DNA from: Bartonella birtlesii IBS 325
Lineage (GTDB): Bacteria > Pseudomonadota > Alphaproteobacteria > Rhizobiales > Rhizobiaceae
DNA length: 64,000 nt
Assembly (NCBI RefSeq): GCF_000273375.1
Contig: NZ_CM001557.1
Span: forward strand, 753,625-817,624
Direction: 5' to 3'
Shown: piece after piece, positions 1 through 64,000 of the stretch
How positions within the stretch are numbered: the stretch's first letter is position 1
Layout of the letters: each line of letters begins with the position of its first letter
Translations under genes and position numbers: made by a program
Notes under the pieces: model-generated
The model's input: only the letters and a program-made list of their open reading frames with translations
What the model was told of the DNA's origin: nothing
Databases searched by the model: none

Positions 1-937
1 GTGCAGCATAGGCTGCGGAACGATCAACTTTTGTCGTATCTTTGCCTGAAAAGGCACCACCACCATGGGGGGCTGCACCTCCATAAGTGTCAACGATAAT
101 TTTGCGTCCTGTTAGTCCCGCATCACTTTGAGGACCACCAATCACAAATTTTCCTGTTGGGTTGATATACCAACGGCATTGATCAGAAATAGGGATATCA
201 TGTAAAGCTTGACGAATATAAGGCTCAACCACTTTACGGACTTTATGAGAATCCCAACTTTCATCTAAATGTTGTGTTGAAAGAACAATGGACGTTACCT
301 CTATAGGCTTTCCATTTTTGTACCGTATTGTTATTTGGCTTTTTGCATCTGGTCCTAATTTAGCAGTTTCTCCTTCTCCTTTATGGCGGGCAGCGGCGAG
401 AAGTTTTAAAATCTTATGGGCATAATAAATCGGTGCAGGCATGAGATCGGGTGTTTCACGGCAAGCATATCCGAACATGATACCCTGATCACCTGCACCT
501 TCTTCCCCATTTCGATCCATAGCATTATCAACACCGCATGCAATGTCTGTTGATTGAGGACGTAAAAGAACATCAATTTTAACAGTTTTCCAATGAAACC
601 CTGCTTGTTCATAACCAATTGCACGAATAGCACGACGCGCTACTGTGCGAAAACGCGCAGGATTAATAAGTGGACGACCAGTTTTATCGTAGATAAATTT
701 TTTATTTTTATCTCTTTTAAAGAGCGTATCAGGAACACGCACTTCACCAGCGATAACAACACGATTCACACTCACAAGAGTTTCACATGCAACCCGTATC
801 AACCATGGATTTGTACCAGTTTTTTGCGCTTCTCTATAGACCATATCAACGATTTCATCGGAAATACGATCACAAATCTTATCAGGATGTCCTTCTGATA
901 CCGACTCACTCGTAAAAAGATAATCTTGACGCGGCAT
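1..937 (-). CDS. metK: S-adenosylmethionine synthetase (partial, C-terminus beyond window)
   Basis: MetK makes S-adenosylmethionine from methionine and ATP in the cytoplasm. The window holds the first 312 codons, read leftward from the ATG at 937; the family is about 385-420 residues, so the last quarter or so lies outside. The N-terminal signature [13 protein letters not shown] (residues 8-20) carries the His and Asp that contact substrate and magnesium. [12 protein letters not shown] lies near residue 147. The glycine-rich [19 protein letters not shown] loop comes at the truncated end. A GGAG lies 5-8 bases upstream of the start. The frame is uninterrupted throughout. It follows an XRE regulator gene on the same strand, the usual Rhizobiales order. 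Confidence 0.97.
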
Positions 938-996
938 AGGAACTCCTTCAAAAAAGAAAACCAATGGTTTATTAATTATCTGTTAAGGCTGCCCCT

Positions 997-1018
997 ATTT
1001 GCCAACCACATGGCAAAT
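997..1018 (-). promoter_or_regulatory. Perfect 8-bp hairpin in the metK leader
   Basis: ATTTGCCA and TGGCAAAT form a perfect inverted repeat around a six-base loop, 60 bases upstream of the metK start and about 50 bases after the XRE stop codon. It could be a terminator for the XRE gene (no T-run follows), an operator, or part of a metK leader. It does not match a SAM riboswitch class that I can recognise. Confidence 0.35.
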
Positions 1019-1065
1019 CGTCAATACTCAATTTATAAGTTTCACTGAAAGAAAATACGTAATTT

Positions 1066-1475
1066 TTATTTTACAGCTTGTTCTTCTTCAGAAAGTGCTT
1101 TTGCTAAGTCAATGATTTTCCTACGCACTTTAGCATCAGAAATATTTGTAAAAGCACGCATTAATTGGATTCCTTCATTGCTGGAGCAAAAATCTATAAA
1201 ATCATTGTCGCTTTCAGAAAAACCTTCTGCATGTTGTGTCTGCATACCTTTATCGAAAAAATAAGAAACAGGAACATCCATAATTTCCGCAATTGCTTGA
1301 AGACGACTTGCTCCAATACGGTTTGTACCTTTTTCGTATTTTTGAATTTGCTGGAAGGTAACACCTAATTTTTCACCTAGTTTCTCTTGAGTAAGCCCCA
1401 AAATATTACGACGCAAACGAATACGGGTTCCAACATAGATGTCTATAGGATCGGGTTTTTTTTAGTCTCGGCCAT
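1066..1475 (-). CDS. XRE/Cro-CI family transcriptional regulator, frameshifted near its 5' end
   Basis: This is a small helix-turn-helix DNA-binding regulator. The segment LTQEKLGEKLGVTFQQIQKYE is a textbook Cro/CI HTH, followed by GTNRIGASRLQAIAEIMDVP and a short helical C-terminal tail. The open frame as given begins only at a TTG at 1416 (116 codons). The natural ATG at 1475 reads MAETKK and then shifts at a run of eight A (1456-1463). A ninth A gives MAETKKKPDPIDIYVGTRIRLRR, running straight into the HTH and making 136 residues. The gene is therefore probably intact in the cell, or its start has been broken by a one-base loss. It lies between lnt and metK, as in other Rhizobiales. Its targets are unknown. 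Confidence 0.85.
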
Positions 1476-1634
1476 AATGCAACTCTTTAGTTTCCAGCAC
1501 TTTGCTTCTAAACCAACAACAGATTTCTCTAAAGTTGGTTTATCATATAATTAATATAATATGTAACACTTTTTCCCAATATTACCGGCATACACCCAGC
1601 ATACACAATGTAATACCGTATATGGGCATTTGAA

Positions 1635-3227
1635 TCATTTAAGATGTTTTGTAGAACCAAAACTGATACGGCACAATAGCATAAGAATAAATAAGATAAA
1701 AGTAGAGAATATTCTATATTCATTGCTTCCTATGGGGGTAATGGATGATGGAACTGGTGAATCAATAATGCCAATAGCATTTTGCTGGAGAGCTACAATG
1801 ATTCGCCCATAAGAATCAATAACAGCCGATATTCCATTATTGGCTGCTCGTATAAGGGGGATTCCCAGTTCAACAGCACGAAGCTGTGCTTGTTGAAGAT
1901 GTTGATATGGACCAGGCGTTACACCAAACCATGCATCATTTGTAATATTAATGATTGCTTGGGGAGGGGAGCCTTTAAAAGTCATTTCATTAGGAAATAT
2001 TACCTCATAACAAATTAACGGAAGATAAGAAAACCCATTTGGCATCATAACAGTTTTTCGTACGCTTGCAGCGCTATATCCACCAATAGTATCAGCGAGG
2101 GCACGCAATCCAATTTTTTCCAATAAATTTTGATAAGGAAGATATTCACCAAAAGGAACCAAGTGCAGTTTGTCAGAAGTGTCTAAAATATCACCTTTAT
2201 TGTTAATGACTGCAATCGTATTAAAATATTGTGTTTGCTCATTAAGAGGATCATCATTGGCACGTATAGCACCAAGGATAGCCCACTGTCTGGGTTTAAG
2301 AAGAGAGGCAATGTGCATTGCGATAGCAGGTGAGTCATTGAGAATATAGGGAACAGATGCTTCTGGCCATATGATAAAATCAGGTTCTCTATTGTGATCT
2401 GCTGTTGGTATTGCACTTAAATGCATATGAGCTTCAAATATAGCTTCTCGTGTTGTATTATTCAGTTTTATATTTTGCTGTATAGAAGGCTGAATAATGC
2501 GCACCCAATAATGATTTTTTTGATCATCAGTGATGCTCGCTGCAGTATTGAGGCGATAAAGTCCAAAACTACTGTGAATTACTATAAGTGATAAGCAAAG
2601 AAAAAGTGCGGTTTTCTTTTTTTCGTCCGTTAATAGAACAGTAGGTAAACTATAGACTAAAACAGCAAGAATATTCATTCCATAAAGCCCCACGATTGCA
2701 TCTAATTGCATGAATATAGGGGTGGGCATAGCTGTATAACCAAGGGCATTCCATGGAAAGCCCGTAAATAGGATAGCGCGCAACCATTCTGCCAGTCCCA
2801 GCGCAAAAGCCAAAACAAAAAAACGTGCTATTCCTTTTGTCCATAAAAAACCGACAATGAAACCAGCAAAAAACCAATAAAGGGAAAGATAGAGGGGAGG
2901 ACCCAAAATGGCAAATGGCACTGCCCAGCCAAAAGTAACTGGATCCGTCAACAAAGCATTGCACAACCACCAAAGGCTGCAAATAAAATAGCTGAAGCCA
3001 AAGATTCCACAACTTAGAGCATAGGTTAGAAAGCGCTTTTTATTGTTTTGGATAGTATAGATTGAGTCAAGTAAAACAATAAAGATAGGAAAAGTTAAAA
3101 AACACAGAGGTGTCAAATAAAAAGGTGGAAGCGCAAAAGACGTAAGTGCACCACATAAAAATATCCACGCTTGCCGTTTCCAACCGGTAAGAGAAGATAA
3201 GAAAACTATGAAACTACCTAAAAGCAT
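1635..3227 (-). CDS. lnt: Apolipoprotein N-acyltransferase
   Basis: Lnt adds the third acyl chain to the N-terminal cysteine of lipoproteins in the inner membrane. The N-terminal half is a series of hydrophobic membrane helices. The C-terminal half is a nitrilase-like domain. The catalytic triad is visible as the Glu in IIWPEASVPY, the Lys in TSDKLHLVPFGEYLPY and the Cys in LICYEVIFP. A final hydrophobic helix follows. I chose the ATG at 3227 because it gives the usual 14 or so residues before the conserved GW(K/R)R; in-frame ATGs at 3251 and 3269 are also possible and would overlap the end of corC. The product is 530 residues from this start, a normal length. It sits in the minus-strand run ybeY-corC-lnt. 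Confidence 0.93.
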   Translation of the reverse strand: MLLGSFIVFLSSLTGWKRQAWIFLCGALTSFALPPFYLTPLCFLTFPIFIVLLDSIYTIQNNKKRFLTYALSCGIFGFSYFICSLWWLCNALLTDPVTFGWAVPFAILGPPLYLSLYWFFAGFIVGFLWTKGIARFFVLAFALGLAEWLRAILFTGFPWNALGYTAMPTPIFMQLDAIVGLYGMNILAVLVYSLPTVLLTDEKKKTALFLCLSLIVIHSSFGLYRLNTAASITDDQKNHYWVRIIQPSIQQNIKLNNTTREAIFEAHMHLSAIPTADHNREPDFIIWPEASVPYILNDSPAIAMHIASLLKPRQWAILGAIRANDDPLNEQTQYFNTIAVINNKGDILDTSDKLHLVPFGEYLPYQNLLEKIGLRALADTIGGYSAASVRKTVMMPNGFSYLPLICYEVIFPNEMTFKGSPPQAIINITNDAWFGVTPGPYQHLQQAQLRAVELGIPLIRAANNGISAVIDSYGRIIVALQQNAIGIIDSPVPSSITPIGSNEYRIFSTFILFILMLLCRISFGSTKHLK

Positions 3228-3231
3228 TTGA

Positions 3232-4251
3232 CTATTTTTTAGAAAGAGCATTTTTTTCAAAATTCTCATTTTCTGGGATGCGAAAAATGCGCAATCGCTT
3301 AATCCGGCGTTTATCAGCTTCTAAAATACGAAATTGATAACCAGGAACTGCTTCAATAACTTCACCTTTTGCAGGAATGCGATCAAGAATGGAAACAATC
3401 AAACCACCAATGGTATCAACTTCATCACCATATTCGCCGACGATAAAATCAGGACCGAGAGCTTTTTCCACATCTTCTAGTTCAGTTTTTGCGTCAACAA
3501 GCCATCTATTATTAGGTTCGCGCACGATAGCATTGTCAATATGATCATGTTCATCTTCGATATCACCAACGACTAATTCGACGATATCTTCCATAGAAAC
3601 TAAACCGTCTGTGCCACCATGTTCATCAATAACCAAAGCCATCTGTGTTCGTGTGGTTTGCATACGTGTGAGTAATTTGCTTGCCAGCATGGAACTAGGG
3701 ACAAAGAGAACAGCACGAATCAAATCCAATTCACCTATTGGAGTGTGTAAATGCGTATGGTTTAATTGAAGAAAATCAGATTTCTGCTCTGTTTGGGGTG
3801 AGTTGATAATAAAACGAGTTATATAATTAAGGATATCGCGGATATGGATCATTCCCCGTGGATCATCTAAAGTTTCAGCATAAACAGGTACGCGAGAATG
3901 GCCAATTTTTGCAAAACATTTAAGAGCTTCCCCAAGGGAAGTGTTTATTTCCAATGCTTCGATTTCAGAGCGTGGAATCATAACATCATCAACTCGTGCT
4001 TCACGCAGACGTAAGATATTATGTAGCATAGTACGTTCTTCAGGTGAGAAGAGGGTTGTGTCTTTTTCATTGTTAGCGGTGAGCGCAACGGTAAGGTCAT
4101 CACGCAATGACGTATAATTGCGTCCACGTAAAAACGAAAACAAATGATTTATCAGGGAGTATTTTTCCGTGTGATTTGCTTGTTGTGAGGAGTGTTCTTC
4201 AATATGAGAAGATATTTGGCGGTTATTTGGTGCATTTATTTTATTTGCCAT
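3232..4251 (-). CDS. corC: CorC/HlyC family CBS-domain protein (TlyC-like)
   Basis: This is a cytoplasmic or membrane-associated protein of the CorC/hemolysin-C family, often linked to magnesium or cobalt efflux; its exact function is not established. Two CBS motifs are seen, one around MIPRSEIEAL and HSRVPVYAETLDDPRG, the second around TQMALVIDEHGGTDGLVSMEDI. A C-terminal CorC_HlyC domain (WLVDAKTELEDVEKALG to FRILEADKRRIKRLRI) follows. There are no transmembrane helices, so this is the soluble CorC type rather than a DUF21 protein. The start MANKINAP at 4251 is preferred to an in-frame ATG 36 bases upstream. It is followed within a few bases by lnt and preceded by ybeY, a conserved Rhizobiales order. 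Confidence 0.92.
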   Translation of the reverse strand: MANKINAPNNRQISSHIEEHSSQQANHTEKYSLINHLFSFLRGRNYTSLRDDLTVALTANNEKDTTLFSPEERTMLHNILRLREARVDDVMIPRSEIEALEINTSLGEALKCFAKIGHSRVPVYAETLDDPRGMIHIRDILNYITRFIINSPQTEQKSDFLQLNHTHLHTPIGELDLIRAVLFVPSSMLASKLLTRMQTTRTQMALVIDEHGGTDGLVSMEDIVELVVGDIEDEHDHIDNAIVREPNNRWLVDAKTELEDVEKALGPDFIVGEYGDEVDTIGGLIVSILDRIPAKGEVIEAVPGYQFRILEADKRRIKRLRIFRIPENENFEKNALSKK

Positions 4252-4344
4252 GATTTTGAAATCTTCAAACTTTCTTTTTAGAGGCATAAGAGATTTTAAA
4301 TTGTATGATGGTGATATTAATTTTAAAAGTTAATTTTTCTCATT

Positions 4345-4818
4345 TTAAAATTCACTATAGGGATCCTTTATGGAAAACTTTTGAAGAATTTCCTTTTCAA
4401 GTTTTTCCATTTGGTGCGCTTCATCATCTGTTTCATGATTATAACCAAGAAGGTGAAGAACACCATGAACAATCATATGCGTCAAATGATCCTGAAATAA
4501 TTTTCCTTCTGTCGATGCTTCAAGTAAAACCGTTTCTCGCGCAATAATAATATCACCGAGCATAGGTCCTGGTGTTTGTCCAACTTTAAGTGGAAAAGCA
4601 GGAAAGGACAATACATTGGTTGGTTTATTTTTACCACGCCATTGCGCATTGATCTGCGCCATATATTTATCATCTGTAAAAAGCAGACTAATTTCACTTA
4701 CAATATTTTCTAATGAAAGGTGATGCATTGTCGTTGTTAATGCTTTTTCAGCGATATCATAAAGCATTTGTTCATCATCCCATCCAGAGCTCTCAATAGT
4801 TATATCAATAGTAATCAT
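4345..4818 (-). CDS. ybeY: Endoribonuclease YbeY, 16S rRNA maturation factor
   Basis: YbeY is a zinc-dependent single-strand RNase involved in 16S rRNA 3'-end maturation and ribosome quality control. The 157-residue protein has the family zinc-binding signature [11 protein letters not shown] at about residues 115-127, where three His coordinate the metal. The upstream [11 protein letters not shown] segment is also diagnostic. It lies one base downstream of phoH, so the two are certainly co-transcribed. ybeY and phoH are neighbours in most Proteobacteria. Confidence 0.95.
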
Positions 4819-4819
4819 G

Positions 4820-5941
4820 CTAAATTGAATTCACTGTTTTCGACGAACTATTTGAAGAAGACATTTCTTTAATTTGTATAGCAGAATCATGATCATAAGC
4901 ACGGACGATAGCGGCTACAAGGGGATGGCGTACAACATCTTTTTCATCAAAACGAATAATCGCAATATTTTCTATATGTGAAAGAATGCGTATTGCTTCG
5001 ATTAAACCTGATTTTTGTCCAGTAGGCAAATCAATTTGACTTACATCACCGGTTACGATCATACGTGTTCCTTCCCCAAGTCGTGTGAGGAACATTTTCA
5101 TTTGCATAGGTGTGGTATTTTGTGCCTCATCAAGAATGACAGCTGCATGGGCAAGTGTTCGTCCGCGCATGAAAGCAAGAGGGGCAATTTCTATGACGCC
5201 AGAAGTTAAAATGCGCTCGACTTTTTCAACGGGGATCATATCATAAAGGGCGTCATAAAGTGGACGTAAATACGGATCGACTTTTTCTTTAAGATCTCCG
5301 GGAAGAAAGCCAAGGTGCTCTCCAGCTTCAACGGCGGGACGTGACAGGACAATTCGTTCAATGATACCACGCTCTAAAAGCATTGTAGCATGAGCAACAG
5401 CAAGATATGTTTTGCCTGTTCCTGCAGGTCCTACACCAAAAACAAGTTCATTACTCTCCATTGCACGTATGTAAGCATCTTGTGTTGAGGATCTCGCATG
5501 GATTATTTTTTTATGGGTATGTAATTGTGCGGGGATATGTTTTTTTGCAGGTTGTATCGTTGTGAGGGTTTCTTGCTGTTCTTGTAGTAAATTTGCCATG
5601 GCAATTGCTCCTTCTATATCTGATAAAGTGAGCTCTTGGTGTATTTTGGCGGATTCATAAAGCTGTTGCAATACATATTGTGCCTGTTTTATAGCAGCAA
5701 TATTCCCACGGATTAAGATCTCATTACCGCGCGGATGAATGCTAAGTTCGAGTTTTTGTTCGATATAGATAAGATTTTCATCAAGTTTACCAAAAACTGC
5801 CTTCGCATATTTATTGTTTTCAAAGATAAGAACAACTTGATGCGCATCTGATGTTCTTGCTTTTCCCAAGATACCAGTATTTTCAGGGTAAGCATTTGCT
5901 TTTTCTCTAATGCGCTTTACTTTTTCGGTTGAAGCTTTCAA
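4820..5941 (-). CDS. phoH: PhoH-like ATPase
   Basis: This is a cytoplasmic P-loop ATPase of the PhoH/PhoL family, thought to work with YbeY in RNA metabolism. A KH-like N-terminal region (residues 30-110) precedes the ATPase domain with Walker [11 protein letters not shown] (about residue 170) and Walker B VILDEAQN. The start is a TTG at 5941 with GGAGAATAGG immediately upstream; I see no better ATG. At 373 residues it is slightly longer than the E. coli protein, as is normal for Rhizobiales. It heads the phoH-ybeY-corC-lnt cluster. About 160 bases of non-coding sequence separate it from miaB. Confidence 0.94.
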
Positions 5942-6103
5942 CCTATTCTCCCATATCTATATAAATTTGTATACTTTCTTTAACGAATTTTATAAAAGGT
6001 ATTTTATCTTTCATAGAATATAAGGTTTAGATGTAATCATTTTCTTCAAAAATAAAAGAGCTTCCTAAAATCTTTGTGGTAAATTAGGACATTCCAGACA
6101 TGT

Positions 6104-7480
6104 TTATACATTTGGTATCTCACCGACAAAACTATTTGAACTCACATTTTTAATATGTGTTGTTACCACAGAGCCCATAGAGGCTTGTGTCTCTACAACA
6201 ACAGGTAAAAGCCAAGGTGAACGACCTACCATTTGTCCTGAGTGACGTCCAGCTTTTTCAATCAGAACATCGGTTGTTTGACCAATTTTAGAACGCAAAA
6301 ATGCATCTTGCTGCTCAAGAAGGAGAACCTGCAAATGCTGGAGTCGAGCATCCTTTACAGCTTCATCAACATGATTTTTCATTGTTGCACCAACTGTTCC
6401 AGGACGAGGTGAATACTTGAAAGAATAGGCTGAACTGTATTGCACTTGTTTAATAAGTTTAATGGTTTCTTCAAAGTCTTCATCTGTTTCTCCTGGAAAT
6501 CCTACGATAAAATCGCCTGAAAAAGCAATATCAGGTCGTGCGGTCCGAATTTTTTCGATAAGCTGAAGATAATGAATGCTTTTATGTTGGCGATTCATTG
6601 CTTTTAAGATGCGATCGGAACCTGATTGGACAGGGAGATGCAGGTAAGGCATCAATATGTCAAGATCTCGATGTGCGGCAATAAGGCTGTCATCCATATC
6701 TCGTGGGTGGCTGGTTGTATAACGTAGACGCTTTAAACCATCCAGTTTGGCGAGATGATAGAGAAGATCACCAAGACGCCAAGTTTTTCCATGAGCACTT
6801 TGTCCATGCCAACCATTTACATTTTGTCCAAGGAGCGTAATTTCTTTGACACCAGCTTCAATGAGTTGGCGTGCTTCTTCAGTAATTTGTTCAACAGGTC
6901 GTGATATTTCAGCACCTCGTGTGTAGGGAACAACACAAAAAGTACAAAATTTGTCACAGCCTTCTTGCACTGTTAAAAATGCACTAACACCTCGTTTTCT
7001 TACAGCACGTTTATTGTGAGGCGGCAAATGAGCAAATTTATCTTCGACAGCGTAGTCTGTTTCGATAACTTTTTTGCCTTGTTTGGCCTTTTCTAACAAG
7101 TCTGGTAAACGGTGATACATTTGCGGACCAATAACGAGATCCACGGTTGGAGCACGGCGCAAGATTTCACTGCCCTCGGCTTGTGCAACACAACCAGTCA
7201 CACCAACCATCAGAGGCTTGTCAGGTGCCCGTTCTTGACGCAGCACGCGCAAACGACCGAGGTCAGAATAGAGTTTTTCTGCTGCTTTTTCACGAATATG
7301 GCAGGTATTAACAAGAATCAAGTCAGCATCATTTGGTGTTTGTGTAGTAACATAACCTTGTGAACTGAGACTATCAGTCATCCGTTGGCTGTCATAAACA
7401 TTCATTTGACACCCATAGGTTTTGATAAAAACCTTTTTAGGAGCAACAGGGGACTTATTTTTAGAATTTACTTTATTCAT
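6104..7480 (-). CDS. miaB: tRNA-2-methylthio-N6-dimethylallyladenosine synthase
   Basis: MiaB is a radical-SAM enzyme that adds a methylthio group to i6A37 in tRNAs reading UNN codons. The N-terminal UPF0004 domain has its three cluster cysteines in [27 protein letters not shown] and [11 protein letters not shown]. The radical-SAM motif is CDKFCTFC near residue 178. A C-terminal TRAM domain ([20 protein letters not shown]) binds tRNA. Length 458 residues, normal. It is flanked by phoH downstream and the RimI-like acetyltransferase upstream. Confidence 0.97.
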
Positions 7481-7511
7481 AACGCATGTCTAAATGTTTT
7501 TTACGCAAATC

Positions 7512-8006
7512 TCAATCTGTTGTTTGCTTAAAAGTTTTTTGCATAACAATTGCATCTATGCGACTGTTTTTTGATGGGTAATAAGCAGGGCGTTTAGCAA
7601 TTTTTTGAAATTGGAAACGCTGATAAAGATTCAAGGCAGAAAGATTCGTCTCTTCTACTTCTAGGAAAAGTTTTATAGCACGTTCATGGCGAAGATGGCG
7701 TAGTGTACTATCGATAAGCAAAGTGCCAATTCCTTGTCGACGAAAATGAGGATGAACGGCAATTGTGATGATTTCTGCTTCATCAAGAATGAGTCGGCAG
7801 AGGCAAAATCCTACGATTTGATCTGGTTGACCAATGAGAGAGGCTTTGTATCCAAAGATAGAGTGATCTATTAAGAAATTATCAAAGGCTCGTTTTTCCC
7901 AAGCAGGAACAAAACAGTACTGGTGAATTTTATGAAAGGAAGCACTATCATTAGCTTGTAGCGGAGCAATATAAAAATATTTTTTTATCAATGAAAACTC
8001 GGACAT
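7512..8006 (-). CDS. rimI: GNAT-family N-acetyltransferase, RimI-type
   Basis: This is a 164-residue GNAT protein. The acetyl-CoA-binding motif A is seen as IAVHPHFRRQGIGTLLIDSTLRH, followed by LFLEVEETNLSALNLYQRFQF, the usual motif B. Its start codon overlaps the last base of the tsaB stop (TAATG), so the two are translated together. A tsaB-rimI pair is the standard arrangement, and in E. coli RimI acetylates ribosomal protein S18; the substrate here is inferred from that context only. Confidence 0.88.
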   Translation of the reverse strand: MSEFSLIKKYFYIAPLQANDSASFHKIHQYCFVPAWEKRAFDNFLIDHSIFGYKASLIGQPDQIVGFCLCRLILDEAEIITIAVHPHFRRQGIGTLLIDSTLRHLRHERAIKLFLEVEETNLSALNLYQRFQFQKIAKRPAYYPSKNSRIDAIVMQKTFKQTTD

Positions 8007-8698
8007 TATTTTTTTCGTGGTAAAGCAAAACCAGTTTGTTGTTTTACGTCAGCATTGCGTAAATAGAGTGGGCAGGGTGGATTTTGTGGTTGTTTGTTTG
8101 CAGCAAGATGGGCATAGCTTACAATATCAGCTGCTTCGTAGAGAATTGGGTCTCGTACGATTTTTCTGTTTACCTTATTGTTTTTAATGTACAGTGCAAT
8201 AATATCAGCTGCTGGACCAGTTAGTCTCGTTGGCTGGGGTAAATCTTCGATGATATTTTCAATTGTTTTTAATCCAGGTAGTCCTAAAGGTGTGAGATCT
8301 TCATTGAAGTTTTGATGATAGAACATATTTCTTCCGGCTTCAATGACAACGGTGGTTGCTATTGCTGATGCAGTATTTTTGTTAGTTATTGCTTGTGCTG
8401 CCAGTGCCTCAAGTGCGCTTACTCCAACAGCTGGTATTTCTAGCGCTAATGCTAAAGCTCTTGCTGTTGAAACACCGACACGCACACCAGTAAACGATCC
8501 AGGTCCAATATTAACAGCAATACGATCAACTTGATCAAGAGTAATATTAGTTTGGTCAGTTATTTGTGCAATGTATCCAATGAGTTTTTCGGCATGCCCT
8601 TTACTCATGCGTTCGCTGATATGTGCAATGACAGATTTATGACGAATGAGCGCAACGGCACAATAAATTGAAGCAGTATCTATGGCAAGTATAAGCAT
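8006..8698 (-). CDS. tsaB: tRNA threonylcarbamoyladenosine biosynthesis protein TsaB
   Basis: TsaB (YeaZ) partners TsaD in making the t6A37 modification of ANN-decoding tRNAs. The protein (230 residues) begins MLILAIDTASIYCAVAL, the ASKHA-fold phosphate loop, and has the family signature VNIGPGSFTGVRVGVSTARALA at about residues 63-85. Length is typical. It is the first gene of the minus-strand run tsaB-rimI-miaB; a long AT-rich gap lies upstream. Confidence 0.95.
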   Translation of the reverse strand: MLILAIDTASIYCAVALIRHKSVIAHISERMSKGHAEKLIGYIAQITDQTNITLDQVDRIAVNIGPGSFTGVRVGVSTARALALALEIPAVGVSALEALAAQAITNKNTASAIATTVVIEAGRNMFYHQNFNEDLTPLGLPGLKTIENIIEDLPQPTRLTGPAADIIALYIKNNKVNRKIVRDPILYEAADIVSYAHLAANKQPQNPPCPLYLRNADVKQQTGFALPRKK

Positions 8699-9175
8699 AA
8701 AAATATTTTAGTTGGATAATATGATAAAAAAATCTGCTGTGTTTTCTAGTTTTTTATTGGATACATTGAGCGTTAATTGAATCCTTATTATATCCTGTTA
8801 CAACACATAGTAAGTAAAAACAATCCGAAAGGGAAAAATTATGAAATCACATTTATTTTTCCCAAATAAGAGCATATTCTATAAGCTTTTTGTAAAAACT
8901 TGATTTTTGTTAAAGCAGCAAAAAATAAAAAACAGCATTTTTTTGCTGAATTATGCATTTTTGTACCATACTTGCTTGCAAGTAATTATATACTGAAAAG
9001 CAGTTGGATGAGAAATTTAACGCTTGCTATTACTATTAACATCAAAGCGCATTCGTTCTTTTATATAAAATAATAAAAATAGTTTTATAATGAAGACTAT
9101 TTCAGTGCCCATAAACACCTTTAGAAGTGTTTACAAACTTTGCTGAAAAAAGAAAAAGTATTTTAATGTGTTATT
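8699..9175. other. Intergenic, no gene recognised
   Basis: AT-rich spacer between tsaB and the YeiH-type gene. It contains no ORF with a ribosome-binding site beyond a 20-codon one at 8841. A weak inverted repeat AAACAC/GTGTTT lies at 9113-9132, downstream of the exporter gene, and may act as its terminator. Confidence 0.5.
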
Positions 9176-10204
9176 TCAAAAAGTTATATGATTCATACCA
9201 CTCAATTGTATCATGATAAGGCTACAAATGCCAAGGATAAGTATGGAGCAAGTCGAGGCCAAAACGACACGCCATCCTGCTTTTTTTAACGAGTGGATAT
9301 CAACGCCTAATCCTAATGCAGCCATTGAAATAACGGTCAACAACTGAGCGATAAGTTTGATGGGATTAATAGTTTTTTCAGGGATAAGACCACTTGAGCG
9401 AACAAGCATCATGATAATAAAACCAATAATAAACCATGGGACGAGGGTGTGTAGACGTAAGCGTGTTTGTGCTGATCGATTATAGATGATTGACAAAGCG
9501 AAAATAAGAGGTCCTAACATTAAAACCCGCACCAGTTTAACAACGGTTGCAATTTGAACACTTACAAAAGAGACAGATGCTGTTGCTGCTAAAACCTGTG
9601 GTACAGCATAAACAACCATGCCGGCCAGTACACCGTATTGGCTAAATGACAAATTCAGAAGTGGATGTAAAAAGGGTAGAAATAAAATAATAAGAATCCC
9701 TAAAAGAGCAGTGAAAGCAATTGACGCAGCTACATCGTCATGTTTTGCTTTAATGACAGGTGCAACGGCAACAATGGCTGAATTGCCACAAATAGCATTT
9801 CCACAAGCGACTAGCATTGCTAAATGTGTAGAAAGCCCGAAGAGTCGGCTGATGGAGAAACTGAGGATAATTGTTACAAATATAACGAATATGATGCTAG
9901 CAAGTAAATTCCAACCCGCGGAAAGAACTGTGTTAATGCTAATGCTTGCTCCTAAAAGAACAATAGCAATTTCGAGAAGTGTTTTTGCACAAAAGGTGAT
10001 ACCTTTTTGAAAATATGTTGGCAAATTAAAACAACTACGAGCAATAGATCCCAAAAGAATTGCCAAAACAAGGCTTTCAAGCCACGCTTCTGCGAAAAGC
10101 TGTTTTTCTATAATTTCTAAGCCATAAGCTAAGGCTGATATGAGTAAACATACTAGAATACCAGGAGCAAAGTTGTTTAAAAGTGAGAGATTTTTCTTTA
10201 TCAT
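9176..10204 (-). CDS. YeiH family putative sulfate exporter (UPF0324)
   Basis: This is an inner-membrane protein of 342 residues with about ten hydrophobic segments. The family-typical stretch GNAICGNSAIVAVAPVIKAKHDDVAASIAF occurs in the middle, with IVLLGASISIN before it and LGLGVDIHSLKKAGWR near the C-terminus. Members of UPF0324/YeiH are annotated as putative sulfate exporters; substrate has rarely been tested. A LysR regulator that often accompanies it is not present here. It stands alone on the minus strand between long spacers. Confidence 0.85.
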   Translation of the reverse strand: MIKKNLSLLNNFAPGILVCLLISALAYGLEIIEKQLFAEAWLESLVLAILLGSIARSCFNLPTYFQKGITFCAKTLLEIAIVLLGASISINTVLSAGWNLLASIIFVIFVTIILSFSISRLFGLSTHLAMLVACGNAICGNSAIVAVAPVIKAKHDDVAASIAFTALLGILIILFLPFLHPLLNLSFSQYGVLAGMVVYAVPQVLAATASVSFVSVQIATVVKLVRVLMLGPLIFALSIIYNRSAQTRLRLHTLVPWFIIGFIIMMLVRSSGLIPEKTINPIKLIAQLLTVISMAALGLGVDIHSLKKAGWRVVLASTCSILILGICSLIMIQLSGMNHITF

Positions 10205-10271
10205 TTTAATATTGCCCCCTAAAAAGAAATGGTAGTGAATAAAGACAGAGAACAGGTAAAAGAGAAAAATT

Positions 10272-10876
10272 TTAGAGATTTGTTCTTGCTTGTAAAGCTG
10301 CTGCTAAAGTTCCATCATCAAGATAATCGAGTTCGCCTCCCACAGGTACTCCATGTGCAAGTCGAGTAATTTTAACGGAGAAGTTAGAGAGCTGGTCAGT
10401 GATGTAGTGAGCAGTTGTTTGGCCTTCAACAGTAGCGTTGACCGCTAGAATAATCTCCGTAATCGAGTTTTCTACAACGCGCTGTACTAAGGGAGCGATT
10501 TTGAGTTCGTCAGGACCTATCCCATCTAAGGCAGAGAGACGTCCACCCAATACATGATAACGTGCTGCTAAAGTTTTTGCGCGTTCAAGAGCCCACAGAT
10601 CAGCAATATCCTCAACAACAATAATTGTTGTATCATCGCGGCGTGGATCTGTACAAATCGAACAAGGATCAATTGTATCTACATTTCCGCAAACAGAACA
10701 AATGCAGACTTTGTCTACTGCTGTTTGTATTGCTGCTCCTAAAGGTTCCAATAATGTTTCTTTTTTTTGATAAGGTGAAGAACAGCACGGCGCGCCGAAC
10801 GCGGTCCAAGACCTGGTATTCGCGCTAAAAGCTGAATAAGACGCTCAATTTCAGGTCCTGCAATGTGTTTAGACAT
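10272..10876 (-). CDS. recR: Recombination protein RecR, frameshifted at a poly(A) run
   Basis: RecR acts with RecO and RecF to load RecA onto gapped DNA. The zinc finger ([18 protein letters not shown]), Toprim domain ([14 protein letters not shown]) and C-terminal [20 protein letters not shown] are intact. The natural start [21 protein letters not shown] at 10876 contains the helix-hairpin-helix region, but its frame ends at codon 45 or so because the A-run at 10761-10768 (eight bases) is one short. A ninth A gives [14 protein letters not shown] and a 201-residue protein, the family's length. As given, only the fragment from the ATG at 10751 (159 residues, lacking the HhH) is open. It lies downstream of dnaX-ybaB, the standard order. 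Confidence 0.92.
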
Positions 10877-10912
10877 ATTATCGTTCCAAGGGATTCAATA
10901 AAATCCGGTTCA

Positions 10913-11236
10913 TTAGAATGGGAGTTTGAAACCTGATGGTAGTGGTAGCCCTGCTGTTATGTTTTTAGTTTTTTCTTCTATAGCTGTTTCAATTTTTGTT
11001 TTAGCTTCATTATAGGCTGCCATAATCAGATCTTCAAGAATTTCAGCTTCTTCAGGCTTGAGTAACGAAGGATCAATTTCGATTTTTGTTATGATATTTT
11101 TGCCGTTTAAGGTGATGTTGACAAGACCACCACCAGAAGTACCAGTCACTTGTAGGCTTGCTACTTCTTCTTGAATTTTCTGCATTTTCTCTTGCATTTC
11201 TTTGGCTTTTTTCATCATGCTCATCATGTCACGCAT
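10913..11236 (-). CDS. ybaB: YbaB/EbfC family nucleoid-associated protein
   Basis: This is a 107-residue DNA-binding nucleoid protein. An N-terminal coiled coil (MMKKAKEMQEKMQKIQEEVASL) is followed by the family signature around VTGTSGGGLVNITLNGKN and a C-terminal AYNEAKTKIE helix. It lies 14 bases after dnaX and just before recR, a conserved three-gene unit in Proteobacteria, so co-expression is likely. Confidence 0.94.
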   Translation of the reverse strand: MRDMMSMMKKAKEMQEKMQKIQEEVASLQVTGTSGGGLVNITLNGKNIITKIEIDPSLLKPEEAEILEDLIMAAYNEAKTKIETAIEEKTKNITAGLPLPSGFKLPF

Positions 11237-11250
11237 AGAAATGAGTATCC

Positions 11251-13095
11251 TTATTCATCGTTGATATTATTTTCATTTTCAAAAGTTTTGGTATTTTTAA
11301 AAGTATCAGGGGATAAATCAAGATCGTTTTCTTGTTTATTTAAGCGAATATCGACAATTTTTGCTTCTGGGAAATGATTGAGGATTTTTGCGATATCAGG
11401 ATCGGCCTCTGCATTGGAAAAAAGAGTTTTTTGAATAGCTAGACTTTCTTCCTGTAGGGTTGGTCCTCCTCCTTCATTAACAAAGGTGATAGTCCAGCGT
11501 TTCCCAGTCCATTGGGAAAGCATTTTTTCTATATCACTAGCAAGAGAATGTGGGGCATCTTTAGAAAGTCTTAAGGTAATATGCCCAGGTTTAAAAGAAA
11601 CAGGATGAACAAATTCTCTAACAAGTATTTTAAATTGAATATCGTTATGCTGCTCGGCTAATTTAACAATATCGTATAAGGAATTTATAATAATGGTTTG
11701 CGATTTAATAATTTCTGTTACTTCAGAGGAATCAGTGCTTTCAAGAGTTTGAATTTTGACTGGATCTTTTTCTTGCAAGGAGTGGTTAAATTGTTGTTCC
11801 GCAGGTATTTTTAAATCTGATTGGCGGATTGGTGTATTTGGAGTTTTTAAGGGAGAATGAGCATATACTGCTGTTGACAGATTATTTGTATTTGTGGATT
11901 CGTGACGAGAAGAATTTGGAACAATTGTGAGAGGCGCTTTTTCTTGCATAAGCTTTTTCAAAGCTTCATCAAGAGTAGGGAGATCAGCAGTGTGAGCAAG
12001 ACGAATGAGTAGCATTTCTGCGGCTTGAAGAGGATGTGTTGTCTGATTTACTTCTTGTAAGCCTTTGAGTAACATTTGCCAGTTTCGGGATAAAATAGGG
12101 ATGGAAAGTTTTTGTGAAAAATCTAAGCTTCTTAAACGTTCATCTTCAGTAAGTGAGAGATCTTCAGCTATCTCTGGAGTAAAACGTAGACGTGTAACCA
12201 GATGATTGAAATCAGCCAATTCTGTCAATATAGTAAGAGGATCAGCACCTGCATCGTATTGGCTACGAAATTCATGTAATGCATTTACAACATTACCCTT
12301 CATGATAAATTCAAAGAGATCAATAACACGTGCTTGATCAGCTAAGCCTAACATAGCACGCACTGCAAGAGCACTGACGTTGCCGTAGCTATGCGCAATT
12401 GCTTGATCAAAAATAGATAATGCGTCACGTACAGAGCCTTCCGCAGCGCGAACAATCATGGAGATTGCTTGATCTTCCACTTCTACGTTTTCACATTTTG
12501 CAATTTGGCGCAAATGCGCGCTCAAAATTGTCGATTCAATACGCCGTAGGTCAAAACGCTGGCAACGCGAAAGAATCGTAATAGGAACTTTGCGGATTTC
12601 TGTCGTTGCAAAAATAAATTTTACATGTGCTGGTGGTTCTTCAAGTGTTTTTAATAAGCCATTAAATGCTTGCGTTGAAAGCATGTGCACTTCATCAATA
12701 ATATAAACTTTATAGCGTGCAGCAACAGGACGGTAACGTATTTGTTCAATAATTTCACGAATATCATCAATACCCGTATGCGACGCTGCATCCATTTCTA
12801 TAACATCGATATGGCGTCCTTCAATGATTTGTGTACAATGTTCACCAAGTGTATTCAATATGGTTGTTGGTTGGTCAATATCCTTTGTTTTGTAGTTGAG
12901 TGCACGTGCCAAAATACGCGCAGTTGTAGTTTTACCTACTCCACGAATTCCTGTTAGCATCCACGCTTGCGCAATACGACCCGTTTCAAAAGCGTTGGTG
13001 AGAGTACGCACCATAGCCTCTTGACCAATGAGGTCAGAGAAGTTTTGAGGGCGATATTTGCGAGCAAGAACACGATAGTTTTTTTCTACCGGCAT
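11251..13095 (-). CDS. dnaX: DNA polymerase III subunits gamma and tau
   Basis: DnaX is the clamp-loader ATPase of the replicase. Walker A is GIRGVGKTTTAR, Walker B is IIDEVHML, and the SRC motif is ILSRCQRFDLRR. The zinc-module stretch keeps only one Cys (GEHCTQI), so this is not a typical four-Cys module. A low-complexity linker (residues 390-470) leads to a C-terminal tau domain. I chose the ATG at 13095 (MPVEKNYRVLARKYRP); an in-frame start 72 bases upstream would add a non-conserved extension. The product is 614 residues. The SRP RNA gene lies about 240 bases upstream on the same strand. Confidence 0.95.
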   Translation of the reverse strand: MPVEKNYRVLARKYRPQNFSDLIGQEAMVRTLTNAFETGRIAQAWMLTGIRGVGKTTTARILARALNYKTKDIDQPTTILNTLGEHCTQIIEGRHIDVIEMDAASHTGIDDIREIIEQIRYRPVAARYKVYIIDEVHMLSTQAFNGLLKTLEEPPAHVKFIFATTEIRKVPITILSRCQRFDLRRIESTILSAHLRQIAKCENVEVEDQAISMIVRAAEGSVRDALSIFDQAIAHSYGNVSALAVRAMLGLADQARVIDLFEFIMKGNVVNALHEFRSQYDAGADPLTILTELADFNHLVTRLRFTPEIAEDLSLTEDERLRSLDFSQKLSIPILSRNWQMLLKGLQEVNQTTHPLQAAEMLLIRLAHTADLPTLDEALKKLMQEKAPLTIVPNSSRHESTNTNNLSTAVYAHSPLKTPNTPIRQSDLKIPAEQQFNHSLQEKDPVKIQTLESTDSSEVTEIIKSQTIIINSLYDIVKLAEQHNDIQFKILVREFVHPVSFKPGHITLRLSKDAPHSLASDIEKMLSQWTGKRWTITFVNEGGGPTLQEESLAIQKTLFSNAEADPDIAKILNHFPEAKIVDIRLNKQENDLDLSPDTFKNTKTFENENNINDE

Positions 13096-13333
13096 ATTTT
13101 TTATCAATGATTCCACTTTGAAGCTCTTATGCGTACAGTTCGATAATACGAAGGCAAAGATTAACACCCTAATCTAATATAAAAGGATTTTTTCTCAATC
13201 AAATTATTTTCTCAAAAGAGGACAATTTTCTTTAAAATAGCCAAAAATCTCTTAGTTTTTTTTACCTGCACAATATTGCTCTAAAATTGCAGATACTTCA
13301 CTGAAAAACAATAAAAATATTTATACAGCAACA

Positions 13334-13430
13334 TAGGAGGTTGGAAAATGACCCGTACAAAAACCCGTTGGGGCTGCTTCTTTCCAGACCTGACCCAGTT
13401 GACAAGCAGTTCGTCCACTACCAACCTCCC
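13334..13430 (-). ncRNA. ffs: Signal recognition particle RNA (4.5S, small bacterial type)
   Basis: On the minus strand the sequence contains the SRP domain IV core GGTCAGGTCTGGAAAGAAGC, with the Ffh-binding asymmetric loop and a GGAA tetraloop. The ends pair: GGGAGGTTGG at the 5' end (13430) with CCAACCTCCT at the 3' end (13336), as expected for the closing helix of a roughly 97-nt RNA. The position just upstream of dnaX is the usual one in Rhizobiales. Exact ends are inferred from the pairing. Confidence 0.93.
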
Positions 13431-13435
13431 AAACT

Positions 13436-13464
13436 CATATTGTCGATTTGAAATGAAAAATCAA
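13436..13464 (-). promoter_or_regulatory. Candidate sigma-70 promoter of ffs
   Basis: TTGATT (13464-13459) and AATATG (13441-13436) are separated by 17 bases and end about 6 bases before the predicted first G of the SRP RNA. The match and spacing suit a housekeeping promoter. Inferred from position only. Confidence 0.45.
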
Positions 13465-13841
13465 GCTAAGAAACAAAAAATATGACACGAACAACCAAGA
13501 ATTTTTTCTTTAAGTTTAATTCTTGATATTATAGACAACAAAAAATAATGGAGATTTAAATTTTCCGTAACAGTTTCTCCTATTGATTTGCCGTGAACAA
13601 AGCATTTTTATTTCTCTATTTATATACAATATAGTTTATAGCAATTTTGAGAGGCTTCAATTGCACAGACAGATACGATATTCTAATGCAAACAAGTTAT
13701 CCTGGTAATGAAAATATAATAAAAAATTTCACAATTTGTCAAAGTTATGCAAGGTTTATTCCTTTTGAAATTTATTTCTCTTGATAGTTTAATTTTATTA
13801 TACAAGCTTTTATGACATAAGCACAAAACCCAATTTCTCGA

Positions 13842-13875
13842 AAACCGAGTATTGACAATTTACAACACTCGGTTT
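13842..13875 (-). terminator. Inverted repeat, probable terminator of the small secreted-protein gene
   Basis: AAACCGAGT at 13842-13850 and ACTCGGTTT at 13867-13875 form a perfect 9-bp stem, about 60 bases beyond the stop codon of the minus-strand gene at 13939. The rest of 13431-13938 is AT-rich spacer in which I see no gene. Confidence 0.5.
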
Positions 13876-13938
13876 CTAAAAAAGCTTACTTCAGTTTTTT
13901 ATACATATACGCAAAGCCAAGATATGGTTAAAATATCA

Positions 13939-14343
13939 TTAATAATCCCCTGTATCACAGTCTATACCAGTAATTTTTTTCTTAGTAATATTTTTAAAAG
14001 TATAATTTCCTGATGAAGGAAAACTTATATGGAGGGATTTTACACCTTTGAGCGTAAAGATTTTATGTTCTTTATCATGAGTTATTTTCTTTTCATCATC
14101 TGCAATAATTTTTAGTTTTTCTAAATCAGAAGGAGACGAGTATGATAAAACAAAAGATGCTTTTTTGGGTTTAAATGCTTTACAAGCATATTCAACGCCT
14201 TGATGTGCTGTATCGGATGTACCAATTGTAACAGTTTCACTTGGTGCAAAATTCCATTTTTTCTCACCAAAACCAGCAAATGCAACACTGGAGCAAACGA
14301 GAATATTGGCAACGAGTAATCCTTGAGTGCAAATTTTTTTCAT
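13939..14343 (-). CDS. Small secreted protein of unknown function
   Basis: The 134-residue product starts with a clear signal peptide: KK, a hydrophobic core LLVANILVCSSV and an AFA cleavage site near residue 23. The mature part is lysine-rich (KKW, KPKKASF, KKKITG) with two cysteines, in EYACKAF and GIDCDTGDY, that could form a periplasmic disulfide. I recognise no family. It stands alone between two AT-rich spacers of about 500 bases, with its own terminator-like repeat. A periplasmic or secreted Bartonella-restricted protein is the best guess. There are no membrane helices in the mature part. Confidence 0.75.
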   Translation of the reverse strand: MKKICTQGLLVANILVCSSVAFAGFGEKKWNFAPSETVTIGTSDTAHQGVEYACKAFKPKKASFVLSYSSPSDLEKLKIIADDEKKITHDKEHKIFTLKGVKSLHISFPSSGNYTFKNITKKKITGIDCDTGDY

Positions 14344-14835
14344 TGTTTTTCCCTTTATCCTGAAAATAATATTAATTATAAGTCAGTTTTTATCAATATA
14401 AAAGATCAAAGTTCATTGTAAAAAGCAGAGTAAAAGTTATACCTTTAGCTTTATAAAATTATTTTACGCGCTGCTTAAAGCTAAGAGAATTGAAATTATT
14501 ATTATTTGTAAATTAATGGCAGCCTAAATTGTTATATGATCTTCTTTGTCAGGTTGATGATTATTATTCTAAATAAGTTGTTATAGATAGTAGTATATCT
14601 TCTCAAAGAATTTTTTATGAAAAAAGTAAGATGGCAAATCCTTAACATATATAATCCGTAGAAGAATATTATTTGGATAATGGAAACTGTTCCGTTAAAT
14701 AAATCTATTTTTCCTTTTCAGTGTTTATTATAAAGCTTGTTGATAAAAGAAGCCGTTTTTTTCAAAGTAAGTTGCATTATGGAATTTTAAGAATATTCTT
14801 TGATGTTTATAAAAATGATATAATCTAACTGTTCT
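14344..14835. other. Intergenic, no gene recognised
   Basis: AT-rich spacer between the secreted-protein gene and pheA. I see no RNA gene or convincing small ORF. The promoter of the secreted-protein gene should lie at its left end. Confidence 0.5.
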
Positions 14836-15696
14836 TTACACAGATGTTCGATCGTTTTGAGCTGGATAAATGCCGATAATGCGAAGTTCAGCAGAAAAAA
14901 AAGATAGTTCTTCTAGGGCGAGTTTCATCATGGGGTCTTCAGGATGTCCTTCAATATCGACAAAAAATTGTGTTGCATTAAAATTCCCGCCAATTTGATA
15001 ACTTTCTAATTTTGTCATATTAATACCATTAGTGGCAAATCCTCCCATAGCTTTATAAAGAGCAGCAGGTACATTGCGCACGCGAAAAAGAAGACTTGTG
15101 ATGATTTTTTCACCATTTTGGGGTCTGGGTATGTGCCGTTGAGAACGTGAAAGAATGACAAAACGTGTAATGTTATGAGGATTATCTTCAACATTTCTTT
15201 CAAGAATATCAAGTCCATAGAGTTCAGCTGCAATCAGAGGAGCTAAGGCTGCTTGTGAGCGTTTACCATTTTCTTTGACAAATTTCGCAGCTCCAGCGGT
15301 ATCAGGTGAGTTAACAGGTATCCAGCCATTATTCCGGATAATTTCCCGGCATTGTGCAAGGGCGTGCGTGTGGCTATGAACGGTTTTAATTTCGTCATGT
15401 GTAACGCCAGGTAAAACCATGAGTTGAAAATGAATAGGCAAAAAATATTCATCAATAATATAAAGGGATGACTGTGGTAAAAGATGATGAATATCTGCGA
15501 CGCGGCCAGCAAGAGTATTTTCAATAGGAATCATAGCAAGATCAGCTTGCCCACTTTCCACTAAGTTTAAGGCCTCTGCAAAAGTTACAGAAGGAACAGC
15601 TTCCATATTAGGAAACATATAAGTACAAGCAATATGGGAATTGGCGCCGTATTCTCCTTGAAAAGAGATTTTATTGGTTTTTTTTAATGTTTTCAT
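14836..15696 (-). CDS. pheA: Prephenate dehydratase
   Basis: PheA converts prephenate to phenylpyruvate in phenylalanine synthesis. The 286-residue protein is the monofunctional type, without a chorismate mutase domain. The catalytic TRF motif is in [11 protein letters not shown], near residue 180. A C-terminal ACT regulatory domain follows ([20 protein letters not shown], then FFVDIEGH), which in relatives binds phenylalanine. Its ATG overlaps the kdsB stop by four bases, so kdsB-pheA form one transcript; this pairing is common in Rhizobiales. Confidence 0.96.
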
Positions 15697-16424
15697 GCTA
15701 AAATTCCACGGACTTTCTCAAGATCACGTTGTGTGTCTACTCCTAAGGGAATTGTATCAATTATCTCTACATCGATACGCATATTATGCTCTAATGCACG
15801 TAATTGTTCAAGTTTTTCACGCTGTTCGAGAAGAGAAGGCTTAAGCGCTACAAATTGCTCCAACGCTTTACGTCGATAGGCATATATTCCAATATGATGG
15901 TAAAGGGGACCATCTCCATAAGGTGCTGTTGTGCGGGTAAAATAAAGGGCACGAAGACGATTTTGAGAAAGTGGTGTACCAATAATTTTTACGACATTTG
16001 GATCTATCTTTTCGTTTTCATCATTAATTTTAGCACCTAAAGTTGCAATATCAGTAGAGCTATTTTCCAAAGGGCGTAAAGTATTGATAATTTCACTAGG
16101 CGTTATTGTCGGCAGATCACCTTGTACATTCACAATGGTATTGTAATGTTTTTCGGGATCAATACGCGTTAAAGCTTCATAAATACGATCAGAGCCAGAT
16201 TTATGATCGCCACATGTTATAATACACTCATGCCCATAAGCTGTAACGATTTTAGCGATTTCACGGTGGTCTGTTGCCACGAGAATACGTCCTATAGCAG
16301 CTTTTTTTGCTTGTTCAGCAACGTGAACAATCATTGGTTTTCCAGCGATCTCAGCGAGAACTTTTTGGGGTAAACGCGTTGAATCCATACGAGCGGGAAT
16401 CAAAATAATTGGTTCAAGAGTCAT
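15693..16424 (-). CDS. kdsB: 3-deoxy-manno-octulosonate cytidylyltransferase
   Basis: KdsB activates Kdo to CMP-Kdo for lipopolysaccharide core synthesis. The nucleotide-binding N-terminus [20 protein letters not shown] and the [10 protein letters not shown] motif identify it, along with [13 protein letters not shown]. Length 243 residues, normal. It supplies the donor used by WaaA, encoded at 57 kb in this window. It is divergent from the cytochrome gene; the 107-base gap should hold both promoters. Confidence 0.96.
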
Positions 16425-16531
16425 TGCACAATTCCAAATACCGTGTGTAAGGCATTTATCATGTTGTATGTTATAAAGAAAAGGCTTAAACTAAAAGTAG
16501 TAATGAAAAGATAATAAACGTTTAAGTTTTT

Positions 16532-17086
16532 ATGAAACGCTCAACAGTTGTCTATTTTGCTTTTTCTTGTTTATGTGTGTTGATTATAGTGGTGGGAATT
16601 TCTATATTCAGCGATATAGTCTATGATCATTCTCCATCAGTTCAACATTCTCATACAATTACAAGGAATGATGTATTTAAAGAAAAACAGAAAGCATCTG
16701 ATATTTCTTTGTCCTTAAACGATCGTCTTCAACAAGGCAGCCTTGAAAATGGACGTAAACTTTTTCGCCAATGTGCCATATGCCATACCTCTGGACGCAA
16801 TGAATCTAGCCGTGTTGGTCCAGTACTTTGGGACATAGTGAACCGCCCTTTGGCGTCGACACCAGATTTTGCTTATTCACGGGCGTTACGTGCAAATTCT
16901 AATCAAAAATGGGATTTTATCAATTTAGATCGTTATTTGCAATCACCACATAAAGCATTTCCAGGGACAATTATGTCATTTCGTGGAATAAAGAATGATC
17001 AAGATCGTGCTGATCTTTTACTTTATTTACGCAGTTTATCTGATCATCCTGTTTCTGTGTTAACGAATGATAATAAAGAAAATTAG
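16532..17086 (+). CDS. cycM: Membrane-anchored class I cytochrome c (CycM-type)
   Basis: An N-terminal uncleaved hydrophobic helix (residues 6-28) is followed by a periplasmic domain with one heme-binding CAICH and a downstream methionine in GTIMSFRGI that should be the sixth heme ligand. The 184-residue size and GxxLFRQCAICH...VGPVLWDIVNRP pattern match cytochrome c552/CycM of rhizobia, which passes electrons to terminal oxidases. It is divergent from kdsB and followed after 151 bases by yejB. Confidence 0.9.
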   Translation: MKRSTVVYFAFSCLCVLIIVVGISIFSDIVYDHSPSVQHSHTITRNDVFKEKQKASDISLSLNDRLQQGSLENGRKLFRQCAICHTSGRNESSRVGPVLWDIVNRPLASTPDFAYSRALRANSNQKWDFINLDRYLQSPHKAFPGTIMSFRGIKNDQDRADLLLYLRSLSDHPVSVLTNDNKEN

Positions 17087-17237
17087 CCAAACTAAACTGT
17101 TTCAAGAGAGCTCATTTTAAGAAAGAAATGTGATTGGTTTTTGTTTGTAATTTAGGTTTCAAAACTTTACCTCCAAATTGTATTGACGTATCATTAAATT
17201 GATTCAATATGGTAGTATTGGAAAGTGAAAATAAAGA

Positions 17238-18354
17238 ATGGTAGCCTATATTTTCCGGCGTTTTTTACTGATTATACCTACACTGATTGGTATTTTAACA
17301 GTAACATTTATTATTATTCAATTTACCCCAGGCGGACCTATTGAAAATATTATTGCTCAATTACAAGGAACAGGTGATGCAATAGGGCGAGTGGATGGAG
17401 GGAGTGATCTTGGTTTTTCTTCTGATATTATTTTAGAAGGTGCTAGTGTTGAATTGTCTTCTTCTAAAACTTTTAAATACCGTGGTGCACAAGGATTAGA
17501 TCCGGAGTTTATTGCCAAACTGGAAAAGCAATTTGGTTTTGATAAGCCTCCCTTAGAGCGTTACTTGACAATGCTTAGTCGTTATTTGCGTTTTGATTTT
17601 GGTGATTCTTATACACAAGGACGTTCTGTTATTGAACTTATTAAGAGTGCTTTACCAGTTTCTCTTTCACTTGGATTTTGGCAATTATTGATTTCTTATA
17701 CTATTTCCATACCGCTAGGAATTCGTAAAGCTCTTCAAGAGGGATCAGCATTTGATGTATGGACAAGTGCACTTATCATTATAGGCTATGCCATTCCGAG
17801 TTTTCTCTTTGGTATTTTTTTAATGGTTTTTTTGCTGGAGGGTCTTTTTAAATTGGTTTCCCTTAAGCCACTTAACATCTGATAATTTTACCCAATTGTC
17901 TTTTACTGGTAAGATATTAGATTACCTTTATCATTTAGTTCTTCCATTAACGGCTATGATCATTTCTGCCTTTGCAACAACGACTTTGCTCACAAAGAAT
18001 TGTTTTTTAGAAGAAATTCGTCAACAATACGTCATTACAGCACGCGCTAAGGGTTTAAGCGAGCGTTCGGTTCTTTATGGCCATGTTTTTCGCAATGCAA
18101 TTTTAATTGTGGTTGCAAGCTTTCCTACAGCGTTTATGTCATCATTTTTTAGTGGGTCTTTGTTGATTGAAATGCTTTATTCTTTAAATGGTATAGGGCT
18201 TTTAAGTTATACCTCGATTGTCAATCGTGATTATGCTGTTGTCTTTGCTTCTCTTTATATTTTTTCACTTATTGGTCTTATTGTGAATCTCATTTCTGAT
18301 ATTGTTTATATGCTTATTGATCCACGTATTGATTTTAATAAAAAGGATTTGTGA
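17238..18354 (+). pseudogene. yejB: Microcin C/peptide ABC transporter permease YejB, split by frameshifts in T-runs
   Basis: YejB is an inner-membrane permease for oligopeptides or microcin C. Two open frames cover it: 17238-17882 (N-terminal, from MVAYIFRRFLLIIPTLIG) and 17896-18354 (C-terminal, with the EAA-type loop ITARAKGLSERSVLYGHVFRNA and ending DPRIDF). Family members read FxGGSxxxxFPL where they meet. Here FAGGSFLNWFPLSHLTSDN appears only if one T is added to the seven-T run at 17827-17833 and one to the five-T run at 17845-17849. That would give 372 residues, close to E. coli YejB. As given, the gene is interrupted. The stop overlaps the yejE start. No yejA lies upstream. Confidence 0.9.
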
Positions 18355-19496
18355 TGCAAGAAACAAAAGACGGTCATTCGCATAATTCTCAGTTGCAGAA
18401 AGAGCCCTTTTTCTCTCCGTTAAATGTATATCGCTGGCGCAATTTCAAGAAAAATCATCGTGGTTGGTGGTCATTATGGTTCTTTCTGTTTTTCTGTTTT
18501 TGTTCTTTTTCAGCAGAATTTATTGCCAATGACCGCCCAATTATTGCTTCTTATAAAGGAGAGCTGCTCTTTCCAGTTTTTTTTGATTATTCTGATGAAA
18601 AATTTGGCGGTAATTTAGCTATAGCGGATTTTCGTGATCCTTTGATTCAAAATGAAATTGCTAAACACGGTTGGGCAGTATGGCCAATGGTGCGTTATTC
18701 TTACAACACAATTGTGGGGAATAAAACAGTAGCGTTAGCTCCCCCTTTTTGGCTTCAAAGCAAAGAAGAGCGTTGTATCAATTATCCACTGAGAAGTTCT
18801 GATCCAGAATGTACAATAAGTCGGTGGAATTGGCTTGGAACGGATGATCTAACGCGTGATATTTTTGCCCGTGTTTTATATGGTTTGCGAGTATCAATAA
18901 TTTTTAGCATTCTTTTAACGCTTGTATCCACAATCATTGGGATTACAGTAGGAGCTATTCAGGGATATTTTGGTGGTTGGGTTGATTTAATTTTTCAGCG
19001 TTTTATTGAAATATGGTCTTCTGTACCATCCCTTTATGTAGTGATTATCATGGCGGCGATTTTAGCGCAGGGTTTTTGGATATTATTGGGAGTTATGCTT
19101 CTTTTCCAATGGGTGACATTGGTTGGAGTTGTGCGAGCAGAATTTTTACGTGCACGCAATTTTACTTATGTTGACGCTGCACGTGCTTTAGGAGTTCCTA
19201 ATAGCACTATTATGATACGACATTTATTACCAAATGCGATGGTTGCTGCTTTGACCTATATGCCTTTTTTATTGACGTCGGGGGTATCATTACTCACATC
19301 TCTTGATTATTTGGGATTTGGTCTTCCTGCTGGTTATGCCTCTTTAGGTGAATTGATGCGGCAAGCAACGACCAATTTGAACGCTCCTTGGATTGGTCTT
19401 ACAGGATTTGTTATCATTGCTGTTATGTTATCATTGTTGGCGTTTATTGGCGAGGCTGTTCGAGATGCTTTTGATCCACGAAAGACATTCCAATGA
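18354..19496 (+). CDS. yejE: Microcin C/peptide ABC transporter permease YejE
   Basis: This is the second permease of the Yej importer, 380 residues. An N-terminal helix (WWSLWFFLFFCFCSFSAEFI) and a periplasmic segment precede five or so membrane helices. LGTDDLTRDIFARVLYGLRVS is the DppC-type signature, and the ABC-contacting loop is VDAARALGVPNSTIMIRHLLPNA. The ATG overlaps the yejB stop (TGATG). The yejF start overlaps its own stop by four bases, so the three genes are translationally coupled. Confidence 0.95.
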   Translation: MQETKDGHSHNSQLQKEPFFSPLNVYRWRNFKKNHRGWWSLWFFLFFCFCSFSAEFIANDRPIIASYKGELLFPVFFDYSDEKFGGNLAIADFRDPLIQNEIAKHGWAVWPMVRYSYNTIVGNKTVALAPPFWLQSKEERCINYPLRSSDPECTISRWNWLGTDDLTRDIFARVLYGLRVSIIFSILLTLVSTIIGITVGAIQGYFGGWVDLIFQRFIEIWSSVPSLYVVIIMAAILAQGFWILLGVMLLFQWVTLVGVVRAEFLRARNFTYVDAARALGVPNSTIMIRHLLPNAMVAALTYMPFLLTSGVSLLTSLDYLGFGLPAGYASLGELMRQATTNLNAPWIGLTGFVIIAVMLSLLAFIGEAVRDAFDPRKTFQ

Positions 19497-21085
19497 CAAA
19501 TTTGCTTTCAGTACGTGATTTTTCGATTGCTTTGTGCCAAGAACAAGAAAAAAGATATATTCTTGATCAAGTTGCTTTTGAAATTAAAGAAGGAGAGACA
19601 ATTGCACTGGTGGGAGAGTCTGGTTCTGGGAAATCAGTAACAGCATTATCTATTTTGCAATTATTACCTTTTTTGAAAACACTTTATCAATCGGGCGAAA
19701 TTATTTTTAACAATCAAAATTTATTGAAGCAGAAAAAAGAAGATTTACAAAAAATTCGTGGTAAAGATATTGCTATGATTTTTCAGGAGCCGATGACTGC
19801 TCTTAATCCTTTGCATACTATAGAACAGCAAATAGCTGAAGTTCTCAGAATGCATACAGACTTAAAAAGACACGCACTGCGTGCGCGTGTTATCGATTTA
19901 TTGACAAAAGTAGAAATTCATGAACCACAAAAACATTTCAATTCACTTCCTCATCAATTGTCAGGAGGGCAAAGACAACGGGTGATGATTGCGATGGCGC
20001 TTGCCAATAGCCCACGTTTGCTGATTGCTGATGAGCCAACCACGGCGCTTGATGTAACTGTTCAAGCGCGAATTCTTGAACTTTTAGTACAACTTAAAAA
20101 GCAAAACAACATGTCGATGCTTTTTATTACCCATAACCTGGCTATTGTACGTCGTATTGCGGATCGTGTTTACGTAATGAGAAAAGGAAAAATTGTTGAA
20201 AGTGGTCCAACGAACCAATTGTTTGAAAATCCTCAACAACCCTATACAAAACAATTATTGGCAGCGGAACTGAAAGGCAATCCCCTTCAAGCAGACGGGA
20301 ATGCACCCATTTTGGTACAAGGTAAAAAAATTCGTGTTTTGTTTCCAATTAAAAAAGGGCTATTACGGCGAACAATAGGGCATATAAAGGCTGTTCAGGA
20401 TATAGATATTACAATTCGTGTTGGTCAAACAGTTGGTGTTGTAGGGGAGTCAGGGTCAGGAAAAACAACATTAGGACTTGCACTGATACGGATGTTATCT
20501 TCTAAGGGACAGATTATCTTTGATGATATTGATATAAGCGATTTTACTTTTAAAAAAATGCGTTCATTGCGTCGCCATATTCAGATCGTTTTTCAAGATC
20601 CTTTTGGCTCACTTTCCCCACGCATGTCTGTGGGTGAAATTATTGCTGAAGGGTTATCAATTCATGAACCGCAGCTTTCTTCGTTTGGGCGTAATGATTG
20701 TGTGATTGAAGCTCTGCGTGAAGTGAATCTCGACCCTTCTGTCCGTTATCGTTATCCCCATGAGTTTTCCGGTGGACAGAGGCAACGGATTGCTCTTGCA
20801 CGTGCAATTATCCTTAAGCCGCGCTTTATTGTACTTGATGAACCAACATCTTCTCTTGATGTAAGTGTACAAGCACAAATTATTGATCTTTTGTGTCATC
20901 TACAACAAAAATATCATTTAGGTTATCTATTTATTAGTCACGATTTGAAAGTTGTTAAAGCACTTTCACATGAAGTTCTTGTTATGCGCAATGGAAAGAT
21001 GGTTGAATATGGTCCTGCTGATCGTATTTTTTCTTCTCCCCAAAATCCTTATACGCAAAGCTTGATGTCTGCAGCATTTGCATGA
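19493..21085 (+). CDS. yejF: Microcin C/peptide ABC transporter ATP-binding protein YejF
   Basis: This is a fused double ATPase of 530 residues that powers the Yej importer. The first domain has Walker A GESGSGKS, signature LSGGQRQR and Walker B LLIADEPTTALD. The second has GESGSGKT, FSGGQRQR and FIVLDEPTSSLD. Both carry the oligopeptide C-terminal pattern ending NPQQPYTKQLL or NPYTQSLM. Full length and intact. It is the last gene of the unit; an AT-rich gap follows with a 14-bp palindrome AGAAGAATTCTTCT at 21130-21143. Confidence 0.96.
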   Translation: MTNLLSVRDFSIALCQEQEKRYILDQVAFEIKEGETIALVGESGSGKSVTALSILQLLPFLKTLYQSGEIIFNNQNLLKQKKEDLQKIRGKDIAMIFQEPMTALNPLHTIEQQIAEVLRMHTDLKRHALRARVIDLLTKVEIHEPQKHFNSLPHQLSGGQRQRVMIAMALANSPRLLIADEPTTALDVTVQARILELLVQLKKQNNMSMLFITHNLAIVRRIADRVYVMRKGKIVESGPTNQLFENPQQPYTKQLLAAELKGNPLQADGNAPILVQGKKIRVLFPIKKGLLRRTIGHIKAVQDIDITIRVGQTVGVVGESGSGKTTLGLALIRMLSSKGQIIFDDIDISDFTFKKMRSLRRHIQIVFQDPFGSLSPRMSVGEIIAEGLSIHEPQLSSFGRNDCVIEALREVNLDPSVRYRYPHEFSGGQRQRIALARAIILKPRFIVLDEPTSSLDVSVQAQIIDLLCHLQQKYHLGYLFISHDLKVVKALSHEVLVMRNGKMVEYGPADRIFSSPQNPYTQSLMSAAFA

Positions 21086-21303
21086 GAATCTTCTTACTTA
21101 TAGGTCATAATTTCAAATTTCTTTATAAAAGAAGAATTCTTCTCACTAATATTTTTATTTTTTTGTGATCAGTTTAAGTGCTCTTAGTTATTTATAATAT
21201 TTGGATATGATTTGCAGTGTCATACTGATAATTTCTGCTTCAGTGTATCTTAAGAGAATGCTACAAGCTAGTAGAGGTAAACATCATTATGTCTTTCAAA
21301 TTC

Positions 21304-22080
21304 TTAAATAGTTTCTGTATTTACACTGGAAACTGACCGTTTATAGGTAATAATATTAAATTGTGCGGATAATCCATTATAGAGAAGGATTTTTCCCACC
21401 AACGGTTCGCCAATATTTGTGATGAGTTTAATGGCTTCCATTGCTTGGAGTGTTCCAATAACTCCTGGTAAAATACCAATGATTCCAGTTTCAGCACATG
21501 TTGGGAGAATGCCAAGGGCAGGCGGGTTTGGAAATAAGTCACGATAGTGAGGATTATTGTTTTTATAAGGCATAAGCACTGTCAATGAGCCGCTAAAACG
21601 TTCTACAGCGCCGCTTATTAAAGGTTTTTCGCATTGAGCGGCATGATCAGCAAGCAAATAACGTGTGATAAAATTATCGCATCCATCAACAATGATATGG
21701 TAGGCATTTAGTAATCTATCCACATTACTTTTATCCAAACGCATATTATGTTTTTCAACTGTAACATGGGGGTTTATGTCTTTTATAAAAGCTGTAGCGC
21801 TATCCGTTTTGTAGTGATGAATTGTGCTAGTTTTGTGAATCACTTGACGTTGTAAATTGGAAAGCGAAACGATATCATCATCGACAATTCCAAGGGTACC
21901 AACGCCTGCGGCAGCTAAATAGGTTAAGATAGGAGCACCAAGTCCACCAGCGCCAACAACAAGAACACGGGCAGCTTTAAGTTTTTGTTGTCCTGCTCCA
22001 CCAATTTCAGGTAGAATAATGTGACGTGCATAGCGTTCGATTTCTTCACTGCTTAATTTTGTATCAACGTCTTGTTTCAT
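21304..22080 (-). CDS. moeB: MoeB/ThiF family adenylyltransferase
   Basis: This is an E1-like enzyme that adenylates the C-terminal glycine of a small sulfur-carrier protein (MoaD or ThiS). The ATP loop is VLVVGAGGLGAPILTYLAAAGVG, followed by DDDIVSLSNLQRQVIH, with the conserved Asp in GCDNFITRYLLAD and the catalytic-region Cys in LPTCAETGIIGILPG. The 258 residues contain no rhodanese domain. Whether it serves molybdopterin or thiamine cannot be told from the neighbours: gshB lies divergently on the right and yejF on the left. Confidence 0.88.
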   Translation of the reverse strand: MKQDVDTKLSSEEIERYARHIILPEIGGAGQQKLKAARVLVVGAGGLGAPILTYLAAAGVGTLGIVDDDIVSLSNLQRQVIHKTSTIHHYKTDSATAFIKDINPHVTVEKHNMRLDKSNVDRLLNAYHIIVDGCDNFITRYLLADHAAQCEKPLISGAVERFSGSLTVLMPYKNNNPHYRDLFPNPPALGILPTCAETGIIGILPGVIGTLQAMEAIKLITNIGEPLVGKILLYNGLSAQFNIITYKRSVSSVNTETI

Positions 22081-22168
22081 AGGCTTTCTCTTAGCATAGT
22101 TTTTTTTATTATTTACTGAGTTTATAGTGCATAGACCAGTTCGCTTTTACTATAGGGAGGTTTTATTC

Positions 22169-23107
22169 ATGAAAATTGCCATTCAGATGGATCATATTTC
22201 AACCATTCAGATTCAGGGGGATACAACATTTGCACTTGCTTTAGCAGCGCAAGAACGCGGACATACTCTTTTTCATTATACACCGGATCGTTTATCTATG
22301 CGCGATGGTTGTGTGATTGCATGGCTGGAATCATTAACGGTGCGTGATGAAGAAGGGAACCATTATCAATTAGGTAAGCCTTTCCGTACACAATTGATGG
22401 ATATGGATGTGATTCTTTTACGCCAAGACCCTCCTTTTGATCTCAATTATATTACCACAACACACCTGTTAGAACGCATTCATCCTCAGACGTTGGTGGT
22501 GAATGATCCAGCATGGGTGCGTAATAGTCCAGAAAAAATTTTTGTAACGGAATTTCCTGATTTGATGCCAGAGACTTTAGTGACCAAAGACATTGAAGAA
22601 ATTATGGCTTTTAGAGACACATTTGGTGATATTATTGTAAAACCACTTTATGGCAATGGGGGGGCTGGTGTTTTCCATTTGAAACAGGATGATCGTAATT
22701 TAGCATCACTCTTAGAAATGTTTGGACAAATTTACCGCGAACCTTTTATTGTTCAGCGCTATTTAGACACAGTACGAAAAGGAGATAAACGAATTATTTT
22801 GCTTGATGGTATGCCTGTAGGAGCGATTAATCGGATTGCTGCAGAAACGGATGTTCGCTCGAACATGCATGTTGGAGGTCGTGCAGAAAATGTTGAGTTA
22901 ACAAAACGTGATTACGAAATTTGCGAACGTATTGGTTCAATTTTAAAGGAACGCGGACTTCTTTTTGTGGGCATTGATGTGATTGGAAATTATATAACAG
23001 AAATCAATGTAACATCTCCTACTGGAATTCGTGAAATTAAACATTTCTGTGGTACAGATGTTGCGCATCTTTTTTGGGATGTGATTGAGTTTAAACGTGC
23101 AAATTAA
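22169..23107 (+). CDS. gshB: Glutathione synthetase
   Basis: GshB joins gamma-glutamylcysteine to glycine. The 312-residue protein is an ATP-grasp enzyme with the N-terminal substrate region [18 protein letters not shown] and [13 protein letters not shown], the ATP-grasp core [15 protein letters not shown], and the C-terminal [13 protein letters not shown] chose the ATG at 22169, which has GGGAGG 8 bases upstream; an in-frame ATG at 22127 would add a non-family leader. It is divergent from the MoeB-like gene. Confidence 0.96.
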
Positions 23108-23259
23108 ATTTATCTGAATAAAGAGTTTAAACATAATCATTTGAAAAAATGAACAATGTTACTTTTTTATATTTGTTATACTGCAAATATGAACTAGAAT
23201 TGAAATTGTCATAGAATAAAAGCAAGAGAATTTGTTTCATATTTTTAAGGAGTTTATAA

Positions 23260-24306
23260 ATGGGTAGATTTTTATCAGTTGGGGTGGGACTGATTTTCAC
23301 GTTATTGTTCTCAGTGAATGTGAGCAATGCACGTGATCAAATTCAGATGACTGGTTCATCTACAGTTTTGCCTTATCAAAAGATTGTTGCTGAAGCATTT
23401 GGAGAGATGTATCCGCAGTTTAAAGTGCCTGTTATCGAATCGGGTGGAACGGGTGCTGGTATCAAAGAATTTTGCCGTGGCATTGGGGAGAACACCATTG
23501 ATATTGTTAATGCTTCGCGAGCAATGAAGCCTAGTGAATTACAATCTTGTTTTGATGCTGGTGTAAAAGATGTTGAAGAGATACGCATTGGATATGATGG
23601 CATTGTTTTTGCAACAGATATAAACGGTCCTGATTGGAAATTGCAACCAGTAGATGTTTACAGGGCACTTGCTGCTCGGATTATAAAAGACGGCAAATTG
23701 CAGACCAATAACGTTTCGAAATGGAGCGAGATCAATAGTATTCTTCCCGATTGGACGATAGCAGCTTATATTCCTGGAGAAAAACATGGAACGCGTGAAG
23801 TTTTTGAAGAAAAATTGTTAGCTGCAGGCTGTAAGGAGAGTGGAGCAGTGGATGCGATGAAGTCTTTGGGGATGGATGATAAGGCAATACACGCTGCTTG
23901 TATTGCTGTGCGTAAGGATGGCAAAGCCATTGATATTGATGGTGATTATTCTGAAACATTTGCGCGTCTTACTTCTAATAAAACCGGAGTTGGTGTTTTT
24001 GGTTTATCTTTTTATCAAAATAATGCTGATAAGCTAAAGGTTGCAGATATTAATGGTGTTGTACCAACCGTTGAAACAATCTCTAGTGGTCAATATCCAG
24101 TTTCTCGTCCACTTTTTTTCTATATTAAGAAAGCGCATTTAGGTATTACTCTTGGGTTGCGAGAATATGTTGACTTTTTCCTTTCTGATCAAATGATTGG
24201 TCCAGATAGTCCTTTGGCTGAATATGGTTTGATTATTGCTTCTGAAAAGGAGCGCCAAACCCAGCGTTCTGCTTTTTCTGCTGGTCGTGTGATGATGTTG
24301 AAATAA
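23260..24306 (+). CDS. pstS: Phosphate ABC transporter substrate-binding protein PstS
   Basis: This is the periplasmic phosphate-binding protein, 348 residues. A signal peptide (residues 1-24, ending VSNA) is followed by the phosphate-site motif MTGSSTVLPY and ESGGTGAGIKEFCRG. The type with WKLQPVDVYRALA and a C-terminal helix is the one seen in Rhizobiales. It opens the pstSCAB-phoU operon. AAGGAG sits 7 bases upstream of the start. A TTGTCAT at about 23207 resembles half of a Pho box, but the second half is not convincing. Confidence 0.95.
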   Translation: MGRFLSVGVGLIFTLLFSVNVSNARDQIQMTGSSTVLPYQKIVAEAFGEMYPQFKVPVIESGGTGAGIKEFCRGIGENTIDIVNASRAMKPSELQSCFDAGVKDVEEIRIGYDGIVFATDINGPDWKLQPVDVYRALAARIIKDGKLQTNNVSKWSEINSILPDWTIAAYIPGEKHGTREVFEEKLLAAGCKESGAVDAMKSLGMDDKAIHAACIAVRKDGKAIDIDGDYSETFARLTSNKTGVGVFGLSFYQNNADKLKVADINGVVPTVETISSGQYPVSRPLFFYIKKAHLGITLGLREYVDFFLSDQMIGPDSPLAEYGLIIASEKERQTQRSAFSAGRVMMLK

Positions 24307-24369
24307 TTTTCTAGATTTGTCAGTATAGATATTTTCTGTGCTGCTTTTTTGTAGAAATTGAAAGACAAT

Positions 24370-25830
24370 ATGAGCATTTCCTTCATTATTTTTCTTTTAC
24401 TGATTCTTGGACTTGTTGGTTTTTATCTTTCTTATATGCGGGCCCGCACTCTTGAATACACACAATGCAAGATGCATTCTCGTGCCTGTTATTATGGGTG
24501 GTGGGCATTTTTAATAACAGTTATTCCACCTCTTATTTTTTTAATTTTTTGGGATGGTGGGAGTATAATTTATTTAGAGTATAATGCTTCGCGGGAGGTT
24601 GAGGCATATAGTGCACAGATAACGCAGCCTATGAATCATGAGCTACTTTGGGGAACGCTTCGAAGTCTGGTTAAGATGCTTCATCGCTTTGATGGGGATC
24701 TTGTTAGTGCTTCGTATGAGGAGGTACAGGCACAATTATTCGCGAAAGGGCTGATTTTACCTCACGAAGCATCAAATGGTTTATTAAGGATAGCACAGTC
24801 ATGGGTATCTTTTTCTAAAAAGCTTCAATTTATTGGTCATGTTTTTCTTTTTGTTATTGCATCCTTTGGTTTTATTTGTGGAATGATGCAAATTGCTCCA
24901 CATCACCGCGCACGCAATAAGGTTGAGAATTTGATTGTTATTGGGTTGGCTTGTGCATCTATTGTTGCAGTTTTGACAACAATAGCTATTGCGCTTTCCA
25001 TGTTTTTTCAAACAGTGACTTTTTTTCAGTCTGTGTCCTTTTCGAATTTCTTTTTTGGAACGGTTTGGGATCCGCGTTTTTCAGTGGAAAGTTCGGGAAG
25101 TGAAGTAGGGCAATTTGGTTTAATCCCACTACTTGCTGGCACACTTTATATTGCATTTGTCGCAATGCTTTTTGCTGTGCCAGTAGGATTATTTTCTGCT
25201 CTTTATATGGCTGAATATGCTTCGTCTCGATTACGCTCAATAGTAAAGCCATTATTAGAAGTTCTTGCTGGTATTCCAACCATTGTTTATGGTTTTTTTG
25301 CTTTGAAGGTTGTTGGGCCATTTTTACGCGATCTCTCTGTTTCTCTCTCTGGTGGTTTTGGGTTTATTATGGCGCAAAGTGTTTTAACCGCTGGAGTTGT
25401 AATGGGCATAATGTTGATACCTTTTGTTTCCTCTTTGTCAGATGATGTTATTACAGCTGTTCCACGCATTTTGCGTGAAGGTTCCTATGGTTTAGGAGCA
25501 ACGCAATCGGAAACGATTAAAAAAGTGGTTATACCAGCAGCTCTTCCAGGAATTATGGGAGCGATTTTGTTGACAGCATCACGTGCAATTGGAGAGACAA
25601 TGATTGTGGTTTTGGCGGCAGGTGTTGCAGCAAACTTAACACTTAATCCATTTGAAGCGATGACCACGATGACGGTTAAGATTGTTAATCAATTGACCGG
25701 TGATCTTGAATTTAATTCTCCCCAAACTCTTGTTGCTTTTGCTTTAGGGATGACACTCTTTATTATGACTCTTTTGATGAATATTCTTGCTCTTTATATT
25801 GTGCGTAAATATCGGGAACAATATGAATGA
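24370..25830 (+). CDS. pstC: Phosphate ABC transporter permease PstC
   Basis: This is an inner-membrane permease of the high-affinity phosphate importer, 486 residues. It is the long Rhizobiales form, with an N-terminal helix, a roughly 100-residue periplasmic region and then the core permease. The conserved core includes VPVGLFSALYMAEYAS, LAGIPTIVYGFFAL and the ATPase-contacting GLGATQSETIKKVVIPAALPGI. ATG at 24370 (MSISFIIFLL) is preferred; an ATG 12 bases upstream is also in frame. Its stop overlaps the pstA start (ATGA). Confidence 0.95.
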   Translation: MSISFIIFLLLILGLVGFYLSYMRARTLEYTQCKMHSRACYYGWWAFLITVIPPLIFLIFWDGGSIIYLEYNASREVEAYSAQITQPMNHELLWGTLRSLVKMLHRFDGDLVSASYEEVQAQLFAKGLILPHEASNGLLRIAQSWVSFSKKLQFIGHVFLFVIASFGFICGMMQIAPHHRARNKVENLIVIGLACASIVAVLTTIAIALSMFFQTVTFFQSVSFSNFFFGTVWDPRFSVESSGSEVGQFGLIPLLAGTLYIAFVAMLFAVPVGLFSALYMAEYASSRLRSIVKPLLEVLAGIPTIVYGFFALKVVGPFLRDLSVSLSGGFGFIMAQSVLTAGVVMGIMLIPFVSSLSDDVITAVPRILREGSYGLGATQSETIKKVVIPAALPGIMGAILLTASRAIGETMIVVLAAGVAANLTLNPFEAMTTMTVKIVNQLTGDLEFNSPQTLVAFALGMTLFIMTLLMNILALYIVRKYREQYE

Positions 25831-27118
25831 ATAAAGATTTTCTTTTCTCTCGTCGCAATATTGGACTCAAACGTCGATATCGGGCTGAATGTCGTTTTCG
25901 CGCCTATGGTGTAATTGCTATTTTTATTGGTTTGTTTTTTTATTTGCGCTTTTATGGTCTATCATTAGTCAAGGTTATACAGCATTTTTTCAAAGTGAAA
26001 TGACTTTATCGATTTATTTGGATGAGAAGATTATTGATCCAAGTGGTCAGCATGCAACAAATCCACAGATACTCATAACGGCCAATTATCCTCTTCTGGT
26101 GCGCAATGCTTTAGTAAAAAAGCTTGGTATAGATCAAAATGATCGGGCATCACTACGGGATATTAGCCGTATGTTTTCAAGTGGTGTACGTGTTCAACTA
26201 CGTGAAATGGTGACAAAAAATCCACAATTGATTGGTACAATGCAAAAAATCAAAGTCTTAGTGGCAGCGGATATTGATTCTGCTTATAAGGGACAGATTG
26301 ATTTGCGTGTAGCAGAAAAAAATCGCAAAGTTTCTAATCGCCAAATAGAATGGATAAAACGCTTAGCGCACGATGGTACGCTTTATAAGACATTTAATTT
26401 TGGTTTTTTTACATTTGGTGCCTCAAGTCGTCCTGAGACTGCAGGATTAGGTGTTGCAATTATTGGCTCTGTTTACATGATAGCTATAGTTTTACTGCTT
26501 TCACTTCCTATAGGGATCGCAACTGCAGTTTATTTAGAAGAATATGCGCACAAAAATAAATTTACAGACTTTATTGAAGTGAATATTAATAATCTTGCAG
26601 CTGTACCTTCTATTGTTTTTGGTTTATTGGGGCTTTCTGTTTTTGTTAATTTTTTTGGGCTACCACGATCAGCCTCTTTTGTTGGCGGGCTTGTTTTAGC
26701 TCTTATGACACTTCCAACAATTATCATTGCTACCCGTTCTGCTTTGCGGGCTGTTCCTCTTTCTATTCGCTCGGCTGCTTTAGGTTTAGGAGCATCAAAA
26801 ACACAAATGGTTTTTCACCATGTTATTCCTTTAGCTGCTCCTGGTATTTTGACTGGCACGATTATTGGTGTGGCGCAGGCTTTAGGTGAAACAGCACCTC
26901 TACTTTTAATTGGAATGGTTGCTTTTGTTGTCAATATTCCTACTACCCCTATGGATCCAGCAACAGCTTTGCCTGTCCAAATTTTCATGTGGGCGGGAGA
27001 AGCAGAGCGTGCCTTTGTTGAAAAGACATCAGGTGCTATTATTGTATTAATGACTTTTCTTGCGATCATGAATATTTCTGCGGTTTTTTTACGTCGAAGA
27101 TTTGAACGACACCAATAA
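25827..27118 (+). CDS. pstA: Phosphate ABC transporter permease PstA, frameshifted near the N-terminus
   Basis: This is the second phosphate permease. The core is intact: LSLPIGIATAVYLEEYA, NNLAAVPSIVFGLLGL and GLGASKTQMVFHHVIPLAAPGI. The natural start at 25827 overlaps the pstC stop and reads MNKDFLFSRRNIGLKRRYRA. It then leaves the frame at a run of seven T at 25935-25941. An eighth T gives IGLFFLFALLWSIISQGYTAF, matching the family and producing 430 residues. Without it, the longest open frame begins at the ATG at 25889, with an aberrant N-terminus. Expression from the operon probably still yields PstA if the run is really eight. Confidence 0.93.
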
Positions 27119-27194
27119 TTTCAATCAAGCAGTCACTTCGATAAAATATTCATTGTGATAAGATTTATGTTTTTAAATAAGGTGAGTTTTTATA

Positions 27195-27953
27195 ATGAAA
27201 ATTAAAATGCGTGGTCAGGATGTGAAGGTTTTTTATGGGAAAAAAGAAGCACTTCATGGTATTACTCTTGATATTCCTGAACATCAGGTCACGGCTTTGA
27301 TAGGTCCTTCAGGCTGCGGAAAGTCAACTTTCTTGCGTTGTTTTAATCGTATGAATGATATGATTGAAGACGCTAAAATAACCGGTCTTATTACCTTAGA
27401 TGGGGAAAATATTTATGATCAGAGGATTGATGTTGTAGAGTTACGTGCCCGTGTAGGGATGGTTTTTCAAAAGCCTAGTCCTTTTCCAAAATCTATATTT
27501 GAGAATGTTGCCTATGGTCCACGCATTCATGGTTTAGTGAAATCGCGTGCTGAATTGCATGATGTGGTTGAAAAAAGTTTGAGGCAGGCGGGTTTATTTG
27601 AGGAAGTAAAAGATCGTCTTCATGAGGCGGGTACAAGTTTATCAGGAGGACAGCAACAGCGTTTATGTATTGCGCGTGCTATTGCCGTTAGTCCTGAAGT
27701 TATTTTGATGGATGAACCCTGTTCGGCTCTTGATCCAATTGCGACAGCACGGATTGAAGAGCTTATCGATGCATTACGTCAAAATTATACCATTGTTATT
27801 GTGACACACTCTATGCAACAGGCAGCACGTGTTTCTCAATATACAGCTATGTTTCATTTAGGACATTTGGTAGAAGTTGGTGCGACAGAGATGATCTTCA
27901 CTTCACCAAAAGAACAACGTACACAAGATTATATTACGGGGCGTTTTGGATAG
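27195..27953 (+). CDS. pstB: Phosphate ABC transporter ATP-binding protein PstB
   Basis: This is the ATPase of the phosphate importer, 252 residues. Walker A is GPSGCGKST, the signature LSGGQQQR and Walker [13 protein letters not shown], with the PstB-type Q-loop region [17 protein letters not shown]. The start has AAGGTGAG upstream. It lies 76 bases after pstA and 21 before phoU. Confidence 0.97.
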
Positions 27954-27974
27954 GTGAATTGAGGAGTATAAGAT

Positions 27975-28697
27975 ATGTCTATGAACCATACTGTTCGTTC
28001 GTATGATACAGAATTAAAATATTTAAAAGCAAGGATTACAGAAATGGGTAATCACGCAGTAGGAATGATTGAACGTTCTGTTGCGTCGATTGTCTGTAGT
28101 GATCTTCAACTTGCAACGGCAGTTATTGCCGATGATTTATTTTTGGATGAAGCAGAACGTGACATTGATGAGAAGGCCATTACTATTATTTGTAAACGCC
28201 AACCTATGGCTGTTGATCTGCGTGAAATTATTGGAGCCATTCGTATTTCTTCTGATCTTGAGCGGATTGGGGACATGGCCAAAAATATTGCAAAGCGAAC
28301 GGTCGCACTTTCACAAACACATCAATCTGCTGCGTTTTATCATGGGCTTGAAACAATTACTGCTTTAGCACTTAGTCAGTTAAAGGAAGTATTGAATGCT
28401 TATAAAAGCCGTTTATTGGAACGTGTTGATGCAGTACGTGAGCGTGATGGTAAAATTGATGCTCTATATACTTCCCTTTTTCGTGAACTTTTAACTTATA
28501 TGATGGAGGATATGCGCAATATTACGGTCTGTACACATTTACTTTTTTGTTTAAAAAATATTGAACGAATTGGTGATCATGTTACCAATATTGCGGAAAT
28601 GCTGCATTATATCATAACGGGTTATCATATGTCTTCTGAGCGTCCTCGTGATGATCTTACCTATAAGGTTGGGGTAGGTGAGAAGAAAATAGACTAG
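27975..28697 (+). CDS. phoU: Phosphate signalling regulator PhoU
   Basis: PhoU links the Pst transporter to the PhoR/PhoB signal system and damps phosphate uptake. Two repeated three-helix bundles are visible, each with an E-R-I-G-D metal-binding motif (SSDLERIGDMAKNIAKR and LKNIERIGDHVTNIAEM). Length 240 residues. It closes the pst operon; phoB and phoR are not adjacent within this window. Confidence 0.96.
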   Translation: MSMNHTVRSYDTELKYLKARITEMGNHAVGMIERSVASIVCSDLQLATAVIADDLFLDEAERDIDEKAITIICKRQPMAVDLREIIGAIRISSDLERIGDMAKNIAKRTVALSQTHQSAAFYHGLETITALALSQLKEVLNAYKSRLLERVDAVRERDGKIDALYTSLFRELLTYMMEDMRNITVCTHLLFCLKNIERIGDHVTNIAEMLHYIITGYHMSSERPRDDLTYKVGVGEKKID

Positions 28698-29269
28698 CAT
28701 TTTTCTTTTTATAAAGTCTGTTCAGCTTTTAAATAAGTAAATATAATTGATGTTTATTATAAAAGACATATTATAGTAAGTGCAAAGAAGCAGAGAAAGC
28801 AGTTTTTCAAGTCGATATCACGGATTTTAAATTCTTCATTTGACAGATTTAAATATTGAGTGCTATCGTTATAAATATTTTAGCCGGAGGGGAAGTTTTT
28901 TCTGCTTATTATTTTTAAATTTTTATCGGAGCGGATATCTGTATTGTTTTCATCAATATTGATATAAACAGTTTTAATACTTCAATCTTTTTATCTATAG
29001 AATTGTTTGAAGTTTTTGAAAGTGTGTTATTTTATTGCGATTTAGAGTGTAACGGTTGATGTTGTATAGATACATTTAGCCATTAAGAATGACAGTATTT
29101 ATCTGTAAATTAGGTTTTTTATTTTTTATTGAGTATAAATGTCTTTTAATTACTCCTTGTATTAAAATTTTACTAAGTTGTAACAATTAGCCGTATACTT
29201 TTTTTAAGGATACATTTAAAACGCGCTCAGATTTCGAGTATTCAAAGATATGGGGATGTATTATATAAA
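28698..29269. other. Intergenic, no gene recognised
   Basis: AT-rich spacer of about 570 bases between phoU and the SleB-like gene. No ORF with a ribosome-binding site or RNA gene is visible. Confidence 0.5.
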
Positions 29270-30121
29270 ATGAAAAAAAATTTCTGGACTGTTTTTGTTA
29301 GCTGTTTTCTGGCACCATTTGTTATAGTAGGATGTGCTTCAGATCATCTTAGTGTTGGAAACGTGAATGATAATAAAAAGGCAAAAACAGCAATATACCC
29401 GTTGACCGAGCGTCAATGTCTTATGCGTGCAATGTATTTTGAATCAAATCGTTCCAGCCGTGAGGGGATGATTGCTGTTGGTACTGTTGTTATGAATCGT
29501 GTTAATTCAAGTGCTTACCCAAAAACAATTTGCGGTGTTGTTGGTCAATATAAACAGTTTGCTCCTGGTGTTTTAACGCGTCCTATGACAGAGTCTGCAT
29601 CTGTTGGTCGTGTTAAAGAAGCTGCAGATGCTATTTTACGCGGCGAGCGGGATAAGAAACTTAAAAATGCTAAGTTTTTTCATACCGCGGGTTTATCTTT
29701 CCCTTATAAAAATATGTATTATGTTCGTATTGCAGGGGGAAATGCGTTTTATGAAAAGCGCTCACGTGATGGATCACTTCAGATTCCTACGAATGATCGT
29801 CCCTATAATATTGCTTATGCTTTTGCTCAAGAGCGTTCCGGAAATGCGCCAAGTTTCATGGATGTAACCTTAACAAGTAAAAGAGTAAAAGCAGAGAAAA
29901 GACAAAATGCATCTTCTTCAATAGAGGTAGCGCAGGCAGACAAGGTGCGTACTACAGCTTTTTTTACAGTACAACTTGATAAAGTTCCTATTCCTACATC
30001 AGCACCTCATCGTATAGAGAAAGAAGGAGAGAGCAAAACGATTATAGCTTATGCTGGCCCCTCATCAGAACAGTTAAGTGCAATCATTACAGTGTTAGAA
30101 AAACGGTACAAAAGCCGGTAA
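29270..30121 (+). CDS. SleB/CwlJ-type cell wall hydrolase, probable lipoprotein
   Basis: The 283-residue protein has a signal peptide ending in a lipobox-like VIVGC (Cys at about residue 22), so it is probably a lipoprotein. It then carries a hydrolase_2 (SleB/CwlJ) domain: RAMYFESNRSSREGMIAVGTVVMNRV with the catalytic Glu, then ICGVVGQYKQFAPG. The C-terminal 90 residues are low-complexity. Relatives cleave peptidoglycan, here inferred. It begins a plus-strand group and is 31 bases from the next gene. Confidence 0.87.
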   Translation: MKKNFWTVFVSCFLAPFVIVGCASDHLSVGNVNDNKKAKTAIYPLTERQCLMRAMYFESNRSSREGMIAVGTVVMNRVNSSAYPKTICGVVGQYKQFAPGVLTRPMTESASVGRVKEAADAILRGERDKKLKNAKFFHTAGLSFPYKNMYYVRIAGGNAFYEKRSRDGSLQIPTNDRPYNIAYAFAQERSGNAPSFMDVTLTSKRVKAEKRQNASSSIEVAQADKVRTTAFFTVQLDKVPIPTSAPHRIEKEGESKTIIAYAGPSSEQLSAIITVLEKRYKSR

Positions 30122-30152
30122 TTTTTCATAACCAAAGTAAAGGATATTGGTA

Positions 30153-31400
30153 ATGTACTTTGATATTCATGAGTCCATTTCGCCCGAAATGCTTAATCGT
30201 CTTGCAGAAATTACGGTAAAAGTCGGGTTGAATTTACAAAAGGGACAGGATCTTGTTCTGACTTCTCCAGCTTCAGCATTACCTTTTGTCCGGCGTATTG
30301 CCTATCATGCTTATAAGGTTGGTGCTGGTGTGATTACACCGCTTTTTAGTGATGATATGTTATCACTAACACGTTTTGAAAACGCACATACTGCTAGTTT
30401 TGACTGTGCACCTACTTGGTTGTATGAGGGAATGGCGAAAGCTTTTGAAAATGGAGCTGCGCGTTTAGCTATTGTTGGTGATAATCCTTTGTTACTTTCT
30501 CATCAAGATTTTGATAAGATTTCACGTTTAAATAAAGCCACTTCAATGGCTTACCAGCCGGCTCTCAAACAAATATCAAATTTTTCTATGAATTGGTCGA
30601 TTGTTTCTTATCCAACAGCAGGATGGGCTGAGACAATATTTCCTTCTTTGCCACTTCATGAAGCGATTAAAAAGTTAGCTGATGCAATTTTTTCTGCTTC
30701 TCGCGTTACAGAAGAAGATCCAATACATGCGTGGGCAGTTCATAATACAGCTTTAAAGCAACGGTCATTTTGGCTTAATCAGCAGCGTTTTTCCACTTTG
30801 CACTTTATGGGACCAGGGACTGATTTAATGGTTGGTTTGGCGGATGGTCATGAATGGCATGGAGGTGCATCAGTTGCTAAAAATGGTGTTGTTTGCAATC
30901 CTAATATTCCGACAGAAGAAGTTTTCACCACTCCTCATGCATATAGAGTTGAAGGTTTTGTTCGTTCAACGAAGCCTCTTTCTTATCAAGGAACACTAAT
31001 TGACAATATTGAGGTGCGGTTTAAAGCAGGACGTATTGTTGATGCACGTGCTTCGACGGGCCAGGAAGTTTTGCAACAGGTTTTGCAAAGTGATGAGGGT
31101 GCAAGTCGATTGGGTGAAGTTGCTCTTGTTCCACATTCTTCACCGATTTCTAAAAGCGGTTTGCTTTTTTATAATACATTATTTGATGAAAATGCTGCAT
31201 GTCATATTGCTTTAGGGCAGTGTTATTCTAAGTGCTTTTTAAATGGAGCGTCATTGACAGTAGAGGAGATTGCAGCACGGGGTGGAAATAAAAGTGTCAT
31301 TCATATTGACTGGATGATTGGATCTGGTGAAATTGATATAGACGGCATTACACAAGATGGTAGTAGAGTTCCTGTATTTCGTAAAGGTGAATGGGCTTAA
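30153..31400 (+). CDS. M29 family aminopeptidase (AmpS/PepS type)
   Basis: This is a metal-dependent aminopeptidase of family M29, 415 residues. The likely metal ligands are seen in IPTEEVFTTP, LGEVALVPHSSPI, DENAACHIALG and HIDWMIGS, in the usual order. The N-terminal half is the oligomerisation domain. The ATG at 30153 has AAAGGA about 8 bases upstream. It lies between a cell-wall hydrolase and mutM; no functional link is evident beyond peptide turnover. Confidence 0.92.
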   Translation: MYFDIHESISPEMLNRLAEITVKVGLNLQKGQDLVLTSPASALPFVRRIAYHAYKVGAGVITPLFSDDMLSLTRFENAHTASFDCAPTWLYEGMAKAFENGAARLAIVGDNPLLLSHQDFDKISRLNKATSMAYQPALKQISNFSMNWSIVSYPTAGWAETIFPSLPLHEAIKKLADAIFSASRVTEEDPIHAWAVHNTALKQRSFWLNQQRFSTLHFMGPGTDLMVGLADGHEWHGGASVAKNGVVCNPNIPTEEVFTTPHAYRVEGFVRSTKPLSYQGTLIDNIEVRFKAGRIVDARASTGQEVLQQVLQSDEGASRLGEVALVPHSSPISKSGLLFYNTLFDENAACHIALGQCYSKCFLNGASLTVEEIAARGGNKSVIHIDWMIGSGEIDIDGITQDGSRVPVFRKGEWA

Positions 31401-31453
31401 TATTTATTTTTTTCAATGGTATTATTGGAATGCGCGTAATTTGAAGATAACAG

Positions 31454-32329
31454 ATGCCTGAGCTTCCTGAAGTAGAAACAGTTCGTCGTGGACTTGAGCC
31501 GTTTGTAACGGGTGCAAAGATTATTTCTGTTACCCTTAATCGCAGAGATTTGCGTTTTCCTTTTCCTGAGGCGTTTTCTGAGCGACTTATAGGTAGGAAG
31601 ATTATAGAACTTTGTCGGCGAGCGAAATATTTGTTGTTTCATCTTTCACAGGATAAAACGATTTTGAGTCATTTAGGCATGTCAGGATCATGGCGCATAG
31701 AAGATGATTTTTTAAAAAAAGCTTCTGCTGCTACCGAGAAATTTGTTCGACATGATCATTTCATTATGGATATTCAGGCGCAAAATGGCAAAGTTTATCA
31801 TCTTACTTATAATGACGTGCGTCGTTTTGGGTTTATGCTTTTGGTAGATACAAATAGGCTTTATGAGCATCCGCTTTTAAAAAAGCTAGGGATCGAGCCT
31901 ATGAGTAATGCATTTTCTGGTCGTTATTTACAAAAGGCTTTTGTTAATAAAAAAATGTCTCTTAAAGGTGTTTTGCTTGATCAGTCTATTGTTGCGGGTC
32001 TTGGAAATATTTATGTTTGCGAAGCACTTTGGCGTAGTCGTTTGTCTCCACAACGCAGTGCATTTACATTGGCATCGGAAACTATGTATGGGCGTAAACT
32101 TTCAGATTCTTTAGCGCAGAATATACGTGCTGTGATTTCTGAAGCTATTTTGTCTGGTGGGTCTTCTTTACGTGATTATATGCATGTAGACGGCTCTCTT
32201 GGTTATTTTCAACATGCTTTTTCGGTTTATGGACGAGAAAGCAAGGAATGTTTGCAATGTGGAACACCTATTGTACGTATTTTACAGTTGGGACGTTCAA
32301 GTTTTTACTGCTCACAGTGCCAAAAATGA
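31454..32329 (+). CDS. mutM: Formamidopyrimidine-DNA glycosylase (Fpg)
   Basis: MutM removes oxidised purines such as 8-oxoguanine. The catalytic N-terminal proline begins MPELPEVETVRRGL. The conserved HLGMSGSWR and NDVRRFGF loops follow, and the C-terminal zinc finger has its four cysteines in CLQCG and CSQCQ. The size of 291 residues is typical. Confidence 0.97.
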   Translation: MPELPEVETVRRGLEPFVTGAKIISVTLNRRDLRFPFPEAFSERLIGRKIIELCRRAKYLLFHLSQDKTILSHLGMSGSWRIEDDFLKKASAATEKFVRHDHFIMDIQAQNGKVYHLTYNDVRRFGFMLLVDTNRLYEHPLLKKLGIEPMSNAFSGRYLQKAFVNKKMSLKGVLLDQSIVAGLGNIYVCEALWRSRLSPQRSAFTLASETMYGRKLSDSLAQNIRAVISEAILSGGSSLRDYMHVDGSLGYFQHAFSVYGRESKECLQCGTPIVRILQLGRSSFYCSQCQK

Positions 32330-32414
32330 ATAAGGTCTCTTGCAAAATCTTACGAGAGGCTTAAAGTCACCGTATCTATAATTATAATTACACAAGGCTT
32401 GGGAGGTTTTTTTT

Positions 32415-33803
32415 ATGCTGAACAAAGTATTAACACATCTTGATGAGAATATAGAAAAAAGCCTTGAGCGCCTTTTTTCTCTTTTACGTTTTCAATCGAT
32501 TTCTACAGACTCGGCTTATAAGGATGAATGTCGTGAAGCAGCTGATTGGTTAGTAGAGGATTTAAAAACTATTGGTTTTGAGGCTTCACGGCGCGATACA
32601 CCCGGTCATCCAATGGTTGTTGGGCATCATCCAGGTCCTTCAGATAATTGTTTACATGTATTGTTTTACGGACATTATGATGTTCAACCTGTTGATCCGT
32701 TGAGTTTATGGGAGGATGATCCGTTTACACCTTCTTTAAAAGAAAGAAACGGAGAGAAAGTTATCTGTGCTCGCGGTGCTTCAGATGACAAAGGTCAGTT
32801 GATGACTTTTATCGAAGCGTGCCGTGCATTTAAGAAAGAAACAGGGCAGCTTCCTGTTAAAGTTACTATTCTATGTGAGGGTGAAGAAGAATGTGCTTCT
32901 CCTTCTCTTATTCCTTTTTTGCAAGCAAATAAGGATGAGCTTAGGGCTGATTGCGCATTGGTTTGTGATACATCTATGTGGGATGCTGATACACCGTCTA
33001 TTGCTCTTTCTCTTCGGGGAATTATGGCGGAAGAGATTATTATCACAGCAGCAAATCGTGATTTGCATTCTGGTTATTTTGGGGGAGTAGCAGCCAATCC
33101 TATTCGTATTTTAGCTAAAGTTTTGGCAGGACTTCATGACGAAAATAATAAGGTAACGCTTCCTGGTTTTTATGATGGAGTAGCAGAAACACCTCCACAT
33201 ATTTTACAATCATGGAACGAACTGAATTGTACTGCTGAAAATTTTCTTGGTCCTATAGGTCTTTCTGTTCCATCTGGTGAAAAAGGGCGAAGCATTTTAG
33301 AGCTCGTATGGGCACGTCCTACCATGGAAATTAATGGTATTAGTGGCGGCTATGAAGGGGAAGGAGTAAAAACGGTTATTGCTTCTCAAGCGAGTGCAAA
33401 AATGTCGTGTCGTTTAGTACATAAGCAAGATCCAGAAAAGATACGCCAAGCGCTTCGTGATTATGTACGTAGCTCAATTCCCGCTGATTGTACGGTTGAA
33501 TTTAAAAATCACGGTTCTTCTCCAGCACTTCAACTGTCTGATGATTTATCTTTTATCCAGGCAGCAAAGGATGCTTTATCACAAGAGTGGGAAGTTCCTA
33601 CTGTATTGACAGCCATGGGGGGATCCATTCCAATTGTTGCAGATTTTCGATCAATTCTTGGTATGGAAACTGTTTTGGTTGGCTTTGCACTGGCTGATGA
33701 TCGTATTCATTCGCCTAATGAAAAATATAATCTAAAATCATTTCATAAAGGGCAACGGTCTTGGGCACGTATTCTTGCAACTTTAGCAAAAAAAGGAGGA
33801 TAG
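32415..33803 (+). CDS. M20 family dipeptidase/peptidase
   Basis: This is a cytoplasmic zinc metallopeptidase, 462 residues. Metal ligands and the catalytic acid occur in FYGHYDVQPVDP, GASDDKGQ and ILCEGEEECAS. A dimerisation domain with HSGYFGGVAANP follows, and a final His is in DDRIHSPNEKYN. M20 members of this length (CPG2/dipeptidase type) hydrolyse di- or tripeptides; substrate is inferred. AT-rich leader with GGGAGG before the ATG. Its stop is directly followed by the rnd start. Confidence 0.92.
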   Translation: MLNKVLTHLDENIEKSLERLFSLLRFQSISTDSAYKDECREAADWLVEDLKTIGFEASRRDTPGHPMVVGHHPGPSDNCLHVLFYGHYDVQPVDPLSLWEDDPFTPSLKERNGEKVICARGASDDKGQLMTFIEACRAFKKETGQLPVKVTILCEGEEECASPSLIPFLQANKDELRADCALVCDTSMWDADTPSIALSLRGIMAEEIIITAANRDLHSGYFGGVAANPIRILAKVLAGLHDENNKVTLPGFYDGVAETPPHILQSWNELNCTAENFLGPIGLSVPSGEKGRSILELVWARPTMEINGISGGYEGEGVKTVIASQASAKMSCRLVHKQDPEKIRQALRDYVRSSIPADCTVEFKNHGSSPALQLSDDLSFIQAAKDALSQEWEVPTVLTAMGGSIPIVADFRSILGMETVLVGFALADDRIHSPNEKYNLKSFHKGQRSWARILATLAKKGG

Positions 33804-34427
33804 ATGACAGAAGTCCGCGTTCATCAAGGTGACCTACCAAACTTAGACAATTATAAAACTAATGCTGTTGCGATTGATACTGAAACTTTAGGGCTGCAAC
33901 CATATCGTGATCGTTTATGTGTTGTTCAGCTTTCTCCTGGAGATGGTACGGCTGACATTATACAGATTGCTAAAGGACAAAAGAATGCTCCTAATTTGGT
34001 TAAGCTGCTTGAAGATAAGGCAATTACTAAAATATTTCATTTTGGGCGTTTTGATCTTGCTATTTTGGCACATACATTTTGCGTTATGCCAGATGTAGTT
34101 TTTTGTACGAAGATTGCTTCAAGACTCACCCGTACCTATACAGATCGCCATGGATTAAAGGAAATTTGCGGCGAATTGCTGAATGTGAATATTTCTAAAC
34201 AGCAGCAATCTTCGGATTGGGCTGCTGAGACTTTATCACGTGCGCAAATTGAATATGCGGCATCAGATGTTTTATATTTGCATCGTTTAAAAGATATATT
34301 TGAAGAACGCTTAAAACGTGAAGAGCGCGAACATGTTGCAAGGGCATGTTTCCAATTTTTGCCTATGAGGGCCAAACTCGATCTTTTGGGATGGGGGGAG
34401 GTTGATATTTTTGCACATCATAGCTGA
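33804..34427 (+). CDS. rnd: Ribonuclease D-type 3'-5' exonuclease (short form)
   Basis: This is a DEDDy exonuclease of 207 residues. ExoI is AIDTETLGL (Asp, Glu), ExoII is FHFGRFDLAIL and ExoIII is YAASDVLYLH with Tyr and Asp. It lacks the C-terminal HRDC domains of E. coli RNase D, as is common for the short alphaproteobacterial form. The ATG begins immediately after the dipeptidase stop, with AAAGGAGG in front. A strong palindrome lies 50 bases beyond its stop. Confidence 0.92.
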   Translation: MTEVRVHQGDLPNLDNYKTNAVAIDTETLGLQPYRDRLCVVQLSPGDGTADIIQIAKGQKNAPNLVKLLEDKAITKIFHFGRFDLAILAHTFCVMPDVVFCTKIASRLTRTYTDRHGLKEICGELLNVNISKQQQSSDWAAETLSRAQIEYAASDVLYLHRLKDIFEERLKREEREHVARACFQFLPMRAKLDLLGWGEVDIFAHHS

Positions 34428-34476
34428 CTTCAAGTTTTGTATAAAAATCTAGGTCAAAAAGAGTTATTTGAAGCAG

Positions 34477-34515
34477 GAAAACAAAATATCCATAACATAT
34501 GGGTATTTTGTTTTC
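34477..34515 (+). terminator. Strong palindrome, probable terminator after rnd
   Basis: GAAAACAAAATA and TATTTTGTTTTC are perfectly complementary, and the inner CCATA and TATGG extend the stem. Allowing one T-G pair gives 18 bp around a three-base loop. Its T-rich right arm follows the rnd stop by about 50 bases. Confidence 0.7.
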
Positions 34516-35261
34516 ACTTGTTTTCATGAGAGTGTTTTATAATATTACTTTGAATAGCGATTCCGAATAACCTAGGTTTTTTCATTTTAAATTTGTTTAT
34601 AATCAGTCAAAATCATTCACTTGTGTGTTTCAATGACAGGGCTAGTATGTAAAAAACTATGGAAAAAGAGTAAATATGTCCTTATAGACATGCTTCGTGT
34701 AAAGGTTATTACAACATCTTTTGTGCTAGCAAATAGAATGATAAAGCTAGTTCAATTTAATGAATTCTATTGCTTTTAAAGATCACACGATAAGAATATT
34801 TTATAAAATATGCGCTTTTTATATTTATAAAAACCGATTTTTGAGAAAAACAAACAGTTTTACAAGAAAATTTCTAATAATATTGTGGGTGATAGGTTAA
34901 TTAAAGAATATGAATATTGTTACCTTTCAATTCAATATACTGATTTATAATAGTTTATCGTTTTCATATTTACTATCACCACAGTTGTATTAAGCAGTAG
35001 AAGATGAGAGTAGACTCTACTGAAGAAATGAATGCGTAAAGAGTTGTGTCATTGGTTTTATATCTAACGGTGTATTGTGTATTTATTTATTACAAAATAA
35101 ATAGTTTCTATGGCAGCACGGTTTGGCAATTTCCATTTATTTTAAACACAAAGTGCTAAAAATTTCACTTTTACAAGTTAAAGAAATCATCTTTCTATGG
35201 AAAGATGCAATGAAGGCACTACATAAAGCCCATTATGGATATTATAAATGGAGAGAGATCT
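34516..35261. other. Intergenic, no gene recognised
   Basis: AT-rich spacer of roughly 750 bases between the rnd terminator and the small secreted-protein gene. No coherent reading frame or RNA gene was found; it marks the left edge of the Hbp outer-membrane region. Confidence 0.5.
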
Positions 35262-35584
35262 ATGAATTTAAAATATTTTATTATAGCTTTTGCTATTTTT
35301 TTTCAGTTTCTGTGACGCAGGGAGCAAGTTTTTTGAGTGCTCAAAAATTAGGACATGAAGTATCTTCCGCTCTTTCTCCCGAGAGTTTTTTTTCTAAGAA
35401 ACAGCTTAGCGATAATTTATCCAAAGTTTTTCAAACAAAGTTTTCTTCTTTCGCGGATATCCAACAAAAGGCAGTTGTTGAGTTGGTATCTGTATCATAT
35501 CTAGGTAAAAAAAGAGGTCCAAAGCATAGAAAACCAAGACCACGGCCAAATTTATTTATGAGAGGTCCGATGAGTTATAAATAA
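35262..35584 (+). CDS. Small secreted basic protein, frame broken in its signal peptide
   Basis: From the ATG at 35262 (GGAGAGAGATCT just upstream) the protein reads MNLKYFIIAFAIFF and stops, because the T-run at 35276-35283 has eight bases. A ninth T gives AIFFSVSVTQGASF, a normal signal peptide, and continues in the frame of the open tail. The result is 107 residues: a mature region rich in Ser, Ala and Lys, ending in a strongly basic, proline-containing tail (KKRGPKHRKPRPRP). The longest open frame as given starts at 35123 but has an implausible N-terminus. I do not recognise the family. It lies 390 bases upstream of the hbp cluster on the same strand. Confidence 0.6.
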
Positions 35585-35897
35585 GTAGAGAGGTGATGTT
35601 AAGATATATATTTTACAAGGTTTAGAGGGGAGCGGGACAAAGTAAAGGTTAAAGCAATGCTTATAGTTATAATGTTAGTTTCTAGCATCAAATCATTGCA
35701 TATAGTTTGTAAGGGTTGAAGGGGAAATTTGTATTTTACGAAAAGGTTAATAATCAATGATATGTGTGTTTGTAGAAATTGGCAAAAAGAATAGCATTTG
35801 AATTTGACTAAAAATGTTTTGACATTAGCCTAGTTTATAAATTTTCGTTCAAATAACTTGAGGGGGAAGGGCTTTTTGTTTTTTTATTAAGTGTATC

Positions 35898-35912
35898 ATT
35901 TTTACTACAGAT
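35898..35912 (+). promoter_or_regulatory. Shared hbp upstream motif, copy 1
   Basis: ATTTTTACTACAGAT, beginning 76 bases before the first hbp start. Near-identical copies lie at similar distances before the other two intact hbp genes. Bartonella hbp genes are known to have a conserved iron/heme-responsive promoter element (H-box, linked to Irr); whether this is it was not tested. Confidence 0.6.
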
Positions 35913-35973
35913 ATCCAAAATTTGGGCTCTATATGAAAATGGGTGTTCAAATATTCAGCTATGGAGAGAAATT

Positions 35974-36810
35974 ATGAATATGAAATGGTTAATAACAGCT
36001 TCTGCCTTCGCTTTTGTTTCAGTTTCAGCAGCGCATGCAGCAGATGTTATTGTTCCTCCCAGTCCTACACCTGTTGCACCTGTTGTTGTTCCCTCAACTT
36101 TTTCTTGGACAGGTTTTTACATTGGTGGTCAGATTGGTGGTTTTTCAAGTAAAACAAAGATGGATATCCTCAATAACGGAAAAACTGTTCCGGTGCATGA
36201 TGATTATTTGCCTAAACTATCTGGTTTCATGGGAGGCCTTTATGCAGGTTCTAATATTGATCTTGGTAATGGTCTTATTTTGGGTGTTGATACAGATATC
36301 ATTTGGACTGATAAAAATGATACGAAGACAGTGCCAGCATATGAGATTGCTCCAAATCACGTAGATTATGTTAATAAGATGCTGAAAGACGCTGGTATTA
36401 GTATTGGCAATAATAAACTTGAAGCGGGTAAGTATACACGAACGCATAGTTTCACTTTTAAAGAAAAGTGGGCAGGTGCTACGCGAGTACGGATTGGTTT
36501 TGCTGCTGAGCGCATCATGCCTTATGTTGCTGGTGGTATTGCTTATACCCAACTTCAAGATATTGCGTCGATATCAATAACGGAGAAAGATACTGGTAAA
36601 GTAATCGCTTCTGGTAATTTATCTGATGAAACAAAGACATTTGTTGGTTACACCCTTGGTGCTGGTGTTGATTTCGCAATGACCAATAATGTCATAGTTC
36701 GTGCAGAATATCGTTATTCAGATTTTGGTAAAAAGAAATTCTCAAATGATAAGTATGAAACTTCTTACAAAACCAATGATTTCCGTGTTGGCGTTGCTTA
36801 CAAATTTTAA
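35974..36810 (+). CDS. Hemin-binding/Omp25-31-like outer membrane porin (Hbp family)
   Basis: This is a 278-residue outer-membrane beta-barrel. A signal peptide ending SAAHA (about residue 22) is followed by a proline-rich linker and the family signature FSWTGFYIGGQIGGFSSK. Later strands include GGLYAGSNIDLGNGLILGVDTDI, WAGATRVRIGFAAERIMPYVAGG, DFAMTNNVIVRAEYRYSDFGKKKF and the terminal NDFRVGVAYKF with the C-terminal Phe of Omps. Bartonella Hbp proteins bind hemin and are induced by heme or growth phase. Its expression may be driven through the motif 62 bases upstream. Which named Hbp it matches cannot be decided here. Confidence 0.93.
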   Translation: MNMKWLITASAFAFVSVSAAHAADVIVPPSPTPVAPVVVPSTFSWTGFYIGGQIGGFSSKTKMDILNNGKTVPVHDDYLPKLSGFMGGLYAGSNIDLGNGLILGVDTDIIWTDKNDTKTVPAYEIAPNHVDYVNKMLKDAGISIGNNKLEAGKYTRTHSFTFKEKWAGATRVRIGFAAERIMPYVAGGIAYTQLQDIASISITEKDTGKVIASGNLSDETKTFVGYTLGAGVDFAMTNNVIVRAEYRYSDFGKKKFSNDKYETSYKTNDFRVGVAYKF

Positions 36811-36886
36811 CTTATTGATAAGCTAAATCGCTAAGGAATTCCATTTTTGTTGGTACCTTAGTTATTTTATTGTGATTATATTATCA

Positions 36887-36917
36887 CATTCCACATATTA
36901 TTAACATATGTGGAATG
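36887..36917. terminator. Perfect 12-bp hairpin downstream of the first hbp
   Basis: CATTCCACATAT and ATATGTGGAATG form a perfect stem around a seven-base loop, 75 bases after the hbp stop. There is no T-tail, so a terminator role is uncertain. A second weaker inverted repeat (CTAAGG/CCTTAG) lies nearer the stop. Confidence 0.45.
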
Positions 36918-36927
36918 GTGCTGTGCA

Positions 36928-36975
36928 ATAATTTTGGTAAAAAGAAATTTATAACGACAAATGATAATTTCTGCA
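36928..36975 (+). pseudogene. Hbp C-terminal remnant
   Basis: The translation NNFGKKKFITTNDNF, from AATTTTGGTAAAAAGAAATT and onward, matches the DFGKKKF(x)NDK strand near the end of the neighbouring Hbp proteins. Nothing upstream or downstream of it continues the barrel. It is a short relic of a former hbp copy. Confidence 0.55.
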
Positions 36976-37082
36976 ATAATATCAATTTATTACATGTATG
37001 TATAACGGACAATTTTCCTATAAAAAAAGCTATTATAGAGGTCTTGTTTCTAAACAGGACTTCTATTTTATATGACTGTGTT

Positions 37083-37097
37083 ATTTTTACTACAGAT
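37083..37097 (+). promoter_or_regulatory. Shared hbp upstream motif, copy 2
   Basis: ATTTTTACTACAGAT, identical to copy 1 and ending 55 bases before the second hbp start at 37153. Confidence 0.6.
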
Positions 37098-37152
37098 TTT
37101 CTTCGCGTAAGTGTATAGCATTACCTCTATAAATGGATTAGGAGCAAAATTT

Positions 37153-37967
37153 ATGAATATAAAATCTTTAATAACAACTTCTGTCATCGCTTTGATTTCA
37201 GCTTCTGCAGTGCAGGCTGCTGACGTTGTCATTCCTCATGAAGCTACACCAGTTATCACTGCCCCTGGCTTTTCTTGGACAGGTTTTTATATTGGTGGTC
37301 AGATTGGTGGTATTTCAAGTAAAATTGACCTAAAAGATAAAGATAAAGAAACTTCAGTTTTAAAAGACTTATCACCTAAACTTTCAGGTTTGATTGGCGG
37401 TTTTTATGCAGGATCTAACTTTGATCTTGGTAGCGGCATTATCTTGGGTATTGAAACAGATATGATCTGGTCTGGCAAAAAGGATATACGAACAGCCGCT
37501 AAAACTACAACTCCTCCAACAACTTCTACTAATGAAACAAATTCTGTAAAGAATCTAAATGTTAGAAACACAGGTAATAAGAATGGTAGTGGAGATCCTG
37601 TAGAGTTAGCAGAAGGCGTTGGTTTTAAACAGAAGTGGGCTGGTGCTACGCGAGTACGTGTTGGTTTTGCTGCTGCTGACCGCATTATGCCTTATGTTGC
37701 TGGGGGTGTTGCCTATACACAGCTAGAGGCCGCTTTTGGACAAGTGAAAGTAAATGATAAAGTTTTTTCTGCTGACGCATCTGATGAAATAGCAACAATG
37801 GTTGGTTTCACTGTTGGTGGCGGTATTGATTTTGCAATGACTGATAATGTTCTGTTGCGTGCAGAATACCGTTATTCAGATTACGGTAAAAAGAAATTTT
37901 TTGCAAAAGAAAAGAATATAATTTTAGAACCAATGATTTCCGTGTTGGTGTAGCTTACAAATTCTAA
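37153..37967 (+). CDS. Hbp family outer membrane protein, C-terminus shifted by one base
   Basis: This is an Omp25/31-like barrel of about 271 residues. A signal peptide (ending SAVQA), FSWTGFYIGGQIGGISSK, GIETDMIWSGKKDI, WAGATRVRVGFAAADRIMPYVAGG and RAEYRYSDYGKKKF are all present. As given, the frame ends LEPMISVLV at 37953, without the terminal barrel strand. Adding one A to the four-A run at about 37912-37915 gives KEKEYNFRTNDFRVGVAYKF and a stop at 37967, as in its two neighbours. Loss of the last strand and terminal Phe should block assembly by BAM, so the indel matters. A strong terminator follows. Confidence 0.9.
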
Positions 37968-38007
37968 TTTCATAAAAACGAAATTATTATTATAAAAGAA
38001 ATTACTA

Positions 38008-38034
38008 AAAAGCTCCGTCTTTGGCGGGGCTTTT
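38008..38034 (+). terminator. Terminator of the second hbp
   Basis: AAAAGCTCCG and CGGGGCTTTT pair around a short loop (TCTTTGG), with one G-T pair, and are followed by T-rich DNA. A classical factor-independent terminator. Confidence 0.8.
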
Positions 38035-38274
38035 GCAGTTTTTCTTCTGCTATATTGTGGCATAATTGAACACTATTTTAATATTACAAACAGGGTTAAA
38101 TATTAGTTTTGGTAACAATCACAAATAGTAATTTAATATTTGTATCAATGGGTTAAAGATAAATTTAATGTAAGCTCTCATGCTAAATGAAATAACTAAC
38201 AAGCTCTATCCTCAACAATTTTTTCTGTTTATCATTTATTTAGGATTGCTCTTTTTATTTTAAGAAAAAAATAA

Positions 38275-38646
38275 TCTGGTACCACTCGGACGCATACCAA
38301 CTTTGCAGCTACTGACCGCTTCATGCTTTATATTACTAGTGGCATTGTTTAGCACAGATGTAAGGTATTTTTATGGTTTAGTACAAGATAGATTAGATTC
38401 AAAAGTGGCTTAGCTGTGTCTCCTGGAAAAACCATGACAATGATTACTTTCACGATTGGTGGTAGTGTTAATTTCACAATGACTGATGATGTTATTTTTC
38501 ATGAAAAATACCGTTACTTAGATTTTAGTAAAAAGAAATTCGATAAGAGTGAAAACAAATTTAACTATAAAATCAATGACTTTCGTGTTGGTGTAGCTTA
38601 CAAATTTCTAATTATTCTAAAAAAAACCTATTTGGATCACAATTAA
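38275..38646 (+). pseudogene. Decayed hbp gene (C-terminal part)
   Basis: The upstream part reads SGTTRTHTNFAATDRFMLYITSGI in translation, the degenerate equivalent of SGATRVRVGFTADRFMPYVAGGI in the third Hbp. It is followed by stops. The downstream open part (38416-38646) carries FTIGGSVNFTMTDDVIFHEKYRYLDFSKKKF and NDFRVGVAYKF, then runs past the normal stop because of an extra T. No signal peptide or start region was found. This is an hbp copy that has lost its N-terminal half. Its own terminator remains. Confidence 0.8.
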
Positions 38647-38652
38647 ATTGTT

Positions 38653-38685
38653 AAAAGACTTCACTAAGAGTGGAGTCTTTATTTT
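38653..38685 (+). terminator. Terminator of the decayed hbp
   Basis: AGACTTCACT and AGTGGAGTCT pair around AAG and lead into TTTATTTTTT. The same design as the terminators of its neighbours. Confidence 0.8.
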
Positions 38686-38698
38686 TTGTGAATGTGAC

Positions 38699-38713
38699 AT
38701 TTTTGCTACAGAT
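38699..38713 (+). promoter_or_regulatory. Shared hbp upstream motif, copy 3
   Basis: ATTTTTGCTACAGAT, one base different from copies 1 and 2, ending 54 bases before the third hbp start. Confidence 0.6.
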
Positions 38714-38767
38714 ATTTAAAAATAGATACACTATAAACAATTCGTTTTGGATATTTGGAGATATTTT

Positions 38768-40270
38768 ATGAATACAAAATGTTTAATAACGGCATCTATT
38801 TTTTCTTTGATTTCAGCTTCAACAGTGCAGGCAGCTGATGTGATGGTTCCTCATCAACCTCATCAACCAACAACACCTGTTTCATCAGCTTTTGTAGCAC
38901 CTACTTTTACATGGACAGGTTTTTACTTGGGTGGCCAAATCGGTGGTTTTTCGAGTAAATCTGATATGAGTATTGTTCATAAGCACAAAACTTTACCGCT
39001 GAGTAAAGATTTGTCACCTAAACTTTCAGGTTTTGAAGGTGGTCTTTATGCAGGCTCTAATATTGATTTGGGTGATAGCTTCGTTTTGGGTATCGATACG
39101 GATTTAATTTGGTCTGGGCAAAAACATACAAAAACTATCACTATCAGCGCGTCTGATAATGCTGCGTTAGAAAATGCAGTAGCGAGATCCGGTAGGTCAG
39201 CACGATCAGCATCGGCGAATCTATCAGGTGCAACGCAACCAACTTCTACGCACTCATCTTCTGAAAAATCAGCAGAAAAAGTGACATCAACGGTATCAAC
39301 TCCAGCACCAACTCAAACAACACAATTAAAGGCACCCTCAACAGAGGCAAAGATACAAGTAGCAACAGCAGCCTCAGCAGCATCGGCAACACCGGCAACA
39401 CCGGCAACACCGGCATCACCAGCAGCATCGGCATCACCAGCAGCATCGGCAACACCGGCATCACCAGCATCACCAGCATCACCAGCAGCATCGGCATCAC
39501 CGGCATCAGTGCCAGTGAAATCTCCATTAGTACTAGGAAGATCGGGAGCAACAGAAACATTACCAGCACAACCAGTTGCATCGGGAATGCACTCAACCAG
39601 TGGAGCAAGAGGGGCTAGTGGTTATTCTGCGAGCGGTGCACAGGGTGTTCATTCGCAGAATGGTGCATCTCATGGAGTTCAGCGTGGCTCTGGTGCGCAT
39701 TCGCATGGTACGAGCGCTCATCCACATGCTTTGGGTATTAATCCACATGGACCTCAATCCCATGGTGTTAATTCGCGTGGTGCACAGAAAGTGGTGGGAC
39801 ACGGTACACAAGAAACGAATCAGAACGGTTCTAATGTCTATGGTATAGAGCAAATAAAGGAAATGGTTTCTGAATTTGGCCTTGAAGATAGTGGTATTGT
39901 TGGAACTTTAAGTCATACTTTAAAGCAAAATTGGTCTGGTGCTACACGAGTGCGTGTCGGTTTTACTGCTGATCGTTTTATGCCTTATGTTGCTGGTGGT
40001 ATTACTTATGCACAACTTCAAGACACTGTATCTGTATCGGTTAAGCAACACGATGGAACAGTTGTTGCTTCTAAGAACTTAACCGATGAAACAAAGACCA
40101 TGGTTGGTTATACCCTTGGTGGCGGAGTTGATTTTGCGATGTTTGATAATGTTATTTTGCGTGCAGAATATCGTTATTCCGATTTTGGTAAAAAGAAATT
40201 CGCAAAGGAAAAACTTGAAATTAAATACAAAACCAATGATTTTCGTGTTGGTGTAGCTTATAAATTCTAA
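38768..40270 (+). CDS. Long Hbp family outer membrane protein with expanded loop
   Basis: This is a 500-residue Hbp porin, nearly twice the length of its neighbours. The barrel parts are standard: signal peptide ending STVQA, FTWTGFYLGGQIGGF, GGLYAGSNIDLGDSFVLGIDTDLIWSG, then WSGATRVRVGFTADRFMPYVAGG, RAEYRYSDFGKKKF and the C-terminal NDFRVGVAYKF. Between the strand ending LIWSG and LKQNWSGATRV, about 250 residues are inserted. They are Ser/Thr/Ala-rich, then carry ATPATPASPAAS-type repeats, then a Gly/His-rich stretch with about ten His. In the short Hbps the same interval has only 30-55 residues. This position should be an extracellular loop. The reading frame is intact. Start chosen at the ATG before NTKCLITAS, with TTGGAG upstream. 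Confidence 0.92.
   Translation: MNTKCLITASIFSLISASTVQAADVMVPHQPHQPTTPVSSAFVAPTFTWTGFYLGGQIGGFSSKSDMSIVHKHKTLPLSKDLSPKLSGFEGGLYAGSNIDLGDSFVLGIDTDLIWSGQKHTKTITISASDNAALENAVARSGRSARSASANLSGATQPTSTHSSSEKSAEKVTSTVSTPAPTQTTQLKAPSTEAKIQVATAASAASATPATPATPASPAASASPAASATPASPASPASPAASASPASVPVKSPLVLGRSGATETLPAQPVASGMHSTSGARGASGYSASGAQGVHSQNGASHGVQRGSGAHSHGTSAHPHALGINPHGPQSHGVNSRGAQKVVGHGTQETNQNGSNVYGIEQIKEMVSEFGLEDSGIVGTLSHTLKQNWSGATRVRVGFTADRFMPYVAGGITYAQLQDTVSVSVKQHDGTVVASKNLTDETKTMVGYTLGGGVDFAMFDNVILRAEYRYSDFGKKKFAKEKLEIKYKTNDFRVGVAYKF
39361..39508 (+). repeat. Short-period Ala/Thr/Ser/Pro-coding repeat inside the long hbp
   Basis: Imperfect tandem units of GCAACACCG and GCATCACCA or GCAGCATCG type, with periods of 9 or multiples of 9 bases, encode ATP/ASP/AAS triplets. 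A multiple-of-three period lets units be gained or lost without changing frame. Confidence 0.8.
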
Positions 40271-40295
40271 TTTGTTTTAAGGATAAATTTTTACG

Positions 40296-40327
40296 AGGCT
40301 CTACCAAGAGTGGAGCCTTTATTTTTT
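40296..40327 (+). terminator. Terminator of the long hbp
   Basis: AGGCTCTAC and GTGGAGCCT pair (one G-T pair) around CAAGA and are followed by TTATTTTTT. Confidence 0.8.
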
Positions 40328-40523
40328 GAGAAGATTATTTTTGTATTTCCTTTATTGATAGTTTCATGATAAAGCCTATGAAATGTGATGATATATCTTC
40401 TTGATCGCTGCTTAATACGAATGATAAGCTCGGCTTTCCCTATAGATTAAAAAAACCAGAGTTGCAGGGTTCAGGGAAGTTATGCAAAAATGAAATCGTA
40501 AAAGTGGACAGGAATATTTCACA

Positions 40524-43439
40524 ATGGCTGTGAAAAATGAAACAATAGATTACTCGAAAACTCTTTATCTACCACAAACAAATTTTCCTATGCGTGCGGG
40601 GTTACCGCAAAAAGAGCTTGAATTGATGGCACGGTGGGAAGATATGGGGCTTTATACGCAATTACGCCAACAAGCAAAAGATCGCCCACTTTACATTCTT
40701 CATGATGGACCACCTTACGCAAATGGACATATCCACATTGGGCATGCGTTAAACAAAGTTTTAAAAGATGTGATTGTTCGTTCATTCCAAATGCGTGGTT
40801 TTAACGCAAACTATGTACCTGGTTGGGATTGCCATGGGCTTCCAATTGAATGGAAGATCGAAGAAAAATATCGTGCGCAAGGGAAAAATAAAGATGATGT
40901 ACCCCTCAACGAATTTCGTCAAGAATGCCGTGAATTTGCACAACATTGGATAACTGTTCAAAGTGAAGAATTTAAACGCCTTGGCGTTGTTGGTGATTTT
41001 AACTCGCCCTATACCACAATGGCTTTTCATGCAGAAGCACGCATTGCTAGTGAATTGATGAAATTTGCTATGTCAGATCAGATTTATCGTGGTTCAAAGC
41101 CTGTGATGTGGTCTGTTGTGGAGCGCACGGCTTTGGCAGAGGCGGAGATCGAATATCATGATCATGAATCAGAGGTCATATGGGTTAAGTTTCCTATTTT
41201 TGAAACAGATTCTAGCGATTTGTATGGTGCTTATGTTGTGATTTGGACAACGACTCCGTGGACAATTCCTGGTAACCGTGCGGTTAGTTATTCTTCACAG
41301 ATTTCTTACGGTGTTTACGAAGTTGAAAGAGCAGAAAATGATTTTGGTCCTCAAGCTGGAGAAAAACTTCTCTTTGCTGATGCATTGGCCATGAGCTGTG
41401 CAGAAAAAGCAAAACTCGTTTTGAAGCGTTTACGTGTTATTTCTAATGATGAGCTTAAAAGGCTTTTTCTTTCTCATCCACTCAAAGGTTTAGCTGGAGG
41501 TTATAATTATAAGATTGCGCTACTTGATGGTTCGCACGTAACAGAGAATGCTGGTACCGGTTTTGTCCATACAGCACCTAGCCATGGTCGTGAGGATTTT
41601 GAAATTTGGAATGCTTATAAGCCTCTATTGGAGCAGGCTGGTATTGATTCGTCTATACCTTTTCCTGTTGATGATGCTGGTTTTTATACGAAGGATGTCC
41701 CTGGTTTTGGACCGGATCGTAAAGAGGGGCCCGTACGTGTTATTGATGATCATGGAAAAATGGGTGATGCCAATAAAGAAGTGATTAACGCTTTAATTAA
41801 AGCGGATCGATTGTTTGCACGCGGTCGTTTAAAACATTCCTATCCTCACAGTTGGCGTTCAAAAAAGCCTGTTATTTTCCGTAATACGCCGCAATGGTTT
41901 ATTTCAATGGATAAAAATTTTGGAGATGGTTCAACTTTACGTAGTCGTGCTTTGGAAGCTATTTCGATGACGCGTTTTGTTCCTTCTTCTGGTCAAAACC
42001 GTTTGGCTTCTATGGTAGCAGATCGTCCTGATTGGGTTCTTTCGCGTCAGCGCGCTTGGGGTGTTCCAATTTGTATTTTTGCCAATGAGGATGGTGTTGT
42101 TCTGAAAGATGAGCGAGTGAATGAGCGTATTTTGCAAGCTTTTGAAAAAGAAGGGGCGGATGCGTGGTTTACTGAGGGAGCACGTGAACGTTTTCTAGGT
42201 GAGCGTGCACATGAGTCTTGGGAACAGGTCCGTGATATTCTTGATGTTTGGTTTGATTCTGGAGCGAGCCATAGTTTTGTACTAGAGGATCGAGCTGATT
42301 TAAAATGGCCTGCCGATGTTTATTTTGAAGGATCTGATCAACATCGTGGGTGGTTCCAGTCTTCTCTTTTGGAAAGTTGTGGTACGCGCGCTTGTTCTCC
42401 TTATAAGGCGGTAATCACGCACGGTTTTACTTTGGATGAGAAAGGCAAGAAAATGTCTAAGTCCTTAGGAAACACGGTTGTTCCGCAAGAAATCATTAAA
42501 ACATCTGGTGCTGATATTTTTCGTCTCTGGGTGATGACAACGGATTATTGGGAAGATCAGCGTCTAGGCAAAAAAATTCTTCAAACAAATGTAGATTCAT
42601 ATCGTAAATTGCGTAATGCAATTCGTTGGATGCTTGGAACTTTAGCGCATGATGAAGGAGAAGAAATCTCTTATTGTACATTACCAGATCTTGAAAAATT
42701 TATATTGCATCGACTTTTTGAACTCGATCATTTGGTTAATCGCGCCTATGACGAGTTTGATTTTAAAAAAATTATGCGTGCATTGTTGGATTTTTCGATT
42801 ATTGAGTTATCAGCATTTTATTTTGATATCCGCAAAGATTCTCTTTATTGCGATGCACCTTCATCAAAAAAACGTAAAGCTTCTTTGCAGGTTGTCCGTG
42901 AGGTTTTTGAGCACATGGTGACATGGCTTGCTCCAATGTTACCTTTTACGATGGAAGAAGCTTGGTTAGAGCGTTACCCAAAAAGTCAATCGGTGCATTT
43001 GGAACAGTTTCGCTCTACACGAGAGGAGTGGCAGAATGAATCTTTGGCTGAACGTTGGAAAAAAGTTCGTCAGGTTCGCAAAGTTGTGACGGGTGCTTTA
43101 GAGCTTGAACGAGCGGACAAGCGTATTGGATCATCTTTAGAAGCAGCACCTATTGTCTTTATTTCTAATCCAACTTTACTGGAAGCATTAGGGAATCTAG
43201 ATATGGCGGAAATTTGTATCACCAGTGCTCTAACAATTAAACAGGATGCACCGCCTAAGGATGCTTTTACCCTGAGTGATGTTGAAGGCGTTGGTGTGTA
43301 TCCTAGGAAGGCGTTAGGGCAAAAATGTGCGAGGTCATGGCGTTATACACAAGATGTTGGTAGTGATCCAGCTTATCCTGATGTATCTGCTCGCGATGCG
43401 GCTGCTTTGCGTGAATTACAGATGTTTGGAAAACTTTGA
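40524..43439 (+). CDS. ileS: Isoleucyl-tRNA synthetase
   Basis: IleS is a class I synthetase of 971 residues. The HIGH motif appears as [11 protein letters not shown] at about residue 72, the KMSKS motif as [12 protein letters not shown], and the editing-domain [14 protein letters not shown] is present. The C-terminus ends without the zinc-binding cysteines of the E. coli form, as in other alphaproteobacteria. Intact. The first gene after the hbp cluster and the start of another housekeeping stretch. Confidence 0.97.
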
Positions 43440-43635
43440 TATTTTACGTTAAAAGGGGAAGTGTAACTTTATAAAGAGCATTGTTGCGGTTTAAATTCTG
43501 TCATTGATACGTATAATTTTTTATGATAATAAAGGAATCCATTGTTTTTCGTGGGGGTGAGTTTATATGTAGAACAGATCTCCAATAAATACGGGAAGAT
43601 CGGGGAGCCATATACTTAGGGAAATGGGATAAGCA

Positions 43636-44163
43636 GTGAAAAGGTATGAAGTAAAAATATTACCGGTAAGCATTTTGGGTATATGCTTTGTGTTAACAGG
43701 ATGTGGTATGCCCGCTCCCACCTATGGTACAGGTAAACCGGTTTCATTACAGTTCTTTGAAGATGTTGCCAATATTGCTTCGCTAACATCGACAAATGAT
43801 AATAGTCATCTTGTCATGAAACCTCACCCAAAGCTTGTGATACCGAGGTTCGGTTCACGCTTAGTTTTGCCATTACCGCAACAGGACACAGCAGCATCAA
43901 AGCAATATGCTGGTAGCGGTGAAGTTTCTGTTTTTCCAAAAAAACAATCATCAGTTAACGAGTATACCAATACTACTGATTCAGAAAATATTTCACGGTT
44001 GAGTGCAAAGCAACGGCAGGAATATTTACGTCGCCGGAGTGCAAGAGTCGGCAGTGCAAAGTATCGTCGCTATCTTACTGAGCCACCTTTGAGTTATCGT
44101 CAACCAGCAAAGATTGCACCTGTTGGTAAAGTTAGTAAACCTGTTGGTAAAGTTAGTAAATAA
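43636..44163 (+). CDS. Putative lipoprotein of unknown function
   Basis: The 175-residue product starts at a GTG and carries a lipoprotein signal: a basic N-terminus, hydrophobic LPVSILGICFVL, and a lipobox LTGC with Cys at residue 23. The rest is low-complexity, Ser/Gln/Arg-rich (AKQRQEYLRRRSARVGSAKYRRYL) and ends in a duplicated PVGKVSK. I recognise no family beyond this. It follows ileS on the same strand; in relatives this gap commonly holds lspA, but this protein is not LspA. Confidence 0.7.
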   Translation: MKRYEVKILPVSILGICFVLTGCGMPAPTYGTGKPVSLQFFEDVANIASLTSTNDNSHLVMKPHPKLVIPRFGSRLVLPLPQQDTAASKQYAGSGEVSVFPKKQSSVNEYTNTTDSENISRLSAKQRQEYLRRRSARVGSAKYRRYLTEPPLSYRQPAKIAPVGKVSKPVGKVSK

Positions 44164-44226
44164 GAGTAAGGACGAAGCATTAAAGAGTGTGAGAGGAAAA
44201 GTATTCTAAAAATGGATTCTTGTAGA

Positions 44227-44250
44227 AAAGAAGGGCTATGAACCTTCTTT
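44227..44250. terminator. Inverted repeat between convergent lipoprotein and tadA genes
   Basis: AAAGAAGG and CCTTCTTT form a perfect 8-bp stem with an 8-base loop in the gap between the ends of the two converging genes. Possibly a bidirectional terminator. Confidence 0.5.
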
Positions 44251-44301
44251 AGAATTCTCAGTTATTCAAAGATAGGTATTGTAGATAAGAAGAAGATTTT
44301 T

Positions 44302-44747
44302 TTAATACCGCTTTTGTGCAAAAAAATCTTTAAGCAGTTGAGCAGCTTCTTTTTCCTTAAAACCAGAATAGATCTCAGGTCGGTGATGGCAAGTTGGCTG
44401 CTGGTAAAATCGTGGGCCGTGTTCAATCGCGCCTCCTTTTGGGTCGCTGGTTGCATAGTAGAGACGCCGTATGCGTGCAAATGAAATGGCTGCTGCACAC
44501 ATAGCACAAGGTTCAAGGGTTACATATAGGTCACAATCAAGAAGTCTTTCACTTTGGAATGTTTCGCAGGCCATACGGATTACGCGCATTTCTGCATGTC
44601 CTGTAGGATCACATCCGGCTTTTGTGTAGTTACCAGCGCGTGCAACGATTGTTTTTCCATGTGTGATAACGGCACCTACGGGGATTTCATCTTTTTTTTT
44701 GCCCATTGCGCTTCTAAAAGGGCTATTTCCATGGGAGTCAAAGTCAT
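44302..44747 (-). CDS. tadA: tRNA(adenine34) deaminase, frameshifted near its start
   Basis: TadA converts A34 to inosine in tRNA-Arg(ACG) and is normally essential. The zinc and catalytic residues are seen in TGHAEMRVIRMA and LEPCAMCAAAISFARIRRLYY, followed by SDPKGGAIEHGPRFYQQPTCHH. The natural start at 44747 (MTLTPMEIALLEAQWAKKK) runs out of frame at the run of nine A (44692-44700). A tenth A joins it to KDEIPVGAVI and gives 148 residues, the family's length. As given, the open frame begins at the ATG at 44706 (MGKKKDEIP), 134 residues, lacking the first helix. Divergent from rluB. Confidence 0.93.
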
Positions 44748-45010
44748 AGTGTTCTTTCTATTGAAGTGTAGAGGGTAAAAAATTCTCTATCGGGAGGAGT
44801 ACTGTAAAATGGGTGAGTTATGACTCTTTTATAATGAAGAGACATTATTTTTAAATGTTTAAAACTAACTTGCAAGTAATCTAATACATTATTGCTGTTA
44901 AAGGATAGAAAATGATAAATGATTGTGTTACTCCCTCTTTTCAAGATAAGCAGTATGATGCAGGGTGATGATTTTCTGAACGTACAGGAATAGGTTGGTG
45001 TAAAAAGCAA

Positions 45011-46417
45011 ATGAATGAAAACAATGAGAGTGAGCGGATTGCCAAAAGGTTAGCACGTGCTGGTGTTGCTTCGCGTCGTGATGCAGAAATGATGATTTTT
45101 GCAGGTCGTATTGTTGTTAATGGTGAAGTTGTGACGACGCCTGCTTTTAATGTTACCCGCTCTGATGTTATTAAGGTTGATGGCAAGCCTTTGTCTCCTA
45201 CGGAACGAACGCGATTATGGCTTTATCACAAGCCAGTGGGACTTGTCACCACTAACCGTGATCCTGAAGGTAGACCAACAGTTTTTAGCAATTTGCCGAA
45301 AGAAATGCCTCGTGTTCTTTCTGTGGGCAGGCTTGATATTAACACGGAAGGGCTTTTGCTGTTAACCAATGACGGTGGTTTAGCCCGTGTCTTAGAACTT
45401 CCTGTAACAGGATGGGTGCGAAAATATCGGGTTCGTGCTCATGGAAGAGTCAAACAGAGTGCACTTGATAGTCTTAAAAATGGCATCGCGATTGATGGTA
45501 TTTTTTATGGTTCAATTGAAGCATCGATTGAACGTGAACAGGGGTCAAATCTATGGCTTTCTGTAGCTTTGCGTGAAGGAAAAAATCGTGAAATAAAGAA
45601 GGTTCTTGGTGCATTAGGATTATCGGTAAATCGTTTAATTCGTGTATCTTATGGTCCATTTCAGCTTTCTGATTTAGAAGAAGGAGCCGTTCGTGAGATA
45701 AAAGGTCGGACGTTACGTGAGCAATTGGGTGAGCGTTTAATTATGCAAGCGAATGCAGATTTTGATGCTCCTATTCTTAAGTCATTTCCAAATTCTGCGG
45801 TTGTTGTAGTAAAACCAAGAGATAAAGATCTTGCTACTACCAATGATGGTTGGTTTTTTTCGAGTGGGAAAAATGTACAGCGCAGGAGTAGCAGCTCTGT
45901 TAAGCACTCTCAATCACGATTGGGCACAAAATCTGATGAGAAATTTATGCGTAAGGATGAGAGAAATGAAGGAAAAGCAGAGCAGCGTTTTTTGCCTCGT
46001 TCGCGTCGCGCTAATGTTTGGATGGCTCCTGGTGCACGTCCACAGAGTGCACGTAAGAAGTCTTTCTATAGTGAGGAATCCTCTCATAATCATAAAAGCA
46101 ATTTAGTCGGCAAGGGATTTTTTCATAAAGGTAAGGAAAAGTTACCAGAAGTTCAGTTGCACAAAGAGAAGGATATTCGTTTTGACCAAAAACGTGGTAA
46201 AAAATCTTATGGTGAAGCGCGTGTTGTTGGCAAGAAAGAGCATCTATTAAAGAAAGAAGAAAAGGTTGTAAAAGGCAATTACGATGAGCGTTCTTTTGAG
46301 AGTAAGCGAAAAGCTAAATCATTTGATGGTCCTGCCATGAAAAAATCTAAAGCGTATAGCGGTGATGCAAAAACAACAAAGCGATTTAGAGGACCACGTG
46401 CGAATCGTCGGCGGTAA
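45011..46417 (+). CDS. rluB: Pseudouridine synthase, RluB/RsuA family, with long basic tail
   Basis: This rRNA pseudouridine synthase has an N-terminal S4 RNA-binding domain ([21 protein letters not shown]) and the catalytic motif [18 protein letters not shown]. Residues 1-240 cover the enzyme. The remaining 220 or so residues are a highly basic low-complexity tail (K, R, S, G-rich, such as [12 protein letters not shown]), seen in the Rhizobiales form. RluB of E. coli modifies 23S U2605; target here is by homology. The rsmD start lies inside its last codons. Confidence 0.9.
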
Positions 46418-46955
46418 ATTTGCTGGGCGTGTTTTGTTTGCGCCTGTGGGTCAATCAATTCGCCCAACTAGTGATCGTACGCGTGAAAGCCTTTTCAATA
46501 TTCTTGCGAGCCGAGAAGAACAATTTTGGACAAACAAACGTATTCTTGATCTTTTTGCAGGTACTGGTGCTTTAGGCATAGAGGCTTTATCTCGTGGTGC
46601 AAAAGCGGCTGTTTTTGTTGAAAATTCAGTTGAGGGGCGTGGACTGCTTCAAAAAAATATTGAAGCTTTTGAATTGCAGTCAATTGGGCGGATCTTGCGT
46701 CGTGATGCGACAAAACTAGGCGATATTGGGACAATGCTTCCATTTGATATTATTTGCGCAGATCCTCCTTATGGCTATTGTTTAGGTGAGCGTGCTTTTG
46801 TTGCGGCTGTGAGAGGAGGGTGGGCAAAAGCTGATACACTCTTTGTACTTGAAGAAAAGAAGGAAGCAATGATTCATTTACCTGATATATTTTATCTAGA
46901 TGATGAGCGTTTTTATGGTGAGACAGCAATACGTTTTTATAAACTGCGATCATAG
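46398..46955 (+). CDS. rsmD: 16S rRNA (guanine966-N2)-methyltransferase RsmD
   Basis: This is a Rossmann-fold methyltransferase of 185 residues. The N-terminus [16 protein letters not shown] and the [13 protein letters not shown] motif are typical of RsmD. SAM binding is at [19 protein letters not shown], and the catalytic motif is ADPPYGY. The GTG start at 46398 is preferred because the family starts MRIVGG; it overlaps rluB by 20 bases. A longer in-frame ORF from 46362 is less likely. Confidence 0.94.
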
Positions 46956-47252
46956 TTTTAAACTTGTGAAAATTTTCGTTTTTATCCGATAGAATGAGAA
47001 AAATTATTCTGTACATCTTTTTACATTGCACTTTTCTTATGGGGCGGTTGTTTTTTAGCCAATGAAAGATGTGGAAAGCTTTTATACTACTATTTTTGCA
47101 TAACTACTGTACAATTACTTGCTGGTATGCATGCTTTTTTCTGTACACAATACATCTAAAGATATATGGAATGGCTTAAATGATCTTCTAGTCAGTAGCC
47201 ATAAAATCGCGATTTAAAGGGATTATTTTATAAATTTTCTGAGGGGGAGAGT

Positions 47253-48101
47253 ATGGCTTATGCAAGTAATAAAGCAGATATTTACGATGCGATTTGTTCT
47301 CTCCGTTTACGACTTAAAATACTTGATCTCATTAAAAGAGCGAAATCTGGTCACATAGCTAGTAGTCTTTCCTGCATTGATTTCATTTATATCTTATACA
47401 AATATATTCTTCAAATAAATCCAACGCGTATCCATGATATTAATCGCGATCGTTATGTTCAAAGTAAAGGACATGCGGTTGAAGCATTGTATATTGTATT
47501 ATCAGAAATGGGATATTTTGATCCTAAACTTCTCGATACTTATTTAAAATTCGGTTCAAATTTTATAGGCCATGTAACCAAAAAAGTCCCTGGCATCGAG
47601 CAAAGCACAGGCTCTCTTGGTCATGGCTTATCTCTTGGTGCAGGAATGGCTCTTTCTGGACAGCTTAATTCTCAATCTTACCGTGTTTTTGTGCTTCTTG
47701 GCGATGGTGAAATGACAGAGGGATCCATCTGGGAGGCTGTACTATTTTCAGCGCATTATAAACTCAGTAATCTTATAGCAATTGTCGATAGAAATCGGCT
47801 ACAAATTACTGATACGACTGATATCTTAATGAAAACAGAGCCCTTAGCAGATAAATTTACAAGTTTTGGCTGGCATGTTGTAGAAATTGATGGTCACGAT
47901 ATAACACAACTGAAGACATCTTTAGGTTCTCCTCCATCTTATAAGGACAAACCAACAGTAATACTTATGAACACAATAAAGGGCTCTGGAATTTCCTACA
48001 TGGAAAATGACATAACTTGGCACCATAAAGTTCCAACAGATGAAGAATATAATCTTGCTGTCAATGAAATTAAGACAAAAATTCAATTAATGAGAGCATG
48101 A
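47253..48101 (+). CDS. Transketolase, N-terminal (thiamine-PP binding) subunit
   Basis: The 282-residue protein matches only the first half of a transketolase: KSGHIASSLSCIDFIYILY, SKGHAVEALYIVL, the loop STGSLGHGLSLGAGMA, and the ThDP/Mg motif GDGEMTEGSIWEAVLFSAHYKLSN. A strong Shine-Dalgarno (GAGGGGGAGA) precedes the ATG. It is coupled by a four-base overlap with the C-terminal subunit, so a heterodimer is expected. Split transketolases occur in other bacteria and archaea; some act on apulose-4-phosphate or in unusual sugar pathways. No sugar-specific genes surround it here, so the substrate is unknown. Confidence 0.9.
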   Translation: MAYASNKADIYDAICSLRLRLKILDLIKRAKSGHIASSLSCIDFIYILYKYILQINPTRIHDINRDRYVQSKGHAVEALYIVLSEMGYFDPKLLDTYLKFGSNFIGHVTKKVPGIEQSTGSLGHGLSLGAGMALSGQLNSQSYRVFVLLGDGEMTEGSIWEAVLFSAHYKLSNLIAIVDRNRLQITDTTDILMKTEPLADKFTSFGWHVVEIDGHDITQLKTSLGSPPSYKDKPTVILMNTIKGSGISYMENDITWHHKVPTDEEYNLAVNEIKTKIQLMRA

Positions 48102-49063
48102 ATATGGATAATTATCATCAAGAAACACAAACTGCCGTGAAGTTTTCAAACCTCGAAATTTTGAATAAAACTCTTATAAAAATAGCGCAATTTGATAAAG
48201 ATATTGTTGTTTTAACAGCTGATTCACGAATATCTGGGAAGATTGACCAATTCGCAAAGTACTATCCAAAGCGTATTGTAGAAGTTGGAATTGCGGAACA
48301 AAATTTGGTAGGCGTTGCGGCTGGTCTTGCCTCATGTGGAAAAAAGCCATTTGTGGTCTCTCAGGCTTGTTTTTTGACAACGCGTGCACTTGAACAAATA
48401 AAGGTAGATGTCGCTTATTGTGAAAATCCTGTTCGATTAATTGGCATTAGTGCCGGTATTAGCTATGGGGCACTGGGGGCTACACATCATGCTATTTCTG
48501 ATTTTGCTTCACTTCGTGCTATTCCTAACATACGCATCATTGCTCCTGCGGATAATAAAGAAACGGAGGCTGCAATTCTTTCGACGTTAAGCAGTCTTAT
48601 GCCTGCTTATATACGTTTAGGAAAGCGTGCAGTTAAAAATATTCATAGAGATTCTTCAAAAATAGATATCAATAAAGCTTCTGTTATACAAAAGGGAAAA
48701 GATATTCTCTTACTTGCCACTGGTGAGACCGTTCAGATTTGTCTTGATGCGGCTGAAGAACTCAAAAAATATGAAATTATACCAACAGTTGTCAGTGTAC
48801 CAACAATTCGCCCTTTAGATAACTCATCTCTATTAGAATTTTGCAAATCCCACCGTTCTGTCATTGTTTGTGAAGAGCATAGCATTAACGGAGGGCTTGG
48901 AGATGCCATTGCAAGATTACTTATGGAATACGGTATTGCATGTAGATTTGTATCGTTAGGAATACCCGATGAACCAATTTGTAATGGAAGCCAATTAGAT
49001 GTTTTAGCACATTATGGAATAAGTCGAGAAGGTATAACGAAAACTGTGTTAGCAATGAAATAA
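48098..49063 (+). CDS. Transketolase, C-terminal (pyrimidine binding) subunit
   Basis: This 321-residue partner has the Pyr domain (LTADSRISGKIDQFAKYYP, RIVEVGIAEQNLVGVAAGLASCGKKPFV) with the catalytic Glu in GIAEQN, and the transketolase C-terminal domain (LLATGETVQICLDAAEEL, VVSVPTIRPLD, VCEEHSINGGLGDAIARLL). It overlaps the N-terminal subunit by four bases (ATGA). Together they cover a full transketolase. The next gene, lldD, is on the opposite strand. Confidence 0.9.
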   Translation: MNMDNYHQETQTAVKFSNLEILNKTLIKIAQFDKDIVVLTADSRISGKIDQFAKYYPKRIVEVGIAEQNLVGVAAGLASCGKKPFVVSQACFLTTRALEQIKVDVAYCENPVRLIGISAGISYGALGATHHAISDFASLRAIPNIRIIAPADNKETEAAILSTLSSLMPAYIRLGKRAVKNIHRDSSKIDINKASVIQKGKDILLLATGETVQICLDAAEELKKYEIIPTVVSVPTIRPLDNSSLLEFCKSHRSVIVCEEHSINGGLGDAIARLLMEYGIACRFVSLGIPDEPICNGSQLDVLAHYGISREGITKTVLAMK

Positions 49064-49229
49064 TATATAAAAATGTTAAATTGCATCTAAATATACTCGT
49101 CAGTTAAAAAATAATATCACTCACTGAGGATGTGAAAAGAAAACAAGACAGATAGGCATACGAAACTGCGCTTTTCCTATTTTTAATGAAAAAACTCTCT
49201 TTTTCCAAAGATAGTACAGCGCACTTTCC

Positions 49230-50381
49230 TCATGATTGCAAAGCATCTGTATTCACTAAACTCTCACGCGTAATCTCTTTAACTGTTTGTACACCGGTCA
49301 ACGTCATAGCTACGCGCATTTCATTTGCAAAAAGATCAAGGAGATGAGCAACACCTTTCTCACCCGCTGTTGCAAGCGCGTAAACAAAAGCACGACCAAT
49401 CATAACGGCATCCGCACCTTGAGCTATCATGCGTACAACATCAAGGCCAGAACGAACACCAGAATCCACTAAAATAGCCAAATCACCCTTTATCACCTCG
49501 GCAATTGCTGGTAATGCTCGTGCAGTTGATAATACACCATCAAGTTGACGCCCACCATGATTAGAAACAACGAGACCATCCGCACCAAACCGCACTGCTT
49601 CACGTGCATCTTCTGGATCAAGTATACCTTTCAAAATCATTTTTCCTTTCCAAAAATCCCGAATCCATTGTAGGTCAGACCAACCAATTGATGGATCAAA
49701 ATTTGCACCAAGCCAACCAACATAATCATCCAATGCAACTTTCTTTTTGAGATAAGTGGAAACATTGCCAAGATCATGCGGCTGCCCCATAATACCAACA
49801 TTCCAAGCCCAATATGGATGGGTAAAAGCTTGTAAAATCCGGCGTAACCCCGCATAAGGTCCTGACATTCCTGAATGCGCATCACGATAACGCGCACCAG
49901 GAACCGGCATATCAACTGTAAAAACTAATGTGCGCACACCAGATGCCCAAGCTCGCTCTAATGCATCACGCATAAATCCACGATCTTTGAGCACATAAAG
50001 TTGAAACCAAAATGCACTTCCGACTGCCTTCTGGATTTCTGCAATGGAGCAAACTGAAACTGAGGATAGGGTGAAGGGAATACCTTTTGCAACGGCTGCA
50101 CGTGCAGCTTGTACCTCACCACGGCGTGCATACATGCCCGTTAACCCAACAGGTGCAAGTATAATCGGTAAATTCAGTGTTTGATCAAAAAGCTTAGTTG
50201 AAAGATCAACTTCACCAACCTCTCTCAAAATTCTTTGACGCAGTGCAAGTGCTTGAAGATCTGTATAATTACGTCGCAACGTTTCTTCAGCATAAGCTCC
50301 CCCATCGATATAGTGAAAAAGAAAAGGAGGCAGACGACGTTTTGCTGCTTTGCGATAATCAAGTGTTGAGGAAATAATCAT
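49230..50381 (-). CDS. lldD: L-lactate dehydrogenase (FMN-dependent)
   Basis: LldD oxidises L-lactate to pyruvate at the membrane and feeds electrons to quinones. The FMN alpha-hydroxyacid oxidase features are present: [80 protein letters not shown] with the catalytic His, and [30 protein letters not shown]. Starting at [10 protein letters not shown], which lines up with E. coli LldD, it has 383 residues. An ATG 12 bases upstream (MVLF) is also in frame. Convergent with the transketolase pair. Confidence 0.94.
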
Positions 50382-51087
50382 GAATAGTACCATTGTTTCT
50401 GAATGAAAAACGAAAACACTCTAAATCAATAAGCTCTAACCCGCATGTGTTCCATGAGGAATCTCAACAAAACACGCCATTCGATAGATGTAGGTAACAG
50501 AGATTGCAACTCAAAAAAACAAATAGATGAAAACAACGCCTTTATTTCTCTTTTTGAGATTTAGAATCTCATAGTATTTACCTTCAATCAGCAATAATAT
50601 ATACATATACGTTGTTAATTATCTATCTCAAGAATTGAGATGATACACCTCATGTAACCAAGAATCCTCTAAGGGATATCGCTTCAGTTACTTATCGCAA
50701 TTTTAAAGAAATCCCCCCTACAAAGATGCCATACATCATAACCCATAAGAGTATGTAGTCTCTCATCGAATACAAACCACCAGTTCATAAAAATAAAAAA
50801 GCCGTTAATAGAACTAAAAATCAAGTCATTGAATGTATCCAAAACTTAGCTAAGTTCCCTCTTCATCGAAGTTTATCAAAATACGCGCTCATAATTGATA
50901 TAGGGCATTTTAAAAAAACTTTGAATATTATTAGGTACTAACAAAGAATATCTTCTTTGGTTGAGCAATTTTCTGCTCATATTACATAAATTAATCATAT
51001 ACAAAGGGCGTGACTTAATAAAATCAACATGCCTTTTTGGCAAATACACTTCCTAAGTATATCTTATCGAAATCCATATTTTCAAAA
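50382..51087. other. Intergenic, no gene recognised
   Basis: AT-rich spacer of about 700 bases between lldD and dcd. I found no open frame with supporting signals and no RNA gene. Confidence 0.5.
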
Positions 51088-52176
51088 TTATTTAAAATGC
51101 TTAGATAACTTTAATCTCTGTGCTTGGTAATGTGATCCAGAATCATGTCCATAAAGCGCTAACGGTCGGTTAAGCATGTGTTCATAGATTAAACGGCCAA
51201 TAATTTGGCCATGCTCCAAAATAAATGGGACTTCATGGCTACGCACTTCCAAAACTGCTTTTGCCCCTTTCCCACCTGCTTCCATATGCCCAAATCCTGG
51301 GTCAAAAAAACCTGCATAATGCACTCTAAACTCACCAACCAAGGGATCAAAGGGGGTCATTTCAGCGGCATAAAGCGGAGGAACATGGACAGCTTCTCGC
51401 GAGACTAAAATATAAAACTCGTTAGGATCAAGAATCAGTTCTCTTTGACCACGGTCAAAAAGAGGTTCCCAAAAATCTAGAACTTGAGCAACAGCGCGTT
51501 TGTCAATATCAATAACACTTGTATGGTGTTTAGCACGATAGCCCACCAGCCCGTTTTCGTCTCCCTTCAAATTAATGGAAAGTCCAATACCATCTTTGCT
51601 AATATTAGGCATATCATCCGATAACAGTGTTTCATCTCTATGCAAAGCATGCAGCTCATTTTCATTTAAATAACTGTATCCCTTGCGAAACCGGAGCTGA
51701 GATAAACGTGAACCAGTACGTACCAAAATTGGAAATGTCCGTGGACTAATTTCAAGATAAAGTGGACCATGATAACCTGCACAAATTTTATCAAATTCCT
51801 GAGCATTATCTGTAATCACACGCGTAAAAATATCTAATCGTCCCGTAGAACTTTTAGGATTGGCAACTGCTGATAAGATTTCTGGTAAAGCTAAATTTTC
51901 TAAAAGAGGAACAATATAAACACAACCTGTTTCCAAGACAGCCCCGTGTTGCAAATCAAATTCATGCAACTTTAACCGTTCGAGCTTATCTAAAACTTTT
52001 ACATCAAGCCCCGGCATAAAGGAAGCCCGTATACGATAAGCTTTTTCCCCTAAACGAAGATCAAGACTCGCGGGTTGTATTTGGGTTGCATCAAATGGCC
52101 AAAGAGCTTTGAGAATGTCATTATCAATCAAAGCTTGTATATCATTATCTGCAAGGATACCGCTTACACGCACCAT
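51088..52176 (-). CDS. dcd: Deoxycytidine triphosphate deaminase, long alphaproteobacterial form
   Basis: Dcd deaminates dCTP to dUTP for thymidylate synthesis. The protein (362 residues) is the long tandem form typical of Rhizobiales rather than the roughly 190-residue E. coli enzyme. N-terminal QPASLDLRLGEKAYRIR and AVANPKSSTGRLDIFTRVITDN, and C-terminal FDPGFGH with PFILEHGQIIGRLIYEHM, are the characteristic dUTPase/Dcd-fold motifs. Long spacers lie on both sides. Confidence 0.9.
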   Translation of the reverse strand: MVRVSGILADNDIQALIDNDILKALWPFDATQIQPASLDLRLGEKAYRIRASFMPGLDVKVLDKLERLKLHEFDLQHGAVLETGCVYIVPLLENLALPEILSAVANPKSSTGRLDIFTRVITDNAQEFDKICAGYHGPLYLEISPRTFPILVRTGSRLSQLRFRKGYSYLNENELHALHRDETLLSDDMPNISKDGIGLSINLKGDENGLVGYRAKHHTSVIDIDKRAVAQVLDFWEPLFDRGQRELILDPNEFYILVSREAVHVPPLYAAEMTPFDPLVGEFRVHYAGFFDPGFGHMEAGGKGAKAVLEVRSHEVPFILEHGQIIGRLIYEHMLNRPLALYGHDSGSHYQAQRLKLSKHFK

Positions 52177-52484
52177 ATGTTTTGCTTTCCATTTTTACTA
52201 CATTTCTTTTTGGCTCAGATGATTGATTAGCGCAAGCTATTTTAACAAGCTGTTTTAAGGTGATAAAAACTATTCCTCTCTGATTTTGCCAATCAATTTT
52301 CTACTATAGTCAATCATAGAGTATCACAAACAATGAAACAGCACTTGGTCAACATTCTTTGAAAGTAAATAAGAGTTATTTTAAGAATAATATCTTACAC
52401 ACTCTCCCATTCTTGAATGTTACACAAATAATGTTATCATAATTTAAAACTCATGTAGAATTTGCAGGAATCTTGTTATAATTT

Positions 52485-54326
52485 ATGATGACCATACGCC
52501 ATCTTAGCGAAAATATCATTAATCAAATTGCCGCCGGCGAAGTTATTGAACGGCCAGCAAATGTTGTCAAAGAGCTTGTTGAAAATGCCATTGACGCTGG
52601 AGCGACTCGAATTGAAATTGTTACAGCAAACGGTGGAAAAAATTTTATAAAGGTGAGTGATAATGGCTGTGGTATTCCGGCAGATCAGTTAATTTTAGCA
52701 GTTTCTCGCCATTGTACCTCAAAAATTACTGATGATGTGCATAATATCTGCTTCTTAGGATTTAGAGGAGAAGCCTTACCCTCTATTGGTTCTGTTGCTA
52801 AACTTAAATTAATTTCACGAACGCAAGATGCTGATAATGCTACTGAAATTATTGTCACAGCAGGAAAAATTGTTGGACCGAAACCGGCGGCCGCAAATCT
52901 TGGAACGATCGTTGAAGTTCGTGACCTCTTCTTTGTTACTCCAGCACGGCTAAAATTTATGAAAACTGATCGGGCTGAAACGAATGCCATTACCGATATG
53001 ATTAAACGAATTGCTATTGCATTTCCGCATATCCGCTTTTCTCTTTCAGGATCAGACAGAACTTCTATGGAATTGCCTGCTACGCAAAATAATACCCAAG
53101 GACAATTACAACGTATTACACAAATTATGGGTAAAGAATTTGCTCCCAACAGTATCGCACTTAATGCTGAACGCGAATCAGTCCGTTTGACAGGGTTTGC
53201 TTGTTTGCCATCCTTCAACCGTAGTAATAGCCTTCATCAATTTGCTTATGTTAATGGGCGTCCAGTGCGTGATAAATTCCTCTGGGGGGCGATTCGAGGA
53301 GCTTATGCTGATGTCATGACGCGGGATCGTTATCCTGTCTCCATTCTTTTTATTGATCTACCACCCGCCGATGTCGATGTTAATGTTCACCCGACAAAAG
53401 CCGATGTACGTTTCCGTGATTCTGGGCTCATTCGCGGTTTAATTGTTGGCGCAATTCATGAAGCATTGCATCAAACGGGTGTTCGTCCTACATCAACGCG
53501 TTCTGAAGCAATGTTGGCGGCATTTCAAACACAACAGCCATTGGCAAATTCAAAGAACCCACAGCCGGCTTCTTCTTACAGCCCACAACCTTATCATTTT
53601 TCATCCGCATCAATGATTCATCAACCATTGGATACTAACAGCTCTTTTGGTTTTAAAGAAAATGCGACTCCTCTTATGGAGGGCTTAGATACGCCAAGTG
53701 GTGATGCCTACATTCCAAATACTATAGTTTCACAAGAAGAATTATCTTATCCACTAGGAGCTGCCAGAGCACAAATCCATAAAAACTATATTATTGCTCA
53801 AACCCAAGATAGTTTGGTTATTGTTGATCAGCATGCTGCTCACGAACGATTGGTTTATGAAGCGCTCAAGAATGCGCTTTATTCCAAACCGCTTCCTTCA
53901 CAATTGCTACTTATTCCTGAAATTGTAGAACTCTCTGAAGAAGACGCGACATGCCTTTTAACGCATAAAGATGCTTTGCAGAAATTTGGTTTAGGCATAG
54001 AACCATTTGGACCTGGTGCAATCGTTGTGCGTGAAACACCCTCCATGTTAGGAGAAATCAACGTACAAGCCCTCATTAAGGATCTCGCAGACGAGGCCGC
54101 GGAATATGATACGACAGATAATTTAAAAGCAATGCTTGATTATGTTGCAGCAACGATGGCTTGTCATGGCTCAATACGGTCAGGGCGCCTTTTACGTCCC
54201 GAAGAAATGAATGCACTGTTACGACAAATAGAAGCGACACCAAATACAGGCACATGTAATCACGGTCGTCCTACTTATATTGAACTTAAATTGGCTGATA
54301 TAGAGAGACTTTTCGGTAGAAAATAG
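52485..54326 (+). CDS. mutL: DNA mismatch repair protein MutL
   Basis: MutL couples MutS mismatch recognition to strand removal. The GHKL ATPase has [44 protein letters not shown] and the HPTKADVRF motif. A low-complexity linker (residues 340-420) leads to the C-terminal dimerisation domain, which has [19 protein letters not shown] and [23 protein letters not shown], ending [22 protein letters not shown]. Length 613 residues, normal. Intact. Confidence 0.97.
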
Positions 54327-54446
54327 TTATCACGCATTATTTTGGCAAGAAAGAAATATTTTTTTAATTCATTCTCGACTGTATAAGACATTTTATGACA
54401 CTTTACTTGGATTATCGCTCATACAAACAGGAAAGGATTATGAAGA

Positions 54447-54683
54447 ATGTTTTCTAGTGATGAACGTGAAGCAAAAATTCATTATTCTAATAATGGATAT
54501 AAAATTATAGAATATGGAACTTATACCCTCTGTGCCGTTAGCGGGCAAAAAATCCCGATAGACGATTTAAAATATTGGAACCATCACCGCCAAGAAGCAT
54601 ATGCTAGTTGTGAGATTTCTTATCATCGCGAACTTGAATGCAATCCATATCTCAATCAATTGTTAAAAGCACAAAAAAAATAA
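54447..54683 (+). CDS. DUF2093 family small protein
   Basis: This 78-residue cytoplasmic protein is conserved in Rhizobiales and lies between mutL and lpxK. The core GTYTLCAVSGQKIPIDDLKYW and YWNHHRQEAYAS match DUF2093. Function unknown. It follows mutL on the same strand after 120 bases. Confidence 0.85.
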   Translation: MFSSDEREAKIHYSNNGYKIIEYGTYTLCAVSGQKIPIDDLKYWNHHRQEAYASCEISYHRELECNPYLNQLLKAQKK

Positions 54684-54729
54684 TTGGTTAGAAACAATAA
54701 AGTCCAAGGGTTGTTTTCAAAACTGCCTC

Positions 54730-55749
54730 TTAAAGGGAATGTTTTCGTTCTTTAAAACGTGCTATGACTTTTTCAAGTAGCATACGGCAGAAATCTTCTT
54801 GAGAAAAATTAACTGTAACATCAAAAACAACAAGATTTTTTAAATCTTTTTGTGCACTCCTTGACTGTATGCGTGCATAATCCTTAGCCGTTGTAGCTAG
54901 CCATAAATTATGCATTTTAGCCTTTTGTGCGAGATTTTTTAAATCTGTATCGGTAAAAAAATAGTGGTCCGGATAAGAGTAAGTTTGCACGACATGACCG
55001 CATAACTCTTTAATTGATTGGAAAAATTTATCTGGATTGCCAATACCTGCAAATGCCAAAAATGATTTTCCTGCAACATTATCAGATGCTAATGATTTAA
55101 AATGAGCGTAATGTACAGGTTTCCCAGTAGAAGTGACAAGAGAAGAAATTTTATCACGCGCATCCCAATGACCAATCAATAAAACACTGTCCATCAAAGA
55201 AAACTGTGTTTTTAATGGTACACGCAAAGGTCCTGCTGGGAAAACAGCTCCATTCCCAAAACCACGCATCGTATCTACAACAAGCAATGAATAATCCATA
55301 TAAAGACGGCGGCTTTGAAACCCATCATCCATTAAAATAAAATCACATCCTTCTTGCTTGAGTCGTTGCGCTGCCGCATGACGATCGGGTGATACAGCAA
55401 CAAAAGTATGCCGTGCAAGTAAAAGTGCTTCATCTCCAACATCATGTGCATTGTCATGCTTCTCATTGACAAGATGCACCCCCTTAACCCTTCCACCATA
55501 ACCACGTGAGACAACACCAGGTACGAAACCAAGCTCTTTAGCTACTTGAGTAAAAGCAATGACAACAGGCGTTTTACCTACACCACCACATGTAAAATTG
55601 CCAATACACAAAACTGGAAGATTGATAATAGGAGACTGTCTTGTCATACGACATCGTGAAAAATAACCATATCCCCAAGAAATTGGTGCTAATAAAAAAC
55701 GCAAAAAGCTTCTATCTTTCCACCAAAAATGAGGTGTGTTAAACCTCAT
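54730..55749 (-). CDS. lpxK: Tetraacyldisaccharide 4'-kinase
   Basis: LpxK phosphorylates the 4' position of the lipid A precursor at the inner membrane. The P-loop is seen as [20 protein letters not shown], followed by [25 protein letters not shown] and the [19 protein letters not shown] motif. The 339-residue size is normal. Its start overlaps the waaA stop by four bases, so Kdo transfer and lipid A phosphorylation genes are co-expressed. Confidence 0.96.
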
Positions 55750-57059
55750 GTTCCCTCCTGACGCTGACTTAAACCTGTTTGTATTACAAGAGGTTGCAAA
55801 AATGGATCAAGAATCTTTAATGTACGTTCAAGTGCACCCGCCATCCCCGTTGCTATTTCATAGGCTTTATTTGTCATTTCTTGTCGTAATATTTCATCTG
55901 TTAAAAGTCTATATACCTGAATAGCAAGCTGTTTTGTATCTTGGATCATATATGCTGCTTCATGTGTTAAGAATTGTTCAAACATTTCTTGAAAATTTGA
56001 GACATGAGGTCCTGTCAAAATAGCTGAACCAAATAAAGCTAGCTCCAATGGATTGTGTCCACCATCTCCACATAACGACTTCCCAATGAAAGAGACTTTT
56101 GATAAGCGAAGAAAAAGCCCCATTTCCCCGATTGTATCGCCCCACAAAATGTCCGTATTTTTATCTGGAACAGCATTGCTGCTTCTACGAACAAAACGCA
56201 AATTCTCATTGTTACACTTTTTGAGAAGATCTTCTAAGCGTTCAGGATGACGGGGAACAATAATTGTTAATAAATCTGGCAAATAATCTTTAAGAATCCT
56301 ATGGACTTCAAAAGCGATTTCTTCTTCCCCTTCATGGGTTGAAATAGCTGCCCAAACTGGACGGTTACCGAGAGCACGACGGTAATACGTAAGTAATGTT
56401 TGATCTTCAACTGGTACAATATCGGCCTTAAGATTACCAGAAAGTGCAACAGACTTTACCCCAAGGGCATGGTAATAAGTGACATCTCTGTCATTCTGAG
56501 CAATAGCTAGATCAATATTCTTAAAAATATAATTGGCAAGAACAGGACGTTTTTTCCAAGCTTGAAAAGAACGTTTAGACATATGGGCATTAACCAAAAT
56601 CTGTGGAATATGCATTTTAGCAAGTTCTTTAATACGCACAGGCCAAATCTCTGATTCACAAATCAATGCTAAATCCGGCTTCCAATGACTAAGAAAACGG
56701 CGCACTGCCAAATCTAAATCCAATGGAGCATATTGATGAATTAACCGATTACCAAATTTTTTTTTCACAAGAGAAGAGGAAGTTACAGTACAGGTTGTCA
56801 ACAATACACTGATTTTCAATAATAAAATGTAATCAATAAGCGGAACAAGAGCAAGTGTTTCTCCAACACTTGCTGCATGCAACCAAATGAGTGGGCTTTG
56901 AGGTCGTATTTTATGGCCCTTACCCAAACGTTCTTTTTGACGTCCTTGCTCTTCTTTTCCACGAATAGTACGAAAAAGCAAATAAAAAGGTACAACAGGA
57001 CGTAAGCAAAAACCAACTATCCGATAGATTAAAAAAGCTGCTTGTGCCTTTAGTTCCAT
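55746..57059 (-). CDS. waaA: 3-deoxy-D-manno-octulosonic acid transferase
   Basis: WaaA (KdtA) transfers Kdo from CMP-Kdo (made by KdsB) to lipid A. The protein has an N-terminal membrane helix and the glycosyltransferase motifs [43 protein letters not shown] and [21 protein letters not shown]. Start set at the ATG at 57059 ([13 protein letters not shown]), which has GAGGTAG upstream; the in-frame ATG at 57080 is weaker. From this start 437 residues. Followed by lpxK. Confidence 0.95.
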
Positions 57060-57873
57060 TATTAAAACTACCTCATTCACTTATTTTGAGACGTTTGTGA
57101 GTTTTTTTATTAACGATTTATCACTCCTTTTCATGAGACTCCGATTTTTCTTTTAGCAAATAAGCAAAATACCTCATATTTTAGGCAACAAAGCGTGCTT
57201 TATTCATGAGAATAATTTAAAAAGCAGAATCACAATTTTATGTCATGTTTTTTCAAGAATCTTTTCTCATGAAAATGCATGTACACAAAGTAAATAGGAC
57301 AGGTAAATAATTTGGCTAATAAAATAATCTCTTTTCTAATTTTAGGTGTTTTATATCCACAATTATAGTATTTTTTGTTAAGTTTAAGAACATTTTTGGC
57401 GTTAAGAGTTCTCGTATCCATACTTGTAAATATAAGGCGTTTTACTTTATCTTCTCAAACCATAAACAAGTTTAAGCCTTCATTTTTGCAAATGGTGCAT
57501 TTATTTCTGAATGAACAAAACAAAAAATATAGCAAAAACTTTTTTACTTTAAGCACAAAGAAAGAACTCCATAATATGCTGTGTATGCAAAAAAGTGATT
57601 AAGAAATAAATTATAAAGGCTTGGTATTTTCATAACATTATCTAAGCTTTTCAATTGCAGATTTGTCCAATAAACAAAACGCACACGGCCCCTTCATATA
57701 AAAAATTATACAAGCTATGCCTTTATCAGTGAATATTGGTTCTTTTGCCAAAAGTATTTTAAAATACACTGCTCCTTTTTCTGAATTTTTTCACTCATCT
57801 TAAGTATAATCTAAAAAATTCAATTTTTCCCCGTTCGCATCATTCAAGAAAATAATGATCAGATATTTAAATT
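57060..57873. other. Intergenic, probably a decayed or lost region
   Basis: About 800 AT-rich bases between waaA and the DUF4170 gene, which are usually close together in Rhizobiales. Short ORFs on both strands lack ribosome-binding sites and resemble nothing I know. Possibly the remains of a lost gene. Confidence 0.45.
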
Positions 57874-58119
57874 TCATTGTATATCGCTGGTTTCAGTTTC
57901 AAGAAGGCGATGCAAGTCTACGATGTAGTAACGTTGTAACGCATTATCTACACTTTTTTGTGCTTTCGCCTGCCATGCTTCTTGAGCTGATTGATAATCT
58001 GGAAAAATACCAACCACATCTAAATCATTAATATTCTTAAATTGATTGCTATTAAGATTTTTTAATTCCCCACCGAATACAAGATGCAAATATTGCTTTT
58101 TTTCGTTTACTTCAGTCAT
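57874..58119 (-). CDS. DUF4170 family small protein
   Basis: This 81-residue cytoplasmic protein is conserved in Rhizobiales, usually next to the CysQ/IMPase gene and waaA. It reads YLHLVFGGELKNL, VGIFPDYQSAQEAWQAKAQKSVD and YYIVDLHRLLE. The start at 58119 has a perfect GGAGG six bases upstream; an ATG 12 bases earlier is also in frame. Function unknown. Confidence 0.85.
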   Translation of the reverse strand: MTEVNEKKQYLHLVFGGELKNLNSNQFKNINDLDVVGIFPDYQSAQEAWQAKAQKSVDNALQRYYIVDLHRLLETETSDIQ

Positions 58120-58165
58120 ATGTGCCTCCATATCATTAAGAAATTTTAGCCTGTTTTTTATGTGA

Positions 58166-58969
58166 TTAAACTAACTTTGCTTTACGAACAACATCTATCA
58201 TATTTTGAACGCAATTATTTTTACCAGCAATTAAAAGCCCATATTGATAAGGTTCAATTCCGTAAGATATAACAGGTGCATCAAACGATAGAAAACGCCC
58301 TCCGCATTCTTGTAAAATAAGATCGGCAGCGGCAATATCCCATGCATGGCAATCGGGGCGAACCAACACAATATCAATTTCGTCTTGAGCAACAAGAACA
58401 ATACGATACGCAAGAGAGGGAATGTGGTAATAAAAACTGATTTTATTACGAAAATCCTCCGGCAACTTTTGTATTAATGATTTATCAATTGAGATTTTAT
58501 ACTTACCGTTAATCTGAGATGCTAAAAGAGGAAGCGCTATACCGTTTAATGTTGCTCCTCGACCAGCAACAGCTGCATAAACATCTCCTTGAGCTGGACA
58601 TTGCACGACACCCACGATAGGACGCCCATTTTCAATAATAGCAACCGAAACACACCAATAGGTGCTGCCAGAAAGAAAACCACGCGTTCCATCAATAGGA
58701 TCAACCACAAAGTAACGCTCATACACTCTTTGTTCTCGATCATCTTTTGTTTCTTCTGAAATCCATCCATAATTCGGGCGTTCTCTAAGAAGCTTTTCTT
58801 TTAAAAAATGATCAACTGCAAAATCTGCTTCACTGACTGGTGAATTGCCTTCTTTAATCCAAACGTCTAACGCACATCCAAAATACTTCATTGCTAAATC
58901 TCCTGCTTCTCGACAAACATCAAGCAAAAGATTTAAATCAGAAGAATGATGCGTTTTATTTTCCTGCAA
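58166..58969 (-). CDS. Inositol monophosphatase family protein, CysQ-like
   Basis: This 267-residue metal-dependent phosphatase has the family's first metal motif DPIDGTRGFLSGS and the second HAWDIAAADLILQECGG. CysQ-type members hydrolyse 3'-phosphoadenosine 5'-phosphate; others act on inositol phosphate. The conserved position next to pmbA and DUF4170 favours the CysQ-like branch found near lipopolysaccharide genes. Its ATG overlaps the pmbA stop region by 14 bases. Confidence 0.88.
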   Translation of the reverse strand: MQENKTHHSSDLNLLLDVCREAGDLAMKYFGCALDVWIKEGNSPVSEADFAVDHFLKEKLLRERPNYGWISEETKDDREQRVYERYFVVDPIDGTRGFLSGSTYWCVSVAIIENGRPIVGVVQCPAQGDVYAAVAGRGATLNGIALPLLASQINGKYKISIDKSLIQKLPEDFRNKISFYYHIPSLAYRIVLVAQDEIDIVLVRPDCHAWDIAAADLILQECGGRFLSFDAPVISYGIEPYQYGLLIAGKNNCVQNMIDVVRKAKLV

Positions 58970-60287
58970 GTGTCATCCCTTCAATTAATAAAGTCGGAGC
59001 TGCTGTACTATAACGCCGATCAATATCGTTCGCAGGCATTAAATGCGCCAGCATATGGAGCAGATCAGAACCCAGAGTTACTTCGCTTACAGGGTAAGAG
59101 ATTTCACCATTTTTAATCCAAAAACCAGAAGCACCGCGGCTATACTGTCCCGTCACAAAATCAATGCCATGTCCGAATAATTCTGTCACATAAAACCCAC
59201 TTTGCAAATCTTTTATCATATCGCTAGGTGATACTAAACCTGGTTCAATAGCAAAATTGGTACTCGCTGGTTGAACCAATGATGCCGAACGTACGCCATG
59301 ACCATTGGTTTCAAGCCCTAATTCACGCGCTGAAGACGATGAAAGAAGCCAGTTTTTTAAAATACCATTTTCAATAATATTCAATGTTTTTCCCTCTACT
59401 CCCTCTCCATCGAAGGGACGAGAAGCATTCCCACGCAATCTTAAAGGCTGGTCTGTCACATTAACATCTGGTTTCATTACCGCTTTTCCCAAGAGATTTT
59501 GTAAAAGACTTGTTTTACGAGCTACAGATGCTCCATTCACCATAGATGCGATATGTCCAGCAATTCCGCGAGCCGTACGCGGATTAAAAATAACATCTAC
59601 AACCCCCGTAGCAGCACGTACTGCTCCCAAACGTCGAACTGCTCCAACTCCTGCATTTCTTCCTACAGTTTCTGCTGCTTCCAAATCAGAAAAATGTAAG
59701 GCAGTTGTATAATCATAATCACGTTCCATTGCTGTCCCTTTACCAGCAAGTGCACTGCAAGAACGTGAAAAACCACTAGAATGGTAAGCTCCACAAAAAC
59801 CATCGCTGGTCACCAAAACAAATCCACTATGGCCATAAGATGTAACGGCTCCACCAGAATTGCTCACTCCTTTAATATCAAGAGCTGCCGCTTCCATTTT
59901 CAAAGCATCTTCTGTTAGAAAATGACCATGTGGAACAAAATCATCAAAAAGGTCAAGATCTTTAGGATGTTTAACCAGATACTCTTTATCTGCCAAACCT
60001 TCGAATAAATTATCAGGAGAAGCTTTTGCCATAGCAACAACACGTTCTGCTAGTTTGTGCGGACAAACTGCTAAATTAGCAGAAACACTCGCTACTTTTT
60101 TTCCAACAAAAACTCTTAATGTAAAATCATTGCTCTCTGAAGCTTCTGTTGCTTCGACTTTTCCAAAACGAACCGATACACTGGTAGAATGTGCACGAAC
60201 GACAACAGCATCAGCAGCATCTGCCCCAGAACGCTTTGCCGCTTCAACCAACGAAGTAGCTTTATCAATCTGGTTTTTGTCAGTCAT
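58956..60287 (-). CDS. pmbA: TldD/PmbA family protein
   Basis: PmbA/TldE partners TldD in processing microcin-like peptides and CcdA. The 443-residue protein lacks the HExxxH zinc motif that TldD carries, which suits the PmbA role. Typical stretches are VRFGKVEATEASESNDFTLRVFV, GVVDVIFNPRTARGIAGHIAS, PFDGEGVEGKTLNIIENG and TGQYSRGASGFWIKNGEI. ATG at 60287 (MTDKNQ) is preferred because GAGGGAG lies 6-12 bases upstream; a start 42 bases further up is weaker. First gene of the run pmbA-cysQ-DUF4170-waaA-lpxK. Confidence 0.92.
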   Translation of the reverse strand: MTDKNQIDKATSLVEAAKRSGADAADAVVVRAHSTSVSVRFGKVEATEASESNDFTLRVFVGKKVASVSANLAVCPHKLAERVVAMAKASPDNLFEGLADKEYLVKHPKDLDLFDDFVPHGHFLTEDALKMEAAALDIKGVSNSGGAVTSYGHSGFVLVTSDGFCGAYHSSGFSRSCSALAGKGTAMERDYDYTTALHFSDLEAAETVGRNAGVGAVRRLGAVRAATGVVDVIFNPRTARGIAGHIASMVNGASVARKTSLLQNLLGKAVMKPDVNVTDQPLRLRGNASRPFDGEGVEGKTLNIIENGILKNWLLSSSSARELGLETNGHGVRSASLVQPASTNFAIEPGLVSPSDMIKDLQSGFYVTELFGHGIDFVTGQYSRGASGFWIKNGEISYPVSEVTLGSDLLHMLAHLMPANDIDRRYSTAAPTLLIEGMTLAGK

Positions 60288-60762
60288 TATAAACTCCCTC
60301 AAATATTCATTATTTACATGGATAAGCAATTTGGCGAATTTATAAAAAATACAACTCTTATATACTTCTCGCTAAAAATTACACACCATCCATGCACTTT
60401 TTTCTTTTAAATTTCTTTTCGAAAAGACACAATATGTTACAAATTTTCTTTAATTTCAATTTTTCAAATTTGCTTTTTTACATTTTGTAAGGCAGACACG
60501 ATTTAGAATTGAACCAATAACAGATTAGGAATAATAGTTAACTTTAATCTTAAATCCTCGAGTGCTCCAATAATCGTTTTTATTCATGAGTGCAAAAAAA
60601 ATTTTTAATGGTTTCATCAGATTTAAACGAGTAACTGAAAAACGTTCCGTGGATAATTGAATTGTCAAATACCAACTGCTCAACCACCTCATTCTAATGT
60701 AAGTGATAACCCCTACATCATCTCTTCTGAAGAAACATCAAATTTTTTGTGAATGAGTATAG
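60288..60762. other. Intergenic, no gene recognised
   Basis: AT-rich spacer of about 470 bases between pmbA and the SRPBCC gene, with no supported ORF or RNA gene. Confidence 0.45.
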
Positions 60763-61212
60763 CTAGGGGATAGTTTTATTTTCAGTAAGAGCACGACGGC
60801 TCATTTCAATCATGGCATCACGAAGATGTAGCCTTATTTTTGATCCAATAATCATTCCAAACAAGGGAGAAAGTATGCCATACATAGTTACTGTATGACG
60901 AATTTTATTGTTTGAAGAACCAGATTTTTTTGAACTAATATACTCATGATCAAAAGTCATGCGCGTAAAAGGAAGTTTAGCATAATCGGAAAAACAAACG
61001 TTTTTTATAACTTTATCAAGTGTAAAGATTACTTTTGGTCCTTTTTTAGGTTTCATTTGTCCTACAGTTCCTGTTTTGAAAGCACCAAGAAGTTCTACCC
61101 ACTCAAGTTCGTGATCCCAACAAGGCCAAGTTGCCGCGTCTTCCCACATAGCCCAAACTTGCTCAGCACTTGCCTCTGTATTAATTTCTTCGCTATGTGT
61201 CCATTTAAACAT
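60763..61212 (-). CDS. SRPBCC (START-like) family protein
   Basis: This 149-residue cytoplasmic protein has a helix-grip lipid/hydrophobic ligand fold: INTEASAEQVWAMWEDAATWPCWDHELEWVEL, FKTGTVGQMKPKKGPKVIFTLDK and MTFDHEYI. Polyketide-cyclase/Bet v1-like proteins with this N-terminus are common in alphaproteobacteria, with no fixed ligand. It lies between pmbA and the EVE-domain gene on the same strand, 220 bases from each. Confidence 0.8.
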   Translation of the reverse strand: MFKWTHSEEINTEASAEQVWAMWEDAATWPCWDHELEWVELLGAFKTGTVGQMKPKKGPKVIFTLDKVIKNVCFSDYAKLPFTRMTFDHEYISSKKSGSSNNKIRHTVTMYGILSPLFGMIIGSKIRLHLRDAMIEMSRRALTENKTIP

Positions 61213-61434
61213 GAGAACTCCCTTTTTTACAAATCATTATGTTTAAATGCACAAAAGGATAATGTCAAAGTTGTCATTGAAGATACAGTAACGGTAATAA
61301 AATCAAATATATACATAAGTTATTTTTTTATCTATTTTAGACTATGCTTTAGTCAAATGGAGACATTCAAGTTTCTTAAAGAAATCTTTTAGACATTTTA
61401 TCAGAAATAAAAAATAACAAAAGCAGTTGAATAA

Positions 61435-61854
61435 TTAGCCATCATGAATTCCCATTGCTTCGCGAATTCGGGCTGCATCATAAGCTGTAATTTCAAAAAA
61501 ACCTCGTCGTGCTAACATCCCCCAATGGGAGTTAGTTAAAAAATCAAGATCTTGAATCTCTTTTAAAATAACAGATTGTGCTTGTTTATTAAAAATAACA
61601 TCTTTTCGAAAAGGTATAAAATCAGGCGCTTGCTCCACTTGATAAATGTGATCATCTTTAAATATACACTGAAACTCTATTGTTTGAAGAACCTGCCCAG
61701 TGCCTATTTTGCTCCGTGGACAGTAAATGAAGGCTTCATCTCCCTTAGATGTTTTTCGAAGTGGACCAGCTTTACCATGACAGACTTGAAGAAAGCCAAA
61801 TTCTGCTGCAAGGCGTGCGTGGGCTCGAGAAATTACAGCTATCCAATGTTTCAT
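61435..61854 (-). CDS. EVE domain-containing protein (UPF0310)
   Basis: This 139-residue protein begins HWIAVISRAHARLAAEFGFLQVCHGKAGPLRK and has GDEAFIYCPRSKIG, the EVE pattern. EVE proteins recognise modified DNA or RNA bases; some take part in restriction or defence, but here the target is unknown. It is the last chromosomal gene before the integrase and so may define the insertion point of the mobile element. Confidence 0.85.
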   Translation of the reverse strand: MKHWIAVISRAHARLAAEFGFLQVCHGKAGPLRKTSKGDEAFIYCPRSKIGTGQVLQTIEFQCIFKDDHIYQVEQAPDFIPFRKDVIFNKQAQSVILKEIQDLDFLTNSHWGMLARRGFFEITAYDAARIREAMGIHDG

Positions 61855-62070
61855 TTTTATTCACTTTTTTACTAAGCAATATTGTCTATACTAAGTAAAT
61901 CTCTCTATTTTAATTTAAAAACACAAAACGGTGCCGCATGCCGGCAAGGCAGGCTTTATTAGCAAGAATCAAATTACGTAAAGATGCGCAAGGATGTATT
62001 GATGTCTATAGCTTTTTATGATTCAATAAAAAAATTAAGTATTAAAGAAAAAATCTCAAATCAAAAATTT

Positions 62071-62131
62071 AAGGTGGTCTAAAAGGTGGACCAAAAAAGG
62101 TGGACGAGCAATGCCTGAAAAGGTGGACGAG
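62071..62131 (+). repeat. Four direct repeats of AAGGTGGAC/T just upstream of the integrase
   Basis: The units AAGGTGGTC, AAAAGGTGGACC, AAAAGGTGGACGAG and GAAAAGGTGGACGAGAGG occur within 60 bases, immediately before the integrase start. Repeats of this type next to an integrase gene are typical of arm-type integrase or excisionase binding sites. A GC-rich inverted repeat TGCCG/CGGCA lies at 61932-61946; no tRNA was recognised between the EVE gene and the integrase. Confidence 0.6.
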
Positions 62132-62143
62132 AGGGGACGTTAA

Positions 62144-63301
62144 GTGAGGGCGATTCATCGGTTATCAGCATCATTCGTAAAGTCGTCTCCACAAGGTAAA
62201 TATTGTGACGGGGCAGGGCTATGGTTGAATGTTCGAAAAGACAATACACGCTCTTGGTTTTTTCGCTATACGCACCACAATAAGCGCCGTGAAATGGGAC
62301 TTGGTCCTGTTGCAAAACTCTCTTTAAAAGAAGCGCGCGAACTTGCTAGACATTATAGTGATATTCTCAAAGAAGGCAATGATCCTATTGTCTTTCGCGA
62401 ACAGACTATTTTCAAACAGCAAAGCAATATCTTCCAAGAAATTGCAAAAGCGGCTTTTGAAAGCAAAAAAGCAGAGTTGAAAAATGAAGGCAAAAACGGC
62501 CGCTGGTTTTCTCCACTAGAGTTGCACGTTATTCCACACATAGGTAATTTATCTATAGAAAAATTAACAGCCAATATCATTCGCAATGTTCTCGCACCCC
62601 TTTGGCATGAAAAAGCAGATACAGCGCGAAAAGCACTTAACCGTATCAATATTTGCTTGAAATATGCTGCGGCTCTTGGTTTAGATGTTGATTTACAGGC
62701 TTGTATGAAAGCACGCGCTCTTTTAGGAAAACCACGTGCGACATCAACAAATATTCCTGCTATGCCATGGCAAGAAGTGCCGGTTTTTTATCAAAACTTA
62801 AAGGATGATATCCTTTCAAATTTAGCACTGAAGTTACTCATTTTGACGGGAGCACGGTCATATCCATTGCGCTATTTGCGCCTTGAACAAATTGACAAAA
62901 ATATATGGACGATACCAAAAGAAAACATGAAAGGTATTGTAGGGAAAGTTTCAGACTTTCGCGTGCCATTAAGTCGTGAAGCTTTGAAAGTGATTGAAAA
63001 ATCTCTCCCTTTTGAGAAAAAAGGTTTTCTCTTTTCAGGTCTTAAAGGCAACCCCATTTCTGATGCTACCATGGCAAAGTATATGACAGTTTGTGGTTTG
63101 ACTTATCGTCCCCATGGTTTTCGTTCAAGCTTACGGGATTGGATAGCAGAGACAACGTCAACACCATTTGAGATTGCCGAAACTGTTCTTGCACATACAG
63201 TTGGGAGTTCAGTGACGAAAGCTTATATGCGGACAGATTTTTTAGAGCAACGCCGTATCCTCTTAGAACAATGGGCGTCTTTTATATCAGGAAAGGCTTG
63301 A
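62144..63301 (+). CDS. int: Tyrosine-type phage/island integrase
   Basis: The 385-residue recombinase has the DUF4102-like N-terminal domain (GKYCDGAGLWLNVRKD, SWFFRYTHHNKRREMGLG), a core-binding helical region and the catalytic domain. The first catalytic Arg is in TGARSYPLRYL, the HxxR in PHGFRSSLRDW, the second His in VLAHTVGSSVTKAY and the Tyr in KAYMRTDFLEQRR. A TAA stop lies directly before the GTG start, so no longer protein is possible. It marks the left end of a prophage or integrative island. Confidence 0.93.
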   Translation: MRAIHRLSASFVKSSPQGKYCDGAGLWLNVRKDNTRSWFFRYTHHNKRREMGLGPVAKLSLKEARELARHYSDILKEGNDPIVFREQTIFKQQSNIFQEIAKAAFESKKAELKNEGKNGRWFSPLELHVIPHIGNLSIEKLTANIIRNVLAPLWHEKADTARKALNRINICLKYAAALGLDVDLQACMKARALLGKPRATSTNIPAMPWQEVPVFYQNLKDDILSNLALKLLILTGARSYPLRYLRLEQIDKNIWTIPKENMKGIVGKVSDFRVPLSREALKVIEKSLPFEKKGFLFSGLKGNPISDATMAKYMTVCGLTYRPHGFRSSLRDWIAETTSTPFEIAETVLAHTVGSSVTKAYMRTDFLEQRRILLEQWASFISGKA

Positions 63302-63338
63302 CATTATTTCTGTAATGTGTATTTTCGAATCAGGTGCC

Positions 63339-63361
63339 TCAAAAACACCTTGAATCGATAG
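63339..63361 (+). promoter_or_regulatory. Second copy of the antisense target, just after int
   Basis: TCAAAAAC (63339-63346) and TCGATAG (63355-63361) are the same two blocks found at the ant ribosome-binding site. They are complementary to GTTTTTGA and CTATCGA in the C4-like RNA. A duplicated control site or a relic of an earlier ant leader. Confidence 0.55.
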
Positions 63362-63443
63362 CGGATAGATTACCGAAACAATCTTTTCTCCGCACATTAA
63401 AGGCTTTGACTCATTGTATGTTACACGCATATAATGACTTTGT

Positions 63444-63538
63444 CGGGTGTAGTTACGCTATACAATACTCTTTATGGGGAAAGCGTAACGACGGACTATC
63501 GACCGTGTTTTTGAGCGCCCGGCACTCTTATGGAGTGT
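63444..63538 (+). ncRNA. C4-type antisense RNA upstream of the antirepressor
   Basis: Three stems can be drawn: CGGGTG (63444) with CGCCCG (63516), GTTACGCT (63452-63459) with AGCGTAAC (63482-63489), and GCACTC with GAGTGT at 63522-63538. The region between the second stem and the closing CGCCCG strand holds CTATCGA (63496-63502) and GTTTTTGA (63507-63514). These are exact complements of TCGATAG (63556-63562) and TCAAAAAC (63542-63549), the block that covers the ribosome-binding site of the next gene. This is the layout of phage P1/P22 C4 RNAs (Rfam C4), which silence ant translation. Ends are approximate. Confidence 0.7.
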
Positions 63539-63571
63539 CAATCAAAAACCTCTAATCGATAGGAGTTCATT

Positions 63572-64000
63572 ATGAACATTCTTATAAAAATATCAGAACA
63601 AGTCATTGATCAGCAAACTGTTAAAACTGTTAATGCGCGTGAATTGCATACGTTTTTGGCAATAGGAAAACGTTTTGCTACTTGGATTACGAACCGCATT
63701 AATCAGTATGAATTTGAAGAGGGAAAAGACTATATTTTAACGCTTCCCAAAATTGGGAAACGTAAAAATGTTATCAGCAAAGAATATCACCTCACCTTAG
63801 ACATGGCGAAAGAACTTTCCATGGTTGAACGCAATGAGAAAGGTAGGCAAGCACGCCGTTACTTTATTGAGTGTGAAAAGAAACTAAGAAACCAATCTAC
63901 TGATTATGAAGATAAACGTTTTGACTTACCAAGTTATTGGGAAGGTATGAACGCTGGTGAAAAAGTTTTGTATCTTCTGGGTCCAATTCATGTTCGCCTT
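63572..64000 (+). CDS. AntA/AntB-family phage antirepressor (partial, runs off window)
   Basis: The first 143 codons are present. The AntA/AntB domain is seen in VNARELHTFLAIGKRFATWITNRI, EFEEGKDYILTLPK, KEYHLTLDMAKELSMVERNEKGRQARRYFIECEKKL. It acts by binding the prophage repressor and promoting induction. AGGAG lies 7 bases upstream of the ATG, inside the antisense target block, so translation can be shut off by the C4-like RNA. It continues beyond 64000. Confidence 0.9.
   Translation, partial: MNILIKISEQVIDQQTVKTVNARELHTFLAIGKRFATWITNRINQYEFEEGKDYILTLPKIGKRKNVISKEYHLTLDMAKELSMVERNEKGRQARRYFIECEKKLRNQSTDYEDKRFDLPSYWEGMNAGEKVLYLLGPIHVRL

Follow-up and report, generated by a model that had tools for sequence, protein, structure and literature searches.

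The C4 RNA of phage P1 is a stable antisense RNA of about 77 nt, which is processed by RNase P and acts in trans. The record for P1 holds two pairs of target sites: a1/b1 (marked putative), which lies upstream of C4, and a2/b2, which lies at the ribosome-binding site (RBS) of icd. A scan of this record with cmscan gave C4, c4-a1b1 and a weak match to isrK (35.1 bits on the leader, cut-off 50); sRNA-Xcc1 (RF02221) gave no match to it. Both c4 antisense RNA and c4-a1b1 are listed in the accessible part of PMC2864571. In the accessible part of PMC4825925, the leader RNA IsrK of orf45–anrP in Gifsy-1 has complementarity to the RNA downstream of it, ends in a terminator and belongs to the control of an antirepressor; in Salmonella, the short RNA acts in trans to activate translation of the antirepressor. 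The same source describes the CI RNA of P4, an antisense RNA that lies between two complementary sites (seqA and seqC) and controls the termination of transcription ahead of replication genes. In Acinetobacter, C4-like RNAs arise by read-through and processing of a leader transcript, according to the accessible part of PMC5320573.

The published reports on sRNA-Xcc1 span 2010 to 2025. As far as their accessible parts go, they tie this RNA to virulence regulators or to predicted targets, or merely cite or list it (PMC2996969, PMC12444791, PMC12189769, PMC11701678, PMC8876359, PMC6557892, PMC7694677, PMC8336823, PMC11932112); one gives 212 predicted targets in Xylella in addition to predicted targets in plants. 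In Xanthomonas integron cassettes, sRNA-Xcc1 has been found upstream of symE, and a divergent mechanism has been suggested (PMC12444791, accessible part). In the openly accessible literature on sRNA-Xcc1 that was covered, no link to C4-type pairing was found, and no pairing with the RBS of the next gene is named there.

The window analysed here is a stretch of 64,000 nucleotides from Bartonella birtlesii IBS 325, whose genome is a single contig of 1.83 Mb. At the 3′ end of the window, on the forward strand, lies int (62144–63301), an open reading frame for a tyrosine integrase (Pfam Arm-DNA-bind_3, Phage_int_M and Phage_integrase). The 3′ end of int overlaps the promoter-like site P1 (63298–63325; TTGACA-16-TATTTT, 10/12 in a consensus scan), which would act just 5′ of target 1 (t1, a1/b1-like, 63333–63361). 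Here, TCAAAAAC, the target of block B, occupies the loop of a GGTG..CACC hairpin in the leader fold (63339–63346) and is followed by TCGATAG, the target of block A (63355–63361). Next come a leader hairpin, GCGGA..UCCGC (63361–63393), with no run of T behind it, in the place where relatives have a terminator-like hairpin, and the promoter-like site P2 (63406–63435; TTGACT-18-TATAAT, 11/12). The predicted antisense RNA (63441–63532) starts about 6 nt after the −10 box of P2. Hairpin 2 of this RNA has block A, CTATCGA (63496–63502), in its loop; block B, GTGTTTTTGAG (63505–63515, with the core GTTTTTGA at 63507–63514), is mostly single-stranded and lies 5′ of the closure of the outer stem. A short hairpin (GGCACTC/GAGTGTC, 63521–63539, seen in the fold of 63320–63600) separates the RNA from target 2 (t2, a2/b2-like, 63542–63562), in which TCAAAAAC (63542–63549) and TCGATAG (63556–63562) recur, the latter overlapping the AGGAG Shine–Dalgarno sequence (63561–63565). 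The ATG at 63572 begins antA, which runs past the end of the window at 64000, encodes 175 amino acids in the genome and is an antirepressor gene (Pfam AntA 5.6e-26; PHROG anti-repressor Ant). Just past the window are genes for an endolysin, tail proteins, a tape measure protein, a head-closure protein and a tail sheath (PHROGs), which places the int–antA locus at the border of a tailed prophage or of its remnant. DNA searches with the locus gave seven records in a plasmid collection, all from Bartonella, and no match in a phage collection.

A first-pass annotation of this DNA had proposed a two-block antisense RNA with two matching targets, and this is borne out by the sequence, by sister copies and by the fold of the RNA (63380–63535; z −3.1 against shuffles). 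A repeat search recovered an 11-nt perfect complement between 63338–63348 and 63505–63515, and an 8-nt one between 63507–63514 and 63542–63549. The annotation was also right that CTATCGA and the second block match the RBS of the antirepressor gene (t2 runs into both AGGAG and the ATG) and that the same blocks recur after int, the recurring stretch (63339–63361) starting 37 nt behind the end of the int reading frame. It had regarded a duplicated target as unusual; however, P1 has a1/b1 upstream in addition to a2/b2 at the RBS, and Rfam holds a c4-a1b1 family, so that two targets belong to the established C4 design. The annotation placed one of the targets outside the leader of the antirepressor gene; the promoter-like site P1 could instead put t1 inside a long antA leader.

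The annotation further proposed C4-like control of a prophage antirepressor. The mechanism is well supported by topology, block order, AntA, the prophage neighbours and co-variation, but the RNA is not C4 by the Rfam model: in 63250–63700, the C4 model (RF01695) was unlisted to E = 10, as were c4-a1b1 (RF03163) and isrK (RF01394), and the nearest model was that of sRNA-Xcc1 (RF02221). Under stricter filters, RF01695 was above its cut-off in none of 61 genomes of the genus, with one weak hit (E 0.08). The match of the window RNA to RF02221 has 43.9 bits (E 1.3e-6 in 451 nt), below the gathering cut-off of 53, and this is the reason for its absence from a gathering-threshold search of the window. 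One of its sister copies in this genome scores 56.0 bits, above the cut-off; in the 61 genomes, RF02221 has matches at E 0.01 or better in 41 and above the cut-off in 32, with up to 44 matches in a single genome. The window RNA and sRNA-Xcc1 have the core ATACAATAC...GGGGAA in common, and the window RNA is best filed, on sequence, as a divergent relative of sRNA-Xcc1 rather than as a member. Both the cmscan alignment and the fold have a three-way junction with one block in a loop and the second before the closing stem. Over 64 copies, the junction stems have 96.7% of cells paired (95.0% in shuffles; 29–57% when the register is slid) and a covariation score of 0.184, compared with 0.146 in shuffles.

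The locus thus shares with P1 C4 a predicted three-way junction, the order of the blocks, an antirepressor gene downstream, a loop block that pairs beside the Shine–Dalgarno sequence with the other block pairing 5′ of it, and, as in c4-a1b1, a second pair of targets upstream. It differs in its hairpins and conserved letters, in the promoter-like site between the upstream target and the RNA, and in the leader hairpin, which has no T-run. In layout, order of blocks and topology the locus follows C4, and by sequence the RNA belongs to another family. The resemblance to IsrK, as described in PMC4825925, lies in a leader RNA with complementarity to the RNA downstream and in the control of an antirepressor; unlike the window leader with its T-less hairpin, IsrK ends in a terminator and is an activator in trans. 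The isrK model had no match to E 0.5 in 20 sRNA-Xcc1 loci. With the P4 CI RNA, the window RNA has in common the position between two complementary sites.

To follow the pairing through the genus, 159 sequences (stretches of genomes, plasmids and IMG/VR contigs) were scanned with a regular expression. Among the matches listed, there were 119 non-identical copies, which were merged only when identical over about 300 nt, and the genomes with many copies were sampled in part. These copies are diverse, having 34 different A blocks and 78 different A+B addresses. With fixed anchors, all seven positions of block A pair (G–U allowed) with t1 in 105 of 111 copies and with t2 in 102 of 109; the t1 anchor is absent in eight copies and the t2 anchor in 10, several through differing anchor letters. 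Free of anchors, the full complement of block A is found in the copy's own leader in 112 of 119 cases (10.8% for foreign partners) and in the 75 nt that follow the RNA in 106 of 119 (9.7% for foreign partners). Counted over unique combinations, again including G–U, 93.8% of block A positions pair with t1 (37 combinations) and 93.4% with t2 (39). In 1000 shuffles, the corresponding values average 63.9% and 64.8% and go no higher than 72.2% and 72.9%. Block B is fully paired with t1 in 79 of the 119 copies, has one mismatch in 27 and more in five, and lacks an anchor in eight.

An alignment of 64 copies, selected for full pairing of block A and not for block B, was used for covariation. Changes on both sides occur in 216 cells for t1 and 217 for t2, compared with averages of 66 and 68 in shuffles, none of 500 coming as high. 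Covariation scores reach 0.531 for t1 and 0.562 for t2 (0.15 in shuffles), and sliding the register lowers the pairing from 96.5% (t1) and 96.8% (t2) to 34–52%. In block B, 94.3% of cells pair with t1 and 95.6% with t2. Two of five measures in these 64 copies, the pairs with change on both sides and the number of pair types, are at or below the level of shuffles for both targets. Block A, t1 and t2 change jointly among copies and foreign partners rarely fit, which implies that the pairing of block A with t1 and t2 is under selection, as judged from these alignments.

Given that blocks and targets co-vary across some hundred related copies, the roughly 90-nt RNA (63441–63532), with its two address blocks, likely silences the translation of the neighbouring antA in the style of P1 C4; of all the readings considered here, this is the one held with good confidence. 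During lysogeny, P2 would yield the RNA independently. The RNA would bind t2, with the loop block A on the Shine–Dalgarno side and block B 5′ of it, and the translation of antA would be blocked. Transcripts from the promoter-like site P1 would carry t1, which could pair with the same blocks, either titrating the RNA or occupying its own copy, and so favour expression of the antirepressor. IsrK provides a precedent, in that a t1-like leader RNA can turn on an antirepressor in trans (PMC4825925). Genomes of the genus have several such locks and, since the locks of one genome carry their own addresses, each RNA would act mainly on the gene next to it.

The genome of the window itself has 15 copies, on which the RF02221 matches and the regular expression agree, with 15 different addresses. 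Twelve of these have an RBS target; in the matrix of all 15, the best partner is the copy's own t2 in 11 of the 12, and in the other (L046) it is the second best. In the three copies lacking an RBS target, the own t2 ranks 10, 11 and 15; these antisense copies may be decoys or relics. They are G000:C1:821249–821461 and 828135–828331 (in L002 and L004) and the copy near 2076 in L042; the copy in L002 mismatches its own t1, and those in L004 and L042 still match theirs. Drawing addresses from the pool gives 15 of 15 different ones in 16% of trials as well (P 0.16, not significant), and for this reason no selection for distinctness of addresses within the genome is claimed. Over the genus, 13 of 119 copies lack a full t2, and 11 have no RBS target by eye (eight keep t1, three do not). 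In L037, with the block CTTGGTA, the RBS target is present but off by one. In L418, the antisense RNA fits its own t1 and t2 bears the address of another copy (TACCAAG); this copy likely arose by recombination and would be controlled by a foreign lock.

Across the phylum, 58 of 398 sampled genomes, the one analysed here among them, have RF02221 matches. Scans for the core pattern, with hits in at least 120 stretches of named genomes and at least 120 of viral contigs, gave 207 distinct loci outside the genus among the matches listed. Excluding 67 loci without a t1 anchor, a leader target with a run of at least seven complementary bases is present in 124 of 140 anchored loci among the matches listed (97 different 8-mers; 4.3% for mismatched partners). 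After exclusion of nine of these 140 with a leader run below six, an RBS target with a run of at least eight is present in 75 of 131 (9.4% for mismatched partners), again among the matches listed. The t2 run is below six in 12 of the 131 listed loci, 10 of them from genome_contigs; a cut of six is generous, because 60% of mismatched partners reach it. Seven titled loci with a t2 run below six come from Rhodanobacter, Xanthomonas, Lysobacter, Luteimonas and boreopolis records. In L111, L120, L133, L151, L157, L180 and L203 (mostly Xanthomonas and relatives), the leader target is kept and no RBS target is seen (in L111, as judged by eye); control in these seven loci may be by termination only.

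The 601-base region has three promoter-like sites compared with 1.2 ± 1.2 in shuffles, which is weak on its own, so the argument for P2 comes from its sister copies. Directly before the RNA, 73 of the 119 genus copies have a P2-type site of at least 9/12, compared with 2.2% of their shuffles; the other 46 score below 9/12. Thus read, the Bartonella RNA likely has its own promoter, P2; P1 and P2 were both recognised by their match to the consensus. An imperfect palindrome, CATTGTATG..CATATAATG, is formed by the spacer and −10 box of P2 (63412–63435) and could be an operator or a hairpin in RNA. Outside the genus, a P2-type site precedes the RNA in none of the 207 loci among the matches listed, the RNA start being set by pattern in 145 and at a fixed place in 62. 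By analogy with Acinetobacter, the RNA outside the genus would come from read-through of the leader transcript followed by processing.

The proteins encoded downstream were compared with domain models in two scans outside the genus, one of 111 hand-picked proteins and one of the other 73, and a single protein can have more than one domain. Among the matches listed, these 184 proteins include Bro-N (35), Rha (15), P22_AR_C (13), KilA-N (12), AntA (9), ORF6N (9), P22_AR_N (6) and SymE (4), with fewer known families in the remaining 73 than in the first 111. Antirepressor types are frequent downstream of sRNA-Xcc1 but not general, because many of the proteins match nothing. Within the genus, 96 rows (the window gene counted twice) include AntA (60), ANT (33), a YdcK-like solenoid (20) and Rha (13). 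Genes for YdcK-like β-solenoid repeats (L042, L044, L045, L048 and other Bartonella loci) are under the same predicted lock as the antirepressors.

A survey of symE genes covered 197 genomes from the family to which G456 belongs (probably Xanthomonadaceae); 14 of them have SymE-like loci, 19 in total (L433–L451). In five (L433, L434, L435, L436 and L438), sRNA-Xcc1 is directly 5′ of symE on the same strand, and in L444 it precedes another start codon. Eight of the 19 have matches to the antitoxin SymR (RF01809), below its cut-off, L448 has C4 and a weak isrK match, and four have none; at E 0.01, 15 of 19 loci have one kind of RNA and never two. SymR is found at symE genes, as is sRNA-Xcc1 in some loci, but the SymR matches lie on the strand opposite symE, whereas sRNA-Xcc1 is upstream on the same strand. 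One type of toxin, SymE, thus occurs with three antisense designs: SymR-like, sRNA-Xcc1 and C4. At each of the five adjacent loci, the leader and the symE RBS both hold a match to block A by eye; these loci count as three independent cases, because L433 and L434 share addresses, as do L435 and L436. Of the other four SymE loci, L148 and L156 have an RBS target and L219 and L111 have none, i.e., the target is present in seven of nine symE-adjacent sRNA-Xcc1 loci. It is predicted that sRNA-Xcc1 serves there as a SymE antitoxin, which is a possible answer to how symE genes with an upstream sRNA-Xcc1 stay silent.

What is new is that sRNA-Xcc1, linked in print to virulence, has a predicted leader target and often precedes antirepressor genes or symE, and so the family gains a simple local target. 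On balance, it seems probable that sRNA-Xcc1 (RF02221) represents a class of C4-type antisense locks in proteobacteria, in which each copy would have a two-block address, silence the next gene (antirepressors, Rha, BRO, KilA-N or the SymE toxin) and be countered by a leader with the same target. In that case it would replace SymR as the antitoxin at SymE and, in Bartonella, form a promoter-driven, many-copy, separately addressed set. The smaller share of known families among the remaining 73 downstream proteins and the additional symE locus that lacks an RBS target (L111) weigh slightly against this view. Seen in this way, the family supplies a natural library of antisense switches, each with its own address; one genus has about a hundred cognate pairs.

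It is possible, although improbable, that the RNA acts chiefly in the manner of the P4 CI RNA, to which it was compared through PMC4825925 (accessible part): the RNA would pair with t1 on the nascent leader and end transcription early, the translational block at t2 being secondary. At least 10 loci keep t1 and lack t2, and a G/C-rich arm followed by TTTT is present in 138 of the 207 non-genus leaders among the matches listed; in the genus, however, it is present in one of 119, and t2 is kept in 106 of 119. A literal TTTTT in equal windows gives 22 of 119 genus leaders and 163 or 145 of the 207 listed others; by a looser measure (at least five T in seven bases), both sets are T-rich (83 of 119, and 181 of 207 among the matches listed). 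An arrangement purely in cis is unlikely. Here, t1 and the antisense stretch would be the closing helix of a single structured leader of about 200 nt from the promoter-like site P1, an attenuator or riboswitch-like element, and the fold of 63320–63600 does pair t1 with the antisense (z −4.07). When 63 copies were modelled as long transcripts (from t1) and short ones (from the RNA start), block A paired in the long ones with t1 (mean probability 0.77) and not with t2 (0.08), and in the short ones with t2 (0.51). Yet t2 covaries as strongly as t1, 73 of 119 copies have P2 where the RNA starts, block A sits in a hairpin loop, and C4 of P1, with the same layout, acts in trans. A role of t1 as a switch that releases the RBS in cis is weakly supported by these models, because the RBS is hardly more open in long transcripts (0.43) than in short ones (0.41; 38 of 63; p 0.05). 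With translational silencing of antA as the preferred reading, t1 might free the RBS, titrate the RNA or be a site of termination as in P4.

That the repeats merely reflect similarity among paralogues and have no function is hardly credible: the copies are duplicated and alike, yet the letters of address and target differ much between them and change in step. It is also very improbable that the RNA belongs to the Bartonella regulatory transcripts (Brts) and controls badA. The Brts come from the same genus, are multicopy, belong to a prophage-rich setting and adjoin genes for DNA-binding proteins (PMC5387305). However, they precede trp genes of the XRE type, whereas the gene downstream in the window is AntA; on pBGR3, the sequence 5′ of the HTH gene is a different one on the other strand, and an RF02221-type RNA precedes WP_012755128. 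The identification of the window RNA as a Brt was dropped after comparison with the pBGR3 region and within the own genome. A different multicopy region lies 5′ of the plasmid HTH gene in L047 (858–1400, reverse strand) and has 16 matches in the own genome, including those near 146–149, 222–233 and 299–305 kb; regions of this type are probably the published Brt RNAs. Elsewhere in the window, at 13333–13429 on the reverse strand, there is a gene for the bacterial small SRP RNA.
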